Assembly: GCF_014842925.1 (NCBI RefSeq)
Contig: NZ_JACYXJ010000002.1
Span: 496,001-560,000 of the forward strand
Length of the DNA stretch: 64,000 nt
Source: Roseibium polysiphoniae
GTDB lineage: Bacteria > Pseudomonadota > Alphaproteobacteria > Rhizobiales > Stappiaceae
Direction of reading: 5' to 3'
Shown: piece by piece, positions 1 through 64,000 of the stretch
How positions within the stretch are numbered: the stretch's first letter is position 1
Layout: every line of letters begins with the position of its first letter
Program-made: the position numbers and the translations under genes
The notes under the pieces: model-generated
What the model was told of the DNA's origin: nothing
Databases searched by the model: none
What the model saw: only the letters and a program-made list of their open reading frames with translations

Positions 1-812
1 GCGATGGAGTAACGCTCCTTGCCGCCCGTGTTGACCACCCGGTGAGGTGTCGAAACGTAGATGTCATTGGTCCACCGCATCAGGCAATCGCCGATGTTGC
101 AGACGAATGCGCCCTCGATGGTCGGGGCTTTCAGCCAGATGCCATCGCGGCGCTGGACCTCGAGGCCGCCAACGGCGTCGGGCAGGAGGATGGTGATGTT
201 GCCGTAGTCGGTGTGCGTACCGGCGCCGATCTGCCCGGCATCCGCATCATCAGGCTGTGGCGGATAATGCAGCAGACGAAGCGTCGCCAAGGGAGCGTCG
301 AGTTTGTCTTCGAAGAAGGTCTGCTCGACGCCAAGGTCAAGCGCGATGGCCTTGTGCAGAGTGCGGCCAAGATCCCAGATCGCGTTGAAATAGCTTAGAA
401 CCGTGTCCTTCCAACCGGGCAGCTTCGGCCAGAGATTGACGGCCCGAAAGGGCTCGCCGGCCAGGATGCGGGGGTCATCGGCGCTCAGATCGAGGCCGAT
501 GTTATAGGCTTCTTTCAGGTCCGAGGGCTTCGTTGGATCAAGGTTTTCGCCCTTCATCGGCACGTAGCCACGATTGGTCTTGAAGAAGTTCCGGCTCAAG
601 GCGGCTTTGGCATCTGCCGGCTGAGCGAAAAGCGTATGGGCGGCTGAGAAGGTCGCGTCGATCAGTTCGGCCTCGATGCCGTGGTTGCGGACGTAGAAAA
701 AACCGGTTTCCCGCGCGGCCTTTCCCAGTGCGCTTGCAACTTGTTGCGAGCCCTCCGGTGTGCCGGCAAAAGCCGGTGCCAAATCAATCACTGGGAGCTC
801 AAGTTCGCTCAT
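1..812 (-). CDS. 2-oxoglutarate/Fe(II)-dependent oxygenase, isopenicillin N synthase-like (C-terminus outside window)
   Basis: About 270 residues of a non-heme iron oxygenase are present; the rest runs off the left edge. The ATG at 812 begins MSELELPVIDLAPAF, the usual opening of the isopenicillin N synthase-like superfamily. The iron-binding HxD is visible as THTDYGN and the distal histidine in TPHRVVN, followed by the RYS stretch that normally binds the 2-oxoglutarate carboxylate. Such enzymes hydroxylate, desaturate or cleave small molecules using O2. It lies 33 bases downstream of the allophanate hydrolase on the same strand and is probably last or near last in that operon. An oxidative step releasing a urea- or guanidine-like fragment would fit allophanate hydrolase, but that is inference. 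The substrate is unknown. Confidence 0.88.
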   Translation of the reverse strand, partial: MSELELPVIDLAPAFAGTPEGSQQVASALGKAARETGFFYVRNHGIEAELIDATFSAAHTLFAQPADAKAALSRNFFKTNRGYVPMKGENLDPTKPSDLKEAYNIGLDLSADDPRILAGEPFRAVNLWPKLPGWKDTVLSYFNAIWDLGRTLHKAIALDLGVEQTFFEDKLDAPLATLRLLHYPPQPDDADAGQIGAGTHTDYGNITILLPDAVGGLEVQRRDGIWLKAPTIEGAFVCNIGDCLMRWTNDIYVSTPHRVVNTGGKERYSI

Positions 813-845
813 TGTTTTCCGTTCTGCCTTTTGACCCGGAGCGGT

Positions 846-2669
846 CTATTCCGCTGCTGCAACGGGTTGTTTTTGTCCAAGCGTACCGATGTAGGTGCGC
901 CAGCTCTTCAGGTGCGTGATGTTCTCGGCCCCATCGGTTCCGGCGGCTTCGCAAATGAAGCCCTGAACCGATCGACCATCGGCCAGTTCGACTGTTCCAA
1001 GTCCAAGTGGCCCAGGAATGCTTGCAAGAAAACTGCCAACCTGGCTCAGGGGGAGCGCCCAGATTTCCAGGTCTATTTCTCCGCCCGACCCGTCTTTGCT
1101 GCGTACGAGGCCAGGCCTCTTGGGCGGACCGCCCGCCAGCGCGTAGAATGAATAGGCTTCGCTGGTGGCGGCCGTTTCGAGAAAGCGTGCGCCACGGGAG
1201 GTGAGCTCATGATTGAGCGCCATGCCCGACATGTGGGCGCCGCAGACGGCAAGAGCGAGCTCGCCTGCCGTTGCCCCGGGCACGAGATCTGTTGATTTGG
1301 GCAAGGCCCAGCCAGTCGCGCCGAGCGTGTGGGGCGCAGCTTGCTCTAGCCTTGATCCGAGGGCGGCGAGGAAGCCGTCGCGCCCTGCGGCTGCAAGCAA
1401 TGTCACGTTGGCGGGGCGGCCGTCTGAGCGTGGCGCGACCGGAACGGCCAGGCCGCACATGTCGAGCAGATTGACGAAGTTGGTATATGTGCCGTTTCGC
1501 GAATTGGGGCCAATGGGATCTGCGTCCAGGTCGGCGACGGAATAGAAGGTCGGCATGGTCGGCACGCACAGCAGATCGACCGATTGCATCACCGGTTCTG
1601 TCTTGCGGGCCAGTTCCTTCAGCCGGTAGATCCCGCGGAAAGCGTCGGTTGCTGACAGTTTCAACGCGGCACCCACCACCTGCCGCGTCACCGGATGGAC
1701 GACCTCCGGCGTGTTGCGCATCAGGTCCTCGAGAACCGTGTGACGCTCAGCAACCCAGGCGCCTTCGTAGAGCATGAGGGCGACGTCATAAAAGGGCGTG
1801 AAGTCGACTTCGATGATGTCGGCGCCGTCATCTTTCAAAAGCGCAATCGTAGCGGCAAAGGATTGCGCCTGCGCCTCGTCTCCAAAGAACTCGATCGACG
1901 CAGCATCCGGGATGCCAATGCGCAACTTTGGCGGGACAGCAGAGAGGGGGGGAGCAGCTATTGCGCGCGAATAGGCATCCGCAGCGTCAAAGCCGGCAGC
2001 TGCCTGGTATGCCGCGTATGCGTCTTCGACCGTCAGGGCGAAGATGGAAATGGTGTCGAGGCTGCGGCACGCTGGCACGACGCCGCTTGCTGAGAGTGCG
2101 CCAAGGGTTGGCTTGAGACCGACGATATTGTTGAGGGCTGCCGGCACGCGGCCGGAACCGGCGGTGTCCGTGCCGAGCGAAAAGCTGACAATGCCGTGGC
2201 CGACAGCGACAGCTGAGCCTGATGAGGAACCGCCTGGAACCATGGCCGGGTCGACCGCATTCTTTGGCGGCTGGTAGGGGGACCTCACGCCAACAAGCCC
2301 GGTCGCAAACTGATCGAGATTTGTCTTGCCGATCAAAAGCGCTCCGGCAGCTTTCAGCTTGGCAACAACAAAGGCGTCCGTTTCGGCGAGGAATTGGTAA
2401 GCCGGACAGCCAGCGGTCGTCGGTTTTCCGGCCGCGTCGATGTTGTCCTTGATCACGAAGGGAATTCCCCAGAGCGGCCTGGCCGGATCAAACGAACCCA
2501 GCGCAGCGGATTCTTCGAGGAGTTCCGCCTTGTCGATCAGGTGAATGAAGATGCCCGGGTCGGAGACTTCCTCTATCCGGCGATAGACCTCTTCAACGAC
2601 ATCGCTCGCCGGCAACCCGTCCCGATAGGCGGTGTGCAGTGACGTGAGAGTGAAGGGAAGGTCAAACAT
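846..2669 (-). CDS. atzF: Allophanate hydrolase (amidase-signature family)
   Basis: 607 residues, matching AtzF-type allophanate hydrolases: an N-terminal amidase-signature domain (about 1-440) and the C-terminal extension (about 450-600) that plain amidases lack. The Lys-cisSer-Ser triad is visible as K74 (PFVIKDNID), S148 (PGGSSSGSAVAVG) and S172 (GTDTAGSGRVP). The family hydrolyses allophanate to ammonia and CO2, and is usually fed by urea or guanidine carboxylase or by biuret/cyanurate degradation. No biotin-dependent carboxylase or biuret hydrolase is in the window, so the allophanate source is unclear. It sits 29 bases downstream of a peptide-type importer ATPase and just upstream of a 2OG oxygenase, suggesting uptake and breakdown of a ureido compound. 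Confidence 0.92.
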   Translation of the reverse strand: MFDLPFTLTSLHTAYRDGLPASDVVEEVYRRIEEVSDPGIFIHLIDKAELLEESAALGSFDPARPLWGIPFVIKDNIDAAGKPTTAGCPAYQFLAETDAFVVAKLKAAGALLIGKTNLDQFATGLVGVRSPYQPPKNAVDPAMVPGGSSSGSAVAVGHGIVSFSLGTDTAGSGRVPAALNNIVGLKPTLGALSASGVVPACRSLDTISIFALTVEDAYAAYQAAAGFDAADAYSRAIAAPPLSAVPPKLRIGIPDAASIEFFGDEAQAQSFAATIALLKDDGADIIEVDFTPFYDVALMLYEGAWVAERHTVLEDLMRNTPEVVHPVTRQVVGAALKLSATDAFRGIYRLKELARKTEPVMQSVDLLCVPTMPTFYSVADLDADPIGPNSRNGTYTNFVNLLDMCGLAVPVAPRSDGRPANVTLLAAAGRDGFLAALGSRLEQAAPHTLGATGWALPKSTDLVPGATAGELALAVCGAHMSGMALNHELTSRGARFLETAATSEAYSFYALAGGPPKRPGLVRSKDGSGGEIDLEIWALPLSQVGSFLASIPGPLGLGTVELADGRSVQGFICEAAGTDGAENITHLKSWRTYIGTLGQKQPVAAAE

Positions 2670-2698
2670 CGAAATACCTCAACATTTTCTTGTTGTTG

Positions 2699-4348
2699 TC
2701 AGGCCGCCGAAAAGGTCGGTCTCGTCAAAGTCGGGGGCTTTGGGGCTGCTGATAGCAACGCACGGGTATAAGGGTGAGAAGGCGTGTCCATGACCTGAGC
2801 CGTAGGCCCTTGCTCGATGATCTCGCCGTCCTTCATCACGACCACATGGTCACACAGCAGTCGAACGACATGCAGATCATGGCTGACGAAGAGATAGCTG
2901 ACGCCGAGCTTGGCGCGCAGGTCGACAAGAAGGTTCAGAACGACCGCCTGGATGGAGACATCCAAAGCGGCTGTTGGCTCATCAAGCACCAGAAACTCGG
3001 GATTGAGAGCGATCGCGCGGGCAATCCCGACACGTGCCTTTTGGCCCCCGGAGAGCTGGTGCGGAAACCGGTCGAGCAAGGGCTGCGGAAGTCCGACAAG
3101 GTCTGACAATTCCGCAACGCGTGCGCGCCTTTGTGTACGGTCCATCTTGGCCAGACGTGCGAGAGGCTCGCTTATGGATTGCCGCGCGGTATGGCGCGGG
3201 TTGAAGCTATCGGTCGCATCCTGAAAAACCATCTGGATCGACGCGCGGCGCGGATCGCGGGCAAAGGACTGTGCCGGGGTTTGCGCAAGATCCTCACCGT
3301 TGAAGCGAATGACGCCGCTTGTCGGATCGTCCAGACGCACAAGCATTGAGGATGTCGTCGACTTGCCACAGCCGGATTCCCCCACGAGGCCGACGCTTTG
3401 CCCCTTTTGAACATCGAATGAGATGCCCTTGACCGCGTGCACCGGACCGAACTTGCCCTGATAGGTCTTTACAAGATCGCGGACTTCCAGAAGCGGCGTG
3501 CCTGAGGGATGAAACTGCGGCATTGGCGTGCGTTTGCTCTTGGGCAGGAGCGAGCGCACTTCAGCTCCCGCACGTGGCGTCGCGTCCACGAGCTTTCGGG
3601 TGTAGGCGTGCTTGGGGGCGACAAAAAGCTGCTCAGGCGCACCTTCTTCAACGACTTCTCCGTCTTTCATGACAACGATCCGGTCGCAGTATTGAGCCCC
3701 CAGACCCAGATCATGGGTGATGACCAATGCGCTCATGCCGCGTTCTGCGATCAACTCGCTGATGAGGTCCATCACCGCTTTTTGGGTGGTGATATCAAGG
3801 CCCGTCGTCGGCTCGTCCGCGATAAGCAGTTTCGGGTCGCAGGCCAGGGCAATGGCAATGACGACGCGCTGGCACATGCCACCGGACAGCTCAAAGGGAT
3901 AGGCGTGATAGCGCGCTTCGGCGTCATGAATGCGGACGGCTTCCAGTGCTTTGATTGCCTCCGCCCTGGCCGTGAAACGGGTTGCCTTGGCATGGCGGCG
4001 CAAGACGTCCTCGATCTGGTGGCCGACCTTGCGGATCGGGTTGAGAGCTGCGCGCGGGTTTTGAAAGATCATCGAGATCTCGCGGCCACGAAGGTCGCGC
4101 ATGGCGCTCTCCTTGGCGTTCTTGAGATCAAGCCCGCCGTAGGAAAGGGCGCCGCCGGTGATCGAACCACCTTTGTCCAGCAAATGCATCAGAGCGTAGG
4201 AGGTGACTGATTTGCCGGAGCCGGACTCGCCGACAATTCCCAGAATTTCGCCCTTGTCGACGTTGAGCGAGACACCGCGAACGGCTTGAACCTCGCCTCG
4301 TCGGGTCTGAAAGGAGACCTTGAGCTTTTCGATGGAAAGCAGGCTCAT
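2699..4348 (-). CDS. Peptide/nickel-type ABC transporter, fused DppD-DppF ATPase
   Basis: 549 residues from the ATG at 4348 (MSLLSIEKLKVSF). A longer frame reaches 4567, but that part overlaps the upstream permease and reads as low-complexity out-of-frame sequence. Two nucleotide-binding domains are present, each with a Walker [17 protein letters not shown], an ABC signature (LSGGMCQR, LSGGQKAR) and a Walker B aspartate-glutamate. Separate DppD and DppF subunits are fused into one polypeptide, as is common in alphaproteobacteria. It energises the importer formed with the two permeases upstream. The start overlaps the permease stop by 4 bases, indicating translational coupling. Substrate inferred from neighbours only: something yielding allophanate. 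Confidence 0.92.
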   Translation of the reverse strand: MSLLSIEKLKVSFQTRRGEVQAVRGVSLNVDKGEILGIVGESGSGKSVTSYALMHLLDKGGSITGGALSYGGLDLKNAKESAMRDLRGREISMIFQNPRAALNPIRKVGHQIEDVLRRHAKATRFTARAEAIKALEAVRIHDAEARYHAYPFELSGGMCQRVVIAIALACDPKLLIADEPTTGLDITTQKAVMDLISELIAERGMSALVITHDLGLGAQYCDRIVVMKDGEVVEEGAPEQLFVAPKHAYTRKLVDATPRAGAEVRSLLPKSKRTPMPQFHPSGTPLLEVRDLVKTYQGKFGPVHAVKGISFDVQKGQSVGLVGESGCGKSTTSSMLVRLDDPTSGVIRFNGEDLAQTPAQSFARDPRRASIQMVFQDATDSFNPRHTARQSISEPLARLAKMDRTQRRARVAELSDLVGLPQPLLDRFPHQLSGGQKARVGIARAIALNPEFLVLDEPTAALDVSIQAVVLNLLVDLRAKLGVSYLFVSHDLHVVRLLCDHVVVMKDGEIIEQGPTAQVMDTPSHPYTRALLSAAPKPPTLTRPTFSAA

Positions 4349-5229
4349 GTGCGCTGCCGGGGGTCGACCATGTCGCGCAACCCGTCTCCCAGAAGATTGA
4401 AAGTGAACACCGCGAACATCAGGGCAAAGCCGGGGAAAAAGGCCAGCCACCATTCGCCGGATACGATGAAGTTTGCACCCTCGGCCACCATGATGCCCCA
4501 TTCCGCGGTCGGCGGACGGACGCCCATGCCGATGAAGCTGAGACCGGCCGCGTTCAAGATCGCCCAACCCAGGTTGAGTGAGACCTGAACCATCATCGGC
4601 GGCAGTGCGTTCGGATAGATATGAAGGGCAAGGACGCGAAGGTCGGAATTGCCGGACAGCTTTGCTGCGAGCGCAAACCCGGAATCGCGCCGGATGTTGA
4701 CTTCTGCCCGGACGAGACGGGCGTAGAAGGGAATGTTGATGACGGCCGTGGCGTAAACGATGTTTTCCACCGTGTTGCCCAGAGCTGCGACGATGCCCAT
4801 GGCCAGCACGAACAGCGGAAAGGCCATGATCGTGTCAAACAGGCGGTTGAGCACAGCATCGAGCCAGCCGCCCCAATAGCCGGCAATAGCTCCCAGAACC
4901 GAGCCGATGACGAAAGACAGGGCGACGGCGGCGATCGAAATCGCCAGATCCAGCCGCGTGGCAACGATGACCCGGCTGAAGACATCCCGGCCGAGGTTGT
5001 CGGTGCCAAAGAGATGGTCCCACGAGGGTGGCTGGAGTGCCCGCGATGCGTTTGAGGCGAGCGGATCATAGGCAACGAGCGAGGGACCGAAGAGTGCCGC
5101 CACGATGAGCACCAGGAACATCGCGAAGGCGAGCAGGGTGACCGGATTGGACCGCAGCACATAGACCATATGCGCCAGTGGGCCGTCGGTTGTTGTTTGC
5201 GGACTGAGGTCTTGGGCGCTGTCGGTCAT
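4345..5229 (-). CDS. Peptide-type ABC transporter permease, DppC-like
   Basis: 294 residues from the ATG at 5229 (MTDSAQDLSPQ), which overlaps the upstream permease stop by 4 bases. The upstream extension to 5667 is antisense-like and rejected. It has a cytoplasmic N-terminus, a first membrane segment (VTLLAFAMFLVLIVAALFG), the DppC-typical periplasmic motif HLFGTDNLGRDVFSR, and several further helices. The EAA-loop region runs around AAKLSGNSDLRVLALHIYPN. It should form the heterodimeric channel with the 5226-6254 permease. Confidence 0.92.
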   Translation of the reverse strand: MTDSAQDLSPQTTTDGPLAHMVYVLRSNPVTLLAFAMFLVLIVAALFGPSLVAYDPLASNASRALQPPSWDHLFGTDNLGRDVFSRVIVATRLDLAISIAAVALSFVIGSVLGAIAGYWGGWLDAVLNRLFDTIMAFPLFVLAMGIVAALGNTVENIVYATAVINIPFYARLVRAEVNIRRDSGFALAAKLSGNSDLRVLALHIYPNALPPMMVQVSLNLGWAILNAAGLSFIGMGVRPPTAEWGIMVAEGANFIVSGEWWLAFFPGFALMFAVFTFNLLGDGLRDMVDPRQRT

Positions 5230-6254
5230 TTGGTCTGAAATCCGATGCGCGGGTCGATCATGGTGTAGGTGAGATCGATGACGAGGTTGAGCGCCACGAA
5301 CAGCAAGGCCATGGCAAGAACAAAGCCCTGCACGGCAGCATAGTCGGACACGACAAGCGCTTCGACCGCGTAGGAACCGATGCCTGGCCAGGCGAAGACC
5401 TTTTCGACCAGCACATTGGCGCCAAGTGTGAAGGAGAAGACCATTCCGAGCGTTGTCACGACCGGCAAGAGCGCGTTGCGGAAGGCATAGGTGGACAGCA
5501 CCTTTTCTTCCGTGAGGCCAGCGGCGCGCGCCGTGCGGACATAGTCGGAAGAGAGCGCGCTGAGCATGGCAGCACGGGTCATTCGGGCCAGCGGGGCGAG
5601 GGTGAAAAGTGCCAGCGTGATCGCGGGAAGGACCAGCTGCTTGAGCGAACCTGTCCAGGTTTCCCAATCGCCGGCGATGGCCGCATCAATCAGATAGAAT
5701 CCGGTCACCTGATCTGGCTCGATGTAGACGAAATCGAGCCGGCCAAGCGGTGAGGGCGCTATTCCAAGCAGATAGTAGAAGACGTAGATCAGCACGACAC
5801 CGGTGAAGAAGGTAGGAAGTGAGACGCCTGCGGTGACGAGAACGCGGCACAGATGATCGACGGCCGATCCTGGGCGGGTGGCTGCGAGAATCCCCAGAGG
5901 AATGGCGATCGAACAGGACAGGACGAGCGAGATCAGGGTCAGTTCGAGCGATGCGGGAAGCCGGGTCGCCAGGTCCGAAGCAACGGACTGTCCGGTTGAG
6001 ATGGACTGACCCAGATCGCCGGACGCCAGATCCGTCAGATAGATCCAGAACTGTGCGGGCAGGGATTTGTCCAGTCCGAGGGCACTACGGACTTCGGCAA
6101 TCGATGCCTCATCCGCAGCCGCGCCTGCAAAATAAACTGCCGGGTCGCCTGGCAGTGCCCGGGTCAGGATGAAACTGACCACGATGACACCAAAGATGAC
6201 AGGTAAGGCCTGGGCGACCCTGAGCCCGATGGTCAAAAGGCGATCCGGCAGCAT
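5226..6254 (-). CDS. Peptide-type ABC transporter permease, DppB-like
   Basis: 342 residues, normal for DppB/OppB. The N-terminal helix is followed by the family motif TRALPGDPAVYF and the LGLDKSLPAQFWIYL stretch before the first periplasmic loop. The C-terminal EAA loop reads VRTARAAGLTEEKVLSTYAFRNALLPV, split around the conserved glycine. It begins only 3 bases after the binding-protein gene stop and overlaps the next permease by 4 bases, so the importer genes form one transcript read right to left. Confidence 0.92.
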   Translation of the reverse strand: MLPDRLLTIGLRVAQALPVIFGVIVVSFILTRALPGDPAVYFAGAAADEASIAEVRSALGLDKSLPAQFWIYLTDLASGDLGQSISTGQSVASDLATRLPASLELTLISLVLSCSIAIPLGILAATRPGSAVDHLCRVLVTAGVSLPTFFTGVVLIYVFYYLLGIAPSPLGRLDFVYIEPDQVTGFYLIDAAIAGDWETWTGSLKQLVLPAITLALFTLAPLARMTRAAMLSALSSDYVRTARAAGLTEEKVLSTYAFRNALLPVVTTLGMVFSFTLGANVLVEKVFAWPGIGSYAVEALVVSDYAAVQGFVLAMALLFVALNLVIDLTYTMIDPRIGFQTK

Positions 6255-6257
6255 GTC

Positions 6258-7880
6258 TTATGCCTTTTTCAGGCCGCGGACGTCGAGCTGACGGTGGAAC
6301 CAGTACTCGTAGCCCGACACGTCATGGGTGCCCACATTGAGAGCCGGCTGCCACAGGGCGATACGAGGCACCTCATCCCAGACGATTTCGATCATGCGCT
6401 TGATCTTCGGGGCGTAGTCCGGGTCTTCCACGGACATGTGCAGGGTCTCTGCGGTCAGGGCCTCAATTTCCTCGTTGCGGTAGTTGGAGGAATTGAAGAG
6501 GTGGCCTTCCAGATACGCCCAGAAGAAGTAGTAGCACGGGTAGTTCAGCCAGCCGCCGAAGGTCTCAAGATGAAGCGGCAGCCGCTTTTCGACGAGAGAC
6601 GCCGTGCGCCAATTGGCGCCGGGAACCTTTTCGATGGTTGCGGTGATGCCGATCTTGGCAAGGTTTTCCTGAATGAGCAGCGCAGTCGGCTCCATCCAGT
6701 CGGCCTGGCTCTGCGAGATCGACAAAGGCACTTCGAAGCCGTCGCCGTAGCCTGCTTCTTCCAGGAGCGCCTTGGCCTTCTCGAGATCTGTCGAATAAGG
6801 GAACTTCTGAGGCCAGGAAATGTCGGTCGGTGTGGCGTTTTCGCCGCCCCACATGGGGGCACCTCTACCATAGGCTGCGGTCTGGAAAACCTCATCATAT
6901 GGGACGGCGAAAGCGATGGCCTGGCGGACGCGTTTGTCCTTGAACGGTTCGAACGCCAGGTTTGGACACAGGCAGTAGATCGAGTTCTCGATCGGCGTGG
7001 TCGCGACGGTGATGCCGTCGAGATCGGACAATTCCTTCGCGTCCTTGTTGGGCATGTTGAAGGACATGTTCACATCGCCGCGCTCCAGAAGGGCGCGCCG
7101 GGTGGCCGGGCTTGGAACTTCCCGCAGGACCACGCGCTTGACGGCCGGCAAAGGACCTGAGGTCCAGTCGTCGTTGCGCTCGTAAACAAGCTGCTCACCG
7201 GGTTTCCAGGCTGCAACCTTGAAGGCACCGGAACCGGCCGGCGTCTTGTGCAGATATTCCATCGCCCAGGGGTCTTCCTCGGTCGCATTTGCAAGGGCAA
7301 CCTTGGAGTTGATGATCATCGGAACCGGGACCGCGAGATCAGGCAGTGTCAGCTTGGACTTGCGCAGAAGGTTGATCTTGAAGGTCAGGTCGTCAACGGC
7401 TTCGAACTGTTCCGGTTTTTCAAGGGAGCCGGCTTTCATCTGGACCGTCGGGAAGCCGCCGACGCTGACGGCGCGGTCAAAGGACCACTTCACGTCTGCG
7501 GCGGTGATCGGCGATCCATCCTGAAATTTGCCTTCCGGGCGCAGCTTGAACACGATTGCCATGCCGTCGTCGGCAAATTCCCAGCTCTCGGCAACTTCCG
7601 GCTCGATCACGGAATAATCGTAAGACAGGCTGCCGTCCGCGAGCGTCTTGGTGCCAAAGCTGACGAGCCGGTCATAGACATTGACCGCGACCTGATAGCT
7701 GGGGCGGTTGGTTCCCGTGCGATGGATGTCCAGGCTGTTGATTGTCTGGCCCGTGACGGCCACGACGACGTCGCCGCTTGCTGCAGAGGCGGGAAGAACC
7801 TTCAGGAACGGTAAGACAGATGCTCCAAGAGCCGTTGCACCAGCTCCCTTCAAGAAACTGCGTCGGGAAGTGTCGTTCAT
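6258..7880 (-). CDS. Peptide-type ABC transporter substrate-binding protein (solute-binding family 5)
   Basis: 540 residues from the ATG at 7880 (MNDTSRRSFLKGAG). The frame is open to 7934 and a second ATG lies at 7895, but 7880 places the twin-arginine motif SRRSFLKG near the N-terminus, with a hydrophobic h-region and an ASAASG cleavage zone. The mature protein has family 5 hallmarks such as VAESWEFADDGMAIVFKLRPEGKFQDG and VKWSFDRAV. It should be exported folded by the Tat system and deliver ligand to the permeases downstream. It is first in the allophanate-hydrolase operon and divergent from a LysR gene. Confidence 0.92.
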   Translation of the reverse strand: MNDTSRRSFLKGAGATALGASVLPFLKVLPASAASGDVVVAVTGQTINSLDIHRTGTNRPSYQVAVNVYDRLVSFGTKTLADGSLSYDYSVIEPEVAESWEFADDGMAIVFKLRPEGKFQDGSPITAADVKWSFDRAVSVGGFPTVQMKAGSLEKPEQFEAVDDLTFKINLLRKSKLTLPDLAVPVPMIINSKVALANATEEDPWAMEYLHKTPAGSGAFKVAAWKPGEQLVYERNDDWTSGPLPAVKRVVLREVPSPATRRALLERGDVNMSFNMPNKDAKELSDLDGITVATTPIENSIYCLCPNLAFEPFKDKRVRQAIAFAVPYDEVFQTAAYGRGAPMWGGENATPTDISWPQKFPYSTDLEKAKALLEEAGYGDGFEVPLSISQSQADWMEPTALLIQENLAKIGITATIEKVPGANWRTASLVEKRLPLHLETFGGWLNYPCYYFFWAYLEGHLFNSSNYRNEEIEALTAETLHMSVEDPDYAPKIKRMIEIVWDEVPRIALWQPALNVGTHDVSGYEYWFHRQLDVRGLKKA

Positions 7881-7944
7881 CGCGTCGGTCCTCATAGTGA
7901 TGAAGGAAGCCCTGCTTCCGATCTGTTGAGGCAACGATGCGCAG

Positions 7945-7971
7945 AATTAGTGAGTACTTCTATTGCTAATT
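7945..7971. promoter_or_regulatory. Possible LysR-type operator (AATTAG-N15-CTAATT)
   Basis: An inverted repeat AATTAG ... CTAATT lies between the divergent importer operon (start 7880) and the LysR gene (start 8022). Position and T-N-A-rich symmetry suit a LysR-type recognition site, but the spacer is longer than the classical T-N11-A box, so this is a weak assignment. Confidence 0.35.
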
Positions 7972-8021
7972 TTGCAGCTTTGCGCTTCTCTAAATGCAGC
8001 GCTCTCTCTAAGGTTCTGAAA

Positions 8022-8915
8022 ATGAAGCACCTTCAGACACTGCTGTTGATCGAAGCCGTCGCTCAAGCGGGCTCTATTCGAAAAGCGGCAGAAGACATGA
8101 ATATCACCTCTTCCGCCTTGAACCGGCGGATCCAGGGGTTCGAAGCCGAGTTCGGCGCACCGATCTTTGAGCGCCTTCCACGTGGCGTACGGCTTAATCC
8201 GGCAGGAGAACTGCTGATCCAGCACATTCGGGCGCAGTCTTCTGATCTGGAACGGGTGAGGGCGCAGGTTGCCGACCTTTCCGGTATTCGCCGGGGGCGC
8301 GTTTCGATTTCCTGCTCACAGGCCATTCAGCCCTATTTCATGCCGAGCAAGATCGCCGAGTACCGGCGTGAGCACCCAGGTGTCACCTTTTCGGTCAATG
8401 TGCGCGACAGGGATGCGGCGGAGATGGAGCTGCGCAACTACAACAGCGATCTTGCGCTTGTGTTCGAGCCGCGTCATCTGGCCGAATTCGATGTGATCAT
8501 GTCGATCACTCAGCCGGTCTATGCGGTGATGGAGCGGAACCACCCGTTGGCGGCGAAGGACGAACTTCGGCTCAGAGACTGTTTGGCGTATCCGCATGTG
8601 GTGCCGCCGCCCGCGATCGGCATTCGCTACCTTCTTGACTTAGCGGTCGGCCGCATGTCCCAGAAACTAGCGCCGACGATCGAGGCAGAGTCGTTCGAGT
8701 TCATGCGCCATTACGTCCAGAATGATCAGGCCATCGGTTTTCAGTTTCCCATCGGCCTGAATATCGGCCTCGACGACCGGCTTGCCTTCAAGCCTTTGTC
8801 CGTGCGCGATATTTCGCCGGGCAATCTGTCTCTGCTGCAGATGAAGGGTCGTACGCTGCCGGTGGCCTCGGCACGGTTCGCCAATCAGCTGGCGCTCGCA
8901 CTTGCCGACCTATAG
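8022..8915 (+). CDS. LysR-family transcriptional regulator
   Basis: 297 residues from the ATG at 8022 (MKHLQTLLLIEAVAQAGSI); upstream codons from 7926 do not resemble the family. The N-terminal winged helix-turn-helix reads AVAQAGSIRKAAEDMNITSSALNRRIQ, interrupted by the usual recognition-helix residues, followed by FEAEFGAPIFERLPRGV. A LysR substrate-binding domain follows from about residue 90, with the typical VISMEMR-like centre seen as VRDRDAAEMELRNYNSDLALV. It is divergent from the allophanate-hydrolase/importer operon and is its likely regulator; the inducer is unknown. Confidence 0.92.
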   Translation: MKHLQTLLLIEAVAQAGSIRKAAEDMNITSSALNRRIQGFEAEFGAPIFERLPRGVRLNPAGELLIQHIRAQSSDLERVRAQVADLSGIRRGRVSISCSQAIQPYFMPSKIAEYRREHPGVTFSVNVRDRDAAEMELRNYNSDLALVFEPRHLAEFDVIMSITQPVYAVMERNHPLAAKDELRLRDCLAYPHVVPPPAIGIRYLLDLAVGRMSQKLAPTIEAESFEFMRHYVQNDQAIGFQFPIGLNIGLDDRLAFKPLSVRDISPGNLSLLQMKGRTLPVASARFANQLALALADL

Positions 8916-8934
8916 TCGCCGCCAAGGCCGATAA

Positions 8935-9552
8935 CTAGTTGTAGTTGTTTAATATTCGAGCAGCCGCATTGCGGGCGTGATCGGCAATGTTCGGATCGCG
9001 GGTGATCAGGGCTGCGACAATGGCCCCGTCGATCAGCAGCGCCATTTCATGGGTCAGGCCTTCCGCGTCTTCCGGCCGCGCCTCACGCGCCAACTCGCGA
9101 ATCTTGTCGAGAACGACCGTCTTGTGCCGAAGCGCAATTGCACGCATCCGGTCGTCATCCTTGTCGTGTTCGGCAACCGCGTTGATGAAGGGGCAGCCGT
9201 AAAAATGCTCCTCGGCAAACCACTTCTTCAGGACATCGAACAGGTGAACGAGTTTGTCAGCCGGGCAACCGGGCAGGGCATCGACCTCCGCGACAAACCA
9301 TTTGCGCCAGGTTTCGCCCTCGCGTTCCAGCACGGCTTCGACAAGTCCTTCCTTGGAGCCGAAGGCCTTATAGAGGGTCGTTTTGGCTGTGCCGGCCGCC
9401 GCGATGACCGCATCGACGCCAGTTGCGTTGATGCCTTGCTTGCAAAACAAGTCAGATGCGGCGAGCAGAAGCCGTTCGCGGGCGGCCCCGCGTCCTGATG
9501 CTAGGTTGGAAGTCGCAATTGCATTTGATGCGTCATTTTCAGCGAGAGACAC
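8935..9552 (-). CDS. TetR-family transcriptional regulator
   Basis: 205 residues if translation starts at the GTG at 9552 (VSLAENDASN), which has an AAGG about 8 bases upstream and gives normal family length; a TTG at 9621 is the longer alternative (228 residues). The TetR DNA-binding domain runs RERLLLAASDLFCKQG, NATGVDAVIAAAGTAKTTLYKAF, GSKEGLVEAVL. The C-terminal ligand domain is not diagnostic. It is convergent with LysR and divergent from the cyanase operon, whose promoter lies within about 250 bases, so it is the likely local repressor of that operon. Confidence 0.88.
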   Translation of the reverse strand: MSLAENDASNAIATSNLASGRGAARERLLLAASDLFCKQGINATGVDAVIAAAGTAKTTLYKAFGSKEGLVEAVLEREGETWRKWFVAEVDALPGCPADKLVHLFDVLKKWFAEEHFYGCPFINAVAEHDKDDDRMRAIALRHKTVVLDKIRELAREARPEDAEGLTHEMALLIDGAIVAALITRDPNIADHARNAAARILNNYN

Positions 9553-9787
9553 TTCGAAGCCTTTTTCAGAATACCGACCGATCTGTTTCTTTTGACTAAC
9601 GGAGCTGCGCACGCATTTCAATCAGGGAATGGGCATTGTTTCGGTGAACTTCAGGTACACCGGGCGCAGAAATAGGCGCTTTAACCGGGCGGACGGTCGC
9701 TAATTGTGCAGTGCGTTTTCGCCTGGGATCTCGACTGCTTCGTCAAACATTCAGCAATAACAATAGGTAAGGATGTTTGGCGCACTT

Positions 9788-9804
9788 TGGCACGGTCTCT
9801 GCTT
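9788..9804 (+). promoter_or_regulatory. Sigma-54 (-24/-12) promoter of the cyanase operon
   Basis: TGGCACGGTCTCTGCTT matches the RpoN consensus TGGCACG-N4-TTGC-W with the invariant GG and GC separated by exactly 10 bases; the one departure is C for T just before the GC. Expected transcription start is about 9814, roughly 30 bases before the ATPase start codon. This implies activation by an enhancer-binding protein, plausibly NtrC. I could not identify a convincing NtrC site upstream. An imperfect inverted repeat (AAACA ... TGTTT, 9810-9827) overlaps the start point and could be a TetR operator. Confidence 0.72.
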
Positions 9805-9844
9805 ATAGGAAACAGAACGGTATGTTTTCTATTTGGAGCAGTTC

Positions 9845-10678
9845 ATGGCTGGCGGTGCCCACATTCAGACGATCGGTGTCTCGCATACCTACAAGGGTGG
9901 AGGGGCAAAAGTCCTCGGACAGATAGATCTGGAAATCCGCCCTGGCGAGGCTCTGGCGTTGATTGGCCGCTCTGGTTGCGGCAAATCTACCCTCCTGCAC
10001 ATTTTGTCTGGTCTGTCTGTGCCGTCTGTCGGCAAAGTCCTGGTGGATGGCGCGCTTATCACTGAGCCGTCGCCGAGCCGGATCATGATGTTCCAGGCGC
10101 CCAGCCTTTATCCATGGATGAGCGTTGAACAGAACGTCGGACTTGGCTTGCGTTTCAATGGCAAGATGAAGGAGGCCGGCCACCGCATTCCCGAGGTTTT
10201 GGAGCTGGTTGAACTCGGCGACTATGCCAAGCGCAACGTTCAGGATCTTTCCGGCGGGCAACAGCAACGGGTTGCCCTTGCACGATCATTGGCCTTGAAA
10301 CCCGACGTTCTACTTCTCGATGAGCCCCTCTCGGCCCTCGATGCTTTTACCCGTCATGCCCTTCAAAGAGATATTCGCCGGATCTGCAAGGATCTTGGCA
10401 TCACGCTCATACTTGTCACCCATGACATCAATGAGGCTGTGATGATGGCGGATCGTGCACTGGTGCTGAAGGCCGACCCGGGCGACATCGATGCCGAGAT
10501 TGCGATCCCGATCCCCGGGGGCCGACTGCCCTCCATGCAGGAATTTTCCGATGTGCGCCGCCAGCTTGTGGCGGCCTATGAGGCGGCTGCCGGCCTGACG
10601 ATGGCCGAGGCGCAAGGTTTCATTTCCGACAAGAGCTTGAACGCACCAGCGCCAGTTGAACGACTGGCAGCCAATTGA
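9845..10678 (+). CDS. ABC transporter ATPase, nitrate/sulfonate/taurine type
   Basis: 277 residues from the ATG at 9845, preceded by GGAG at about 6 bases; a TTG four codons earlier is possible. It shows Walker A GRSGCGKST, Q-loop MFQAPSLYPWM, signature LSGGQQQRVALARSL and Walker B VLLLDEPLSALD followed by a switch histidine in LVTHDINEA. The closest families are SsuB/TauB/NrtD/CynD. It is the first gene of the operon leading to cyanase. Substrate is inferred from neighbours to be cyanate, thiocyanate or an organosulfur-nitrogen compound. Confidence 0.92.
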   Translation: MAGGAHIQTIGVSHTYKGGGAKVLGQIDLEIRPGEALALIGRSGCGKSTLLHILSGLSVPSVGKVLVDGALITEPSPSRIMMFQAPSLYPWMSVEQNVGLGLRFNGKMKEAGHRIPEVLELVELGDYAKRNVQDLSGGQQQRVALARSLALKPDVLLLDEPLSALDAFTRHALQRDIRRICKDLGITLILVTHDINEAVMMADRALVLKADPGDIDAEIAIPIPGGRLPSMQEFSDVRRQLVAAYEAAAGLTMAEAQGFISDKSLNAPAPVERLAAN

Positions 10679-10709
10679 CCCCTGTTTCAGACCGCAAAGG
10701 CATCAGATC

Positions 10710-11996
10710 ATGAGCAAGACCGAAAGCACCTATCTCGAAAGCTTGAAAACTGAGGAATTTGATTGGGCCATGCAGAAATGGGCCGGCGAGGCCTATGCGG
10801 GTGATTATTCCCGCCGCGAAATGCTGAACATGTTCGCCAAGGGCGGTCTGTTCGCGTCGCTGTCGGGGCTTCTTTCGTCACTGCCGCAGATGTCCTACGC
10901 CCAGGATGATGAAGTGGTGCGCATCGGCTATCTGCCCATCACCGATGCCACCGCCTTGCTGGTGGCGCACGCGAAGGGCTTCTTTGCAGATGAGGGACTG
11001 GAGGCTGAGCGGCCGACGTTGATCCGTGGCTGGTCACCGCTGATCGAGGGCTTTGTATCCAACAAGTTCAACGTGGTGCACTTCCTCAATCCGATCCCGA
11101 TCTGGATGCGCTACAACAACGACTTCCCGGTCAAGATCATGGCCTGGGCGCATACCAACGGGTCCGGCCTTGTCGTCGGCAAACACACCGACATCACCGA
11201 TTTTTCCCAGTTGGGCGGCAAGCAGGTCGCAGTGCCGTTCTGGTATTCGATGCACAATATTGTGCTTCAGTATGCGCTGAGAGCCTCCGGCGTCACTCCG
11301 GTGATCAAGGGACCGGGAGAGCCCCTGGCGGAAAACGAGTGCAACCTTCAGGTCATGGCGCCGCCGGAAATGCCGGCGTCGCTCGCAGCCCGGAAGCTCG
11401 ACGCATACATTGTTGCCGAGCCGTTCAACGCCCTGGGAGAGATGAAAGCCGGCGCGCGGATGCTGCGCTTTACCGGTGATATCTGGAAAAACCACCCGTG
11501 CTGTGTGCTTTGCATGCATGAGGAGGCAACAAAGGCCCGACCCGAGTGGACCCAGAAAGTGGTCAACGCCGTGGTCCGGGGTGCCATCTACGCATCGACC
11601 AACAAGGCGGAAGTTGCCGAGATCATCTCGAAGAATGGCGAAGGCTACCTGCCGGCGCCAGGTCCGGTGGTCAAGCGCGCAATGACCGAATATGACCTGC
11701 CGGCCTATCGCGAGAGTGGGGCGGTCCAGCACGTTGACGAATGGGGCAATGGCCGGATCGACTTCCAGCCCTGGCCTTATCCCTCAGCCACCAAACTGAC
11801 CGTCGAGCAGATGAAGCAGACGGTTGTGGGCGGCGACAAGAACTTCCTGGCCGATCTCGATCCCTCTTTCGTTGCCGGCGATCTGGTGGACCGCAGTTTC
11901 GTCAAGGCTTCCCTCGAAAAATATCCTGAGTGGAAGAACGATCCTTCGGTCAATCCGGACGACCCGTTCAACCGCGAGGAGGTTCTGTCGCTGTGA
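10710..11996 (+). CDS. ABC transporter substrate-binding protein, nitrate/sulfonate (NMT1/SsuA) type
   Basis: 428 residues from the ATG at 10710 (MSKTESTYLESLKTEEF); the frame is open further upstream but overlaps the ATPase gene. A twin-arginine motif YSRREMLNMFAKGG starts near residue 33, giving an unusually long n-region, and the h-region ends near SYAQDDE. The mature part begins with VRIGYLPITDATALLVAHA, typical of NrtA/SsuA-like proteins. The family binds oxyanions, sulfonates, cyanate or pyrimidine precursors. The paired CC at NHPCCVLCMHEE is notable. It overlaps the permease start by 4 bases. Confidence 0.9.
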   Translation: MSKTESTYLESLKTEEFDWAMQKWAGEAYAGDYSRREMLNMFAKGGLFASLSGLLSSLPQMSYAQDDEVVRIGYLPITDATALLVAHAKGFFADEGLEAERPTLIRGWSPLIEGFVSNKFNVVHFLNPIPIWMRYNNDFPVKIMAWAHTNGSGLVVGKHTDITDFSQLGGKQVAVPFWYSMHNIVLQYALRASGVTPVIKGPGEPLAENECNLQVMAPPEMPASLAARKLDAYIVAEPFNALGEMKAGARMLRFTGDIWKNHPCCVLCMHEEATKARPEWTQKVVNAVVRGAIYASTNKAEVAEIISKNGEGYLPAPGPVVKRAMTEYDLPAYRESGAVQHVDEWGNGRIDFQPWPYPSATKLTVEQMKQTVVGGDKNFLADLDPSFVAGDLVDRSFVKASLEKYPEWKNDPSVNPDDPFNREEVLSL

Positions 11997-12853
11997 GCGA
12001 GACGAGCCACGCCCTGAACCCGGAGGCGGGTTTTACACCCGCGTCCAGAGCGACCAGCGGCAAACCCTTGGTGTCGGACGGCATGAAGAATGCGCTGGAG
12101 AGCCTCGGCTATTCGCTCGCCGGTCTCGCCTTGCTCCTCGCTGTCTGGTGGGTTGGAGGCCGCATTGTCGAGGCGTCTGACGACCTCTACGCCTTCGCCG
12201 ATTTCGCACCGGCCCAAACCCTGGAACGGCTGTCGGAGATGATCCGCACAGGAGAAGCCATTCAGATCACGATCCCCAGCCTGATCAGGGTTGCTTCCGG
12301 CTTGTTCTGGGCCATCGCGATTGGGGTGCCGGTCGGCATTCTGGTCGGGGCGATCACGGGTTTTCGCAAGCTCACCAATGTGCCGTTTCAGTTCTTGAGA
12401 ATGATCTCGCCGCTGTCGTGGATGCCGATTGCCGTCATGGCCTTTGCCACGTGGGAAGGTGCAATTGTCTTCCTGATTACGGTTGCCGCCATCTGGCCGG
12501 TGCTCTTCTCAACAGCTTCTGGACTGAGGCGCATCGAACCATCCTGGTTCAAGGTTGCGCGCAATCTCGGTGCGCGTCCCTGGCACCTGCTGTTTGTCAT
12601 CATCCTGCCGGCGATCTCGCAGGACATCCTGTCCGGCATTCGTCTGGCACTCGGTGTGGCCTGGATCATCCTGGTTCCAGCCGAGTACCTCGGGGTCACA
12701 TCCGGCCTCGGCTACGCAATCAATGACGCCCGCGACACGCTCGAATACGACCGGCTCGCGGCCACCGTCGTGATCATCGGGGTGATCGGTTTCAGCCTCG
12801 ATTCCCTGTTGCAGCTGGCCATCGCAAAGCTCAGCTGGCTGCGATCATCCTGA
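11993..12853 (+). CDS. ABC transporter permease, nitrate/sulfonate type
   Basis: 286 residues from a GTG at 11993 whose bases overlap the upstream TGA, a typical coupled start; the longer frame from 11930 is rejected because it lies within the binding-protein gene. It has six predicted membrane segments and the family EAA loop around WFKVARNLGARPWHLLFVIILPA with the conserved glycine. The C-terminal half (SGIRLALGVAWIILVPAEYLG) is characteristic of SsuC/TauC/NrtB. It completes the importer of the cyanase operon. Confidence 0.9.
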   Translation: MSETSHALNPEAGFTPASRATSGKPLVSDGMKNALESLGYSLAGLALLLAVWWVGGRIVEASDDLYAFADFAPAQTLERLSEMIRTGEAIQITIPSLIRVASGLFWAIAIGVPVGILVGAITGFRKLTNVPFQFLRMISPLSWMPIAVMAFATWEGAIVFLITVAAIWPVLFSTASGLRRIEPSWFKVARNLGARPWHLLFVIILPAISQDILSGIRLALGVAWIILVPAEYLGVTSGLGYAINDARDTLEYDRLAATVVIIGVIGFSLDSLLQLAIAKLSWLRSS

Positions 12854-12890
12854 TTTCATTTTGCCCAAGGAAACCAAGAAGGAGAAATAG

Positions 12891-13427
12891 ATGTCCGAAC
12901 CCGCAACAGCCCTGACCGGGTGTTTGGCGCCGATCGACAAGGGTGGTCTCGATGCCCTGATCGAGAATGGCAAGAAAGACCCGAAAGCGGTCAAGACCCT
13001 GAAGTGCAAGACCGTTGCCGAAGGTCGCTTTCGCCATGCCAACTATATCCGCGATCTAGAGCCCTACATCGTCGACGAGCCGCCGGGTCTTCTGGGTGAC
13101 GACACGGCGCCGAACCCTTCGGAAGCGTCTCTGGCAGCTCTGGGCTCCTGCATTGCCGTCGGCCTGCACGCCAATGCCGTTCACCGGGGCATCACGATCA
13201 ATTCGCTCGAGGTTGAGCTCGAAGGTGATCTCAACATCACCGCCGTCTGGGGAACCGGCGACGTCAGCGAGAAGCCGGTCGGTTTCACGGACGTGAGGAT
13301 CAATGTCCACATGGACGCCGACGCGCCCCAGGAGACCATCGACGAGCTGGTCGCCCATGTGTGTCAGTGGTCACCGGTGTTCAACACCTTCTCGCGGCCC
13401 GTGACCATGGTTGCGGCCTCCGCTTGA
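12891..13427 (+). CDS. OsmC-family protein
   Basis: 178 residues with the OsmC/Ohr fold signature: a central redox cysteine in LAALGSCIAVGLHANAVHRG (C near residue 84), preceded by GDDTAPNPSEASL. The second cysteine of classical peroxidases is plausibly the one in AHVCQWSPVFNT near the C-terminus. OsmC proteins reduce organic peroxides or bind small reactive electrophiles. In sulfonate and thiocompound operons they commonly accompany flavin oxygenases, so a role in handling peroxide or a reactive sulfur intermediate is likely here. It lies 37 bases after the permease gene on the same transcript. Confidence 0.88.
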   Translation: MSEPATALTGCLAPIDKGGLDALIENGKKDPKAVKTLKCKTVAEGRFRHANYIRDLEPYIVDEPPGLLGDDTAPNPSEASLAALGSCIAVGLHANAVHRGITINSLEVELEGDLNITAVWGTGDVSEKPVGFTDVRINVHMDADAPQETIDELVAHVCQWSPVFNTFSRPVTMVAASA

Positions 13428-13510
13428 TCAAACGGTCCGCCTGGCCTGTTCAGAGCCGGGCGGACCTTCCCGAAATCAAACCCGGATCAGGGGAACGAGG
13501 AGGCGCGAAG

Positions 13511-14665
13511 ATGAACGCACAGGTACAGCTTAAAACGGTCGACGATGTGGTCTCGCCGAACAGGATCGAAAGCATCTTGGCGAATGTGACGCAGATCGCG
13601 AAGACCGACCTCGCGCCGCTCGTTCACGATATCGATCTCAAGGGTGTCTATCCGGAAAACGTGATGCGCGCGCTTGGGGAAGCCGGGGCCTATGGGCAGC
13701 ATGCGCCGATGACGTCCGCATCGTCGCCTTCTCCTGACGCCTTTGATCTGGAGACCGCGATCCGCGCCATGTCCATTGTCGGAGAAGAGTGCCTCTCGAC
13801 CGCCTTTTGCGTCTGGTGTCAGGATGCGCTCGCCTGGTACATCGCCAACTCCGGCAACGAGTTGCTGAAGAAAAACCTCGGCCCGAAGGTGGCCAGCGGT
13901 GAGGTTCTTGGCGGCACGGGTCTGTCCAACCCGATGAAATCGCTCTTCGGCATCGAGAAGCTTCGCCTCAAGGGCGTCAGGGTTGATGGCGGGTTTGAGG
14001 TCACGGGCACTTTGCCCTGGGTCTCGAACCTTGGTGAAGATCATCATTTCGGCATCGTCTTTGCACTTCCCGGCGAGGAGGATCGCAAGGTCATGGCCGT
14101 TGCCGATTGTTCAGCCGAGGGCGTGAAGATCTCGGAAAACGATGATTTCGTTGCACTGGACGGCACGAGGACTTTTGCTATCCAGCTGCGCAAGGCGTTT
14201 ATTCCGGCTGAAAGTGTGCTCGCCGACCCGATCGACGAGTATATTCCGCGCATCCGCGCTGGTTTCATCCTGCTTCAGGCAGGTATGGCCTTCGGCATGA
14301 TCCGGTCATGCATCGATCTGATGGAACAGGCCGGCCAGACGCTGTCCCACGTCAATTGCCATCTTCCAGATCAGCCGGAAGACTTCAGGGTTCAGCTGGA
14401 CGCCATGGAGCGCGAGGTCTTTGAGCTCGCACGCACGCCCTTCGACCCGTCGAAGGAGTATTTCATTCGCGTCATCAAGGCGCGCCTGGCCGCCGGTGAT
14501 GCCTCCGTCGCTGCTGCACACAACGCGATGCTCCATTGCGGCGCGCGTGGCTATGTCCGCCGCGGTGCTGCTCAGCGCCGGCTGCGCGAGGCCTATTTCG
14601 TCGCCATCGTGACGCCTGCCACCAAGCAACTCAGAAAAATGCTGTCCGATCTCGGGGCCGCCTGA
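13511..14665 (+). CDS. Acyl-CoA dehydrogenase-like flavoprotein (possible DszC-type monooxygenase)
   Basis: 384 residues from the ATG at 13511 (MNAQVQLKTVDDV); upstream codons from 13361 overlap the OsmC gene. The three-domain acyl-CoA dehydrogenase layout is visible: helical N-terminus, a middle beta domain with GEVLGGTGLSNP (flavin region) and VTGTLPWVSNLGEDHHFGIV, and a C-terminal helical bundle ending in ARGYVRRGAAQRRLREAYF. I cannot locate the catalytic glutamate of true acyl-CoA dehydrogenases with confidence. Relatives beside sulfonate importers act as flavin-dependent monooxygenases (DszC/SfnC group). In this operon an oxidation at sulfur or nitrogen that releases cyanate is plausible but unproven. 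Confidence 0.8.
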   Translation: MNAQVQLKTVDDVVSPNRIESILANVTQIAKTDLAPLVHDIDLKGVYPENVMRALGEAGAYGQHAPMTSASSPSPDAFDLETAIRAMSIVGEECLSTAFCVWCQDALAWYIANSGNELLKKNLGPKVASGEVLGGTGLSNPMKSLFGIEKLRLKGVRVDGGFEVTGTLPWVSNLGEDHHFGIVFALPGEEDRKVMAVADCSAEGVKISENDDFVALDGTRTFAIQLRKAFIPAESVLADPIDEYIPRIRAGFILLQAGMAFGMIRSCIDLMEQAGQTLSHVNCHLPDQPEDFRVQLDAMEREVFELARTPFDPSKEYFIRVIKARLAAGDASVAAAHNAMLHCGARGYVRRGAAQRRLREAYFVAIVTPATKQLRKMLSDLGAA

Positions 14666-14700
14666 TCTCACCGATTGTTTTTGAAGAAGGAGTAGTGACA

Positions 14701-15555
14701 ATGACCGATGGTACTTTGATTTCTCCCGAAGGCCTTGAAAGCCTGTGCGCCAGTGAACCCTGTGTCGTGATCGACACGCGGGCACCAGAGGCTTATGCCG
14801 CCGGTCATATCCCCGGTGCTGTCAACCTGCATGACATCTTCACCTACCTGGCGACGTCATCACCGGAAGGCATTGCCGAATTGCGTGGCAAGTTCGCCGA
14901 AGAGTTCGGCTCTGTCGGCTTGTCGGGTGCGGAGACGGCCGTGATCTACGAGCAATCCATGGCGTCTGGGTTTGGACAGTCTTGCCGGGGGTACTTCCTG
15001 CTGCAGTATCTCGGCTATCCGAAGATCAAGGTTCTCCATGGTGGCTATGAAGCCTGGACCGCGGCTGGTCTTACAGCATCAACCGACGCTGTTGCTCCGG
15101 AGCCAAAGGCCTTCCCAGTTTCTGATGCAGGCGCTGACCTGATGATGAATGTCAGCGACATGATGAGCGCTGTCGACAGCGAAGAAGTCGTCAAGCTGGA
15201 CGTGCGCGACATTGATGAGTGGATCGCCGAAAGCTCTTCGCCCTATGGCAAGGACTTTTGCCCGCGCAAGGGTCGCATTCCAGGTGCCAAATGGATCGAA
15301 TGGTACCGGATGATGAAGCCGACGGCGTCCGGGCCGATGATCAAGTCCAAGGAAGAGGTGCTTGCTGAATGCGCCACGGTTGGCATCACGCCGGAGACGC
15401 CCGTCGCGCTCTATTGCTTCAAGGGCGCTCGCGCATCGAACACCTACCTGGCGCTGAAGGAAGCTGGCGTGAAAGACGTCAAGATCTACTTCGGCTCGTG
15501 GAATGAGTGGTCCCGGGATCCCGCGCTCCCGATCGAAGAAGGTCTGCCGTTCTAA
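14701..15555 (+). CDS. Two-domain rhodanese (sulfurtransferase)
   Basis: 284 residues from the ATG at 14701. Two rhodanese domains: residues about 1-130 (VVIDTRAPEAYAAGHIPGAV) and about 140-284 (LDVRDIDEWIAESS and GRIPGAKWIEW). Only the second has the catalytic loop, ALYCFKGARASN, with its cysteine; the first has VIYEQSMASG, lacking cysteine, as expected for an inactive domain of tandem thiosulfate or mercaptopyruvate sulfurtransferases. Rhodaneses move sulfane sulfur to cyanide or thiols, forming thiocyanate with cyanide. Its position between the flavoprotein and cyanase suggests the substrate carries both sulfur and a C-N group. Confidence 0.92.
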   Translation: MTDGTLISPEGLESLCASEPCVVIDTRAPEAYAAGHIPGAVNLHDIFTYLATSSPEGIAELRGKFAEEFGSVGLSGAETAVIYEQSMASGFGQSCRGYFLLQYLGYPKIKVLHGGYEAWTAAGLTASTDAVAPEPKAFPVSDAGADLMMNVSDMMSAVDSEEVVKLDVRDIDEWIAESSSPYGKDFCPRKGRIPGAKWIEWYRMMKPTASGPMIKSKEEVLAECATVGITPETPVALYCFKGARASNTYLALKEAGVKDVKIYFGSWNEWSRDPALPIEEGLPF

Positions 15556-15720
15556 GAGCAGACTGCGCTGGTGGTGGCAGCCTGCCGCCGGCGCATTGCT
15601 CGGCAAAGGAGCTGAGCCCGAGAGCCACGACCGCATGCCGCGGGTGGTCTGGCGGGCATGCCGGCCTCTGCCTGCATGACTTATTCAAATGAACCGACAA
15701 CCTATTACTGGAGAGCAATT

Positions 15721-16224
15721 ATGAGCACCGTGACGACCATGCCGTCCGCTGATGTGACATTGGCACCGCTGATGACGAAGCTGGAAATGACCGAGCTGGT
15801 ATTGGCAGCGAAATTCGCCAGGCAGGCGAGCTGGGCCGACATTTCGGCCGCCGCCGGCATGTCTGATGTCTTTGTCGTTTCCGCATGTCTTGGCCAGAAT
15901 GCACTGCCCGCCGAGGCGGCGGCAAAAGTGGCGGCGTTTCTGGGCCTTGGCAATCGGACCAAGGATGTGGAAATTGCGTTGCAGCTACCGCCCAAGAAGG
16001 CGCAGGAAGCTGAGACTGTCTCCAAGGATCCGCTGATCTACCGCTTCTTTGAAATCACCTATGTCTATGGTGACACCATCAAGGAGCTGATCCACGAGGA
16101 ATTTGGCGACGGGATCATGAGTGCGATTGATTTTGACCTGAAGATCGAGCGGGAAGAAAACCCCAAGGGCGACAGGGTCAAGATCACCATGTGCGGAAAG
16201 TTCCTGCCGTACAATCAGTGGTGA
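15721..16224 (+). CDS. cynS: Cyanate hydratase (cyanase)
   Basis: 167 residues. Cyanase converts cyanate plus bicarbonate to CO2 and carbamate, hence ammonia. The active-site trio known from E. coli (Arg, Glu, Ser) is present: R108 and E111 in DPLIYRFFEI and S134 in GDGIMSAIDF. The N-terminal helical DNA-binding-like domain (MTELVLAAKFARQ, SWADISAAAG) is also intact. A start at M18 is possible, but the ATG at 15721 has a GGAGAG ahead of it. It is the last gene of the operon, 165 bases after the rhodanese. It shows that the pathway ends in cyanate and a usable nitrogen source. Confidence 0.95.
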   Translation: MSTVTTMPSADVTLAPLMTKLEMTELVLAAKFARQASWADISAAAGMSDVFVVSACLGQNALPAEAAAKVAAFLGLGNRTKDVEIALQLPPKKAQEAETVSKDPLIYRFFEITYVYGDTIKELIHEEFGDGIMSAIDFDLKIEREENPKGDRVKITMCGKFLPYNQW

Positions 16225-16237
16225 TGTCCTCGGCAAA

Positions 16238-16268
16238 CTCTGCCGGACCGTCCTCGGGTTCGGCGGAG
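16238..16268 (+). terminator. Hairpin after cyanase
   Basis: CTCTGCCGGAC (16238-16248) can pair over 11 positions, two of them G-U, with GTTCGGCGGAG (16258-16268) around a 9-base loop, starting 14 bases after the cynS stop. No T-tract follows, so termination is possible but not certain. The remaining sequence to 16490 shows no further gene. Confidence 0.42.
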
Positions 16269-16490
16269 CGCTTCAGCTGGCAGGCTCTGATGCGTTGGTG
16301 AACTGCGCAATGTTCTCGCCGAGAGTGACCAGCCAGATGTGTTGAATGCGACGTTTAGGGCATCAGGCTGTTTGAAGCGGTTCTCAGCCTGTGCCATGAT
16401 CATGTTTGATGAGCAGCGCGCAACTTCCAGCGCGTCTCACTCCATCTTCTCGCGGGCTTCTCCGCATTTCATGGTCAAAAAGAGGTCTCA

Positions 16491-17621
16491 ATGGTTCTCG
16501 CCGAGCTTGGATTCGATGCTGGTCAGATTCTCGCGGGCTTGAAGCCCTGGGTGGAGTGCGAAAGCCCCACCTATGACGCGGCGGCTGTCGACCGCATGAT
16601 GGATCTTGCGACCTATGACCTTGTGGCCGCTGGCGCGACGATTGAGCGAATTCCTGGACGCATGGGCTTTGGCGGTTCGGTCCGAGCGACCTTTCCGCAC
16701 AAATCGGCTGGGGAGCCGGGGATCCTGATTTCCGGCCACCTTGATACGGTGCATCCCGTCGGAACGCTTGATGTCTTGCCGTGGCGGATCGACGGCAACA
16801 AATGCTTCGGGCCGGGCGTCATGGACATGAAGGCGGGAAACTATCTTGCCATCGAGGCCGTACGGAAACTTGCGCTTGCGGGCCATGAAACGCCGCTGCC
16901 GGTCACGGTCCTGTTCACTCCCGATGAGGAAGTTGGAACGCCGTCGACGCGTGAGCTGATCGAGATGGAGGCGCGGAAGAACAAGTATGTTTTGGTGCCC
17001 GAGCCTGCGAGTGCCGACGGCGGTGCTGTCACCGGGCGCTATGCAATCGCGCGCTTTCATCTGAAAGCCAAAGGCAAGCCGAGCCATGCCAGCTGGGCGC
17101 TTGAGGATGGGCGCTCGGCGATCGCTGCCATGGCGCGGAAAATCCTCCAGATCGAGGCACTGACCACGCCGGACTGCACATTCAGCGTTGGCGTCGTCAA
17201 AGGCGGTCAGTGGGTCAATTGCGTTTCTTCGCTGTGCGAGGCAGAGGTTCTGAGCATGGCCAAGCGCCAGGCCGACCTCGATGACGGTGTCGAACGGATG
17301 CTTGCGCTGAGCGAAGAAGCAGGTGGTGTCGTTTTCGAGGTGACACAGAGCGTGACGCGGCCGGTATGGGAGCCGTCTTCCGAAACCCTGGCCATGTATG
17401 ATCTGGCGCGTGATGTCGCCAAGGAAATCGGCTTCGATCTGACACATGGCAGTGCGGGCGGCGGATCAGACGGCAACTTCACCGGAGCGATGGGCATTCC
17501 GACCCTGGATTCCATTGGGGTCCGCGGCCACGGGCTGCACACGCTCGATGAACATATCTACATCGACAGTCTGGTTGAGCGCGCGCAGCTCATGGCCGGA
17601 ATGCTTATGCGCCTTGCTTAG
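16491..17621 (+). CDS. M20-family metallopeptidase, carboxypeptidase G2-like
   Basis: 376 residues with an upstream GAGGT. The dinuclear zinc-site motifs of the M20 clan appear in order: SGHLDTVHPVG (His, Asp), GPGVMDMKAG (bridging Asp), TPDEEVGTPSTR (catalytic Glu and Glu ligand), VPEPAS, and GLHTLDEHI near the end. M20 enzymes release amino acids or amines from N-acyl or peptide substrates. It is a separate plus-strand gene, convergent with the acetylpolyamine-amidohydrolase-like gene; the intended substrate is not evident. Confidence 0.9.
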   Translation: MVLAELGFDAGQILAGLKPWVECESPTYDAAAVDRMMDLATYDLVAAGATIERIPGRMGFGGSVRATFPHKSAGEPGILISGHLDTVHPVGTLDVLPWRIDGNKCFGPGVMDMKAGNYLAIEAVRKLALAGHETPLPVTVLFTPDEEVGTPSTRELIEMEARKNKYVLVPEPASADGGAVTGRYAIARFHLKAKGKPSHASWALEDGRSAIAAMARKILQIEALTTPDCTFSVGVVKGGQWVNCVSSLCEAEVLSMAKRQADLDDGVERMLALSEEAGGVVFEVTQSVTRPVWEPSSETLAMYDLARDVAKEIGFDLTHGSAGGGSDGNFTGAMGIPTLDSIGVRGHGLHTLDEHIYIDSLVERAQLMAGMLMRLA

Positions 17622-17646
17622 ATCGTTTCTCTGTTCGGCGAGCGGA

Positions 17647-18687
17647 TCAGGCGCTGCCCAACTTGCCCAGTTCGTCACGGCTGGCGGTCAGATACGCCTC
17701 TGCATTGTTTGAAAGTGACGGGCCGAGGTAGCCGCCTTCCTGAATGAGGGCCGTCGGCAGCCCCATCTGGACGATTTCACGCGCCATTGTGGCAAAACCC
17801 TTACCGGTCATGCCGACTTCGGAAAGTGGATCGTCTTCCGCCATATCAAAGCCGAGCGAGATGACGATGGCCTCTGCGCCAAAGGCCTGGATGGCTCTGA
17901 CACCTTCGCGGAAGCGTGACAGGATGGCGTCTTCCCCTGCGCCGGGCTGAAGCGTGAGGTTCAAGGTCGTGCCATCGCCATCGCCTTCGCCGCGTTCGTC
18001 TTCGTAACCCAGGTAGTAGGTCGGATAACTGTCTGGATCGACGTGGAGCGAGCACATGAAGACATCACTGCGGTCATAGAAGATGTCCATGGTGCCGTTG
18101 CCGGTATGGGTATCGATGTCAAAGACAGCGACCTTCGAGAAGGTGCCGCGCAACACCTGTGCCGCGATGGCTGCATTGTTGAAGATGCAAAAGCCGTTGG
18201 CGCCATTTGACAAGGCGTGATGACCTGGTGGCCGGCAAAGGCCATAGACCATCTGTTCTCCGGCTGCGACGCGTGTGGCGGTCTCCACAGCCGTCTGGGC
18301 AGACCAATAGATGGCTTCATAGGTGTTTTCGGTCAGGGGAACAGAGGTGTCCGTCGCGTACCAGCCGAGCTGGCCATAGATGGACGAGGACATTCTGCCC
18401 GCACGCCGGCCGGGGTGATAGGTGGGAATGGCTTCCGCATCGCCGGCCTCAGCGCGCCAGCGGGCAAAGGCGTCTTTCCAGAAGTCCACATAGCCATGAT
18501 CGTGGACCGCCTTGATCGGGTCAACGCCATGGTCGCCGGGTGTCTCGATGGGAAATCCGTTTTTCAAAAGCATGTCGCGGATCAGGATGGCGCGTTCCGG
18601 CTGCTCGGGATGGGGAATATAGGCCCCGCGTCTGAAATAGCGTTCCGGATTATGCTTCAGCTGACGTTCGTCGAAGATGGCTTTCAT
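17647..18687 (-). CDS. Histone-deacetylase-family amidohydrolase, acetylpolyamine amidohydrolase-like
   Basis: 346 residues, the length of bacterial AphA proteins. Zinc and catalytic motifs are present: tandem histidines in RPPGHHALSNGANG, zinc ligands Asp and His in VFDIDTHTGNGT, and the third zinc ligand Asp in SLGFDMAEDDPL. The N-terminal loop (RRGAYIPHPEQPER) resembles the loop that narrows the pocket in dimeric acetylpolyamine amidohydrolases. It would deacetylate N-acetylated polyamines or related amines. It is last in a seven- or eight-gene operon with a peptide-type importer and an ArgE/DapE deacylase, so acylated amines are a reasonable substrate guess. Confidence 0.9.
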   Translation of the reverse strand: MKAIFDERQLKHNPERYFRRGAYIPHPEQPERAILIRDMLLKNGFPIETPGDHGVDPIKAVHDHGYVDFWKDAFARWRAEAGDAEAIPTYHPGRRAGRMSSSIYGQLGWYATDTSVPLTENTYEAIYWSAQTAVETATRVAAGEQMVYGLCRPPGHHALSNGANGFCIFNNAAIAAQVLRGTFSKVAVFDIDTHTGNGTMDIFYDRSDVFMCSLHVDPDSYPTYYLGYEDERGEGDGDGTTLNLTLQPGAGEDAILSRFREGVRAIQAFGAEAIVISLGFDMAEDDPLSEVGMTGKGFATMAREIVQMGLPTALIQEGGYLGPSLSNNAEAYLTASRDELGKLGSA

Positions 18688-18706
18688 GGAAGGATCCTAA
18701 GAAGGC

Positions 18707-19669
18707 TCAATAGCCCTGGGTACGGTCGACTGTATTTTCAGGAACACGCCCATCAACGGCGGCGATTGCCGCCTCGGTGACCTGTTTCGCAACGATTGCG
18801 GCGGAACTGTCGCTGGCATGGTGGGGCGTGATCAGGATCTTGTCGTTCCGCCACCAGCGATGATCTTCGGGAAGCGGCTCGGTTCTGAAAACATCCAGAG
18901 ATGCGCCGCCGAGTTGGCCACTGGCCAACGCCTTGTCGAGATCCTCGTCAACGAGGTGCTGACCGCGCCCCAGCTGGATCAGGCGTGCTCCGGTTGGCAT
19001 CAGATTGAACAGGTCCTCATTGAGAATGTTCTCCGTCTGTGGGGTGAGAGGAAGAACATTGATCAAGGCCTGTGATCTGGCGGCGACCCTTTCAATGGAA
19101 GAAGCGCCTGTCTCAAAGGATATGCCCGCGGCAGGTGCTTCGGATGGCTGTTTGCGCACGGCGGCAACAACAGGAAAACCAAGGGCTGCGACGGCTTCAG
19201 CGATCGCTTTGCCCATCAGACCGTAGCCAAGCACACCAACGGTGTAGTCCTTGGGAGAAACGCTCAGATTTTGCTGGTCCCAGGTCGAAAAAGCCTGCCT
19301 TTGAAGATAGTGGCCCATGTTGCGGTGATGCCAGACCACCTGCCAGACCGCAAAGCCTGCCATCATGTCGGCCTGGGCATTGTCCCGGATCCTTGTCAGA
19401 TGGGCTGAAGCAGGCAAGCTGGGGCAGTTGATCAGGCTGTCGACACCTGCTGCGATGGACGAGACCAGTCGAAGGTTGGGGTAGGGCGTGAAGGCCTCTT
19501 TTTCGGGATACCAGGCAACTGAAAACTGAATACGGCTTGGATCTTCAATGTCCCGTGGCAAGCGGATCCGGACCTTGTCGGCATAGGGGCGGAAAACATC
19601 CGCGAACAGCTCTTCCAGATCCAGCTTTGAGCTGAGGTAGACGCCCTCAATGACTTCGCTGTTGCTCAC
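18707..19669 (-). CDS. D-2-hydroxyacid dehydrogenase, glyoxylate/hydroxypyruvate reductase A-like
   Basis: 320 residues from the GTG at 19669, which overlaps the upstream stop (GTGA); a longer frame to 19711 is unlikely. The Rossmann fingerprint is VGVLGYGLMGKAIAEAV. Catalytic residues of the family are visible: the arginine region INVLPLTPQTENIL, the QLGRGQHLVDE strand, Glu in VFRTEPLPEDHRWW and the proton-donor His in ITPHHAS. The enzyme interconverts 2-oxo acids and D-2-hydroxyacids using NAD(P)H. Its operon neighbours suggest it handles a 2-oxo acid left after deacylation and deamination. Confidence 0.92.
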   Translation of the reverse strand: MSNSEVIEGVYLSSKLDLEELFADVFRPYADKVRIRLPRDIEDPSRIQFSVAWYPEKEAFTPYPNLRLVSSIAAGVDSLINCPSLPASAHLTRIRDNAQADMMAGFAVWQVVWHHRNMGHYLQRQAFSTWDQQNLSVSPKDYTVGVLGYGLMGKAIAEAVAALGFPVVAAVRKQPSEAPAAGISFETGASSIERVAARSQALINVLPLTPQTENILNEDLFNLMPTGARLIQLGRGQHLVDEDLDKALASGQLGGASLDVFRTEPLPEDHRWWRNDKILITPHHASDSSAAIVAKQVTEAAIAAVDGRVPENTVDRTQGY

Positions 19670-20967
19670 GTCGTTTCCTTGTTCGGCATGATTTCCTCCA
19701 CTCCGCACCATTCGGCGATGAAGAGGGCAATGGTTCCGGTGACCCGTTTCATGGATGAGAGGCTGACACGCTCGTCGAAGCCATGAATGTCTTCGGAGAT
19801 TGGGCCATAAACCAGGCAGGGCATGCCCGCATAGATCACGAAGACCCGGGCGTCCAGATATCCAGGTGTGACGAAGGATGTGAGCTCTGTGTCCGTCACG
19901 CGCCGATGGGCTGCTGCTAGTGCCTGTTCAGCCTCGGTGTTTTCCTCGAGCACATAGCCGCGGGCGAAGAACCCGTTCCAGGTGATCTTGGGCGGACGGT
20001 TGCCGAGGAAACTGTCGCCGGCAAGATCGCTGGCAAGATGGTCTTCGATCTGCCGGGCACGGTCTTTGGGATCATCACCAGGGTAGATGGCGATGCGGCA
20101 ATGGAGCTTGCACCAGGCGGCAACGGTGGACGCCCAATCGCCGCCTTCAATCTTGCCGACGTTGAAATTGATCGGGTGATCTTCGGTTTCGAAGTAGGGG
20201 TAGTTGGCTTTTTCGCCGTTCCAGTCTTCGCACAGGCGCTTCAGGCTCTCGATCACGCGGAAGCTGGCTTCAATTGCATTTGCGCCCGTACCTGCTTCTC
20301 GGACATGGACAGGATGGCCAGAAACCTCGATTTCAAACCAGAGGACGCCGGTGTTCGCGCGAACGAGCTTTTCGTCTTCGGGCTCGGGAATAATGGCAGC
20401 GTCCGCGGTATAGCCTTCGACAAGGCACGCAAGTGCGCCGTTGCCGGTGCATTCTTCCTCCACGACGCTTTGAATGTGAACCTTGGCGGCGGGCTGCAAG
20501 CCAAGGCGGCGCAGAGCATCAAGTGCGAAGATGTTGGCAGCAATGCCGGCCTTCATGTCTCCGCCGCCGCGGCCATAGAGCCAGTCGCCGTCGCGCTTTG
20601 GTTCATAGGGTGCGGAGACCTTCCACATGTCGTGAGGGCCTTCAGGCACCACATCAACGTGGCCATTGAGGATCAGGGATTTGCCTTTGCTCTCGCGCGG
20701 CAGGTGGGTGGCGACCACATTCAACGCCTCGCTGTAGTCCACCGTGACGGGGGAAAACCCCGGATGATCATGGATCTTGTCCAGGTCAATCGCAAAGGTC
20801 TCGACGTCATAGCCGCGATCTCCGAGGGCCTTGCCCAGGAAGCGCTGTGCGTCCTGCTCCTCGCCGCGCAACGAGGGAAAGCGGATGAGATCCTCGGTAA
20901 AGGCAACTTGATCTTCAAAACCGGCTTCGACGGCGTCAAGGATCGATTGTGTCAGTTCGGCGTCCAA
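19666..20967 (-). CDS. M20 ArgE/DapE-type deacylase
   Basis: 433 residues with the M20 motifs NGHVDVVPEG (His, Asp), YGRGGGDMKAG (bridging Asp), VVEEECTGNG (catalytic and binding Glu), IPEPED and the C-terminal GPISEDIHGFDE (His ligand). The long N-terminus and the FETEDHPINFNVGKIEGGDW section place it with ArgE/DapE-related deacylases rather than aminoacylases. It would hydrolyse an N-acyl bond of an imported compound. It follows the importer ATPase by 78 bases and overlaps the dehydrogenase start. Confidence 0.9.
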   Translation of the reverse strand: MDAELTQSILDAVEAGFEDQVAFTEDLIRFPSLRGEEQDAQRFLGKALGDRGYDVETFAIDLDKIHDHPGFSPVTVDYSEALNVVATHLPRESKGKSLILNGHVDVVPEGPHDMWKVSAPYEPKRDGDWLYGRGGGDMKAGIAANIFALDALRRLGLQPAAKVHIQSVVEEECTGNGALACLVEGYTADAAIIPEPEDEKLVRANTGVLWFEIEVSGHPVHVREAGTGANAIEASFRVIESLKRLCEDWNGEKANYPYFETEDHPINFNVGKIEGGDWASTVAAWCKLHCRIAIYPGDDPKDRARQIEDHLASDLAGDSFLGNRPPKITWNGFFARGYVLEENTEAEQALAAAHRRVTDTELTSFVTPGYLDARVFVIYAGMPCLVYGPISEDIHGFDERVSLSSMKRVTGTIALFIAEWCGVEEIMPNKETT

Positions 20968-21045
20968 GGAAGTGACTTTCTCAAAGTGAACATGTTCGAG
21001 AAGGCTGGTCGTCCAGTGCCTGGCGAACAGCTCGGATGGCTTGGG

Positions 21046-22680
21046 TCAGGATGCGGCGGCGAGTTCCTTTTCGCGGCCCGGTATCGCCTCGATCAAGGAT
21101 TGCGTGTAGGCGCTTTGAGGTGCGTTGAAGATATCGTGGGCCGTGCCGATCTCAACCACTTCGCCTTTTTGCATGACAGCGATCCTGTCACAGATCTGGG
21201 CTGCGACCCTGAGGTCATGGGTGATGAACACAAGCGCGAGATTCAGGCGCGCTTTCAAATCGGCCAGCAGATCCAGGACCTGGGCCTGAATGGAGACGTC
21301 GAGGGCAGAGACGGCCTCGTCGGCGATGATGACGCGCGGCTCAAGCGCCAGGGCACGGGCAATGCCGACCCGTTGCCGCTGACCGCCAGAGAACTCATGC
21401 GGGTAACGATCGAGGGCGGACTTGTCGAGGCCTACGAGCTCGAGGAGCTCGGCCGCCTTTGCGAAGGCTACCTGTGCCGGGACACCATGTGCGATCGGGC
21501 CTTCAGCGATGATCCTGCCGATCTTGGTGCGCGGATTGAGCGAGGCAAACGGATCCTGAAAAATCATCTGGATCGATTTGCGCGCGGATCGCAGTTTCTC
21601 GCCCTTAAGATGGGCCATGTCCTCGCCCGCAAGAAAGACAGAACCTGCGTCCGGCTCCATCAGGCGGACCAGACACCTACCGACGCTGGATTTGCCGGAC
21701 CCGCTTTCGCCAACAATTCCGAGCGTCTCGCCCTCGGCCAGCTTGAGGTTGATCATCTTGACGGCCTTGACCACGCGCTCAGGCCCACCGAAGAGGCCTC
21801 CGCCTGAGCGATAGGTCTTGCAAAGACCGATGACTTCCAGGATCGGTGTCGGGCTTGTCACCATTTCCTGTTTTTCAGCATGAAGCTTTGGGATCGCTGC
21901 GATCAGCTTGCGGGTATAGTCATGCTGAGGGTTGTCCAGCACCTCTTCGGCGGTGCCCTTTTCGACGATCTTGCCGAATTGCATCACCGCGACCCGGTCA
22001 GCGATTTCGGCGACCACGCCGAAGTCATGGGTGATGAACATCACCGCCATGCCATGGCGGTCACGCAGATCGTGGATCAGTTCGAGGATCTGCGCCTGGG
22101 TTGTGACGTCCAAGGCTGTGGTCGGCTCGTCGGCGATGAGGACATCTGGCTCCAGGGCGAGCGCCATTGCGATCATCACCCTCTGGCGCTGGCCGCCGGA
22201 CAGCTGAAACGGATATGCCTGCATGGCCTTTTCCGGGTCCGGGATTTGAACCTCGTTGAGAAGCTCCAACGTGCGGGCGCGGCGTTCTTTCGGTGTCAGG
22301 AGGTTGTGGGCTTCAAACACCTCGGAGATCTGGTCCTCGATGCGCATCAGCGGATTTAGCGCAGACATGGGTTCCTGGAAGATCATCGCGATCCGGCGCC
22401 CGCGCAGATCCCGCAATTCCGCCTCGCTCAAGGTCAGGAGATCCTGTCCATCGAAAAAGATGTGACCGGCGGTAGGGCGCACCTGGTCCGGAAGCAGGCC
22501 CATCATTGCATTGGCGGACATGGATTTGCCGGAGCCGCTCTCGCCGACAATGCAAAGGATTTCGCCCGCATTGAGCTCATAGGAGACATCGTCGACGGCG
22601 AAGGCACGATCAGCGCCCTCTGGAAGGGCGATCTGCAAATCTTCAATGCGCAGGACCGGTTCGCTTGGCGTGCTTGTCAT
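21046..22680 (-). CDS. Peptide-type ABC transporter, fused DppD-DppF ATPase (second system)
   Basis: 544 residues from the ATG at 22680 ([14 protein letters not shown]), which shares a base with the upstream TGA; the longer frame to 22797 is rejected. Two nucleotide-binding domains each carry Walker A GESGSGKS, signatures [12 protein letters not shown] and [12 protein letters not shown], and Walker B DEPTTALD / DEAVSALD (alanine-valine replaces proline-threonine in the second). The DppD-type C-terminal oligopeptide domain follows each. It powers the importer encoded by the permeases just upstream. A 589-codon open frame on the opposite strand is a shadow of this gene and its neighbour. Confidence 0.92.
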
Positions 22681-23522
22681 CACTTGCCCTTTCGCGAAAG
22701 ACGTGGGTTCAGGGCGTCGTTGAGGCCTTCCCCGATGAGGTTCAGGGCAAGCACGGTCAGCACGATCGCAAGGCCTGGGAAGAATGACAACCACCATGCC
22801 TGGCGGATCACGGTTCTAGCCGCGCCGATCATGTATCCCCAGGACATGAGATTGGGGTCGCCAAGACCGAGGAAGGAAAGGGAAGATTCCAGAAGTATTG
22901 CCGTTGCGACCATCAGCGAGGCAAGAACGATGATTGGGGACAGTGTGTTGGGCAGGATCTGACGCCAGATGATGGTTGCGTTGGTCTGTCCCGACAAGAT
23001 GGCTGCCTCGACATATTCGCGCGATCTGAGCGATAGGACTTCGCCACGCACAAGCCGGGCAACCGGCGGCCAGCTGACGATCGCGATTGCGCCCACGATC
23101 GACTGCACGCTGGGTTCGAAGATTGCCACGAGAACGATGGCCAGAGCGAAATTGGGAACGGTCTGGAAGAACTCGGTGAAGCGCATCAATGCGTCATCGA
23201 CCCAGCCGCCGAAATATCCGGCCAAAGCGCCGATCGGAATGCCGATAACGAGTGAGACGAGGGTGGAGATCAGCCCGACAAGCAGGGACACCTGAGCCCC
23301 ATGCGCGAGCCCGGCCAGTACGTTGCGCCCGAGGGTGTCCGTACCAAGGGGGAAGCGTTCCATGGCAAAGGGCGGCAGGAAGGGACGTTGCACCATCTTC
23401 CAGGGAGACTGGGGGAACAGCACGGGGGCGAGCACGGCAACCAGGACCACGGCAAGGAGAATGATCAGGCCGATGACCGCGCCACGATTGCGTTGATAGC
23501 GTTTCCAGAAATCGGTCATCAA
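22680..23522 (-). CDS. Peptide-type ABC transporter permease, DppC-like (second system)
   Basis: 280 residues. The N-terminal helix GAVIGLIILLAVVLVAVLAP is followed by the DppC motif FPLGTDTLGRNVLAGL. The EAA-type loop runs VEAAILSGQTNATIIWRQIL, and the C-terminal segment ends SFFPGLAIVLTVLALNLIGEG before the basic tail RLSRKGK. Start and stop overlap the flanking genes by 4 bases and 1 base. Confidence 0.92.
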   Translation of the reverse strand: MMTDFWKRYQRNRGAVIGLIILLAVVLVAVLAPVLFPQSPWKMVQRPFLPPFAMERFPLGTDTLGRNVLAGLAHGAQVSLLVGLISTLVSLVIGIPIGALAGYFGGWVDDALMRFTEFFQTVPNFALAIVLVAIFEPSVQSIVGAIAIVSWPPVARLVRGEVLSLRSREYVEAAILSGQTNATIIWRQILPNTLSPIIVLASLMVATAILLESSLSFLGLGDPNLMSWGYMIGAARTVIRQAWWLSFFPGLAIVLTVLALNLIGEGLNDALNPRLSRKGK

Positions 23523-24487
23523 GAGGCCCTGATCCGAGGGTCAACGACCCGGTAGAGGATATCGGTTATGAGGTTGAACAGCAGCACCATGGCGGCGGAG
23601 ACGAAGAAAACACCAAGGAGCACGTTGTAGTCGCGCTGCGCGAGGGCTTCGAACATCAGACGGCCGATGCCGGGCCAGGCGAACACTGTCTCTGTGAGAA
23701 CCGCGCCGCCAACCAGTTGTCCAGCTTGCAAGCCGGCGAGCGTGACCACCGGGAGCAGCGCATTTCGGAAGACGTGGCGCCGTTGGATGATACTGGGCTT
23801 CAGGCCCTTGGCGCGGGCGGTCTTGACGAAATCGAGTGTGCTGACCTCAAGCATTGATGCGCGGGTCATGCGCATATAGACCGCCATGAAGAAGAGGCCC
23901 AGCGTAGTAGCAGGCAGGATCAGATGCTTGGCGATGTCGATGACCCGGTCCAGACCTTCGTAGTTGCCGCCGACAGTTTCGTAGCCAAAGCCGGGGAGCC
24001 AGTTCAGTTGAACCGAGAAGATCAGGACGGCCATCAGTGCGGCCCAATAAAGGGGCGTTGCGTAGAACAGCAGGGCCACGGTTGAAATCAGCGTGTCCGA
24101 CCATTTGCCGACCCGCGCCGATGCCAGAACTCCGGCGAGCGTGCCAAGGACAAGGGAAATCACAAAGGCAGTCATCGTGAGCAGCAGCGTTGCAGGCAAC
24201 CTGTCGAAGATCAGGTCGGCGACAGGCATCTGCTGGCGGTAGGAAAAGCCCAGATCAAGCTGAATAATCCCGCCAAGATAGAGACCAAGCTGGGTCAGCA
24301 GTGGCTTGTCGAGGCCGAATTGCTCTCTCAGCTGTTCCAGAAAAATGTCATCTGCGGCGCCAGCTTCACCAGCCATGACCGCTGCAGGGTCGCCGGGAGC
24401 GGCGTGAATCAAAAAGAAATTCAAGGTCACGATTGCGATCAGGATGATCGCGGCCTTGACCAGGCGCATGGCGATAAAGCGGAGCAT
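23519..24487 (-). CDS. Peptide-type ABC transporter permease, DppB-like (second system)
   Basis: 322 residues beginning MLRFIAMRLVKAAIILIAIV. DppB hallmarks are IHAAPGDPAAVMAGEAG, the FGLDKPLLTQLGLYLGGI stretch and the EAA loop VKTARAKGLKPSIIQRRHVFRNALLPV, here quoted around its conserved glycine. It overlaps the downstream DppC-like gene by 4 bases. A stem-loop separates it from the binding-protein gene. Confidence 0.92.
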   Translation of the reverse strand: MLRFIAMRLVKAAIILIAIVTLNFFLIHAAPGDPAAVMAGEAGAADDIFLEQLREQFGLDKPLLTQLGLYLGGIIQLDLGFSYRQQMPVADLIFDRLPATLLLTMTAFVISLVLGTLAGVLASARVGKWSDTLISTVALLFYATPLYWAALMAVLIFSVQLNWLPGFGYETVGGNYEGLDRVIDIAKHLILPATTLGLFFMAVYMRMTRASMLEVSTLDFVKTARAKGLKPSIIQRRHVFRNALLPVVTLAGLQAGQLVGGAVLTETVFAWPGIGRLMFEALAQRDYNVLLGVFFVSAAMVLLFNLITDILYRVVDPRIRAS

Positions 24488-24520
24488 AGGCCTTGTCCTG
24501 CCGGGTTGTTCCGGTCTTCA

Positions 24521-24538
24521 GGTGCAAAAGGTTGCACC
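24521..24538 (-). other. Intercistronic stem-loop between binding-protein and permease genes
   Basis: GGTGCAA (24521-24527) pairs perfectly with TTGCACC (24532-24538) over a 4-base loop. It lies in the 97-base gap just after the binding-protein stop. Such structures after importer binding-protein genes often stabilise the upstream message and lower downstream expression. Confidence 0.5.
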
Positions 24539-24584
24539 GCGCGGGCCCTGACGACCTGCGCGGAGCGGGGAGTGCCTTTTGTTC

Positions 24585-26135
24585 CTACTTCTCGATGTAG
24601 GCGTCGCGGAAGCCGTCGTTGACACCGATTGCGGTGGTCACAAGGTCCTTGACGTTACAGCGATAGATGGTCGGGAAGCCAAGCTCCAGGAGCCATGCCA
24701 CCGGCACATCGTCGGTCAGGATCTGCTGAACTTCCGTGTAAAGCGCCTGACGCTCTTCCTTCGAGACAGCGGTTGCTGCCTTGGCAAACAGTTCGTCGAC
24801 CTTGGCGTTCTCATAGCCTTCCACGTTGTTCCAGGGAGATCCCTTGGCAATGTTGGAAGACACATAGGTACGCGCTACGCCGAGGGCTGGGTCGCCATAC
24901 TGGTAGAGGTAAGTAAAGGCGAGATCATAGTCCCAGTCGCTGATCTTCTGGTTCCAGCCGGCAACATCCGTTGCAACGATCTCGACCTTGACGCCAACCT
25001 CTTCGAGGTTCTGTTTGATGGCTTCGGCCCAGCGCTGCCAGGTTTCGCCATAGGGCAGGGGCAGCAGGCGGACCGGCGTGCCATCGTAGCCCATCTCTTC
25101 CAGAAGCGCGCGCGCCTTGTCCGGATCATAGGGGTATTGGCTCACGTCATCGGAGAAGAAGCGCGTGGAGGAGGAAACCGGGCTCTGGGCAACCTTGCCG
25201 AGACCGTTCCACAGAGCGTCCTTGGCGAACTCGCGGTCCATGGCGTACATGACCGCCTGGCGGAACCGTTTGTCTGCCGTCGGTCCTTCGCGGTTGTTCA
25301 GCCACATCCAGGACAGCGGCCCAATGAATTCCCAGCCCTTGTCGGTGACACAGGTATTTTCCATCGCGGTCAGACGCGGCACGTCGAAGTTCTCGACCGA
25401 GCCACCAGGTAGGATGTCGACGACGCCTGTTTCAAAGGCCACTGAACGCGAGGCGGCATCGGGAATGATGTGCCAGTAGATCTCATCAAGATATGGCAGG
25501 CCGTCGATGTAGTAGTCTTCATTCTTGGTCAGAAGAATGTGTGACCCCTTGGTCCATTCAACGAACTTGAACGGTCCGGTTCCGATCGGCGTGTTGTTGG
25601 CCGGGTTGGCCTTGTAGTCCGTGCCTTCATAAATGTGCTTCGGGATCATCGGCATGGTGCCGACTTCGAAGATCCCGATGAAGGGTCCGAATGGCTCGTT
25701 GAGTTTGAACACGACCGTGTTCGCATCCGGTGCCGTGATTGATTCCACATACTTCAAAGACTGACGCAGACGCGGGTGGGTTTCGCGCAGGAACACGTCG
25801 GCAGAGAAAACGACGTCCTCGGCGGAGAACGGCTTGCCATCATGCCATTTCACGTTGTCATAGAGGTGGAACGTGTAGGTCAGACCGTCTTCGGAGATCT
25901 CCCATGATTTCGCCAACTGAGGCAGTGGCTCCAGATCAGGACCGTAGCGCAGCAGACTTTCGTAGAGATTGCCGGCGACCATCTGGGTCGGACCGTTTTG
26001 AACAAGGCCCAGCATCAGGCTCGGCGGTTCGGGCTGAATAACGGCGTTGGCCCGTCCGCCAGATACCGGATCGGCCAGGGCCGTCCCGGTCGCCACGATG
26101 AATGTGGCGGCAAGCAAGGATAGTTTCTTCAGCAT
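24585..26135 (-). CDS. Peptide-type ABC transporter substrate-binding protein (family 5, second system)
   Basis: 516 residues. A Sec signal peptide (MLKKLSLLAATFIVATGTALA) covers the first 21-22 residues; unlike the first system there is no twin arginine. The mature protein has the family 5 blocks LAKSWEISEDGLTYTFHL, VKWHDGKPFSAEDVVFS and TPIGTGPFKFVEW. It captures the periplasmic substrate for the importer downstream. A class II aldolase-like gene ends upstream at 26237 in the same orientation. Confidence 0.92.
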   Translation of the reverse strand: MLKKLSLLAATFIVATGTALADPVSGGRANAVIQPEPPSLMLGLVQNGPTQMVAGNLYESLLRYGPDLEPLPQLAKSWEISEDGLTYTFHLYDNVKWHDGKPFSAEDVVFSADVFLRETHPRLRQSLKYVESITAPDANTVVFKLNEPFGPFIGIFEVGTMPMIPKHIYEGTDYKANPANNTPIGTGPFKFVEWTKGSHILLTKNEDYYIDGLPYLDEIYWHIIPDAASRSVAFETGVVDILPGGSVENFDVPRLTAMENTCVTDKGWEFIGPLSWMWLNNREGPTADKRFRQAVMYAMDREFAKDALWNGLGKVAQSPVSSSTRFFSDDVSQYPYDPDKARALLEEMGYDGTPVRLLPLPYGETWQRWAEAIKQNLEEVGVKVEIVATDVAGWNQKISDWDYDLAFTYLYQYGDPALGVARTYVSSNIAKGSPWNNVEGYENAKVDELFAKAATAVSKEERQALYTEVQQILTDDVPVAWLLELGFPTIYRCNVKDLVTTAIGVNDGFRDAYIEK

Positions 26136-26236
26136 GTGAGTTCCCCTCGGTTTGTTTGGCGCGGCGGACTTGGGTCTCTGTTCGCGCCGGATGCTGGATC
26201 AATGGAAGGTTCTGGATCCCGGATTGGTCCTGGCTA

Positions 26237-26983
26237 TCAGTTTGCAAGGTCCGGGTAATTCTTGGTGGCGAGACGCAGGAAGGCGTCCCACTGCGGGTCC
26301 GGCTTGTTGCCGGAATGCTGTTTGTCCCAGTTTTCGTACTGTTGTGCGGTTTTTTCGGCGAGCGCCGGGTCGATCTTCCGGAGTGCTCCGCCTGACGACA
26401 TGATCGCCAGCTGTGCCCGGCACGCCCGCTCCATGTTGAACATCAGGCCGAAGGCTTCGCCAACTGTTCGCCCGCATGTCAGCAGACCGTGATTGCGCAG
26501 GATCATGACCTTGTGCTCGCCGAGGTCGTTGACCAGACGCTCGCGTTCTCCCAGGTCCAGTGCGATTCCCTCGTAGTCGTGAAACGCGCAGCGGTTGTGA
26601 AACTGAAGGGCCCACTGATTGAGCGGCAGAATGCCTTCCTCCATGGAGGAGATCGCCACGCCTGCAACCGTATGCGTGTGGAGGACACAGTGGATTTCCG
26701 AGCGAGCCGCATGGACGGCGCTGTGGATGGTGAAGCCGGCCTTGTTAATGCCGGCGCCATAGGTGTCGCGCAGGATGTTGCCGTCGATGTCGACCGTTGC
26801 GAGGCTGCTTGCGGACACTTCGTCAAACCGCAGGCCGTAGGGATTGATCAGGAAGGTATTTTCGCCTTCGTCATCGGGAGCCTTGGCCGAGATATGCGTG
26901 AAGATGCTGTCGTCCATCTGGTAGTGGGCAATCAGCCGATAGGCGGCGGCCAGGTCAATGCGTTCTTTTGGTTGTGTCGTCAT
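26237..26983 (-). CDS. Class II aldolase/adducin-family protein
   Basis: 248 residues. The metal-binding HTH of class II aldolases is VLHTHTVAGVA, the third histidine is in ILRNHGLLTCG, and a phosphate-loop-like THISAKAPD occurs near the N-terminus. Members are aldolases, epimerases or decarboxylases; the adducin-like subset often acts on non-phosphorylated acids. It is the first gene of the minus-strand importer/deacylase operon and divergent from the GntR gene. Its reaction cannot be fixed from sequence. Confidence 0.88.
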   Translation of the reverse strand: MTTQPKERIDLAAAYRLIAHYQMDDSIFTHISAKAPDDEGENTFLINPYGLRFDEVSASSLATVDIDGNILRDTYGAGINKAGFTIHSAVHAARSEIHCVLHTHTVAGVAISSMEEGILPLNQWALQFHNRCAFHDYEGIALDLGERERLVNDLGEHKVMILRNHGLLTCGRTVGEAFGLMFNMERACRAQLAIMSSGGALRKIDPALAEKTAQQYENWDKQHSGNKPDPQWDAFLRLATKNYPDLAN

Positions 26984-27127
26984 GTCTTGGCTCGCTGATC
27001 ATTCGCTCGATGTGTTCGCCTGCCGGCGTTCGTCCAGACGCCATGTTTCGGCCGAGACGCGAAAAGCAGCGTTCGATCGAGGTTGGAATCTTGTTGAACA
27101 AGCAAGCATGGTGCGACAAAACTGTCA

Positions 27128-27139
27128 ATTGTCGACAAT
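27128..27139. promoter_or_regulatory. Palindrome ATTGTCGACAAT, probable GntR/FCD operator
   Basis: A perfect 12-base palindrome lies between the divergent aldolase-like gene (start 26983) and the GntR gene (start about 27262). Its size and GTCGAC centre resemble operators of FadR-subfamily GntR proteins, which bind short palindromes. It could control both directions. Confidence 0.5.
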
Positions 27140-27261
27140 AGTCAAAATTTAGGCGATGATCTTGTTTCTTGCGCAAGATTCTTGCCCTTGGTCGTTTCTT
27201 GAGGTCTGTAGGTTGTGATTAGACGGCGGACGGGGTTTGTTTGAGCCCGGAAGCGGCACAA

Positions 27262-28014
27262 ATGAGCCGTTTTCAGGCTTTTAATGTACGAATGCGAAGG
27301 ACGGTGAACTGTTTGGCTGAAGAAGACAAAGCAAGCTTGGGTGGGTCGTTCTCGCCACTACAGACGACTGATCTCGTTCAGCAAATCGCCAGACAGATTG
27401 GTGACGCAATCGCGGAAGGGCGTCTAAGGCCCGCCGAGCGTCTCAACGAGTTGCGGCTCTCACAGGAATTCGGCACGAGCCGCGCGCCGGTTCGCGAAGC
27501 TGCCCGGCTGTTGGAAAGCCAGGGGCTCGTGGTCTCCAGTCCGCGGCGTGGATTCTTTGTGCGCACGTTGAGTGCTGCAGATCTGCGAGATATCTATGAT
27601 CTGCGTCTCGGTCTCGAACTCTATGCAGCCGAACTTGCGCTCGAGAAGATAGGTGACGCCGAAATTTCCGCGCTCGAGGAACAGATCCAAAAGCTCTATC
27701 AGCTCGCCGACGAGGGCTCTGTCGAGGAGCAGATCTTTCAGGATTTCGTCTTCCACAGGATGCTTTGCAAGTTCAGTGGCAACGCGCGGATTTTAAAAGT
27801 CTATGATGACCTTGCGACGGACATGCGGGCGGGCATCACCCTTATTGGCAAGCTCTATGATGATCCCCATCGGATTGCTGAAACACACATGCCAATCCTC
27901 GACGCATTGAAGGCCCGGGATGTGGTGAAGCTGCGAGAGGCGCTGCATTTTCACATCGCGGTGGCGCGCGATCAGGTCGTGCTTCTGTTCGAGAGAATGA
28001 GCGAAGCGTCCTAG
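27262..28014 (+). CDS. GntR-family regulator with FCD ligand-binding domain
   Basis: 250 residues from the ATG at 27262; a TTG at 27241 and an ATG at 27292 are alternatives and the start is uncertain. The winged helix reads IARQIGDAIAEGRLRPAERL, NELRLSQEFGTSRAPVREAAR and SPRRGFFVR. The FCD effector domain has its usual acid/metal pocket residues in IYDLRLGLELYAAELA, FHRMLC and HMPILDALKARD. FCD regulators normally sense small organic acids. It is divergent from the minus-strand importer/deacylase operon and convergent with MarR. It may also bind the GTATGCAAA-type motifs further along the window. Confidence 0.9.
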   Translation: MSRFQAFNVRMRRTVNCLAEEDKASLGGSFSPLQTTDLVQQIARQIGDAIAEGRLRPAERLNELRLSQEFGTSRAPVREAARLLESQGLVVSSPRRGFFVRTLSAADLRDIYDLRLGLELYAAELALEKIGDAEISALEEQIQKLYQLADEGSVEEQIFQDFVFHRMLCKFSGNARILKVYDDLATDMRAGITLIGKLYDDPHRIAETHMPILDALKARDVVKLREALHFHIAVARDQVVLLFERMSEAS

Positions 28015-28023
28015 GGGCTTTGA

Positions 28024-28533
28024 CTACTGAAGCTTTCGTAAGATACGCAATAGATTGCGCTTTTCGGATTGAGTCAGCGGCGCCAGTGTGTCTTCGCTTA
28101 CCTCGAGCCCAAGTTGGGCTTTTTGCATGAAGAACCGCCATCCCTCTTCTGTCAGGGAGATCAGTTGTCGGCGGCGGTCGCTGGGAGACGGTGCCGTCTG
28201 GACAAGGCCCCGCGCCAACAGTCGATCGATCACGCCCTTCGTTGTGGCCACATCCAAACCGACCGTGCGTCCGAGCTGGTTCTGCGATACCGAGCTGAGC
28301 TCTGTCAGACGCGCCATGACCGCAAATTGCGTCGGCGTCAGGTCTTGAACCTTCTCCGAAAACAGCACCGCGTTGCGCTGGTAGGCCTTGCGCAAAAGAT
28401 AGCCGATCTGGTCGTCCAGAACATATTTCTCGTCCTGTGCCAGGTCCGATCCGGTTGCGGGATCAACTCCTGTGACAGTCTCTGATTTTTTCTCGGCCTG
28501 ATCGCTCAATTTCAAGTTCCCGGATGCGCTCAC
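28024..28533 (-). CDS. MarR-family transcriptional regulator
   Basis: 169 residues. The winged helix-turn-helix is in LTPTQFAVMARLTELSSVSQ, NQLGRTVGLDVATTKGVIDRL, with the wing at PSPSDRRRQLISLTEEGW. MarR proteins bind as dimers and respond to aromatic acids or similar ligands. It is the last gene of a long minus-strand set that starts at 38015 and includes the branched-chain importer, Rieske oxygenase and reductase-like genes, so it is a natural candidate regulator for the N-heterocycle module. Confidence 0.9.
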   Translation of the reverse strand: MSASGNLKLSDQAEKKSETVTGVDPATGSDLAQDEKYVLDDQIGYLLRKAYQRNAVLFSEKVQDLTPTQFAVMARLTELSSVSQNQLGRTVGLDVATTKGVIDRLLARGLVQTAPSPSDRRRQLISLTEEGWRFFMQKAQLGLEVSEDTLAPLTQSEKRNLLRILRKLQ

Positions 28534-28646
28534 GTCGTGCGGGCATCGCTTACCCGTACCTATCGTTTTCTTCGGCTCTTTTGCAGCTTCCAGTCGGTCT
28601 TGTCGAGGGCGAGCTTTGGTTTAGCGCGCCGGTGTCCGGACAGGCG

Positions 28647-29348
28647 CTAGACGGAGAGATAGGCGTCGCGTACCTCGGGCTGCTGTTCCAGGGCGTCAAA
28701 ACTATCATCAAACTTCTTTTGCCCGCCTTCAATGATGACCGCCCGGTCGGCGACGATCTTCGCGAAATGAAGGTTCTGCTCCGAAATGATCACAGTCAGA
28801 CCCTGGGATTTGAACTTCAGAATTGTTTGCGCCATTTCCTCGACGATGACCGGGGCGATGCCTTCGGAGGGTTCATCGAGGAGAAGCAGGCTCGGATTGC
28901 CCATGAGTGTTCGGGCGATGGTCAGCATTTGCTGCTCACCGCCTGAAAGTGCCTTGCCGCGGTTCGCGCGGCGTTCAGACAGGTTCGGGAACAGGTCGAA
29001 CAGGGCATCAACGGTCCAAACGGGCGCACCTTCACGTGGCTTTTGCCGGCCGACCTCAAGGTTTTCAAGGATTGTCAGATCGGTGAAGATCCGGCGCTCT
29101 TCGGGGACATAGCCAAGGCCGAGCTGGGCGACCTTATGGGGTGAGACGCCGGTGATATCCTTGCCGTTGAAGAGGACAGTTCCTGACCTTGGGCGAACCA
29201 GCTGCATGATCGACTTCATGGTGGTGGTCTTGCCGGCGCCATTTCGGCCGAGGAGGGCGACGACCTCTCCCTTGCCAACGGAAAAGCTCAAGTCATTGAG
29301 GATGTGGGCCTTGCCGTAGAAGCTGTGGACAGCATTGATCTCAAGCAT
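28647..29348 (-). CDS. livF: Branched-chain-type ABC transporter ATPase, LivF
   Basis: 233 residues from the ATG at 29348 (MLEINAVHSFYGKAHIL), overlapping the LivG gene by 8 bases; the frame upstream to 29408 is not used. It has Walker A GRNGAGKTT, signature LSGGEQQMLTIARTL and Walker B LLLDEPSEGIAP, the last being diagnostic for LivF. Together with LivG it drives the HAAT-type importer. Outside true leucine transport this family imports aromatic acids, amides and ureides, which suits the downstream and upstream enzymes. Confidence 0.93.
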   Translation of the reverse strand: MLEINAVHSFYGKAHILNDLSFSVGKGEVVALLGRNGAGKTTTMKSIMQLVRPRSGTVLFNGKDITGVSPHKVAQLGLGYVPEERRIFTDLTILENLEVGRQKPREGAPVWTVDALFDLFPNLSERRANRGKALSGGEQQMLTIARTLMGNPSLLLLDEPSEGIAPVIVEEMAQTILKFKSQGLTVIISEQNLHFAKIVADRAVIIEGGQKKFDDSFDALEQQPEVRDAYLSV

Positions 29349-30114
29349 CTTCAGTCTCCGCGGCATAAAGGGTGCCACCGCCCAGATAGACCTCCTGGAC
29401 GCGCGCATTTTCGCGCACTTCTGCAGCCGTGCCTTCGGCGATCAACTCGCCGCGATTGAGCACCATGATGTGGTGCGCATGGGCAAAGACGACATCCATG
29501 TCATGTTCTGTAAAGAGGACACTGATGCCTCGGTCGCGGACGATGTCGGCTGTCAACTGCATGAGGTTGATGCGTTCCTTGGGGGCCATGCCCGCTGTTG
29601 GTTCATCCATCAGCAAAAGCTTCGGGTTGTGGCTGAGCGCGATTGCGAGCTCCAGACGCTTCAGATCGCCGTAGGCCAGGATGGCGCAGGCGCGGTCTGC
29701 CTGCTCAGCCATTCCGACGACATCCAGCAGAGCCAGCGCTTCGTCGCGATAAAGCGTGTGTGCATAGGGCAGCACCGAGAACAGGCGGCGATGATGGGAA
29801 ATCAACGCCATCTGAACGTTCTCGGCCACTGTCATGCTCTGGTAGGTGCCGGTGATCTGAAAGGTGCGTCCGACGCCCCTGCGCCAAATCTTGCGCGGCG
29901 GCAGGCCGGTGATCTTTTCTCCCTGCAGGCGAACGGTTCCGGATGTGGGCTCGAGCTGGCCCATCAACATGTTGAAACAGGTGGACTTGCCCGCGCCGTT
30001 CGGACCGATCAGGGCTTTCAACTCTCCAGGGGCAACGTCGAAGCTTACCCCGTTGACGGCTTTGATGCCGCCAAAGGATTTTGACAGGTCTCTGACCTCC
30101 AGGATCGCGTTCAT
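29341..30114 (-). CDS. livG: Branched-chain-type ABC transporter ATPase, LivG
   Basis: 257 residues beginning MNAILEVRDLSKSFGGIKAV, the standard LivG opening. Walker A is GPNGAGKST. The signature region is degenerate, reading CAILAYGDLKRLELAIAL as in many catabolic LivG homologues, and Walker B is LLLMDEPTAGMAP. It overlaps both neighbours by a few bases. Confidence 0.93.
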   Translation of the reverse strand: MNAILEVRDLSKSFGGIKAVNGVSFDVAPGELKALIGPNGAGKSTCFNMLMGQLEPTSGTVRLQGEKITGLPPRKIWRRGVGRTFQITGTYQSMTVAENVQMALISHHRRLFSVLPYAHTLYRDEALALLDVVGMAEQADRACAILAYGDLKRLELAIALSHNPKLLLMDEPTAGMAPKERINLMQLTADIVRDRGISVLFTEHDMDVVFAHAHHIMVLNRGELIAEGTAAEVRENARVQEVYLGGGTLYAAETEDA

Positions 30115-31973
30115 TGCATGCTCTCCTGTTCCTTCACAAGGCCGATCCGTTCGCCGAACTTCCTCAGGGAACCGACAATGCCTTCCGGCGCGATGATGAC
30201 CACGGCGATGATCAGCAGCCCAAGGATCAGCCGCCAGTACTCGAGACGGGTCAGCCAGTCCTTGACGCTTTCCATGAAGACGGCGCCGACGACGCCACCA
30301 GAGAGTGTTTTGACGCCGCCCAGGAAGACCACAATCAGGGCGTCGAAGCTCTTGGCGATTTCGAGTTCATTCGGGAAGATCGATCCCTTTGAGAAGACGA
30401 ACAAACCGCCGGCAAGACCAGCCATGGCGCCTGCAAGTGCGAAGGCAAGCCATTGAACCTTCTTGACGTCAATGCCGGTGGCTTCTGCCTGACGAGCGCT
30501 GTCGCGTGTCGCACGCAATGTATAGCCGAAGGGGGAATGAATGATGTGACGAAGGACGAGAATCCCGCCCACACCAAGCGCCAGCGTGAAGTAGTAGTAA
30601 GCTGTGGTGCCGGACAGCCAGTCCGAGGGCCAGATGTTGACCAGACCGTCGTCACCACCGGTGACCGAGCCCCACTGGAACACCAGCGACCAGACCAGCT
30701 GGCTGAACGCGAGCGTAAGCATGGCGAAATAGACGCCGCTGAGGCGAATACAGAACCATCCGATGCCCAGCGCCAGCAGTCCTGCGCCAAGTGGTGCGAG
30801 CAGGAACGCGACTTCCATCGGCGTTTCGGAATAGGTGACGAGCAGCGCCGAAACATAGGCACCACCGCCAAAGAACACCGCGTGGCCAAAGCTGACCAGG
30901 CCGCCGGAGCTGAGGATGAACTGAAGTGAGGCCGCGAACAGGCAGAAGATCACGATATCGGTGATGAGAACCTGCATGAAGGTTGAAGCGAAAAACGGCA
31001 CCAGAGCCAGAACGGCCAGGAGCACGACAACCAGGCTACGGCCAACGAGCCCTGCAGGCCGGATGGGGCGTTCAACTTCGCCGACCTGGCCATGTTCTCC
31101 AGCTTTTTCCTCGCGCCCGAGAAGGCCATAGGGTTTGACCATGAGAACAACCGCCATGACCACATACATCAGCACCAGGGTACTCTGGGGGACATAGGCG
31201 ACGCCAAAGACATTGAGAACGGAGATGAGGACTGCAGCGATGAAGGCGCCGGGAATGGAGCCCATGCCGCCAACAACCACGACCACAAAGACGGCGGAAA
31301 TGATGTTCAGATCCATCAGCAGGTCAGCACCGCCCTTGGGCAGCTGGATCGCGCCGCCGAGGCCGGCAAGGGCGGAGCCCAGAAAGAAAACACCGGTAAA
31401 GAGCCAGGACTGATTTACGCCAAGCGCACCGACCATTTCACGGTCCTGAGTGGCGGCGCGCACCAGAATGCCTGTGCGGGTCTTGGCGATGAACCACCAA
31501 AGGCCAAAGAGAATGAAGGGTGTGATGGCGATCAGGGCCAGATCATACTGGGGCACAGGTTCGCCAAGAATTCGAACTACGGACCGCAAGCCAGGTGCGC
31601 GGGGCCCCAGTTGGTCTTCAGCGCCCCAGATCATGAGCGCCAGGTCCTGGATCACCAGAATGACACCAAAGGTGGCCACCAGCTGGAACAGCTCGGGCGC
31701 ACGGTAGACCGGACGCAGGACGCAGACCTCGATCACGACGCCAATCAGGCCCACGATCAGACCTGCCATGACGATCGACCCCCAAAAGCCGAAATGTCCC
31801 GGCAAGTGGTTCATCAGCGTCAGGCCGACGTAGGCTCCCAGCATATAGAGGGAACCATGTGCGAAGTTGACGATCCGGGTCACCCCGAAGATCAGCGACA
31901 ATCCGGAGGCAACCAGAAACAGCGCTGCCGCATTTGCAAGCCCGGTCAGGAGCTGCGCCACAAAAAGGCCCAT
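30111..31973 (-). CDS. Branched-chain-type ABC transporter, fused LivH-LivM permease
   Basis: 620 residues, about the sum of LivH (290) and LivM (320). The N-terminal half is LivH-like (LFLVASGLSLIFGVTRIVNFAHG starts it; quoted around the conserved NFAHG motif). After a hydrophilic linker near residues 290-315 (GREEKAGEHGQVGEVERP) the LivM-like half starts, with the SFGHAVFFGGGAYVSALL motif and the EAA loop ATRDSARQAEATGIDVKKVQ. Fused permeases are known in the HAAT family but uncommon. The fusion supplies the whole membrane channel in one chain. Confidence 0.92.
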   Translation of the reverse strand: MGLFVAQLLTGLANAAALFLVASGLSLIFGVTRIVNFAHGSLYMLGAYVGLTLMNHLPGHFGFWGSIVMAGLIVGLIGVVIEVCVLRPVYRAPELFQLVATFGVILVIQDLALMIWGAEDQLGPRAPGLRSVVRILGEPVPQYDLALIAITPFILFGLWWFIAKTRTGILVRAATQDREMVGALGVNQSWLFTGVFFLGSALAGLGGAIQLPKGGADLLMDLNIISAVFVVVVVGGMGSIPGAFIAAVLISVLNVFGVAYVPQSTLVLMYVVMAVVLMVKPYGLLGREEKAGEHGQVGEVERPIRPAGLVGRSLVVVLLAVLALVPFFASTFMQVLITDIVIFCLFAASLQFILSSGGLVSFGHAVFFGGGAYVSALLVTYSETPMEVAFLLAPLGAGLLALGIGWFCIRLSGVYFAMLTLAFSQLVWSLVFQWGSVTGGDDGLVNIWPSDWLSGTTAYYYFTLALGVGGILVLRHIIHSPFGYTLRATRDSARQAEATGIDVKKVQWLAFALAGAMAGLAGGLFVFSKGSIFPNELEIAKSFDALIVVFLGGVKTLSGGVVGAVFMESVKDWLTRLEYWRLILGLLIIAVVIIAPEGIVGSLRKFGERIGLVKEQESMQ

Positions 31974-32006
31974 AGCTTAAAAACGTCCGATAGAGCAGGG
32001 ATGTCT

Positions 32007-32044
32007 GCTCCATCGCAGCGCAATTGTGGCGCCAGCGATGGAGC
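32007..32044 (-). other. Intercistronic stem-loop between LivK-like and permease genes
   Basis: GCTCCATCGC (32007-32016) pairs perfectly with GCGATGGAGC (32035-32044), with a further GCGC/GCGC pair inside the loop. An outer 7-base match (AAACGTC at 31981, GACGTTT at 32049) could extend it. It fills the 89-base gap after the binding-protein gene and probably protects that message. Confidence 0.55.
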
Positions 32045-32062
32045 GTTTGACGTTTGGGACGA

Positions 32063-33262
32063 TCAGTTGGCCGGCCGCATGGCCTTGACCTCGTCGTCGC
32101 TTGGCATGTAGGCGGCCGGATCCTTGTAGGACCAGTCAACCATCACGCCTTTGCCATCTTCAAGCGCCGTGGTGCCGACATAGGCGCCCATGGTGGACTG
32201 ATGATCGAGGGCACGATAGGTGATCTCACCCATGGGCGTGTCGACCTTGAGGTCCTTGAAAGCTGCCAGCAGTGCGTCGGTTTCCGTAGAACCCGCATCG
32301 GTGATCAAGGTGGCAATGCTCTTGGCGGTCATGTAGCCGACAAGGCTGCCGATCTTTGGCGTTTCGCCTGGGAATTCCGCGATATAGGCATCGACGAATT
32401 TCTTTTCAGGACCGGCGGTGAAACCGTACCAGGGATAGCCGGTTACGAACCAGCCTTCTGGCGCTTCATCCTTGAGCGGCTCAAGATATTCCGGTTCACC
32501 TGTCAAAAGGCCATAGACCTTGCGGCCTTCAAAGACCCCGCGGGTGGTGCCTTCACGGACGAATTTCGCCAGGTCAGGACCGAATGTAACGTTGTAGATG
32601 GCGTCAGGCTTGGCAGATTCGATGGCCTGAACCTCGGAACCGGCATCGATCTTGAAGAGTGCCGGCCACTGTTCGGTGACGAACTCAACTTCTGGCTTGC
32701 GCTGTTTCAGGTTGACCTTGAAGGCTTCCACGGCAGCTGTGCCATAGGCATAGTTGGGCGCGATGGTTGCATAGCGGATGGCATCGGTCTTGGCAGCTTC
32801 CTCGGCCAGCATGGCGGCCTGAACCCAGGTCGAGGCGCGCAGGCGGAAGGTGTAGGGGTTGCCGGAGGTCCAGACCAGGGCATCTGCCAGCGGTTCGGCT
32901 GCCAGGTAGATGTAGCCCTTCTCGGCAGCAAAGGACGAGATCGCGAGACCGACGTTGGACAGGATCGTCCCGGTCAGCATGACAGCGCCGTCACGTGTCA
33001 TCAGTTCTTCAGCGATCTTGACCGCTTCGCCTGGTTTGCCCTGGTCATCGCGGAAGATGAACTCGAGATCCTTGCCCAGGACACCGCCGGAGCTGTTGAT
33101 CTCGCTCAGCGCAAGCTCGACGCCCTTCTTGTAGGGTTCTGCGAATGCGGCGAGGCGCTTGTAGTGGTTGATCTCGCCGATCTTTATGGTGTCTGCGGCG
33201 TAAGCCGATGAGCCGAGAACGGCAATTGCCGCCGCGGCCAAGAGTGTTTTTACCTGTTTCAT
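32063..33262 (-). CDS. Branched-chain-type ABC transporter substrate-binding protein
   Basis: 399 residues with a Sec signal peptide (MKQVKTLLAAAAIAVLGSSAYA). The mature part opens DTIKIGEINHYKRLAAFAEPYKKG and contains ALSEINSSGGVLGKDLEFIFRDD, the classic LivJ/K-type first lobe, plus LTGTILSNVGLAISSFAAEKGYIYLA. It supplies ligand to the LivFGHM complex; in this operon the ligand is probably the N-heterocycle or a ring-cleavage precursor rather than leucine. Confidence 0.9.
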   Translation of the reverse strand: MKQVKTLLAAAAIAVLGSSAYAADTIKIGEINHYKRLAAFAEPYKKGVELALSEINSSGGVLGKDLEFIFRDDQGKPGEAVKIAEELMTRDGAVMLTGTILSNVGLAISSFAAEKGYIYLAAEPLADALVWTSGNPYTFRLRASTWVQAAMLAEEAAKTDAIRYATIAPNYAYGTAAVEAFKVNLKQRKPEVEFVTEQWPALFKIDAGSEVQAIESAKPDAIYNVTFGPDLAKFVREGTTRGVFEGRKVYGLLTGEPEYLEPLKDEAPEGWFVTGYPWYGFTAGPEKKFVDAYIAEFPGETPKIGSLVGYMTAKSIATLITDAGSTETDALLAAFKDLKVDTPMGEITYRALDHQSTMGAYVGTTALEDGKGVMVDWSYKDPAAYMPSDDEVKAMRPAN

Positions 33263-33340
33263 CTGTCCCTCATCTGGTTGGAAGGTTGGCCGACTTTGCG
33301 GTCCATTATATTTGATTAAGCCTTTGGCGGCTCTTGTTAT

Positions 33341-34408
33341 TCAGTCGTGATACACGAATGCGGGACTTGGATCGGAGGCAACATCATGCGTGCGTTCCAA
33401 CTCCAGCATTTCGTTGATGCGTTTGCGGTAGACCATTGGCCCCTTGTCGATGGCGATCCGGATCGGCCGCCGTTTCGCCGGGCGCTCCTCTTCTTTCTGA
33501 ACAGCCTCCAGAATGGCCTTGTCCTCATCGAATGCGATTCGGAACATGGCGTCCATATTCTCGGCAGCTTCATCGTCGCCCAGAGCTGTATTGCGCAGAT
33601 GCATCCAGCGGTCGATCGTGTAGCCGCCGGTCACAGGCGTCATGAAATGCAAGGCAAAGATCCGCACGCCCTTGTTGCGGTCGTCCTCGGCAATCGCGTC
33701 CTCGGTCGGTGCGCTGCCAAAGTCGATGACGGCCGTGCAGGGCAAGTGCAGATAGTAATAGTGCCAGCGATCGACGTTCCCGCTGAAATCACCGAATTTC
33801 TTGAAGAAACCGATCGGTTCGGAATCGCGGATCCAGCGCCACGCCACAATGGCCTTGCCCTCTGTGGAGACATGAACCGGCACGTTTTCCGAAGCCGAGT
33901 TGCCAAGTGTCGTCGGGTGAACGAAGGACACGTGGGCAGGATCAACGAGGTTTTCAGCGACATTCAGGTAATTGGATTTCAGATGCAGCGCATCGCCCTG
34001 ATGGGCTTCCCAGGCCGGATCGGAAAACTCTGCGAGATCGAAGATGTCAGCGGGGTCGGCCTTGTCCTGATCGCCCATCCAGATCCAGACAATGTTGTGG
34101 CGTTCGACGGTCTTGAAGGCGTCGACATAGGCGGAGGCGGGGAGGTTGTTCTGGCCAGGGACACGAACGCATTTGCCGCTGCAGTCGAAGGTTAGACCAT
34201 GATAGCCGCACTGGATGTTGTCGCCGATGCGTTTTCCCAGCGAAAGTGGCAGCAAGCGATGCGGGCAGCGGTCCTCGAGCGCCACGACATCGCCGTCCGC
34301 CTTGCGGTAGATGACAATGTTCTCGTCAAGGATCGTGAAACGCCGCAGTTCCTGATCAATCTCGGAAGACCAGCCGGCGACGTACCAGGCATTTCGTATG
34401 AATTCCAT
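33341..34408 (-). CDS. Rieske non-heme iron oxygenase, alpha subunit (vanillate O-demethylase-like)
   Basis: 355 residues from the ATG at 34408 (MEFIRNAWYVAGWSSEID). The Rieske [2Fe-2S] motif is CPHRLLPL ... CGYHGL, and the mononuclear-iron region reads VAENLVDPAHVSFVH, holding the bridging Asp and two His ligands. Length and the N-terminal NAWYVAGW match the VanA-like class, whose members demethylate or hydroxylate aromatic acids with electrons from a separate reductase. The ferredoxin-NADP reductase at 38170-39003 is a possible donor. The substrate is probably an aromatic or heteroaromatic intermediate of this module. Confidence 0.92.
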   Translation of the reverse strand: MEFIRNAWYVAGWSSEIDQELRRFTILDENIVIYRKADGDVVALEDRCPHRLLPLSLGKRIGDNIQCGYHGLTFDCSGKCVRVPGQNNLPASAYVDAFKTVERHNIVWIWMGDQDKADPADIFDLAEFSDPAWEAHQGDALHLKSNYLNVAENLVDPAHVSFVHPTTLGNSASENVPVHVSTEGKAIVAWRWIRDSEPIGFFKKFGDFSGNVDRWHYYYLHLPCTAVIDFGSAPTEDAIAEDDRNKGVRIFALHFMTPVTGGYTIDRWMHLRNTALGDDEAAENMDAMFRIAFDEDKAILEAVQKEEERPAKRRPIRIAIDKGPMVYRKRINEMLELERTHDVASDPSPAFVYHD

Positions 34409-34446
34409 CTTGGCTCTCCCTCGTTGTAAACCCAGGTTCAAGACGC

Positions 34447-35031
34447 CTATCTCAAACCATCGTCGCCCTGTGCTGTTTCATGGGTCAATCCGCCTACTCT
34501 TGGCAATGGTCGTCCACCTGTTGCCAAGGCGACGGCGATGACAATTTCATCTGCTTGCGGAGCGTCCGTGCAGTGCAACTCCATCGCGTCGAAATGCGAG
34601 CGCACATAGGCCGCGTCCTTGTGGCCCAGCGGCACGTCAATCGTCTGGCCAGGGGCTGCCATCTTCTTGGAGGACGGCACCAGCGCATTGCCGCAGCCCA
34701 GAACTTCACGCATTGGCGCGCCGAGCCTCGGGTGCAAAAGGGCTGCTGCGTGTTCCAGCTCACCGTTTTCGCCCACTGCTGCGGCCTTGCCGAAACTCTG
34801 GATTTCCGATGGCTCGCAGCCAAGGGCTTCAACGCCGCGTCTGGTCAAAAGGTCGCCGAGTTCCGCGCCAATGGTCATCAGGTCGTCGAGATCCGCAACA
34901 AACCGGCCCGCATATGGATTCGCGATCACCGCGGCAGACATGACGCGCCTGACAGGAGGTGAAATCTCCTGGCCCATTTCGAGCCGGAGTTCCTCCACAG
35001 CGGTCATGAGTTTCCGGATCCTGGCGATCAT
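34447..35031 (-). CDS. DUF1185 (amino acid synthesis) family protein, copy 2
   Basis: 194 residues of the DUF1185/AA_synth family: ANPYAGRFVADLDDL, GKAAAVGENGELEHAAALLHP and AAYVRSHFDAMELHCTDAPQADE. Crystal structures of the family show a chorismate-mutase-like fold, but the reaction is unknown. Its start overlaps the stop of the other copy by 4 bases and the two share motif order throughout, so they probably form a heteromer or are recent paralogues. This copy has lost some residues of copy 1 (SKKMAAPGQ for TKKIGGPGT). Confidence 0.85.
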   Translation of the reverse strand: MIARIRKLMTAVEELRLEMGQEISPPVRRVMSAAVIANPYAGRFVADLDDLMTIGAELGDLLTRRGVEALGCEPSEIQSFGKAAAVGENGELEHAAALLHPRLGAPMREVLGCGNALVPSSKKMAAPGQTIDVPLGHKDAAYVRSHFDAMELHCTDAPQADEIVIAVALATGGRPLPRVGGLTHETAQGDDGLR

Positions 35032-35612
35032 CTAAGGCCGTCCTCTCCCTTGATCTCGGAAGCTTTGAGTCCACCGACACGAGCATGAATTCGCGATCCG
35101 GTCGTCATCACCAAAACCAGAAGGATTTCGTCAGCCTTTGGAGCGTCGTTGAGGCCGACCTCCATGGCATCGAAGTGTGAGCGGACGTAAGACGCATTGC
35201 AATGAGTGATGGGGACATCCAGCCGTGTTCCGGGACCGCCAATTTTCTTGGTGGAGGGAACGATGGCCGCGGAGGAAGGCAGGATTTCGCGCATGGAATA
35301 GCCGCCAGGCACATGCCAGAGCGCGCCATGCTCGAGCTCGCCTGCAGCACCGACGATCGCGCCTTTGCCGTAGCCTTCAACAACGCTGGCGTCGCTGCCA
35401 AGCGCCTGGACAAGGTCGCCCGCCATTTCAACGCCCAGGGGCTTCAGGTCATCCATGAAGCCTTCGATGTCGGCAACATATTGACCAGCAAAGGGGTTCT
35501 TGATCACGACGAGTGCGGCCGCCCGGCGCAGAGGCTGCTCTGCGACCGGGCCGCCTTCGTGGAAGATCTCTTCCACAATAATCGCCTTTTTGCGAACGAT
35601 TGGTTCAGGCAT
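35028..35612 (-). CDS. DUF1185 (amino acid synthesis) family protein, copy 1
   Basis: 194 residues, same family and same length as the following gene. Conserved stretches are IKNPFAGQYVADIEGF, GKGAIVGAAGELEHGALWH, STKKIGGPGTRLDVPITHCN and YVRSHFDAMEVGLNDAPKAD. The N-terminus (MPEPIVRKKAIIVEEIFHEG) carries the usual opening strand. It overlaps UPF0280 by 8 bases upstream. The product is likely an enzyme on a small carboxylated or cyclic amide; no function is assigned. Confidence 0.87.
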   Translation of the reverse strand: MPEPIVRKKAIIVEEIFHEGGPVAEQPLRRAAALVVIKNPFAGQYVADIEGFMDDLKPLGVEMAGDLVQALGSDASVVEGYGKGAIVGAAGELEHGALWHVPGGYSMREILPSSAAIVPSTKKIGGPGTRLDVPITHCNASYVRSHFDAMEVGLNDAPKADEILLVLVMTTGSRIHARVGGLKASEIKGEDGLR

Positions 35613-36507
35613 GGGCTACGTTCCTCGAAATTTCTGATTGTTGTGTTTGTGCGCTTGAGGTCCGGCGTTCGCCGGCCAGCGAAAGATAAGCGGCCTTGAT
35701 CACCCCTGAGCGACGAAGGCTCTCAGCCTTGTCGAGGCCCGCGCCCAGCGCCTTGTTGATCTCGGCCGGAGAGAGGCGCCCGACGTCCATGGTCACGAGC
35801 CGGTTGCCCAGATCGCTGTCGGGTGAGAGTGAGTTTGCCGGTGCGCGCCGGATCTTCGGGCACCTCGGAAGGTAAACGGCATTGGCGATCATGGTTGCTG
35901 CTGCATCTGCAGCGGCGGCGGAACCAGCCAGAACGGTGACCGCGTCGGCAATGCCGAGCGAATGAGACCGTCCGCGCCAACCGCTCGTGGCGATGCCGCC
36001 GACTTCATCGTCGTGCTGAATGTCAATCACGCCGCCTGCCGTCCCGGTGACCGGGTCGTCGCAGATCCCGATGCGAAAGCTGGCTTCTGCCAGGTGGAGC
36101 GCGATGTCGCCGCCATTGTTGACGTAGGCGCGTGACAGATTGCAGCCCTTGATCAGATGCGCCAACACGTGATCGGCGACGCTTCCTGCGACTGCCGCCA
36201 TCGGGGTGATGAACTCGGATCCATAAACACGGGTGGCGTCATACATGCGCCGCGCAACGGCCCCTTTGGGCTGCGCCGCGTGTGGGAACTTCAAGCAGGG
36301 CAGCTCTTCGACCAGATCCGTCAGAACCGACCCAAATGCATCGCGGGCCTGCTCAAACGCCAATCGAATGTCCTCGGGAGCACCTGTCGCGCCAATGATC
36401 AGATCGATCGGCCCGTGCTGCAGATGCAGCCTTTCACCGTCCGGCAGCATGGCGGCGGCAGGCCACCATGAAGCGTGTTGATCTGAATGTTGGCGGAGCG
36501 CGCTCAT
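35605..36507 (-). CDS. UPF0280/ApbE-like family protein
   Basis: 300 residues from the ATG at 36507 (MSALRQHSDQH), overlapping the upstream stop by 4 bases. The family core is seen in FITPMAAVAGSVADHVLA, YVNNGGDIALHL, GIATSGWRGRSHSLGIADAVTV and ADAAATMIANAV, which resemble the FMN-transferase ApbE fold (the ATSG and ADA blocks) without a clear flavin-transfer signature. It may load flavin or act as an enzyme on the Fe-S reductase encoded next to it. The biochemical role is unknown. Confidence 0.82.
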   Translation of the reverse strand: MSALRQHSDQHASWWPAAAMLPDGERLHLQHGPIDLIIGATGAPEDIRLAFEQARDAFGSVLTDLVEELPCLKFPHAAQPKGAVARRMYDATRVYGSEFITPMAAVAGSVADHVLAHLIKGCNLSRAYVNNGGDIALHLAEASFRIGICDDPVTGTAGGVIDIQHDDEVGGIATSGWRGRSHSLGIADAVTVLAGSAAAADAAATMIANAVYLPRCPKIRRAPANSLSPDSDLGNRLVTMDVGRLSPAEINKALGAGLDKAESLRRSGVIKAAYLSLAGERRTSSAQTQQSEISRNVAHA

Positions 36508-38015
36508 GGGTTGGCTTTTCTCCACGGGTAATTGTCCGGCCCAGCCGGCCATGGGTTGCCCGACGAAGAGGACACAGCTCTGCGGCCCTTCAGAAGATGA
36601 TCGTTCTGGCGCCCTGTCTTGCCCTCGATGGCTTCGGCGAGCGGCACCACGTAATCCATATGACCGCCCAGCGCACGATAGTCATCTGCGCGCATTGTGA
36701 ACTCGAGCGGGGCGACAAGCGCCGGAGTCGGGACGTAGCCGAATGCGTTCTGAGGCAGGCGGGTAACGTCGGTCATGAAGGTGATCCCGCCGCCCGGCCA
36801 GGTGTAGACGGGCGCTCCACCACAGCTGACGTAGGTCAGGGAGTTCTGGACCGAGCGGGTCAGGCCCACTGGATGCTCCGTAACGCCGGAACGCAATGAT
36901 CCGCCTGCGCCGGCCATAAAGAGGACGGAAGTCAGCGCGGGTTCGCAGTTTTCTTCAATCCGGCGAACAGAGGGCAGAAGCCGATCAGGCATATCTTGCT
37001 GGACCGGAAGCAACTCGTCATCGAGTTCGAAATAGGCGGCATGTTCGCCTGTGGTCGAGACCATGAGGATCGACAGACCGGGGCGGGCGGTTTTGGCGTC
37101 GAATTTGCTGATAATGGCAAGTGGATCGGTCAGATTGGTGCCGCCCCAACCGGTTCCAGGCTCGGCCACCTGGAAATAGCGTCCGGGCGTCGAGCGGCGG
37201 CCGTTGATCTTGATGCCGGTTGGCTCCCAACCAATGACCTTGCCGGCCTGGTGCTCGGACATGACACCGGTGATGTGATCGTCAACCACGACCACTTCGT
37301 CTACGAGGTCCTTCCACTGGGCGGCGAACATGCCGACCGTAGCGGAGCCACAGCCGACACGCATGCGCTCTTCCAGCGCTCCGTTGATCGTGGGTGCTTT
37401 TCCGGCTTGAACGGTCAGTTCCGCGCCGCCGTCGATCGTAAGGTCGGCTGTTTCGCCGTTGCAGAGCGCCAGCATGGTTGAACATGTGATCCTGCCTTCC
37501 TTTTTCGAACCGCCGGTCAGGTGATGCACGCCGCCCAGTGACAGCATCTGGCTGCCATATTCGGACGTTGTGACATGCCCGATGACCTCGCCCTCCGAGC
37601 GGACGAGGGCGCATTCGTCGCCCAGGTGCCGGTCGGTGTCGATCTTCAGTTTCACACCGCAGTAGCTGAAAATGCCTTCGGTGACGACCGTGACCATGTC
37701 CACGCCGTCAACTTCCGATGCCACGATAAAGGGGGCTGGTTTGTAGTCGGGATAGGTTGTTCCCGCGCCGATGGCGGTCACGAAGGTCTCGGGACCTGCC
37801 ACGATGTCGCCGTCCCACTCCCGTTCCAGGAAAGGCACGACATTGGCGTCGGTGTTTTCGCGATTTTCGAGAATGGTCAGAGGATCCAGGCGGATCAGGT
37901 TGCCGTTGTCGTTGGCGTAGCGATCACAGGCTCCAGAGCGTCCCTCGGCGATGTAGCACATCACCGGACACGCGTCGCAGCGGATCTTTTCGGGCTTGCC
38001 ATCGGTTGCAGTCAA
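36504..38015 (-). CDS. 6-hydroxynicotinate reductase-like iron-sulfur protein
   Basis: 503 residues from a TTG at 38015 preceded by GAGGAG at about 8 bases. The N-terminus has a ferredoxin-like cysteine cluster, CDACPVMCYIAEGRSGACDRY (four Cys), and the body has TTYPDYKPAPFIVASEVDGV, TEGIFSYCGVKLKIDTDRHLG, RMRVGCGSATVGMFAAQWK and SCGGAPVYTWPGGG. This matches the family named after the enzyme of nicotinate fermentation in Eubacterium barkeri, which reduces 6-hydroxynicotinate to a tetrahydro-oxo product. Homologues in aerobic alphaproteobacteria are annotated by similarity only. It is the first gene of the minus-strand module, directly beside an operator-like motif. Confidence 0.82.
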   Translation of the reverse strand: MTATDGKPEKIRCDACPVMCYIAEGRSGACDRYANDNGNLIRLDPLTILENRENTDANVVPFLEREWDGDIVAGPETFVTAIGAGTTYPDYKPAPFIVASEVDGVDMVTVVTEGIFSYCGVKLKIDTDRHLGDECALVRSEGEVIGHVTTSEYGSQMLSLGGVHHLTGGSKKEGRITCSTMLALCNGETADLTIDGGAELTVQAGKAPTINGALEERMRVGCGSATVGMFAAQWKDLVDEVVVVDDHITGVMSEHQAGKVIGWEPTGIKINGRRSTPGRYFQVAEPGTGWGGTNLTDPLAIISKFDAKTARPGLSILMVSTTGEHAAYFELDDELLPVQQDMPDRLLPSVRRIEENCEPALTSVLFMAGAGGSLRSGVTEHPVGLTRSVQNSLTYVSCGGAPVYTWPGGGITFMTDVTRLPQNAFGYVPTPALVAPLEFTMRADDYRALGGHMDYVVPLAEAIEGKTGRQNDHLLKGRRAVSSSSGNPWPAGPDNYPWRKANP

Positions 38016-38053
38016 CGTCCGAGCTCCTCACATGCTGATTGCACATCAGCAAT

Positions 38054-38069
38054 TGTTAGTATGCAAACA
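38054..38069. promoter_or_regulatory. Operator-like motif A (TGTTAGTATGCAAACA)
   Basis: A near-palindrome (12 of 16 positions symmetric) about 39 bases upstream of the reductase-like start. The core TTAGTATGCAAA recurs at 39053 and 39168 in the same divergent region, and its half-site GTATGCAAA forms the palindrome at 63128. A TTGACA lies further upstream on the minus strand, but I see no well-spaced -10. It is a likely binding site of the module's regulator. Confidence 0.6.
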
Positions 38070-38169
38070 TGTTTAGCGAAAATCTGTCAACTTGGTTGGC
38101 GTATCAGTTTCGCTGAATTGATAAGCAGGCTTGGTGAATTTCCAAGCATCGAAACGACCCATGCGGGCG

Positions 38170-39003
38170 TTAGTCGACAAATGCACGCTCGACGACAAAT
38201 TCGCCGGGCTTGTTGTTTGCGCCTTCGGTCAGTCCGTGTTCGATGCACAGTTCCTTGGTGTCACGCAGCATGGCCATGGAGCCGCATATCATGGCGCGAT
38301 CCTCCTCAGGTCCCATACGTGCCAGCCCCAGATCATCGAACAGCTTGCCCGATGAAATCAGGTCTGTAACGCGGCCCTGGCGATCAAAATTCTCGCGCGT
38401 CACTGTCGTATAGTGGAACAGGTGTCCGTCCACCATCTCGCCAATCAAGGGGGCGTTCCTGAGAGAGGCAACAAGATCCTCGCCATATTTCAATTCGGCG
38501 GCTGTGCGGCAGCCGTGCACCAGAACAATGGTCTCGAATTTCTCATAGGTTTCCGGGTCGCGAATCAGGCTTGCGAAGGGCGCGAGGCCAGTTCCGGTCG
38601 AGAACATCCAGACACGCTTTCCGGGCAACAGCGCATCGTTGACCAGAGTGCCTGTCGGCTTCTTGCGCATCAGCACCGTGTCACCGGGCTGGATCTTCTG
38701 AAGATGTTCGGTCAAGGGGCCGTCCGGCACCTTGATGGAGTAAAACTCGAGCTCTTCATCCCACGACGGACTTGCAACAGAATATGCCCGAAAGACCGGC
38801 TTTTCTGCATTCGGCAGGCCGATCATGACGAATTCTCCGGAGCGAAAGCGGAACTCCTGAGGTCGGGTGATCCTAAACCGGAACAGGCTGTCCGTATAAT
38901 GCTGGACCTCTGTTACTGTCAGGCCAAAGCAGCCTTTTGGAATGTCGAACGGAGAGGGCGAACCGCCCAGGATCAGGGGTTCAATAGCAGTTGTGTCCGA
39001 CAT
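38170..39003 (-). CDS. fpr: Ferredoxin--NADP reductase
   Basis: 277 residues. The FAD-binding motif is FRAYSVASPSWDEELEFYSI, the phosphate-binding PDGPLTEHLQKIQPGD follows, then the NADP region FSTGTGLAPFASLIRDPETYEKF and VHGCRTAAELKYG. The C-terminus VVERAFVD is typical of subclass-I bacterial Fpr. It could pass electrons through a ferredoxin to the 6-hydroxynicotinate-reductase-like protein and the Rieske oxygenase; no ferredoxin gene is in the window. It has its own promoter region with motif B. Confidence 0.93.
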   Translation of the reverse strand: MSDTTAIEPLILGGSPSPFDIPKGCFGLTVTEVQHYTDSLFRFRITRPQEFRFRSGEFVMIGLPNAEKPVFRAYSVASPSWDEELEFYSIKVPDGPLTEHLQKIQPGDTVLMRKKPTGTLVNDALLPGKRVWMFSTGTGLAPFASLIRDPETYEKFETIVLVHGCRTAAELKYGEDLVASLRNAPLIGEMVDGHLFHYTTVTRENFDRQGRVTDLISSGKLFDDLGLARMGPEEDRAMICGSMAMLRDTKELCIEHGLTEGANNKPGEFVVERAFVD

Positions 39004-39052
39004 TCTGGTCTCCTTCGTGAAATCCCGAATAGCAATACGCTGGCAGAAAAAT

Positions 39053-39068
39053 CGTTAGTATACAAATG
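39053..39068. promoter_or_regulatory. Operator-like motif B (CGTTAGTATACAAATG)
   Basis: Same core as motifs A and C, with GTATAC in place of GTATGC. It lies about 50 bases upstream of the ferredoxin reductase start. On the minus strand its TATACT would serve as a -10 element, so a protein bound here would block that promoter. Confidence 0.6.
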
Positions 39069-39102
39069 AAAAATGCCACGTGATGATAATTTGATATGCA
39101 TG

Positions 39103-39116
39103 GCGTAAATTTACGC
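39103..39116. promoter_or_regulatory. 14-base palindrome GCGTAAATTTACGC
   Basis: A perfect palindrome in the middle of the 199-base divergent region, different in sequence from motifs A-C. It could be the site of a second regulator, for example the MarR protein, while the GTATGCAAA motifs bind another. Confidence 0.4.
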
Positions 39117-39137
39117 AAGTCACCAGGTGGGAGCTGC

Positions 39138-39166
39138 TTGACAGGGGCGTGAAATTGGCTTCAACT
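39138..39166 (+). promoter_or_regulatory. Probable sigma-70 promoter for the molybdenum hydroxylase operon
   Basis: TTGACA (39138-39143), a 17-base spacer and TCAACT (39161-39166) form a promoter with a perfect -35 and a weak -10. Operator-like motif C begins 2 bases downstream, at the expected transcription start, consistent with repression. Confidence 0.45.
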
Positions 39167-39167
39167 T

Positions 39168-39183
39168 CGTTAGTATGCAAATG
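39168..39183. promoter_or_regulatory. Operator-like motif C (CGTTAGTATGCAAATG)
   Basis: Third copy of the motif, in the same orientation as B and 115 bases from it, ending 19 bases before the FAD-subunit start. The match with B extends to CGTTAGTAT-CAAATGAAA, longer than a chance repeat. It overlaps the expected start of transcription. Confidence 0.65.
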
Positions 39184-39202
39184 AAATGCATTGAGGACGC
39201 CG

Positions 39203-40048
39203 ATGCAATTCCACCGACCGGAAACTTTGGATGACGCGCTTTCGCTGTTGAGCGGAGAGGGCGCGCGGCTGCTTGCTGGCGGCACGGACTTCTATCCCTC
39301 ACTGATGGATGAGCCTGCGCCCGGACCAATCCTGGACTTGCGCCAGGTTGCTGCATTGCGCGGGATACGGCTTGTGGGGGATGTCTGGCGCATCGGGGCA
39401 ACAACGACCTGGCGCGAGATCGCCCGGGCAGATCTGCCACCTCTGTTCGACGGCCTGAAACTGGCCGCCAGAGAAGTCGGGTCGATCCAGATTCAAAACG
39501 CTGGAACAATCGCTGGAAATCTTTGCAATGCATCGCCTGCCGCAGACGGTGTTCCGCCGCTTCTGACCCTCGATGCATCCGTGGAAATTGCGGGCCCGGA
39601 CGGTGTCCGCCAATTGCCTCTTTGTGACTTTATCACCGGTGTGCGCCAGACCGCGCGGCGTGCCGATGAGATTGTCACAGCCGTTCTTGTGCCTGACCGT
39701 TCGCCTGCAACCTCCAGCTTTTTGAAACTGGGCGCGCGCCGGTATCTGGTGATTTCGATCACCATGGTCGCTGCGATGATCGCATTGGATGAAGCCGACG
39801 CCATTTCGGATGCGCGTCTTGCAGTCGGGGCCTGTTCCGCAGTTGCTCAGCGCTTGCCGGATGTCGAAGCCCTGTTGATAGGAGCCGCCCCACGTGACGG
39901 TGAGATCAGGGCGCGAATTGGTGGTGCGGACCTTGTCGGCCTGGCGCCGCTGAGCGATGTGCGCGGCAGCGCAGATTACCGGCTTGAGGCAGCTCGCGAG
40001 CTGCTCGTCCGGGCAATTCTTTTGGCTGTTCAGGGGCAGGAGGGATGA
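39203..40048 (+). CDS. Molybdenum hydroxylase FAD-binding subunit (CoxM/xanthine dehydrogenase type)
   Basis: 281 residues from the ATG at 39203 (MQFHRPETLDDALSLL); a TTG four codons earlier is possible. FAD contacts are seen in ARLLAGGTDFYPSLMD and the second motif SIQIQNAGTIAGNLCNASPAAD. It transfers electrons from the Fe-S clusters of the fused partner to its acceptor. It overlaps the next gene start by 4 bases, so the two subunits are made together. Confidence 0.92.
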   Translation: MQFHRPETLDDALSLLSGEGARLLAGGTDFYPSLMDEPAPGPILDLRQVAALRGIRLVGDVWRIGATTTWREIARADLPPLFDGLKLAAREVGSIQIQNAGTIAGNLCNASPAADGVPPLLTLDASVEIAGPDGVRQLPLCDFITGVRQTARRADEIVTAVLVPDRSPATSSFLKLGARRYLVISITMVAAMIALDEADAISDARLAVGACSAVAQRLPDVEALLIGAAPRDGEIRARIGGADLVGLAPLSDVRGSADYRLEAARELLVRAILLAVQGQEG

Positions 40049-42783
40049 TCATGGCTCTTTTAGATGTAGATGACTTGCCCGGCATTTCCTTTCAGCTGAA
40101 TGGTGCAACTGTAACCCTTCAGGCGCCGCCGGCCGAGCGGCTTTCGAACGCTTTGAGGGAGCGGGCAGGTGCGCGGGACGTCAAGGTCGGCTGCAATGCC
40201 GGGGACTGCGGCGCCTGTACGGTGTTGGTGGACGGTCTTGCTGTCTGTGCCTGTACGACCGCCGTTGGTCAGGTCGCGGGTGGGACTGTCGAGACGTTGT
40301 CAGGTCTCGTTGAGGCAGATCCTCATGCGAAGGCGCTGGTGAATTCTTTTCAGAAACACCAGGCCGCCCAATGCGGAATTTGCACTCCGGGTATGATGGT
40401 GTCCGCTGTCGCCCTGCTGCGCGAGGAGGAGACACCGGATGAGGCCGAAGTTCAGGACGCCCTTGGCGGCGTGCTCTGCCGGTGCACCGGCTATCGCAAG
40501 ATCATCGATGCGGTGATGGACGCGGGAGCGACCGGGTTGCCTGAAAGTGGTGGTGTTGGTGCTGCGATGGCGCGGATTGATGGTCTTGCCAAGGTTACCG
40601 GACGGGAATTGTTTGGCGATGATGTTGCTCCCGCGGACGCCCTGGCGCTGCGTGTCATCCGCTCGCCCCATCATCGGGCGCGTTTTAGCTTCGGCGATCT
40701 GGAAGCCTTTAGAATAAAATATGGTCTCGATCTGATCCTGACATCCGGAGATGTTCCCGGCGACAATATCTTCGGGGTTATCCCGGGATTCGAGGATCAG
40801 CCGATGTTCGCCAAAGGCGAAGTCAGGTTTCGCGGCGAGGCCGTCGCTGCCATCGTTGGCGATGCAGAGATCATCAACCCAATCGACCTGTCTGATTTCC
40901 CTGTGACCTGGTCGCCGCTGGCCGAAGCACTCGTTCCGGCAGATGCCGGATCCATTGATGACCTTCACGAGGGCCGGGAAGGCAACATCATGTGCCGCGG
41001 ATTCGTGCGCAGGGGCGAGCCCGAAGAGGCGCTTCAAGGCGCTTCTGTTGTCGTCGAGGGCAGCTTTTCGACCGGTTTCATAGAACATGGTTATATCGAA
41101 CCAGAGGCTGCCTTCGCTGAGCGCGTCGGGGACCGTCTGGAAGTTCATTGCTGCACCCAGGCCCCCTATATGAACAGGGATGGCCTTGCCCGGCTGCTCG
41201 GTCTGCCGACGTCATCGATCCGTATCGTGCCGACAGCTACGGGCGGCGGCTTTGGATCCAAGCTGGATCTCACCACTCAGCCTTATGTCGCGCTCGCCGC
41301 CTGGAAACTGAACAGACCGGTGCGGGTGACCTACACGCGAACCGAGTCTCTGGCATCGACCACCAAACGACACCCGTCTGAAATCACGATGAAAATCGGT
41401 GCGGATGCTGATGGACATATCGTCGGCGCGGTGTTTGACGGCGTGTTCAACACCGGTGCCTATGCAAGCTGGGGCCCGACGGTTGCGAACCGGGTACCCA
41501 TTCATGCGTCCGGTCCTTACAGAACGCCGAATTACGTCGCCCGCAGTGCCGGAGTTCATACCAATTGCCCTCCCTCCGGTGCCTTCCGCGGTTTTGGTGT
41601 TCCGCAATCTGCCTTGGCGCAAGAGCCGCTCTACGATGATCTGGCGAATGCTCTTGGTGTTGATCGCCTGGAGTTTCGGCGCAGGAACGCCTTGCGCAAC
41701 GGTGATCCGACGGTGACCGGTCAGGTCTTTGAGACAGGGATGGGGATCGTCGAATGTTTCGACAGTCTGGAGCCGCAGTGGCGCCGGGCACTTGAAGACA
41801 TCACTGCCTTCAATGCCTCAAACACAGCTGTGAAAAGAGGCGTTGGCATTGCGGGTGGCTGGTACGGCTGTGGCAACACCTCAATGTCCAACCCCTCGAC
41901 GATCAAGGCGGGCATCACGCCTGATGGACGGGTCATCCTGCATCAGGGCGCGGTTGATATCGGCCAGGGCTCGAATACGGTCATTGCGCAGATTTTTGCG
42001 ACCGCCCTTGGGATCTCCATAGACAAGATAGAGATTATTGGTGCCGATACGGATCTGACACCGGACGCGGGCAAAACCTCAGCGAGCCGTCAGACTTTCA
42101 TTACAGGCAATGCAGCCCGGCTTTGCGGGGAGACCCTGCGCGGCAAGATCCTGCGTCTGGGCAATGTTTCCGAAGCCGCGCAGATCGACATCGTCGACGG
42201 CGCCATTCACCTCAGCGAGGACGGCGAGCAGAGAGTTGTCGCGCTTTCTGACCTTGGCGGCGGAGACTATGCTGTCGAGGCGACGGAAAGCTATGATCCG
42301 CCCACGCTGCCTCTCGATGAGAATGGCCAGGGCGATCCCTACGCTGTTTTTGGAACAACGGCGCAGATGGCGGAAGTTGAGGTTGATCTGGCGCTTGGGA
42401 CTGTGAAGCTGCTCAAGATCACCGCTGCCCATGATGTCGGCAAAGCCATCAACCCGCTTCTCGTCGAGGGGCAGGTGCATGGTGGTGTCGCACAGGGCAT
42501 CGGGTTGGCCATGATGGAGCAATTCCTGCCCGGGCGTACGGAAAACCTACATGACTATCTGATCCCGACCATCGGCGATGTTCCACCAATCGAGACCATC
42601 ATCATCGAAAGCGGTGATGCGCACGGTCCTTACGGTGCAAAGGGGCTTGGGGAGCATTGTCTGATCCCGACGGCCCCGGCGATCCTCAATGCCATCAAGC
42701 ACGCGAGTGGTGCGCGGGTCAGCGAGTTGCCGGCAACACCGGACAAGGTCCGCGCCGCCATCCGGTCTCTCGAGGCCGAGTGA
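40045..42783 (+). CDS. Molybdenum hydroxylase, fused [2Fe-2S] and molybdopterin subunits
   Basis: 912 residues. Residues about 1-160 form the small Fe-S subunit: CNAGDCGACTVLVDG with a following CAC for the plant-type cluster, and CGICTPGM plus CRCTGYRK for the second. Residues about 175-912 form the large subunit, with TATGGGFGSKLDL, GAFRGFGVPQSALAQE, DIGQGSNTVIAQIFA and the catalytic Glu in YGAKGLGEHCLIPT. Such fusions are rarer than separate CoxS/CoxL. The family hydroxylates carbon next to ring nitrogen with water as oxygen source, as in nicotinate, purine or quinoline catabolism. Substrate not assignable. Confidence 0.92.
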   Translation: MIMALLDVDDLPGISFQLNGATVTLQAPPAERLSNALRERAGARDVKVGCNAGDCGACTVLVDGLAVCACTTAVGQVAGGTVETLSGLVEADPHAKALVNSFQKHQAAQCGICTPGMMVSAVALLREEETPDEAEVQDALGGVLCRCTGYRKIIDAVMDAGATGLPESGGVGAAMARIDGLAKVTGRELFGDDVAPADALALRVIRSPHHRARFSFGDLEAFRIKYGLDLILTSGDVPGDNIFGVIPGFEDQPMFAKGEVRFRGEAVAAIVGDAEIINPIDLSDFPVTWSPLAEALVPADAGSIDDLHEGREGNIMCRGFVRRGEPEEALQGASVVVEGSFSTGFIEHGYIEPEAAFAERVGDRLEVHCCTQAPYMNRDGLARLLGLPTSSIRIVPTATGGGFGSKLDLTTQPYVALAAWKLNRPVRVTYTRTESLASTTKRHPSEITMKIGADADGHIVGAVFDGVFNTGAYASWGPTVANRVPIHASGPYRTPNYVARSAGVHTNCPPSGAFRGFGVPQSALAQEPLYDDLANALGVDRLEFRRRNALRNGDPTVTGQVFETGMGIVECFDSLEPQWRRALEDITAFNASNTAVKRGVGIAGGWYGCGNTSMSNPSTIKAGITPDGRVILHQGAVDIGQGSNTVIAQIFATALGISIDKIEIIGADTDLTPDAGKTSASRQTFITGNAARLCGETLRGKILRLGNVSEAAQIDIVDGAIHLSEDGEQRVVALSDLGGGDYAVEATESYDPPTLPLDENGQGDPYAVFGTTAQMAEVEVDLALGTVKLLKITAAHDVGKAINPLLVEGQVHGGVAQGIGLAMMEQFLPGRTENLHDYLIPTIGDVPPIETIIIESGDAHGPYGAKGLGEHCLIPTAPAILNAIKHASGARVSELPATPDKVRAAIRSLEAE

Positions 42784-42841
42784 TGCCCGCGCCGAGTTCT
42801 TTCGTTCATAGCTATAAAACAGTCAGCGAGACGTGATTTCC

Positions 42842-44950
42842 ATGAATGCTCCCCATTCCGGCCCAGTTGTTTCGGAAACCGCCGCCGCCGCAGACAGTCT
42901 GGTCGCAGGCGTTGATGTGGGCGGTACCTTTACCGACCTGGTGCTGTTTGATGCCGGCGCGCGCAAGGTGCGTCTCGCCAAGACGCCGACTACACTGGAC
43001 AATCAGGCCTCTGGCGTCCTGAACGCGCTTCATGCCGCAGACGCCGACCTGGCAGCCATCGATCTGATCGTCCATGGAACGACGACCACCACGAATGCTG
43101 TTCTTGAGCGGAATCTCTGCAAGACCGGGCTGATCACGACGCAGGGTTTTCGGGATGTTCTGGAGCTTGGCCGGCGCACACGGCCGCAGCCCTATGGCAT
43201 GAAAGGTGAGTTCAAGCCGGTCATTCCGAGAGACTTGAGACTTGAAGTGCCAGAGAGGTTCAGTGCGCTTGGAGAAGAGCTCGTACCGCTCGACGAGAAG
43301 GCTCTGCGAGGGGCTTTGCAGACGCTGATCGACGCGGGTTGCGAGGCGCTGGTGATTCACTTCCTGCATTCTTACGCCAATCCCGGGCATGAGCTGCGCG
43401 CTGGAGAAATCGCTGCAGAGATGTGGCCGAATGAAAACATCACTCTTGGCCATGCGCTTTTGTCTGAAAGCCGCGAATTTGAGCGCGGCGTCACGGCGGC
43501 GATCAATGCTTCGGTTCAGCCGCTCTTGCGCCGCTATGTCGAGCGGTTGGCCGATCAGCTGGCCGGAGAAGGCTACCGGCACGACGTTCTGGTGATGAAC
43601 GGCAACGGCGGCATGGTTTCGGCCCGGAGGGTTGCGATTGAAGCGGCCAAGACGGTCATGTCCGGCCCGGCGTCTGGCGTAATGGCTGCCGCCTATACGG
43701 GGCGGCGCGCCGGCATCCCAAACCTCCTGACGTACGACATGGGTGGAACATCCACGGACGTGGCGCTGATACGCGATGCGGAACCGGCGGTCTCCAATGA
43801 GATCGAGATCGAATATGCCATGCCGATCCATGTGCCCATGGTCGACGTGCGCACCGTTGGGGCAGGCGGTGGATCCATTGCCCGTGTCACGGATGCCGGT
43901 CTTCTGCAGGTTGGACCGGAGAGCGCCGGGTCGTCTCCGGGGCCGATTTGTTATGGCAGGGGCGGGACACAGCCGACGATTTCAGATGCGAATTTGCTGC
44001 TTGGCCGCATGAACCCCGACAAGTTGAACTCTGTGGCGAACAAGATCTCTTTGAAAGACATTGAAGAGATCTTTGCCGATAAGCTGGGCCAGCCGCTCAA
44101 AGTTTCCGCGATCGAAGCCGCATCTGCGGTTCTGCGCATCGCCAATGCAAGGATGGCCGACGCTGTCCGGATGGTTTCGGTTAGCCTTGGCGAAGATCCG
44201 AGAGATTTCGCGCTTTTTGCCTTTGGCGGTGCGGGGCCCTTGCACGCGACGGCGATTGCCCGTGAGCTGGGCGTGCCCCGCGTTCTGGTTCCCTCGCGTC
44301 CGGGCATTACCAATGCACTCGGATGCGTGGTCGCAGATCTGCGCCACGACTTCGTAAATACGGTGAACAGACCTTTGGATAATCTTGATATTGAAGCGAT
44401 TCATTCGCTTTTTGATCAACAGTCGCTTGATGGTCGAACCTTGATCGAAAAGGAAGCTGTGCCGATCGAGGAGATCAAGGAGATCCGATCTGTCGACATG
44501 CAATTTATCGGACAGACCCATCTCTTGCGGGTGCCCCTGGAACATCCGCGTCCAACGCGAGAAGAGCTTCAGCGCCTGTTTGAGGAAGCCTACTTCAATC
44601 GCTTCCACGTCGAACTTCCTGAAATCAAGGCGAGCCTTGTCAACGTCAATACGTCAGTGATTGGCCGTCGGCAGGAGATCGATCTGTCCATGTTGATCGA
44701 CCCTGACGGGCGTAAAGCCTCAGTTGACGAGGCCGTCACTGGTCATCGCCAGGTCTGGTTCGATGGATGGAAGGAGACGCCAATCTACTGGCGCGATCAC
44801 CTGCCGCTGGATGCAGTGCTGCAGGGGCCGGCGATCGTGGAACAGATGGACACGACAATCGTCATCGAACCGGGAGATACGGCGTCTCAGGATCAGGACG
44901 GCAACATTATCATCACCCTTGGAACAGCCTCTCAGGGAGCAGACGCATGA
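42842..44950 (+). CDS. hyuA: Hydantoinase/oxoprolinase subunit A
   Basis: 702 residues from the ATG at 42842; a GTG at 42833 is possible. The ATP-binding motif VAGVDVGGTFTDLVLFD is near the N-terminus, followed by VHGTTTTTNAVLERN, the family DMGGTSTDVALI block and GAGGGSIARV. HyuA with HyuB opens cyclic amides (hydantoins, 5-oxoproline, lactams) using ATP. After a molybdenum hydroxylase and a ring reductase this would provide the ring-opening step. Confidence 0.93.
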   Translation: MNAPHSGPVVSETAAAADSLVAGVDVGGTFTDLVLFDAGARKVRLAKTPTTLDNQASGVLNALHAADADLAAIDLIVHGTTTTTNAVLERNLCKTGLITTQGFRDVLELGRRTRPQPYGMKGEFKPVIPRDLRLEVPERFSALGEELVPLDEKALRGALQTLIDAGCEALVIHFLHSYANPGHELRAGEIAAEMWPNENITLGHALLSESREFERGVTAAINASVQPLLRRYVERLADQLAGEGYRHDVLVMNGNGGMVSARRVAIEAAKTVMSGPASGVMAAAYTGRRAGIPNLLTYDMGGTSTDVALIRDAEPAVSNEIEIEYAMPIHVPMVDVRTVGAGGGSIARVTDAGLLQVGPESAGSSPGPICYGRGGTQPTISDANLLLGRMNPDKLNSVANKISLKDIEEIFADKLGQPLKVSAIEAASAVLRIANARMADAVRMVSVSLGEDPRDFALFAFGGAGPLHATAIARELGVPRVLVPSRPGITNALGCVVADLRHDFVNTVNRPLDNLDIEAIHSLFDQQSLDGRTLIEKEAVPIEEIKEIRSVDMQFIGQTHLLRVPLEHPRPTREELQRLFEEAYFNRFHVELPEIKASLVNVNTSVIGRRQEIDLSMLIDPDGRKASVDEAVTGHRQVWFDGWKETPIYWRDHLPLDAVLQGPAIVEQMDTTIVIEPGDTASQDQDGNIIITLGTASQGADA

Positions 44951-46650
44951 GCATTGATCCGATCACCCTCAGCGTCATTCAGTCCGGGCTGCAACAGGTC
45001 TGCGACGAGATGGACCTGAGCTTTTCGAGAGCCGCTTTTTCTCCTGTGATTGCAGAAGCAAACGACCGCTCGGATGGTATCTATTCGGCGGAAGACGGCT
45101 CCTTGATCGCGCAGGGTGCAGGCGGTCTGCCGGTGTTTGTCGGGACCATGCAGTATTCGACGCGCACCCTGATCGAGATGATCTCCTCCGGCACTGTTGC
45201 TGCGCCCAAGCCGGGTGATATCTACATCGTCAACGATCCCTATCTTGGCGGCACACACCTGATGGATGTGCGTTTTGCCAAGCCGTTCTACCGCGACGGC
45301 GAGATCTATTGCTGGCTTTCCAATACGGGGCACTGGCCCGACACCGGCGGAGCGGTTCCGGGCGGTTTTTCTGCGTCGGCCACCTCCGTGGAGCAGGAAG
45401 GTTTGCGGCTGCCGCCCGTACGCCTGTTCAAGGAGGGCGTGCTCGACACCGAGATCTATTCGATCATCTGCTCGAACATTCGCGTGTCTGAACAGCGCAT
45501 CGGCGATGTGAAGGCTCAGGCGGCCGCATTGCTTGTGGGGCAAGAGCGTCTCAATCGCATTCTGGACCGCTATGGCGACGATGTGGTGAGCGAGGCGATC
45601 GCCGAACTGCGGCGGCGTGCCAGCGGTCAGATGCGGGCCAACATCGCCTTGATCCCCGATGGGACCTATACGTCAACTGCCTATGTGGACAGCGACGGTG
45701 TCGTGAATGAGCCGCTCGAGATCAAGCTGGCGGTTACAGCTCGTGACGGCGAGCTCACATTTGACTTTAGCGGGTCGTCCGAGCCCTGCATGGGCCCGAT
45801 GAACTCGGTCCTCGCGACCACGCTTTCCTCGGTCTACCTGGCGATGAGGCATATCTTCCCGGATGTGCCGATCAGCGCCGGGGCCTTTGAGCCGCTGAAT
45901 GTGAAGACGCCGGAAGGCACTTTTCTGGATGCTCATTATCCGCGACCGGTTTCTGGCTGCGCGGCCGAAGTCAGCCAGCGGATCGCCGAGGCGGTCTTTG
46001 CGGCGCTCGTCGAGGCCTTGCCGGATCGTGTGACCGCAGCACCTGCCGGCAGCTCGGGCAATTTCGCGCTTGGCGGTCATGATCCCGAGCGGGACCGGAA
46101 CTTTGTCATGTATCAGATCTCTGGCGGTGGCTACGGCGGCAACAGCGATCATGACGGTCTGGCCAACGGCTGCTCGACAATCGGCATTTCCAAGGCGCCT
46201 CCGGTCGAAATCATGGAGCAGCAATTCCCCGTGCTTTATCATCGCTATGCTCTTCGGGAAGGTTCGGGAGGCGCAGGCAAGCAGCGCGGCGGGTTCGGCC
46301 TCGACTACGAGATTGAGCTTCTGCGCGGCCATGCCACCGCCAGCTTCGTCATGGATCACGGCCGCTTCGGACCTCAGGGCGCACTCGGCGGAGAAGATGG
46401 CATGCCCAATTCGGTCGTCGTCTGGCAGGGGGGCAAGGCGATTGTTCCCGAGCACCTCTCCAAGGCGCAGGACATTCCCCTGAAACCTGGCGACCGCGTT
46501 CGTGTCGGCACGCCCGGCGGTGGTGGCTACGGCGATCCCACGGAAAGAGATCCCAAGCTGATCGCGGAAGATGTTCGGCTCGGGCGCTATAGCGCGGCGC
46601 AAGCGGCGGAACTCTTTGGTGTCTCATCTGCCGAGTTGCCGAGCGACTGA
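44947..46650 (+). CDS. hyuB: Hydantoinase/oxoprolinase subunit B
   Basis: 567 residues from the ATG at 44947, overlapping HyuA by 4 bases; the larger frame from 44767 is a shadow. It shows the family's opening ITLSVIQSGLQQVCDEMD, the AEANDRSDGIYSAEDG block, YIVNDPYLGGTHLMDV, SNTGHWPDTGG and the C-terminal VGTPGGGGYGDP. It is the last gene of the plus-strand operon, followed by a strong terminator. Confidence 0.93.
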   Translation: MSIDPITLSVIQSGLQQVCDEMDLSFSRAAFSPVIAEANDRSDGIYSAEDGSLIAQGAGGLPVFVGTMQYSTRTLIEMISSGTVAAPKPGDIYIVNDPYLGGTHLMDVRFAKPFYRDGEIYCWLSNTGHWPDTGGAVPGGFSASATSVEQEGLRLPPVRLFKEGVLDTEIYSIICSNIRVSEQRIGDVKAQAAALLVGQERLNRILDRYGDDVVSEAIAELRRRASGQMRANIALIPDGTYTSTAYVDSDGVVNEPLEIKLAVTARDGELTFDFSGSSEPCMGPMNSVLATTLSSVYLAMRHIFPDVPISAGAFEPLNVKTPEGTFLDAHYPRPVSGCAAEVSQRIAEAVFAALVEALPDRVTAAPAGSSGNFALGGHDPERDRNFVMYQISGGGYGGNSDHDGLANGCSTIGISKAPPVEIMEQQFPVLYHRYALREGSGGAGKQRGGFGLDYEIELLRGHATASFVMDHGRFGPQGALGGEDGMPNSVVVWQGGKAIVPEHLSKAQDIPLKPGDRVRVGTPGGGGYGDPTERDPKLIAEDVRLGRYSAAQAAELFGVSSAELPSD

Positions 46651-46730
46651 AGGATGCCAGGTCACATGTCTTGCCGCATCGGCGGGCTGCTCTCGGCGTC
46701 ACTGCAACAACGTCAAAAAAATCAATGAAA

Positions 46731-46756
46731 AAGCCCGCTTCCTATGGAGCGGGCTT
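46731..46756. terminator. Bidirectional terminator between hyuB and the polyamine-type importer
   Basis: AAGCCCGCT (46731-46739) pairs perfectly with AGCGGGCTT (46748-46756) over an 8-base loop. An A-rich run precedes it, giving T-rich sequence for the convergent minus-strand transcript, and pyrimidine-rich sequence follows on the plus strand. It lies between two converging genes. Confidence 0.8.
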
Positions 46757-46782
46757 CCTCGTTTCAACAAGTTCGTCGAGGC

Positions 46783-47991
46783 TCAGTCGGTTTTGGGAGC
46801 AAGCGTGCCTGACCCGAAGGCGTTGCCAAAAGGTGAGGGGCTCTTTGGCGTTTCGACCGGTTTAGGAGCTGCGCCGCCGAAGGCACCACCAAAGGCCGAC
46901 GGGCTCTTTTTCACCGAGGTCCCGGTTTCTGTCGCTCCAGCGGCTTCCTTTTGCGCCTTGATGCGCTGGCGTTGTTCCTCGAGGAGCTGTTCCTGGCGTG
47001 CGCGCTTTTCATCCAGGACCTGCTGCTTGCAGACCGACGCATCATATTGGCTGCCCTGATAGGTCAGGAAGCTGATGGAGCCGATCAGGATGGCAAATAC
47101 GCAGAGCGGATGGACGATCACCCGCAGCACCGGATTGCCATAGATCTTGGAGCGGGCCGCAGAGCCGTCTCGCAGAGCCTGGCTCCGACGCGTATGGGCC
47201 TCATGGACCATTGCGCCAACGAGGGTGATTGCAATGATGATCACGGCGAGCGCGGACAAGGACGGGTCTGTGCCGTGGCGGACCTTGGAGGCGAGGGTCG
47301 TGGTGAACGTATTGCCCGACAGGATCGTGAAGACTGTGGTGTTGTAGTTCTCGAACGAGGCCAGGAATGTCAAAAATGCCGCTGATCCGATGGCAGGACT
47401 CAGAAACGGCAGCAGGATCTTGCGAAAGGCCTGACCGGGGGATGCGCCCAGATCAAGAGCAGCTTCCGTCAACGTGGGATCAAAGCGCTGCAGCCGGGCC
47501 AGAAAGACAAGCATTGCATAGGCCGAGATGAAGGTGACCTGACCGGCAAGTGTCAGGAACATCCCGTCGTAAAAGATCGAGCCATAGTCAGCTCCGACGC
47601 CCCGCCCGAGTGCGCCCCAAAAAACGATTGTCGAGATGCCGAGCACGACGCCCGGAATGAGGATCGGTGTGATCAGAACGGTGTAGAGGGCTGCGCGAAG
47701 GCGCGGTCCCATTTCCGACAACGCCAGTGCACCGGCCAGGCCGATGGGGACCGAGATGAGCACCACGCCGACGCCGATGAACAGACTGTTGGCGAGGCCG
47801 TTCATCAGGCGATCGTTGCCGATCAGAACTGCGAACCATTCGGTCGTGAAACACTCCCAGGGTGTGATCCTGGGAAAGGAAGAGGAGTTGAAGGCCGTGA
47901 TCACCATGATGATCAGCGGTCCGAACAGGAAGCTGAAGAAGAGCAGGGAGAACCCCGCCGCGATAACGCCGCCGCCAGTGCCCTTGTTCAT
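46783..47991 (-). CDS. Polyamine-type ABC transporter permease PotC-like, with unusual C-terminal extension
   Basis: 402 residues from the ATG at 47991, overlapping the upstream permease by 4 bases. Residues about 1-275 are a normal PotC/PotI permease, with the EAA loop LTEAALDLGASPGQAFRKIL. From about residue 277 there is a 126-residue tail: another hydrophobic segment (VLRVIVHPLCVFAILIGSIS, about 289-308), a charged coiled-coil-like part rich in Gln, Glu, Arg and Lys (about 320-352), and two similar Ser/Gly/Phe repeats, KSPSAFGGAFG and KSPSPFGNAFGSG. The tail has no counterpart in standard PotC. Confidence 0.88.
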   Translation of the reverse strand: MNKGTGGGVIAAGFSLLFFSFLFGPLIIMVITAFNSSSFPRITPWECFTTEWFAVLIGNDRLMNGLANSLFIGVGVVLISVPIGLAGALALSEMGPRLRAALYTVLITPILIPGVVLGISTIVFWGALGRGVGADYGSIFYDGMFLTLAGQVTFISAYAMLVFLARLQRFDPTLTEAALDLGASPGQAFRKILLPFLSPAIGSAAFLTFLASFENYNTTVFTILSGNTFTTTLASKVRHGTDPSLSALAVIIIAITLVGAMVHEAHTRRSQALRDGSAARSKIYGNPVLRVIVHPLCVFAILIGSISFLTYQGSQYDASVCKQQVLDEKRARQEQLLEEQRQRIKAQKEAAGATETGTSVKKSPSAFGGAFGGAAPKPVETPKSPSPFGNAFGSGTLAPKTD

Positions 47992-48911
47992 CGGCCGATC
48001 TCCCCAATGGAAACCTTGAAGACGCGCATCATCATGGTCACGAAACCGATGCAGACGAGGAGCAGGATGACCGCATAGGCCGATCCCCGCTGCCAATTGG
48101 CCGATTCATTGAACCACTGATAGATCAGCTGGGTGAACCAGAGGTTTGAGGGTCCGCCGAGAATCTGCGGTGCGGCGAGGGCTCCTGCGGTCAGCATGAA
48201 AACCATGGTCGCGCCGGAGGCAATTCCGGGTTTGGCGATGGGCAGGACGACGCGCCAGTGAACGCGCCACCAGCTGGCGCCCATGTCGCGGGCGGCTTCT
48301 ATCTGATTGCGGTCAAGGGCCTCCACCGCGTTGAAGATCGGGAAGACCATCAGCAGGATGTAGGCGTAAGTCAGACCCGAGTAGAGCGCGATATCGGCTC
48401 GAATAAAGTCAATCGGCGTATCCCACAGACCGATTTCCATGCCGATGCCGTTGATCATGCCGGTCGCGCCGAAAAGAATACGGAAGGCGAAGGCCCTCAG
48501 GATTTCGTTGACCCAGAAGGGAACGATCAGCCCGATCACCATGAGCCGTGCTGCGACGCCGGTCGCCGAATGGGCGAGGATGTAGGCGATCGGATAGCAG
48601 ATCATGATGTCGATGATGGTCACAAACACCGCGGCCACGAGCGTCTTGAACAGGATGCCGACATCCAGTGCGTTGAAGCCGCCATCATTGCCGCGGAAGA
48701 AATAGGCGTAGTTCTCGAGCGTATAGACATCGCTTGGCCCGCCGATATCCGCGCGGGGCAGATTGAACCGGAAGGAGTAGTCCAGCATTGCAATCTGGGG
48801 CAGGGCGATCAGGAAAAGCGCCCAGAAGAACACGGCGAACCCGATGAAGCAGGCGACGCCCAGTCCATGCTTGTTCTTGAAAGCGTCGAACATCGTGCGA
48901 AGAGCCAACAT
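47988..48911 (-). CDS. Polyamine-type ABC transporter permease, PotB-like
   Basis: 307 residues. The first membrane segment is VACFIGFAVFFWALFLIALP, and the EAA loop is IEAARDMGASWWRVHWRVVLP, with the conserved glycine. The pattern of six core helices and the YSFRFNLPRADIGGPS periplasmic loop fit PotB/PotH. It pairs with the extended PotC-like permease. Confidence 0.92.
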   Translation of the reverse strand: MLALRTMFDAFKNKHGLGVACFIGFAVFFWALFLIALPQIAMLDYSFRFNLPRADIGGPSDVYTLENYAYFFRGNDGGFNALDVGILFKTLVAAVFVTIIDIMICYPIAYILAHSATGVAARLMVIGLIVPFWVNEILRAFAFRILFGATGMINGIGMEIGLWDTPIDFIRADIALYSGLTYAYILLMVFPIFNAVEALDRNQIEAARDMGASWWRVHWRVVLPIAKPGIASGATMVFMLTAGALAAPQILGGPSNLWFTQLIYQWFNESANWQRGSAYAVILLLVCIGFVTMMMRVFKVSIGEIGR

Positions 48912-48914
48912 GGG

Positions 48915-50009
48915 TCAGGCTCCCGCCAAGGCGCTGTGCGGCAGGACGAAGGCTTTTGAAGGATCAAAACCGACGTGAACGGCGGTGCCTGCGAGATCTG
49001 CTGGGCGTTCGCCTGTGTTGATCCGGGTCAGACGGAGATCGACGCCGTTCGCACCCAGGAACAGAAGGCGGGCGTTGCCTTCGAATTCTGCCTTGACGGC
49101 TTGTGTCGTGAAGGCGTTCTCACCTGCGGGGTTATCTCGCAGCTCAAGCTGCTCCGGACGGATGAAGATATAGCAATTGTCGCCGGGTTTGTATTTTCTG
49201 CCGCCGGCAGCCGTCCCCTTGAGCGGGCCGAGTGGCGTATCGAGAACCACAAGTTCGCCTGTCTGCGCGGTGACCTTGCCTTCGATCGCATTGGTTTCGC
49301 CAACGAAGGAGGCCACAAAGGCGGTCTTGGGGCGGTTGTATATGGCCTCTGGATCGCCGATTTGTTCGATCACACCTGCATTCATGACCGCAATGCGGTC
49401 GGACATGGTCAAGGCTTCGCCCTGATCGTGCGTTATGTAGATAAAAGTCAGCCCGACCCGCTGCTGGATGGTGCGCAATTCGGTGCGCATATGATGGCGC
49501 AGCTTGAGATCAAGTGCGGACAGGGGCTCATCAAGCAACAGAATATCCGGCTCAACCGCAAGCGCTCTTGCGATTGCAACGCGCTGGCGCTGACCGCCGG
49601 AGAGCTCATGGACTTTTTTGTCGCCGACGCCCGGCAGGGCGATCATATCCAGAAGCTCGTCTGCCTTCTTGCGTCTGTCTTTCTTGCCGACGCCCCGCAC
49701 TTCGAGTGGGAAAGCGATGTTTTCGGCGACCGACATCAAGGGGAAAAGAGCAAGGTTTTGAAATATCAGTGCGGTCGGACGCTTGTTCGGGCCGACGCCC
49801 TTCATGTCCTTGCCGCCGATCAGGACGCGTCCTTCGGTCGGTTCACTGAATCCGGAGACGCAGCGCAGCATCGTGGTCTTGCCACAGCCCGAGGGGCCAA
49901 GAAAAGAGAAGAACTCGCCACCGTTGATGGTGAGATGTGCATTGTCGACCGCGGTGTAGGATCCAAAGCGGATCGAAACGTGGTCAAGCACGATATCTTT
50001 GGTGGTCAT
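48915..50009 (-). CDS. Polyamine-type ABC transporter ATPase, PotA-like
   Basis: 364 residues from the ATG at 50009 (MTTKDIVLDHVSIRFG); the longer frame to 50162 is rejected. Walker A GPSGCGKTT, Q-loop FQNLALFPLM, signature [15 protein letters not shown], Walker B LLLDEPLSALD and a switch His in ITHDQGEAL are present. The C-terminal TOBE domain (about 245-364) runs through IEGKVTAQTGELVVLDTPLG. It ends 3 bases before the next permease gene. Confidence 0.93.
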   Translation of the reverse strand: MTTKDIVLDHVSIRFGSYTAVDNAHLTINGGEFFSFLGPSGCGKTTMLRCVSGFSEPTEGRVLIGGKDMKGVGPNKRPTALIFQNLALFPLMSVAENIAFPLEVRGVGKKDRRKKADELLDMIALPGVGDKKVHELSGGQRQRVAIARALAVEPDILLLDEPLSALDLKLRHHMRTELRTIQQRVGLTFIYITHDQGEALTMSDRIAVMNAGVIEQIGDPEAIYNRPKTAFVASFVGETNAIEGKVTAQTGELVVLDTPLGPLKGTAAGGRKYKPGDNCYIFIRPEQLELRDNPAGENAFTTQAVKAEFEGNARLLFLGANGVDLRLTRINTGERPADLAGTAVHVGFDPSKAFVLPHSALAGA

Positions 50010-50063
50010 GGAGTTCTCGTGAATCTGGAGCCGTGCATTGCGCCGGACAATCTTTGACTGAAG

Positions 50064-50084
50064 CCCGGGCGAAGATCGCCCGGG
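50064..50084 (-). other. Intercistronic stem-loop between binding-protein and ATPase genes
   Basis: CCCGGGCGA (50064-50072) pairs perfectly with TCGCCCGGG (50076-50084) over a 3-base loop, within the 101-base gap after the binding-protein gene. It is comparable in position to the stem-loops at 24521, 32007 and 56881. Confidence 0.6.
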
Positions 50085-50110
50085 TTCCGTTTCCTGTTTG
50101 CCCGGTGGGT

Positions 50111-51247
50111 TTAGGCAGCCAGGAACTTGTTGGTGAATTCGGAGCGTTTTTCCGAATACCAAGGCGCTTCCGCCGGCCAGGCATTGAGATTTGCCAGAGC
50201 CTCACCCGGATATGCGTCTGCGAAGTTCTGGGCGTAGATGTCGCCGCCAAACTCGGCCGCGCCGATGACCGGAGAGTTGTAGCCGTGGGTCTTGATGGCT
50301 TCACCGGCAAGCTTGGCGTCATAAGCTGCTTCGATGAATGCGTAGATCTGATCGATGTTCTTCGCACCGGTCGGCATGGACAGGCCATCGACCCAGGCCA
50401 TGGCGCCTTCTTTCGGCGCACGGTACATGACAGGCTCGCCCGCGGACTTGAGGGCGATCGGAGGACCATCCCAAGTCTGACCGACAATAACGCCCTCGTT
50501 CAAGAGGCCGTTTTTCTGGGCATCGGCATCGTTCCAGATCAGCTTGATGTTTGGCTTCTTGGAGATGGCGACGTCGACCAGCTTGGTCCAGATTTCGTCC
50601 ATTTTCTCAGGCGTTTCATAGGCAGCCCACATGGAGCCTGGATCCATCTCGCCGCGGCCTTCGAGGCCAAGGCCTAGGCCGAGAAGCATGGAGTGGCCAC
50701 GACCCATGGTCTTGCCAGCGTTTGCTTCGTCCCAGACGTCATAGTAGCTCGGGAATTCACCTGCCGGCGTGAAGGCGTCTGTGCGCCAGGCAATGCCTTC
50801 CGTGCCCCAGATGTGCGGCAGCCAGAACACGCCCTTACCACCGAAGTTCCAATGGGTCTCACCCAGAGCCATGGCCGGGTTGACCTTGTCCAGCTGCACC
50901 TTGGCCATGTCGAAAGGCTGCAGGAGGCCGAGATCAGCCCAGAGCAGGTTGCGGTTGACGGTCGGAGAAACGATATCGAAGCCTTCGCCGTTGGTGGCTT
51001 TGAGCTTGTTGATGATCTCGTCGTTGGAGCCGATGCCGGTGAAGTTGATCTTGATGCCGGTCTTGTCGGTGAAACCGCTGACGAAGCTCTCAGGAAGATA
51101 GTCCGACCACATCATGATGTTGATTTCGCCGGAAGACGCCAACACGCTGTTGCTGACGATGGCCGGCATGGCAAGACCAGCGCCTGCTGCAGCTGTCGTC
51201 TTCAGGAAATCCCGCCGGGTTGCATTCATGCCCTTGGAATTTTTCAT
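50111..51247 (-). CDS. Polyamine-type ABC transporter substrate-binding protein (solute-binding family 1)
   Basis: 378 residues from the ATG at 51247. A Tat signal is evident: ATRRDFLKTTAAAGAGLA with cleavage near SVLASSG. The mature protein opens INIMMWSDYLPESFVSGFTDK, close in style to PotD/PotF, and contains FDIVSPTVNRN and GTEGIAWRTD. It feeds the PotABC-like complex downstream. Ligand could be a polyamine, an omega-amino acid or another amine, given the aminotransferase beyond the MocR gene. Confidence 0.9.
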   Translation of the reverse strand: MKNSKGMNATRRDFLKTTAAAGAGLAMPAIVSNSVLASSGEINIMMWSDYLPESFVSGFTDKTGIKINFTGIGSNDEIINKLKATNGEGFDIVSPTVNRNLLWADLGLLQPFDMAKVQLDKVNPAMALGETHWNFGGKGVFWLPHIWGTEGIAWRTDAFTPAGEFPSYYDVWDEANAGKTMGRGHSMLLGLGLGLEGRGEMDPGSMWAAYETPEKMDEIWTKLVDVAISKKPNIKLIWNDADAQKNGLLNEGVIVGQTWDGPPIALKSAGEPVMYRAPKEGAMAWVDGLSMPTGAKNIDQIYAFIEAAYDAKLAGEAIKTHGYNSPVIGAAEFGGDIYAQNFADAYPGEALANLNAWPAEAPWYSEKRSEFTNKFLAA

Positions 51248-51385
51248 AGTATCATTCCCCTCTGTCGTCCGGTCCTCCGGACGGAAAAATCTGGAACGAT
51301 GTCGGCCACCATTATGGTCTGGGTCTTGAAACGCCCGCGGATCTGACAACGTCGGGAACAAAGACTATTGCGGTGCAAAATGGCC

Positions 51386-51420
51386 TATTAGAGCCAGGGG
51401 CATAAAACTATGGAGCCAGC
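51386..51420. promoter_or_regulatory. Direct repeats CTATTAGAGCCAG / CTATGGAGCCAG, likely MocR operators
   Basis: Two near-identical elements (51386-51398 and 51409-51420) lie about two helical turns apart in the gap between the divergent importer operon (start 51247) and the MocR gene (start 51514). MocR/TauR-type regulators typically bind tandem direct repeats in such positions. Read on the other strand the units begin CTGGCTC, reminiscent of the CTGGAC-type repeats known for TauR. Confidence 0.55.
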
Positions 51421-51513
51421 CGGGTGATTTGCCTATGAAATCAGCGGGAATGGCGCGATGATCGCGTTCTGTGAGATGGCTTGTTGTCGTTACGTTCGAA
51501 TTGGCAAAACAAC

Positions 51514-53016
51514 ATGTTAGAAACCTATTTCGATAAACCCTTCGATCCGGGGCGTCGGCTTCAGCACCAGATCCAGGAGCGGTTGATCGAGGCGATTCTG
51601 GCGGGTATCTGGCCTCTGCATGAACCTCTGCCGGCAACCCGCAGCCTTGCGGAAGCGATCAATGTTTCCCGCAATACGGTGTCGCTTGTCTATGAGCGCC
51701 TCGCGGAAGATGGATACCTGACGCCAGTCAATCGGCGGGGGTATTTCATCAATGAGCGGACGATCAGGGAACAACTCAATATTCGTCAGGACGCAAAGCT
51801 CAAGGAGGGGTTGCCGTCTGAGGCGACGCCTTTCGATCTGCAGGGACGTTTGAAGTACAGCTATTCTGGCCAGCGCAGTATCAACAAGCCGGCGGATTGG
51901 CGGTCCTATGACTTTCCGTTCATCTACGGTCAGATTCTGCCGGACAAAATTTCGGTCGCCAGGTGGCGGGACTGTGTAAGGCTGGCCGGGACGGCCCAAC
52001 ATGCGCCTAGCTGGATTTCGGACCTTGTTGACGACGATGACCCCATGCTGGTCGATCAGATCATCCGGCGAATCTTGCCGCAGCGGGGCTTTCGTGCCGA
52101 TCCGAGCAGTATCCTGCTTACGGTAGGCGCGCAGAACGGCATCTATCTGACGGGGAGGCTATTTTGCCATGAGGGCATGCGAGTCGACGTTGAGGATCCC
52201 GGATATGTCGACGCGCGCAACATCTTCGAATCTCTGGGGGCAAGTTTGACCGGCCATCGGGTCGACGCGAATGGCATGCGCGTGAGCGATGACCTTGAAG
52301 GCGCAAGTCTTGTCTATGTGACGCCCGGGCACCAGTCGCCGACCAGTGTGACCATGTCGATGGAGCGCAGGCTGGCGCTTATAGCTGCCTCCGAGAAGCA
52401 TGACTTTGTTATTCTTGAAGACAACTACGAGCACGAGCTGAATTTCGTCGGCGCGCAGAGACCGGCGTTGAAGTGTTTTGACCGGTCGGGGCGGGTGGTT
52501 CACATCGGCAGTCTGTCAAAGCCGCTTTTCCCCGGGCTGCGGGCGGGCTTCATTGCTGCAAGCCCCGAAATCATCCGTGAATTGCGCGCGCTGCGTCGTT
52601 TGATGTACCGCCACCCACCGGCGCAGGAGCAGCGAGCACTGGCTCTGTTTCTTGCGGAGGGGCACTATGACGCCCACATTCGCCGGCAGCGCAAGGTTTT
52701 GTCGCAGAAATGGAAAACGGTGTTTCGTTCGCTCGAGCGTCATTTGCCGATGTGCGACGTCACCCAAACGACAGGCGGATCGGCGATCTGGCTGGAGCTG
52801 CCGGATAACGTTGATGCGCGCGAGCTGCAGGCAAAAGCGGCAGAGCAGAGCATTCTGATTGAGCCCGGAGACGTGCACTATTTGAACGGCAAGGCGCCGG
52901 GCAATTGTATCCGCCTCGGATTTGGTGCCGTGGGCCCTGAGCAGATTGCGGAAGGATTTGAGCGTCTGGGTCAACTTGTCCGGCAGCTTGACCGACTTAA
53001 TAAACGGTCTGCCTAA
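51514..53016 (+). CDS. MocR/PdxR-type regulator (GntR DNA-binding domain fused to aminotransferase domain)
   Basis: 500 residues from the ATG at 51514; the TTG at 51481 is less likely. N-terminal GntR winged helix about 15-85 (HQIQERLIEAILAGIWPL, LPATRSLAEAINVSRNTVSL, YERLAEDGYL), then a fold-type I aminotransferase domain about 130-500. The PLP-binding lysine is retained in HIGSLSKPLFPGLRAG. MocR proteins sense PLP or PLP-amine adducts. It is divergent from the polyamine-type importer and convergent with the aminotransferase, so it probably controls both. Confidence 0.92.
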   Translation: MLETYFDKPFDPGRRLQHQIQERLIEAILAGIWPLHEPLPATRSLAEAINVSRNTVSLVYERLAEDGYLTPVNRRGYFINERTIREQLNIRQDAKLKEGLPSEATPFDLQGRLKYSYSGQRSINKPADWRSYDFPFIYGQILPDKISVARWRDCVRLAGTAQHAPSWISDLVDDDDPMLVDQIIRRILPQRGFRADPSSILLTVGAQNGIYLTGRLFCHEGMRVDVEDPGYVDARNIFESLGASLTGHRVDANGMRVSDDLEGASLVYVTPGHQSPTSVTMSMERRLALIAASEKHDFVILEDNYEHELNFVGAQRPALKCFDRSGRVVHIGSLSKPLFPGLRAGFIAASPEIIRELRALRRLMYRHPPAQEQRALALFLAEGHYDAHIRRQRKVLSQKWKTVFRSLERHLPMCDVTQTTGGSAIWLELPDNVDARELQAKAAEQSILIEPGDVHYLNGKAPGNCIRLGFGAVGPEQIAEGFERLGQLVRQLDRLNKRSA

Positions 53017-53049
53017 GCTACCGAACTTTTTCTTGTACCGGGCTTAGGC
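53011..53049. terminator. Inverted repeat spanning both stop codons of convergent genes
   Basis: GCCTAAGC (53011-53018) pairs perfectly with GCTTAGGC (53042-53049) around a 23-base loop that contains a T-tract. Each arm includes the TAA stop of one of the converging genes. It may act as a compact shared terminator. Confidence 0.42.
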
Positions 53050-54363
53050 CAGTTCTGCGTCGCCGAGGGTTTTTTGCAGGATTGCGGTCATTTGCGTCAG
53101 CTCTTCCTCCGTAGAGACCAGGGCAGGCGCGAAGATGAGCGCGTCGCCGGTGGCCTTTACGTGTAGCCCTTCGTCAAAGAGGCGGCGCTGGACGATCGAG
53201 CCTTTTTCACCCGGTGCGGCGCCTGGTTTCAACTGGATGCCCGACATCATGCCATAGCCGCGCAGATCGGTGACCTGAGGCAGGTTGCGCAGTGAATACA
53301 CCAGATCCAGGAAGGTGTCCGAAAGGGCTTTGCCACGCTCGAACAGCCGATCATCCTCGTAGATCTTCAAGGTGGCCAATGCGGCAGCGCAGGCGACGGG
53401 GTGTGCCGAGTAGGTGTATCCATGCATCAACTCTGGCCGGTCCGCGGTGATGGATTGAATTACCCGCGTCTGGATCTCTGTCTTGACCGCCACGGCGCTC
53501 ATTGGAATTGCGCCGTTGGTCAGCGCCTTTGCCATGGTCATGACGTCAGGTGTTACGCCGAACTCCTGGCTTGCGAAGGCCGCACCGGTTCGGCCGAAGC
53601 CGGTGATGACCTCATCAAAGACCAGCAGGATGCCGTATTTGTCCGCGATTTCGCGCAGCCGTTTCAAGTAGCCAACGGGCGGTACGATGGTGCCAATTGA
53701 GCCGGCGATCGGCTCGACGAAGACGGCCGCAATGGTTTCTCCACCATAGGTCTGGCAGATCGCCTCAAGATCGTCCGCCAAGTGAGCGCCATCTTCGGGC
53801 TGGCCGCGCGTGTATCTCTGGTCTTCGTTCCATGTGTGGCGCATATGAACGACGTCGCAGGTAATTCCGCCAAAGTCCCGCCGGTTGCCGACCATGCCGG
53901 CGAGCGACGTTCCGCCAAGGTTCACACCGTGATAGCCCCAGGCACGTGAGACCAGCTTGGTCCGCTGAGGGTCACCATTCGCCTTGTGATAGGCAAGGCA
54001 AATCTTGATCGCGCTGTCGACAGCTTCCGATCCGGATGAGGCGAAGAAGATACGGTCCAAGCCCTCTGGCAGTAGACCGCTAAGCTTTTCCGCCAATTCG
54101 AATGAGATCGGCGCAGCGCGTTGGAAATGAGGCGTGTAGTCGAGCTTCTGGATTTGCTCGTAAACCGCTTCGGCAATCTCGCTGCGCCCATGACCAGCGG
54201 CACAGGTGAAAAGCCCGGAGGAACCATCGAGAACTTCACGGCCTTCTGGTGTCCAGTATTTCACGCCCTTTGCGCTTTCAAACATCTGGGGCTCGGCATG
54301 GAACAGGCGGTTGTTGGAAAACGGCAACCAATGGTGATCCATGTTGACGGGCATCTGGGTCAT
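53044..54363 (-). CDS. Class III (omega) aminotransferase
   Basis: 439 residues from the ATG at 54363 (MTQMPVNMDHHWLPFSNNR); the frame open to 54447 lacks family similarity. PLP-site features: GSEAVDSAIKICLAYHKANG, WGYHGVNLGGTSLAG, LLVFDEVITGFGRTG and the Schiff-base lysine in MTMAKALTNGAIP. The N-terminal HHWLPFSNNR block is typical of beta-alanine:pyruvate and taurine/polyamine:pyruvate aminotransferases. It would remove the terminal amino group of a compound imported by the PotABCD-like system. Confidence 0.92.
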   Translation of the reverse strand: MTQMPVNMDHHWLPFSNNRLFHAEPQMFESAKGVKYWTPEGREVLDGSSGLFTCAAGHGRSEIAEAVYEQIQKLDYTPHFQRAAPISFELAEKLSGLLPEGLDRIFFASSGSEAVDSAIKICLAYHKANGDPQRTKLVSRAWGYHGVNLGGTSLAGMVGNRRDFGGITCDVVHMRHTWNEDQRYTRGQPEDGAHLADDLEAICQTYGGETIAAVFVEPIAGSIGTIVPPVGYLKRLREIADKYGILLVFDEVITGFGRTGAAFASQEFGVTPDVMTMAKALTNGAIPMSAVAVKTEIQTRVIQSITADRPELMHGYTYSAHPVACAAALATLKIYEDDRLFERGKALSDTFLDLVYSLRNLPQVTDLRGYGMMSGIQLKPGAAPGEKGSIVQRRLFDEGLHVKATGDALIFAPALVSTEEELTQMTAILQKTLGDAELA

Positions 54364-54542
54364 GGCAGGGCGATCCTTTGAAATATACTCTTTCGCCCAG
54401 TTAGAACTCTCTCGTCTGCCGACTTTAGATCCAGAAGCCAAATTCATAAGGGCCAGAACGCGAGAGGCGACTTTTGGGTATTGTCTGCAATGGCGCCGGG
54501 ACTAAGGTGCGACAAACTTTGCAACCACGCAGGAGCTTCGCC

Positions 54543-55295
54543 ATGACTGGCACTATTCTCATCACGGGCACCACATCCGGTTTTGGCGCGGCCACGGCGC
54601 GGCTCTTCGCGCAAAATGGCTGGCTGGTGATCGGGACGGGACGCAGGGCTGAGCGCCTGGAGGAATTGAAGGCTGAGCTGGGTGAGAGCTTTTACGGTCT
54701 GGTTTTCGACATTACAGACGAAGATGCGACCAAGTCTGCGCTTGAAAGTCTTCCTGAGGCGTTCAAGGAAATTGATGTTCTCGTCAATAACGCTGGCCTT
54801 GCGCTTGGAACCGCCTCCGCTCCCGAGACCAAGCTTTCGGATTGGAAGACCATGGTCGACACGAATGTCACGGGCCTTTTGACGATCACTGACCTGCTGT
54901 TGCCGATGCTCATCGCGCGCAAGGGAATGATTGTGAACCTATCTTCTATCGCCGCCACCTGGCCCTATCCGGGGGGGAACGTCTATGCCGGGACCAAAGC
55001 ATTCCTGCGTCAGTTTTCTCTCGGTCTGCGGTCGGACCTGCATGGCAAGGGTGTGCGCGTGACGTCGATCGAACCGGGGCTCTGCGAGAGCGAGTTCACA
55101 ATGGTCCGGACTGGCGGCAACAAGGAAGCCTATGACGCGCTTTATGGCGGCGCGCATGCGATCCAACCTGAAGACATTGCCAATACCATTTTCTGGGTGG
55201 CGACCCAGCCCAAGCACATCAACATCAACTCGCTCGAGGTGATGCCGGTCAGCCAGTCCTGGGGTGGTTGGCAAATTGCCCGCGACCCAAGTTAG
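54543..55295 (+). CDS. Short-chain dehydrogenase/reductase, YdfG-like
   Basis: 250 residues from the ATG at 54543 (MTGTILITGTTSGFG). Cofactor motif TGTTSGFG, NNAGLALG, catalytic Ser in NLSSIAATW and YAGTK with Tyr and Lys. GTGRRAERLEELKAELGE suggests NADP preference. YdfG relatives oxidise 3-hydroxy acids such as serine or 3-hydroxypropionate, which would fit reduction of the semialdehyde released by the adjacent aminotransferase. It is divergent from that aminotransferase gene. Confidence 0.9.
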   Translation: MTGTILITGTTSGFGAATARLFAQNGWLVIGTGRRAERLEELKAELGESFYGLVFDITDEDATKSALESLPEAFKEIDVLVNNAGLALGTASAPETKLSDWKTMVDTNVTGLLTITDLLLPMLIARKGMIVNLSSIAATWPYPGGNVYAGTKAFLRQFSLGLRSDLHGKGVRVTSIEPGLCESEFTMVRTGGNKEAYDALYGGAHAIQPEDIANTIFWVATQPKHININSLEVMPVSQSWGGWQIARDPS

Positions 55296-55306
55296 CGCCC
55301 ACTGAC

Positions 55307-55343
55307 CCATGGGCTGATGAAAAGGTTCCGCATCAGCCCATGG
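55307..55343 (+). terminator. Strong hairpin after the SDR gene
   Basis: CCATGGGCTGATG (55307-55319) pairs perfectly over 13 bases with CATCAGCCCATGG (55331-55343), starting 12 bases after the stop. No T-tract follows, so it may be a terminator or an mRNA 3' stabiliser. Confidence 0.6.
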
Positions 55344-55524
55344 CCGGCATGGCAATTATTCCTATGTTCACCGCACTGTTGAAACTTTCGGCAAAATAAT
55401 TCTCAGAATGCACAGTTTATGGTCGTGCGACTTCATGCGAATGAAATTTTATCTGCACCCGTCACACAAATAAAACGACGCTAAACTTTGGTTTTACTGC
55501 GATAAATCCGCAGGCAATGCGATC
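55344..55524. other. AT-rich non-coding region upstream of the guanidine operon
   Basis: No gene is seen here. The stretch is AT-richer than its surroundings, as expected for the enhancer and looping region of a sigma-54 promoter. I found GCAC and GTGC half-sites (for example near 55416-55435) but not with the spacing of a consensus NtrC site. Confidence 0.5.
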
Positions 55525-55540
55525 TGGCACGGCTATTGCT
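55525..55540 (+). promoter_or_regulatory. Sigma-54 (-24/-12) promoter of the guanidine operon
   Basis: TGGCACGGCTATTGCT is a full match to TGGCACG-N4-TTGC-W, with GG and GC exactly 10 bases apart. The predicted start is about 55551, just before the first conserved base of the riboswitch, so promoter and aptamer fit each other. This indicates nitrogen-status control by an enhancer-binding protein. Confidence 0.85.
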
Positions 55541-55554
55541 TTTACCAACTCGTG

Positions 55555-55690
55555 CAGCGCGCCTAGGGATCCGGTTTGATCTTCCGAAACTTGAAGATCA
55601 AACACAGGACCGAGAGGCGCACGCCGGACACGTGATCTTCAGATCGCTCATAGTCCGGTGACACGGCGGGACAAAAACCCGGGAGACCAC
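55555..55690 (+). promoter_or_regulatory. Guanidine-I (ykkC) riboswitch aptamer
   Basis: The conserved blocks of the guanidine-I class occur in order: CCTAGGGATCCGG (55562 on), GGACCGAGAG (55607-55616) and ACACGGCGGGACAAAAACCC followed by GGGAGA (55661-55686). A stem formed by TTTGATCTTC ... GAAGATCAAA (55574-55602) lies between the first two, and TCCGG/CCGGA pairs in the middle part. This class binds free guanidinium and usually switches expression on. It sits between the sigma-54 promoter and the importer operon on the plus strand. Confidence 0.93.
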
Positions 55691-55723
55691 TGCACAGGTT
55701 TGCGCGCGCAGACCTTCTCCCGG
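55679..55723 (+). promoter_or_regulatory. Expression-platform hairpin competing with the riboswitch
   Basis: CCGGGAGA, the conserved 3' end of the aptamer (55679-55686), is perfectly complementary to TCTCCCGG (55716-55723). The loop holds TGCGCGCGCA flanked by GGT/ACC, which can extend the structure. No T-tract follows. TCTCC can instead pair with GGAGA of the ribosome-binding site (55774-55778), so attenuation and translational control are both possible; the direction is unresolved. Confidence 0.6.
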
Positions 55724-55789
55724 ATGTGCGCGAAAGCCTCTTTCAACGGCTGCCCGATGAGGCGGCCAAGACAGGAGACGCGTACAGCC

Positions 55790-56860
55790 ATGATCCGGAC
55801 TTTCGCCAAATCCCTCTGCCTTGCCGCGGCCGTTGCCATGCCGCTTGCCACACCATCCGCCCTTGCTGCGGAAAAGACCGATTTTTCGGTCTGCTGGTCC
55901 ATCTATGTCGGTTGGATGCCCTGGGGCTATCTACAGGACAGCGGCATCATGAAAAAATGGGCCGATAAATACGATATCTCCGTCGATATCGTTCAAATCA
56001 ACGACTATGTGGAATCCATCAACCAGTACACGGCCGGACAATATGACGGCTGCTCCATGACCAACATGGATGCGTTGTCCATCCCCGCCGGCGGCGGTGT
56101 CGATACGACGGCGCTGATCGTGGGCGATTATTCCAACGGCAACGACGGCATTATCCTGAAAGACAAGACGGAACTTGCCGAGATCAAGGGCCAGACGGTC
56201 AACCTCGTTGAGCTTTCGGTGTCCCACTATTTGCTCGCCCGCGCGCTCGATACCGTCGGGCTGAGCGAAAAAGACCTGACCGTCGTCAACACGTCCGACG
56301 CGGACATGATTGCGGCCTATGCAACGGATGATGTGACGTCGGTTGTGACCTGGAACCCGCTGCTTTCCGAAATCGAAGCGGAGGCCAATGCGACCAAGGT
56401 CTTCGACAGTTCCGGTATCCCGGGCGAGATCATCGACGTCATGATGGTCAACACCGAGACGCTCGCGGACAATCCGGCGTTCGGCAAGGCGCTCACTGGC
56501 GCTTGGTATGAACTCATGACCCTGATGTCCTCGGACAGCGATGAGGGCGCCGCGGCTCGTACCGCCATGGCCGAAGCATCTGGCACGGATTTGCCAGGTT
56601 ATGACGCGCAGCTGGCGACAACCAAGATGTTCTATGCGCCTGCTGAGGCCGTCGCCTTCACTGAATCCGACGAATTGCCGGACACGATGAAGTTCGTTGC
56701 CGAATTCCTCTTCGACAACGGGATCCTCGGTGAGGGGGCTCCGAGCCCTGAGTTCGTCGGAGTGGCCTTCCCGGACGGATCGGTCTTCGGCGACGAGGGC
56801 AACGTCAAACTGCGGTTCGATACATCCTTCATGAAGATGGCTGCTGACGGCAGCCTCTAA
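55790..56860 (+). CDS. Guanidine/urea-type ABC transporter substrate-binding protein (urea carboxylase region family)
   Basis: 356 residues from the ATG at 55790, with AGGAGA about 11 bases upstream. Signal peptide: MIRTFAKSLCLAAAVAMPLA with cleavage near SALA-AEK. The mature start FSVCWSIYVGWMPWGYLQD and the stretch NDYVESINQYTAGQYDGCSM are hallmarks of the periplasmic proteins first noticed beside urea carboxylase genes, a subset of the taurine/nitrate binding-protein superfamily. Urea carboxylases linked to guanidine-I riboswitches are now known to act on guanidine, so guanidinium is the likely ligand. It is the first gene under the riboswitch. Confidence 0.93.
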   Translation: MIRTFAKSLCLAAAVAMPLATPSALAAEKTDFSVCWSIYVGWMPWGYLQDSGIMKKWADKYDISVDIVQINDYVESINQYTAGQYDGCSMTNMDALSIPAGGGVDTTALIVGDYSNGNDGIILKDKTELAEIKGQTVNLVELSVSHYLLARALDTVGLSEKDLTVVNTSDADMIAAYATDDVTSVVTWNPLLSEIEAEANATKVFDSSGIPGEIIDVMMVNTETLADNPAFGKALTGAWYELMTLMSSDSDEGAAARTAMAEASGTDLPGYDAQLATTKMFYAPAEAVAFTESDELPDTMKFVAEFLFDNGILGEGAPSPEFVGVAFPDGSVFGDEGNVKLRFDTSFMKMAADGSL

Positions 56861-56880
56861 GCCCATTCCATGAAACCGGT

Positions 56881-56912
56881 ACCCGGCTTGGCGCGACAGT
56901 GCTGAGCCGGGT
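56881..56912 (+). other. Intercistronic stem-loop between guanidine binding-protein and permease genes
   Basis: ACCCGGCT (56881-56888) pairs perfectly with AGCCGGGT (56905-56912) in the 70-base gap after the binding-protein stop. It probably sets the ratio of binding protein to membrane subunits. Confidence 0.5.
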
Positions 56913-56930
56913 CAACGGAAAGGCTTTCTC

Positions 56931-57752
56931 ATGCGGATCATCAATCTGAGACCCGGTCGGCTGACGTCTCTTGCGCTCGGCATTGTGCCTTTCGCAGGCG
57001 TGATCATTGCCTATGCGGTCGCGAGCCACTATCGACGGCTGGAAAACCCTGCAGACAAGCTGCTGCCGTCGCTGGAGAAGATGGGCGAAGCCTTCTGGCG
57101 AATGGCCTTTGTGCCGGACCGGCGCTCAGGTGATCTGCTTTTGTGGCTGGATACGTTCGACAGCCTCATGCGCCTTGGTGTTGGCATGGCGGTTGCCAGC
57201 CTGCTTGCCATAACACTCGGCATTGCGATCGGTTTCATTCCGCATGTCCGCTCTTCACTTGCGCCGTTCCTGGCAACCTTCTCTCTGATTCCGCCGATCA
57301 CAATTCTGCCCATTCTATTCATCTCTTTCGGCCTCGGGGAAGTTTCCAAAATCGCCCTGATCGTGATTGGTACAGCGCCTGTCATGATCCGCTACACCGC
57401 TCAGTCGGTGCTCGATATCCCGCGAGAGATGATCATCAAGGCCGAAACACTCGGCGCGTCAGTCTGGCAGATGATCACGCGGCTCGTCCTGCCGCAGGTC
57501 CTGCCAAAGGTGATCTCTTGTCTGAGATTAAGTCTCGTGCCGGCGTGGATCTTCCTGATTTCGGCCGAGGCTATCGCCTCCACCTCCGGGCTCGGCTACC
57601 GGATCTTTCTCGTGCGCCGCTATTTGGCGATGGATGTGATCCTGACATACGTCGTCTGGATCACCCTTCTGGCCTTCGTTCTCGATCGGCTTCTGCTTGC
57701 GCTTTCGAAACGTGCTTTCTCCTGGAACCATCTGGAAAGAGACAGCCTGTGA
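56931..57752 (+). CDS. Guanidine/urea-type ABC transporter permease
   Basis: 273 residues beginning MRIINLRPGRLTSLALGIVP. It has the nitrate/taurine-type permease architecture: six membrane segments, the VASLLAITLGIAIGFIPHV helix and the EAA loop MIIKAETLGASVWQMITRLVLP with its conserved glycine. PAWIFLISAEAIASTSGLGY is typical of this subfamily. Its stop overlaps the GTG of the ATPase gene. It should import guanidinium together with the proteins encoded on each side. Confidence 0.92.
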   Translation: MRIINLRPGRLTSLALGIVPFAGVIIAYAVASHYRRLENPADKLLPSLEKMGEAFWRMAFVPDRRSGDLLLWLDTFDSLMRLGVGMAVASLLAITLGIAIGFIPHVRSSLAPFLATFSLIPPITILPILFISFGLGEVSKIALIVIGTAPVMIRYTAQSVLDIPREMIIKAETLGASVWQMITRLVLPQVLPKVISCLRLSLVPAWIFLISAEAIASTSGLGYRIFLVRRYLAMDVILTYVVWITLLAFVLDRLLLALSKRAFSWNHLERDSL

Positions 57753-58546
57753 CCCACGAGACCAAGCTTTCAGTCCAAAATCTGTTCATGAGCTACGATG
57801 GCGCTCCGATCCTCGAACGGGTGAGCCTCGATGTCAGCGAAGGCAGCTTTTGCACCATCGTTGGTGCGTCCGGGTGCGGAAAGTCAACCTTTTTGAGACT
57901 GTTGCTTTCCCAGGAGAGGGCCTCTCGCGGGAAGATCCTTCTCGACGGTACGCCATTGCCGGAAGAGCCGACACCTGACCGGGGTATCGTTTTTCAGCGG
58001 TATTCAGTGTTTCCGCATCTCACTGTGGCAGAAAACCTGATCCTGGCGAACGAGTTCGAGGCCTCTCCAATCACGGGCCGACTGTTCGGTTCTGCTCGAA
58101 AAGAGGCGCTATGCGAGATTGAACCGCTGCTTGAACGTATCGGGCTCAATCAGGCAGCCAACCGTTACCCGGCGCAGCTTTCCGGCGGCATGCAACAACG
58201 TCTCGCCATTGCCCAGGCACTGATCAAGCGGCCGAAAGTCCTTCTTCTGGATGAACCCTTCGGCGCTCTGGATCCGGGTATCCGCGCCGACATGCACGAA
58301 CTTCTTCATGATCTCTGGCGCGAGCTCAACATGACGATCTTCATGGTGACACACGACATCCATGAAGCCTTCAAGCTCGGAACCAGGCTTCTGGTCTTCG
58401 ACAAGGTACGCCACGACCCCCAGGCACCTGAGGCTTATGGCGCGACCATCACCTACGACTTGCCGATCAAGGCCAATGACCGGGGCGACGCCGATCTGGT
58501 CGCCTTGGCCTCTGGCGAGAAACCAAACACTGCTGCAGACAGCTGA
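57749..58546 (+). CDS. Guanidine/urea-type ABC transporter ATPase
   Basis: 265 residues from the GTG at 57749 that overlaps the permease TGA; the frame open from 57143 lies inside the permease and is not used. Walker A GASGCGKST, Q-loop FQRYSVFPHL, signature LSGGMQQRLAIAQAL, Walker B LLLDEPFGALD and switch His in VTHDIHEAFKLG. The C-terminal tail DLPIKANDRGDADLVALAS matches the urea-carboxylase-region importer ATPases. It is directly followed by the ureohydrolase gene. Confidence 0.92.
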   Translation: MTHETKLSVQNLFMSYDGAPILERVSLDVSEGSFCTIVGASGCGKSTFLRLLLSQERASRGKILLDGTPLPEEPTPDRGIVFQRYSVFPHLTVAENLILANEFEASPITGRLFGSARKEALCEIEPLLERIGLNQAANRYPAQLSGGMQQRLAIAQALIKRPKVLLLDEPFGALDPGIRADMHELLHDLWRELNMTIFMVTHDIHEAFKLGTRLLVFDKVRHDPQAPEAYGATITYDLPIKANDRGDADLVALASGEKPNTAADS

Positions 58547-58562
58547 GAAAGGGAGAACCTTC

Positions 58563-59801
58563 ATGACCACGTTCGACAACCAGGGGCCTGTGACCCGAAG
58601 CAAGGCCGCTGGCCAGATAGGTGTTCGCGAGCCTTCGCGGCAGCATCACCCCGACTTCGACAAGCTGCAGCTGCGTGGTTGGAAATCGGCAGAAAAGGAA
58701 GCTTTGCTGCCATCCGCCGCCTGGGAGAAGGAGAAACAGTGGGCTCTGAGGATGGGGCTTACGGGGGCCGAGTCCATCAACGACAAGTCGATCCCGACAT
58801 TTGCCCGGGGCGAGCTGCCGCATTATGCCGGCATCAACACGTTTTTGAAGGCGCCTTACATCGAGGATGTCACACAGGTTGGTGCCTATGATGCGGCGGT
58901 CATCGGCATTCCTTTTGACGGCGGCACGACTTATCGGCCAGGCACGCGGTTTGGTCCGCAGGGCGTGCGCAAGATTTCCGCGCTTTACACGCCCTATAAC
59001 TACGAGATGGGCGTGGACCTGCGCGAGCAGATGACCCTTTGCGATGTCGGCGATGTCTTCACCATCCCAGCCAATATCGAAAAGACCTTCGACCAGATTA
59101 CGCGCGCGGTGTCCCATGTGGTTTCGTCCGGGGCGCTGCCGATCATGATCGGCGGGGACCATTCTATTGGCTTTCCATGCGTGCGCGGGATCGCGCAGTG
59201 CACCTCCAAGCGTATTGGCATCGTCCACTTCGACCGTCATATCGACATCCAGGAAAAGGATCTCGATGAGCGGATGCATACGACGCCATGGTTCCACGCA
59301 ACTGATCTGGCGAATGTGCCTGCGGTCAACCTTGTTCAGGTGGGTATCGGTGGCTGGCAGGTGCCGCGCGAAGGCGTCGAGGTTGCCCGTGAGCGCAACA
59401 CCAACATCTTCACCATGCGCGATGTCGAGGAGCTTGGTCTGGCCGAAACGGCGGCCAGAGCGTTGGAGCTGGCCTGGAAGGACGCGGATGCCGTCTATAT
59501 TTCGTTCGATATCGACAGCGTGGACTGCGGTTTCGTTCCGGGAACAGGCTGGCCGGAGCCCGGTGGTTTTCTGCCCCGCGAAGCGCTTGAGCTCGTCTCT
59601 CTTGTCGCCAAGGAAGGGATCTGTGGGCTCGAAGTTGTCGAGGTGTCGCCGCCTTACGATTGCTCCGATATCACCGCGCTTCTGGCGACGCGGGTCATCG
59701 TTGATGTGCTGGGAACGTTGGTGTCCCACGGTAAAATGGGCTCGCACAAATCGATCATCGACAAGCCGGTGTCCATTCCGGCTGGTCCGGACGTGGGGTG
59801 A
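58563..59801 (+). CDS. Ureohydrolase-family enzyme, probable Ni-dependent guanidine hydrolase (GdmH-like)
   Basis: 412 residues from the ATG at 58563, with GGGAGAA upstream. All six metal ligands of ureohydrolases are present: H200 (GGDHS), D224, H226 and D228 (HFDRHIDI), and D316 and D318 (FDIDSVD). Plain agmatinases are about 310 residues; this protein has an extra N-terminal region of about 80 residues and a distinctive HFDRHIDIQEKDLDERMHT segment, features I associate with the guanidine hydrolase of cyanobacteria. That enzyme splits guanidine to urea and ammonia with nickel. Riboswitch and importer context support guanidine; annotation pipelines would call it agmatinase. Confidence 0.85.
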   Translation: MTTFDNQGPVTRSKAAGQIGVREPSRQHHPDFDKLQLRGWKSAEKEALLPSAAWEKEKQWALRMGLTGAESINDKSIPTFARGELPHYAGINTFLKAPYIEDVTQVGAYDAAVIGIPFDGGTTYRPGTRFGPQGVRKISALYTPYNYEMGVDLREQMTLCDVGDVFTIPANIEKTFDQITRAVSHVVSSGALPIMIGGDHSIGFPCVRGIAQCTSKRIGIVHFDRHIDIQEKDLDERMHTTPWFHATDLANVPAVNLVQVGIGGWQVPREGVEVARERNTNIFTMRDVEELGLAETAARALELAWKDADAVYISFDIDSVDCGFVPGTGWPEPGGFLPREALELVSLVAKEGICGLEVVEVSPPYDCSDITALLATRVIVDVLGTLVSHGKMGSHKSIIDKPVSIPAGPDVG

Positions 59802-59806
59802 TCGTC

Positions 59807-60274
59807 ATGGCACATGCTCATCACCACCATCCTCATAGCCATGATCATCACGATCATGGTCCTGGGCACAATCATGGCCACGGACATGATCATCTGCATT
59901 CGCATGTCCATGGCACGTCAAATCACGAAAAGACCGAAGAACTTCAGGTGCTGGCGACAAGCTTTGTCGACGGCTTTAGGTCGGCTGAAGACAAGATCAG
60001 CTACCTGAGGCTTTCGGGCATTCCCTTTCAGAAACCGGGAAGCGATGGCCTGACGCTTAATCTCGTTGACGCGGCCATTGCATCCAACTGGCAGATCGGC
60101 ACTGCATCGCCTGCTTTTGCATCGCGTGAGCTGGTCTATATGCCGTTCCCCGGCAACATGGTCTCCCAGCGTGAGACTATGACCTTCACCTATGTGTCTT
60201 TGAGCGAACGCGCAGATGTTGATCTGGTCGACATTCTGCGGGAGCGCATTGAAAGCGGAGAAACAAATCCATGA
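59807..60274 (+). CDS. Histidine-rich protein, candidate metallochaperone of the hydrolase
   Basis: 155 residues from the ATG at 59807; a GTG three codons earlier is possible. Residues 1-40 hold 19 histidines in HHHH, HSHDHHDH and repeated GH/HG units, a metal-storage type tail as in UreE or HypB, though the rest resembles neither. Residues about 42-155 look like a compact folded domain (LQVLATSFVDGFRSAEDKIS, YLRLSGIPFQKPGSDGLTL, MPFPGNMVSQRETMTFTYV) with no P-loop and no cysteine motif. I do not recognise the family. It starts 5 bases after the hydrolase stop and overlaps the next gene, so delivery of nickel to the hydrolase is a reasonable inference. Confidence 0.82.
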   Translation: MAHAHHHHPHSHDHHDHGPGHNHGHGHDHLHSHVHGTSNHEKTEELQVLATSFVDGFRSAEDKISYLRLSGIPFQKPGSDGLTLNLVDAAIASNWQIGTASPAFASRELVYMPFPGNMVSQRETMTFTYVSLSERADVDLVDILRERIESGETNP

Positions 60275-60477
60275 AAACGGTTACGACCCATCTCTTGACT
60301 GCAGCCGCCAGCCTTGCGGCAATCTCGCCAGCCCTGGCGCATTCGGGCGACCATGGCGAGGTGCATTTGCGTGAGGCCGCGACGCATCTCCTGTCATCCC
60401 CCCTCCATATGGCGGTGGTCGCCGCTGGTGGTGTGCTTTTGGCGACACTCATCTGGTGGCGGGTTTCCAAACGATAA
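60271..60477 (+). CDS. Small His-containing membrane protein
   Basis: 68 residues. A signal peptide (MKTVTTHLLTAAASLAAISP, cleavage after ALA near residue 23) is followed by a short periplasmic stretch HSGDHGEVHLREAATHLLSS, rich in His and acidic residues, and a single membrane helix MAVVAAGGVLLATLIWW ending in RVSKR. The start overlaps the His-rich gene stop by 4 bases. The His/Asp/Glu segment resembles the N-termini of HupE/UreJ-type metal transporters but only one helix remains. A role in metal capture is inferred only. Confidence 0.75.
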   Translation: MKTVTTHLLTAAASLAAISPALAHSGDHGEVHLREAATHLLSSPLHMAVVAAGGVLLATLIWWRVSKR

Positions 60478-60483
60478 GCGTAG

Positions 60484-60517
60484 TTCCCGCCGCGATTTTT
60501 GATATCCGCGGCGGGAA
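60484..60517 (+). terminator. Hairpin ending the guanidine operon
   Basis: TTCCCGCCGCG (60484-60494) pairs perfectly over 11 bases with CGCGGCGGGAA (60507-60517), starting 7 bases after the last stop codon. The loop carries a T5 run; no T-tract follows the stem. It probably marks the operon end. Confidence 0.65.
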
Positions 60518-60620
60518 AGCATGACTTGTGACTTGTCTAATGGATCTCGAAGCGTGAGATTGCCGGGTGAGGTCTTCGCCTCGAATCTCTCGGACACCTT
60601 CGAACATTTCAGAGCAAGTC

Positions 60621-61721
60621 ATGAAAACGGCAGATGTCATCATCATCGGCGGAGGTATCGCCGGGATCGGGGCCGCAGCGCGCATCGCTCCTGAGGCATC
60701 AGTCGTCATTCTCGAAATGGAAGACGCGCCCGCGCGGCATGCGACCGGGCGGTCGGCGGCGATCTACATCCGTAACTACGGCAATGCCACGTTGCGGGCG
60801 CTGAATGCGGCCTCCGAGCCGGTTCTGTCTGAACCTGCGGGCATCAGCGACAGCTCACTGCTCACGCCACGCGGCGAAATGATTGTCGCTGATGAGGCCG
60901 GTATCACAAGTCTTGAATCCTATCTGGACGGTTCCGACGGACTGGAGCGTCTTGACGCATCAGAAGCGATCGAGCTTTTTCCCCTGTTGCGACGTGACTG
61001 GGTGCAGGCTGCAGCCTTTGAAAAAGCCGCGCAGGACATCGATGTAGACCGGCTTCTGCAGGGCTTTCTCAAGCTCGCGCGCAGGCACGGGGCCGAGCTC
61101 GTGACGAATGCCGCGGTGACCGGCATTCAGCGGCATGAGAACCTTTGGCAGATTGAGACGCCAGCGGGCCGTTTTCAGGCGCCTGTCGTTGTCAATGCGG
61201 CAGGTGCCTGGGCCGATCAGGTCGCAGCACTCGCCGAGGTCGACAAGGTCGGTTTGTCCGCATTGCGCCGGAGTGCGGCAATCATTGCGCCGCCCCCCGG
61301 CCTGGCGCCCAATCATTGGCCGCTTGTCGCGAGTGCCGCCGAGGACTGGTACATCAAGCCGGATGCGGGCAAGTTCATGGTTTCGCCAGCGGATGAAGAT
61401 CCGGTGGAACCACATGATGCCTGGCCGGACGATATGGTTCTCGCCGAGGGTATCTATCGCGCCGAACAGGCAGCTGATCTTCAGGTGAAGCGCCTGGAGC
61501 ACACCTGGGCAGGTCTTCGAACCTTTGCGCCCGATCGCACACCCGTTGTGGGCTTTGCACCAGAGGTGGACGGTTTCCTCTGGCTGGCCGGGCAGGGCGG
61601 GTACGGCGTTCAAACGGCTCCCGCACTGTCACAGCTGGCTGCCGATCTTTGCCTTGGGAAGAGTTCTTCCCTGTCTCGCGAGATTTTGACCTCACTTCAC
61701 CCGAGCCGGTTCCAGGGCTGA
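60621..61721 (+). CDS. FAD-dependent oxidoreductase (DAO family, amino acid/amine oxidase-like)
   Basis: 366 residues from the ATG at 60621 (MKTADVIIIGGGIAGIGAA). The dinucleotide motif GGGIAGIGAA, the RHATGRSAA block that contacts FAD, VVNAAGAWADQVA and the C-terminal LWLAGQGGYGVQTAP identify the DAO superfamily (glycine/sarcosine/D-amino acid oxidases). Such enzymes produce imines from amines. The next gene is a RidA, which normally hydrolyses such imines, supporting an amine or amino-acid substrate. It is separated from the guanidine operon by a terminator-like hairpin. Confidence 0.88.
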   Translation: MKTADVIIIGGGIAGIGAAARIAPEASVVILEMEDAPARHATGRSAAIYIRNYGNATLRALNAASEPVLSEPAGISDSSLLTPRGEMIVADEAGITSLESYLDGSDGLERLDASEAIELFPLLRRDWVQAAAFEKAAQDIDVDRLLQGFLKLARRHGAELVTNAAVTGIQRHENLWQIETPAGRFQAPVVVNAAGAWADQVAALAEVDKVGLSALRRSAAIIAPPPGLAPNHWPLVASAAEDWYIKPDAGKFMVSPADEDPVEPHDAWPDDMVLAEGIYRAEQAADLQVKRLEHTWAGLRTFAPDRTPVVGFAPEVDGFLWLAGQGGYGVQTAPALSQLAADLCLGKSSSLSREILTSLHPSRFQG

Positions 61722-61756
61722 CGCCTGCTGGCCGGGTTTCCACGAAAGGACATCAC

Positions 61757-62109
61757 ATGACTGATATTCAACGCCTCGACAAAGGCCCGCGCATGAGCCA
61801 GGCCGTTGTTCACAACGGCCTGGCTCATGCGCGGGCCAGGTCGGGACACCGGGTGAAAGCGTCACGGACCAGACCAAGACGGTTTTGGCGAAAGTTGACG
61901 ATATGCTGGCGAAGGCCGGCACCGACAAATCCCGTCTGCTGCAGGCGACCATCTGGCTTGCGTCAATGGATGACTTTGCCGAGATGAATGCGGTTTGGGA
62001 TGCCTGGGTCGATCCTGAAAATGCCCCTGCACGTGCGACCGGCGAATCTGCACTTGCAACGTCCGAGCACAAGGTCGAGATCATCATTGTCGCGGCCTTG
62101 AACGACTAA
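61757..62109 (+). pseudogene. RidA-family gene disrupted by frameshift
   Basis: Reading from the ATG at 61757 gives a normal RidA N-terminus (MTDIQRLDKGPRMSQAVVHNG). After about 24 codons the frame becomes Arg-rich nonsense. The rest of RidA continues in another frame: AGQVGTPGESVTDQTKTVLA, then KVDDMLAKAGTDKSRLLQAT and KVEIIIVAALND to the stop at 62109. One base is missing, or two are extra, around 61827-61831. The break lies in the right arm of a perfect inverted repeat. RidA removes reactive enamines/imines, matching the upstream FAD oxidase. Either a real mutation or a sequencing error. Confidence 0.85.
61784..61837. repeat. Perfect inverted repeat, 26-base arms with 2-base spacer
   Basis: The left arm (61784-61809, starting GGCCCGCGCATGAGCC) is the exact reverse complement of the right arm (61812-61837), separated by TC. 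Such a long perfect palindrome inside a coding region is unusual. Its right arm is where the RidA frame breaks, and the bases there copy the left arm instead of coding for the expected RidA residues. Confidence 0.93.
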
Positions 62110-62121
62110 CGCGGCTTGACC

Positions 62122-62154
62122 AAAAGGCCGGGGCATTTTCTGTCCCGGCCTTTT
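62122..62154. terminator. Rho-independent terminator, bidirectional
   Basis: AAAAGGCCGGG (62122-62132) pairs perfectly with CCCGGCCTTTT (62144-62154) over an 11-base loop, with TTTTCTATTT on the plus side and AAAA on the other. It ends the RidA transcript and also serves the converging aldolase gene. Confidence 0.9.
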
Positions 62155-62194
62155 CTATTTAGCGAATTTCATAAGCTGTTGGCGGGCAAACGCA

Positions 62195-62974
62195 TTAGCC
62201 GCCGCGCAGGGCCTTGGCATCACTTGCGGCCTGCCGAATTGCATTGGCGAAGCGGAAGACATCAACGTCTGTCGCAACAAAGCTTGCGCCGAGATCAAGG
62301 CAACTCTTCTGAAATGCAGGATCTGTCGTCAGGATGCCGGGGGCTTTGCCTGCGTTTTTGATGCGGGTTATCGCGTCATTGATCGTTTCAATGACCTTTG
62401 GATGCATCGCATTGCCGAGGAAGCCCATATCGGCCGACAGATCTGCTGGGCCAATGAAGACCCCGTCCACGCCGTCGAGTTTCAAAAAATCGTCCAATTC
62501 GGCAAGTCCCGCGAGGTTTTCAACCTGCAGGAGCAGGCATATCTGCGCATCTGCCGTTGTTGCATAGTCCTCAATCGCCCCAAAGCGGGAGGCGCGGCCG
62601 AGCGCAGCGCCGACCCCTCGGGTGCCCTTCGGCGGGTAATGGACAGCAGCCACAAGGTCCTCGGCTTGTGCAAGGCTCTCGACCATGGGGATCAGCAAAG
62701 ATTGCGCGCCGATATCAAGGGCCTGTTTGATCATCCAGGTTTCGCCGACCGGCAGACGAACGACCGGGTGACTGCTGCTTGCCTGAACGGTTCTCAGCTG
62801 GCTCAAAATGGACCGAAGGTCGTTTGGCGCATGTTCGCCATCGATCAGCACCCAGTCGAAGCCGGCTGTTGCCGTGATCTCGGCGACATAGGCATCGGCG
62901 AGGCCCATCCAACAGCCCATTTGCGCTTCGCCGCGTTTAAGGGCTGCCTTGAAGGTGTTCTGAGGGGCGGGCAT
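62195..62974 (-). CDS. HpaI/HpcH-family aldolase
   Basis: 259 residues from the ATG at 62974 (MPAPQNTFKAALKRGEAQMG); the frame open to 63085 is not supported. Metal and substrate motifs of class II pyruvate aldolases are present: FDWVLIDGEHAPND, VVRLPVGE, LLIPMVES, GTRGVGAALGRASRFG and VDGVFIGPADLSADMG. The family cleaves 4-hydroxy-2-oxo acids to pyruvate and an aldehyde. It is divergent from the histidinol-dehydrogenase-family gene; the shared intergenic palindrome suggests joint control. Confidence 0.92.
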   Translation of the reverse strand: MPAPQNTFKAALKRGEAQMGCWMGLADAYVAEITATAGFDWVLIDGEHAPNDLRSILSQLRTVQASSSHPVVRLPVGETWMIKQALDIGAQSLLIPMVESLAQAEDLVAAVHYPPKGTRGVGAALGRASRFGAIEDYATTADAQICLLLQVENLAGLAELDDFLKLDGVDGVFIGPADLSADMGFLGNAMHPKVIETINDAITRIKNAGKAPGILTTDPAFQKSCLDLGASFVATDVDVFRFANAIRQAASDAKALRGG

Positions 62975-63127
62975 GTCAGTCCTTTTCAAATTGTCTGGTC
63001 TATGGTTGTGACACTGGCTTTGTGCGTGAGCATAGCCGATCGGAAGCGCTATTCCAGCTCGGCGAGAGAATGACAGCTCAACCATCTCCTCCCGCCCATA
63101 ACGTTGGTTTGGGCGATTATCATCTTA

Positions 63128-63145
63128 TTTGCATACGTATGCAAA
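63128..63145. promoter_or_regulatory. 18-base palindrome TTTGCATACGTATGCAAA, probable operator
   Basis: A perfect palindrome made of two GTATGCAAA half-sites, in the 237-base region between the divergent aldolase and HisD-like genes. The same half-site recurs in motifs A-C around 38-39 kb. The architecture suits a GntR/FCD- or LacI-type dimer. Confidence 0.65.
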
Positions 63146-63211
63146 CGATGTTAGCTCTCAATGAAGCGTTTGAGCTTTTAAGCGATCAGACAGCATCTGA
63201 GGGAGCATCGT

Positions 63212-64000
63212 ATGGGTGTCGAATATCTGAAGTCGGGCAAGCTGGAGGCCGAACGGTCGGTGGATGATGCCAAGGTTCGCAAGATTGTGGAAACCGCCTT
63301 GGCCGATATTTGCGCACGCGGCGATGCGGCGGTCAGAGAACTTGCCGAAAAGTTTGACGGCTATGCGCCTGCCAGCTTTCGACTGTCCCAACAGGAGATT
63401 GACGAGCTGATTGCGCAGGTCAGTCCACGTGATCTCGAAGACATCCGTTTTGCCCAGGCGCAGGTGCGGCGGTTCGCCGAAGCGCAAAGGGCGTCGATGA
63501 CCGACATCGAAATCGAGACGGAACCTGGCGTGATCCTTGGCCATAAGAACATTCCTGTCCAGTCTGTTGGTTGTTATGTGCCAGGCGGCAAGTTTCCACT
63601 GGTTGCCTCGGCTCATATGTCGGTGCTGACGGCATCGGTTGCCGGTGTGCCAAGGATCGTCGCGGCGACACCGCCGTTCAAGGGCAAGCCCAATCCGGCG
63701 GTGATTGCCGCCATGCATCTGGCGGGTGCCCATGAGATCCATGTTCTGGGCGGTATTCAGGCCGTCGGCGCCATGGCGCTCGGCACGGAGACACTGGACC
63801 CCGTTCATATGCTTGTCGGTCCGGGCAATGCGTTTGTCGCCGAGGCCAAGCGTCAGCTCTTTGGCAAGGTGGGGATCGATCTCTTCGCCGGCCCGACGGA
63901 AACCATGGTGATTGCCGACGAGACGGTTGATGCAGAACTTTGCGCGACCGACCTCCTTGGTCAGGCGGAGCATGGCTACGATTCTCCGGCGGTCTTGGTA
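63212..64000 (+). CDS. Histidinol dehydrogenase-family protein, sulfopropanediol 3-dehydrogenase-like (C-terminus outside window)
   Basis: 263 residues are visible from the ATG at 63212 ([19 protein letters not shown]). Family blocks are [55 protein letters not shown] and [11 protein letters not shown], containing the zinc-site and catalytic residues of HisD. The opening and [16 protein letters not shown] are closer to HisD paralogues such as HpsN, which oxidise dihydroxypropanesulfonate, than to biosynthetic HisD. With a divergent 2-oxo-acid aldolase nearby, a catabolic alcohol dehydrogenase is more likely than histidine synthesis. Confidence 0.85.

Follow-up and report, generated by a model that had tools for sequence, protein, structure and literature searches.

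The window, by which we mean the whole stretch of 64 kb analysed here, carries an operon that probably imports guanidine and hydrolyses it through the guanidinase GdmH, and in which the predicted role of a small protein, P5, is to capture nickel and to hand it to GdmH, thus replacing HypA/HypB. The novelty of the locus lies in what stands in place of these two chaperones, namely P5, the constant partner of gdmH. An earlier note on this DNA had brought together a sigma-54 promoter, a guanidine-I riboswitch, an importer, a ureohydrolase and two small open reading frames, an observation that is borne out as a whole (Table 1). Its proposal of a "third, hydrolytic design" for guanidine use is not supported, since riboswitch, ABC importer and guanidinase have already been published together for cyanobacteria and comammox guanidinases without nickel chaperones are also known, so that the locus does not represent a third pathway.

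Two known systems come close to this arrangement. The sll1077 operon of Synechocystis PCC 6803, as described in PMC8390497 and PMC12186494, has in common with it a guanidine-I riboswitch, an SsuA-type substrate-binding protein (SBP), a permease, an ATPase and GdmH, but includes HypA/HypB-like Ni chaperones, whereas P5, P6 and a sigma-54-type element are found here. The locus of the comammox organism Nitrospira inopinata, as far as it is described in PMC11410670, shares the guanidine-I riboswitch, a GdmH-clade enzyme and the lack of nickel chaperones in the locus, but exhibits an APC permease instead of an ABC importer.

Table 1. Features of the guanidine operon, with positions in the window
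Feature	Position	Strand	Support
Sigma-54-type -24/-12 element (TGGCAC-N5-TTGC), TGGCACGGCTATTGCT	55525..55540	+	Pattern match
Guanidine-I riboswitch aptamer (RF00442)	55552..55687	+	68.9 bits, gathering score 63, E 3.9e-10
Possible expression platform: aptamer 3' strand CCGGGAGA (55679-55686), pairable with TCTCCCGG (55716-55723)	55679..55723	+	Predicted fold
Periplasmic SBP, likely guanidine-binding	55790..56860	+	TIGR03427 and NMT1 families
ABC permease, one gene	56931..57752	+	PF00528, 70 bits
ABC ATPase	57749..58546	+	PF00005, 116 bits
Predicted guanidinase GdmH (guanidine hydrolase)	58563..59801	+	GdmH structures, tree, residues
P5: His-rich tail and conserved core without known family; predicted metal-delivery protein for GdmH	59807..60274	+	155 aa
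P6: signal peptide, AxA followed by His, His-containing stretch, one membrane helix, basic tail	60271..60477	+	68 aa

Judged by its place in the tree, its specificity residues and its PDB ranking, the ureohydrolase is the predicted guanidinase GdmH. It scores 548 and 531 bits against two GdmH structures, 178 bits against the next enzyme and at most 134 bits against solved agmatinases. In a tree of 10 of the 80 comparison loci and five solved enzymes, none of them an agmatinase, in which the outgroup rows drew a long-branch warning, it groups with the two GdmH structures in a single clade (support 100/98), while proclavaminate amidinohydrolase, guanidinobutyrase, guanidinopropionase and four paralogues of the same genome fall outside. 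The tree comparison proposed in the earlier note thus groups the enzyme with GdmH rather than with guanidinobutyrase, agmatinase being set apart by score. The six metal ligands and the long N-terminal extension ascribed to the enzyme are both present: the dimetal ligands are H200, D224, H226, D228, D316 and D318, and the extension is real since the Arginase domain (260 bits) begins only at residue 110. An HHPD motif lies in the N-terminal part of GdmH. Residues T123, W330, H239 and E360 are the counterparts of the published guanidinase positions T97/W305 in Synechocystis and T105/W313/H222/E344 in Nitrospira, given in PMC11410670, a correspondence that presupposes that a tag shifts the PDB chains by two residues, an offset that agrees with all six. 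The GdmH clade of the tree also takes in a sequence of Embleya, devoid of the diagnostic Trp.

GdmH would hydrolyse guanidine to urea and ammonia at a nickel-containing dimetal centre; in the crystal of the Nitrospira guanidinase, each subunit is described as containing one nickel and one manganese (PMC11410670). It is extremely unlikely that the enzyme acts on another guanidino compound such as agmatine, guanidinobutyrate or methylguanidine, with the riboswitch sensing a by-product: the NCBIfam agmatinase model does reach 174.0 bits, just below its cut-off of 174.3, but the clade, the T/W/H/E residues and the riboswitch all indicate free guanidine. An "agmatinase family" label found on such an enzyme would be corrected.

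The importer is complete, as the earlier note had it, with SBP, permease and ATPase each identified by family profiles. The SBP would capture guanidine and the permease-ATPase pair would import it. With 562.5 bits against a cut-off of 333.9, the SBP belongs to TIGR03427, "putative urea ABC transporter", and because this family carries urea in its name, the importer may, on this sequence evidence, carry urea instead of guanidine.

Gene order was compared over the best 80 of 582 stretches, a set that is therefore skewed to close kin (at least 75% identity); counts over 81 comprise these loci and the window. SBP, permease, ATPase, gdmH and P5 follow each other on the same strand in 79 of these 80 loci from other Alphaproteobacteria, the exception being a locus whose SBP gene is lost at a contig end. 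Guanidine hydrolysis would be spread, though patchily, through the class, with gdmH in 11 of 385 sampled members.

Both regulatory elements announced for the window were found and recur elsewhere. The covariance model places the aptamer above the guanidine-I threshold, and RF00442 has a match in all 50 gdmH genomes surveyed (that of the window and those of 49 of the best 80 of 582 stretches), over the gathering score in 46; in 48 of 49 cases checked, the riboswitch precedes the SBP gene of its own locus. The possible expression platform is based on the minimum-free-energy fold of 55551-55810 (z -5.6). In the window, the -24/-12-type element stands 38 nt 5' of the riboswitch box, and 30 of the 52 loci with a box, window included, have such an element at most 60 nt upstream of it, spaced by 37-40 nt in 29 of the 30 (background 127/40,500 random 60-nt windows). 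The pattern was not found in the other 22 box-bearing loci (18 Rhodobacterales by title, three Sinorhizobium and one Bauldia), and a search for NtrC-type palindromes gave nothing conserved. Some of the alphaproteobacterial gdmH loci thus have a sigma-54-type element in front of them in addition to the riboswitch. Sigma-54 RNA polymerase would transcribe the operon, probably under nitrogen limitation, and the riboswitch would gate it by guanidine. Predicted sigma-54 control is described for COG3665 "urea carboxylase" genes of Proteobacteria and for arginase/agmatinase genes of Bacillota (PMC12316311); the former, in the urea-carboxylase region, resemble the present locus in this predicted control, but the main text of that paper never uses the word "guanidine", unlike the guanidine setting here.

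Neither HypA nor HypB was found in the 64-kb window; in the whole genome, a PF01155 search returned no HypA and no HypB exceeded the cut-off, and the top-scoring HypB-like gene is UreG. The absence of such chaperones, noticed earlier, thus extends to the genome, and so does that of a carboxylase: there is none among the operon genes, and a full-length urea/guanidine carboxylase is missing from the genome, where nothing passes the TIGR02712 cut-off (1303.85 bits) and the best match, partial only, reaches 560 bits. HypA is likewise found in none of the best 80 of 582 stretches and is missing from 22 of 37 gdmH genomes (all 11 of the class sample and 26 of the 80 loci); the other 15 do encode it, outside the gdm loci to the extent observed. 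The HypB of one locus (L112) bears a His-rich stretch.

P5 lies downstream of gdmH in all 81 loci (window and best 80 of 582 stretches), at most 20 nt away in 76, start codons having been picked mechanically. It is also present in every gdmH genome of two evenly drawn samples, 11 among 385 genomes and seven among 398, i.e., 16 distinct genomes; the samples share G000 and G107 and hold some genomes behind the 80 loci, so that they are not fully independent. With E thresholds of 1e-100 and 1e-70 (GdmH) and of 1e-6 (P5), few candidates being scored per genome, the gdmH and P5 lists of the second sample are identical. P5 without gdmH was met twice, both times as a remnant. The earlier note spoke of two His-rich small proteins of unknown family: neither protein of the window matches a Pfam or NCBIfam family at E <= 0.1, and P5 is indeed strongly His-rich, with at least six His in each of the 81 members and a median of 19, but P6 only mildly so, with six His in 68 aa. 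In one locus (L054), the His cluster of P5 is C-terminal and the core unchanged. The core is modelled confidently (AF2 pLDDT about 90) and has no counterpart in Pfam nor, at E <= 0.001, in the PDB; its fold matches no known chaperone.

Several identities were rejected for P5. HypA is set aside since the families that 91 P5 members match (E <= 1) do not include PF01155 and the window P5 has no Cys for a Cys-based zinc site, a HypB/UreG GTPase since the window P5 misses the P-loop motif, and UreE since UreE_N and UreE_C are not among the families matched by the 91 members (E <= 1). ZrgA (PF10986) appears in 10 of 91 members, at best E 0.0047 and with the His tail, and in none of seven tail-less cores. 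A HypB query gives weak matches to some P5 (best E 1.4e-5, with high bias), in all likelihood via the His tails.

UreE and HypB nevertheless share with P5 a His-rich segment on a folded core beside a nickel enzyme, although the P5 core matches neither and the window P5 lacks both P-loop and Cys. In UreE and HypB, the His tails are believed to collect Ni2+. By analogy, the tail of P5 would confer metal affinity and gather Ni2+, while its core would dock on GdmH. P5 and P6 may be the maturation factors proposed in the earlier note. GdmH is said in PMC11399263 to be activated by nickel chaperones. The locus offers a nickel-loading candidate in a family of at least 1530 sequences (E <= 0.01), and proteins so far named "hypothetical protein" or "uncharacterized protein", among the rows listed, would gain a function. 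A dedicated loader is not universal, since two Rubrobacter gdmH loci have neither P5 nor HypA/HypB nearby and comammox loci, as described in PMC11410670, are without nickel chaperones. According to PMC11271267, MetAB did not significantly alter the activity of metformin hydrolase in extracts of E. coli, although the knockout was unable to grow on metformin.

The strict pairing with gdmH suits equally well a P5 that serves GdmH as a structural or assembly subunit or as an allosteric partner, like the second subunit of metformin hydrolase, with a His tail that only buffers metal. The invariant core residues D62, Y111 and P115, which form no typical metal site, are in line with such a role, as is the correlation of P5 with GdmH distances (r 0.88 over the best 80 of 582 stretches), which may however be mere shared inheritance as P5-SBP (r 0.85) and GdmH-SBP (r 0.80) are nearly as high. 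We consider a subunit unlikely, because PMC11410670 describes the enzyme of N. inopinata as a homohexamer similar to Synechocystis GdmH and all 81 P5 (window and best 80 of 582 stretches) retain His-rich segments.

Urease genes (D, beta, alpha, E, F, G) are found elsewhere in the genome, and urea released by GdmH might be passed to this urease. As the genome encodes both UreG and a UreE that ends in a His-rich tail, and as ureC or ureG flanks five loci (L032, L034, L064, L096 and L101), the urease chaperones UreE/UreG might load GdmH, P5 merely linking them; this is quite unlikely given that the urease set sits at a separate place in the genome and P5 has a His tail of its own. A role of P5 and P6 in metal storage or detoxification at large, as a pair that hitchhikes in the operon, seems very unlikely: some P5 members weakly match Zip, ZrgA and nickel/cobalt efflux families (best E 0.00043 to 0.0047), but seven cores without tails have none of these matches in Pfam, and no intact P5 occurs away from gdmH in the 385 and 398 sampled genomes (E <= 1e-6). 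Nickel delivery by P5 remains the preferred reading. It is quite possible, though short of probable, that P5 forms a new GTPase-free nickel-delivery class maturing a nickel ureohydrolase across Alphaproteobacteria, with P6 feeding it from outside as a miniature HupE.

The metformin/dimethylguanidine hydrolase operon, in which, according to PMC11399263, hypA/hypB precede and hupE follows the nickel ureohydrolases, is comparable in that it joins a nickel ureohydrolase to accessory genes and places hupE much as P6 is placed here; it differs by its heteromeric enzyme and HypA/HypB, in contrast to the GdmH-clade enzyme and P5 of the window. P6 overlaps P5 by ATGA. Over the window and the best 80 of 582 stretches, its layout is met directly behind P5 in 38 of 81 loci under a strict rule (control 6/14,521 random positions) and in 47 under a relaxed one (control 12/29,031), so that P6 was not found in 34 to 43 loci depending on the rule; members are short for solid homology statistics and are grouped by layout, so that common ancestry of all P6 is not implied. 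More tentatively than for P5, we suggest that P6 would be anchored in the cytoplasmic membrane and expose its N-terminal His and other His residues to the periplasm, where it might help to capture metal. The window P6 was rejected as a HupE/UreJ permease, as PF04955 is unmatched and 68 aa leave room for one mature helix. PF04955 is matched by three of 18 P6 members (best E 0.006), and P6 resembles the first segment of the HupE nickel permease, a "one-helix echo" of a protein that is itself multi-helix.

Against the PDB, the ureohydrolase of the window scored 548 bits to 7esr/7oi1 and 531 bits to 9fek, compared with 178 bits to the next enzyme. The first two bear the PDB names 'Probable agmatinase 2' and 'Putative agmatinase 2'; they are probably the guanidinases of Synechocystis and Nitrospira inopinata, an identification that the residue numbering supports. 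In a 24-row tree, the window enzyme formed a single clade with both GdmH structures (support 100/98), whereas guanidinobutyrase, guanidinopropionase, proclavaminate amidinohydrolase and four paralogues from the same genome fell outside, in agreement with the guanidine hydrolase proposed in the earlier note. T123, W330, H239 and E360 match residues published as guanidinase marks, a correspondence that presumes a tag shifting the numbering of each PDB chain by two residues. Scores, clade and conserved marks together argue that the enzyme is, by its sequence, a GdmH. Roseibium predominated among its best named matches, among the matches listed. An HHPD motif at residues 28-31, within the N-terminal extension, precedes the start of the alignment with the GdmH structures; it is invariant across 18 aligned GdmH, and HHPN replaces it in the GdmH of locus L020. 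The flanks of gdmH loci L032, L034, L064, L096 and L101 harbor ureC and/or ureG, which fits urea as product.

Coordinates of features in the window and in related gdmH/P5 loci (L numbers)
Sequence	Feature	Position	Strand	Remark
Window	Operon	55525-60517	+	
Window	Guanidine-I riboswitch	55552-55687	+	68.9 bits, threshold 63
Window	gdmH	58563-59801	+	
Window	P5	59807-60274	+	155 aa, His-rich
Window	P6	60271-60477	+	68 aa
Window	Rid-family protein, second half	61885-62109		TIGR00004, 43 bits, below cut-off
L031	GdmH	1374-2504		84% identical to window GdmH
L054	P5	11163-11567		
L089	P5 fragment	6119-6361		
L090	SBP-P5 fusion	about 6400-7035		

The operon starts with a sigma-54-type element, followed by the riboswitch, the substrate-binding protein (SBP), permease and ATPase genes of an ABC importer, gdmH, P5 and P6; as read from the sequence, permease and ATPase overlap by GTGA, and P5 and P6 by ATGA. 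The guanidine-I aptamer suspected earlier was borne out by its covariance score, and the leader is predicted to be able to pair the aptamer 3' strand with a downstream copy. Guanidine-I matches turned up in all 50 gdmH genomes given (that of the window and 49 of the 80 loci, themselves the best 80 of at least 582 stretches), with scores above the gathering threshold in 46. The match lay upstream of the SBP gene, within the gdm locus, in 48 of 49 mapped cases, the lone exception being L031, a locus truncated by the end of its contig, with the match outside it. A simple pattern recovered the riboswitch 5' box in 52 of 80 SBP-bearing loci, window included (loci from the best 80 of at least 582). 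A sigma-54 pattern occurred at most 60 nt upstream of this box in 30 of the 52 (29 of them at 37-40 nt), against 127 of 40,500 random 60-nt windows; the 22 loci in which it was not found at that distance belong, judged by their record titles, to Rhodobacterales (18), Sinorhizobium (3) and Bauldia (1). Such control was predicted for Proteobacteria 'urea carboxylase' genes in a sigma-54 survey (PMC12316311).

Riboswitch, importer and guanidinase together make up a type of system that was known before. No description of the P5/P6 accessory set seems to exist so far: titles and abstract openings of the guanidinase and guanidine hydrolase literature searched contained no report of it, although an earlier mention may exist, for example in Funck 2022 or Nelson 2017.

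A genome-wide search of the 4.58-Mb genome carrying the window found no HypA and no HypB over the cut-off (best 79.8 bits vs 121.2). The best HypB-like gene was UreG; among the genes scanned for, its urease cluster also contains those for UreD, UreE, UreF and the alpha and beta subunits, and this UreE ends in a His-rich tail. HypA was absent from 22 of the 37 gdmH genomes given and, three positive-control loci excepted, was not found in the window, the 80 loci (best 80 of at least 582) and the other fetched gdmH loci. HypB-like matches across the same set were UreG (L099, L064, L096), P5 itself (L055) and the positive controls. Neither P5 nor HypA/HypB occurred in the fetched stretches around four actinobacterial gdmH-clade genes (two Rubrobacter, one Nonomuraea and one Embleya, whose enzyme is devoid of the diagnostic Trp). 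Published work describes HypA/HypB as guanidinase loaders in cyanobacteria (PMC8390497; PMC10119275) and reports that no nickel chaperone was found for the comammox guanidinase (PMC11410670). Because of this survey and these published cases, GdmH loaders appear to differ by lineage, with HypA/HypB in cyanobacteria, none found in comammox and P5 in Alphaproteobacteria.

Loading this lineage of GdmH with metal is the most likely role of P5, since GdmH and metformin hydrolase are described as nickel enzymes with HypA/HypB-type helpers (PMC11399263; PMC11271267), and since P5 is strictly paired with gdmH in the loci and genomes examined. However, the Nitrospira guanidinase contained one manganese alongside one nickel in the crystal (PMC11410670), and metformin hydrolase activity in extracts was unchanged by its helpers MetAB (PMC11271267), both of which run counter to a simple loader; the main rival is that P5 would be a structural subunit of GdmH.

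Beside this putative loader, P6 presents a signal-peptide-like start ending in AxA or similar (a cleavage site read off the sequence), immediately followed by His; a single hydrophobic helix and a C-terminal basic stretch complete it. This layout was found 3' of P5 in 38 of 81 loci (window and best 80 of at least 582) under a strict rule (control 6/14,521) and in 47 under a relaxed one (control 12/29,031), shorter Rhodobacterales forms being assigned by layout alone; ATGA joins P5 and P6 in 39 of the 47. An alignment of 18 P6 shows H24 and H28 in every sequence and H39, P44 and H46 in almost every one, and the one homologue that a database search found carries the name Roseibium polysiphoniae. 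The start of the nickel permease HupE of the same genome resembles that of P6 ('AHA|HLDPASH...HPVFGLDH'), and the H-x6-H spacing is shared. Only 3 of 18 P6 gave a weak HupE_UreJ match (best E 0.006), so the relation is one of resemblance in sequence, and family membership is not supported.

Some loci depart from the usual arrangement. The gdmH-P5 pair of L031 lies in a MAG contig labelled Anaerolineae, either misbinned or carrying transferred genes, and no other P5 among the 81 has as few His (6). In L090, P5, with a His cluster at its end, is fused to the initial portion of the SBP gene, and permease, ATPase and gdmH are missing, which a genuine deletion or a misassembly could explain. L089 harbors a P5 fragment minus its first half after an ABC/FtsX-like transporter cluster, with no gdmH in the 12-kb stretch, and the His-rich tail of the L054 P5 is C-terminal instead of N-terminal. 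Downstream of the operon, the second half of a Rid-family protein occupies its own frame, and this gene may be frameshifted in the genome.
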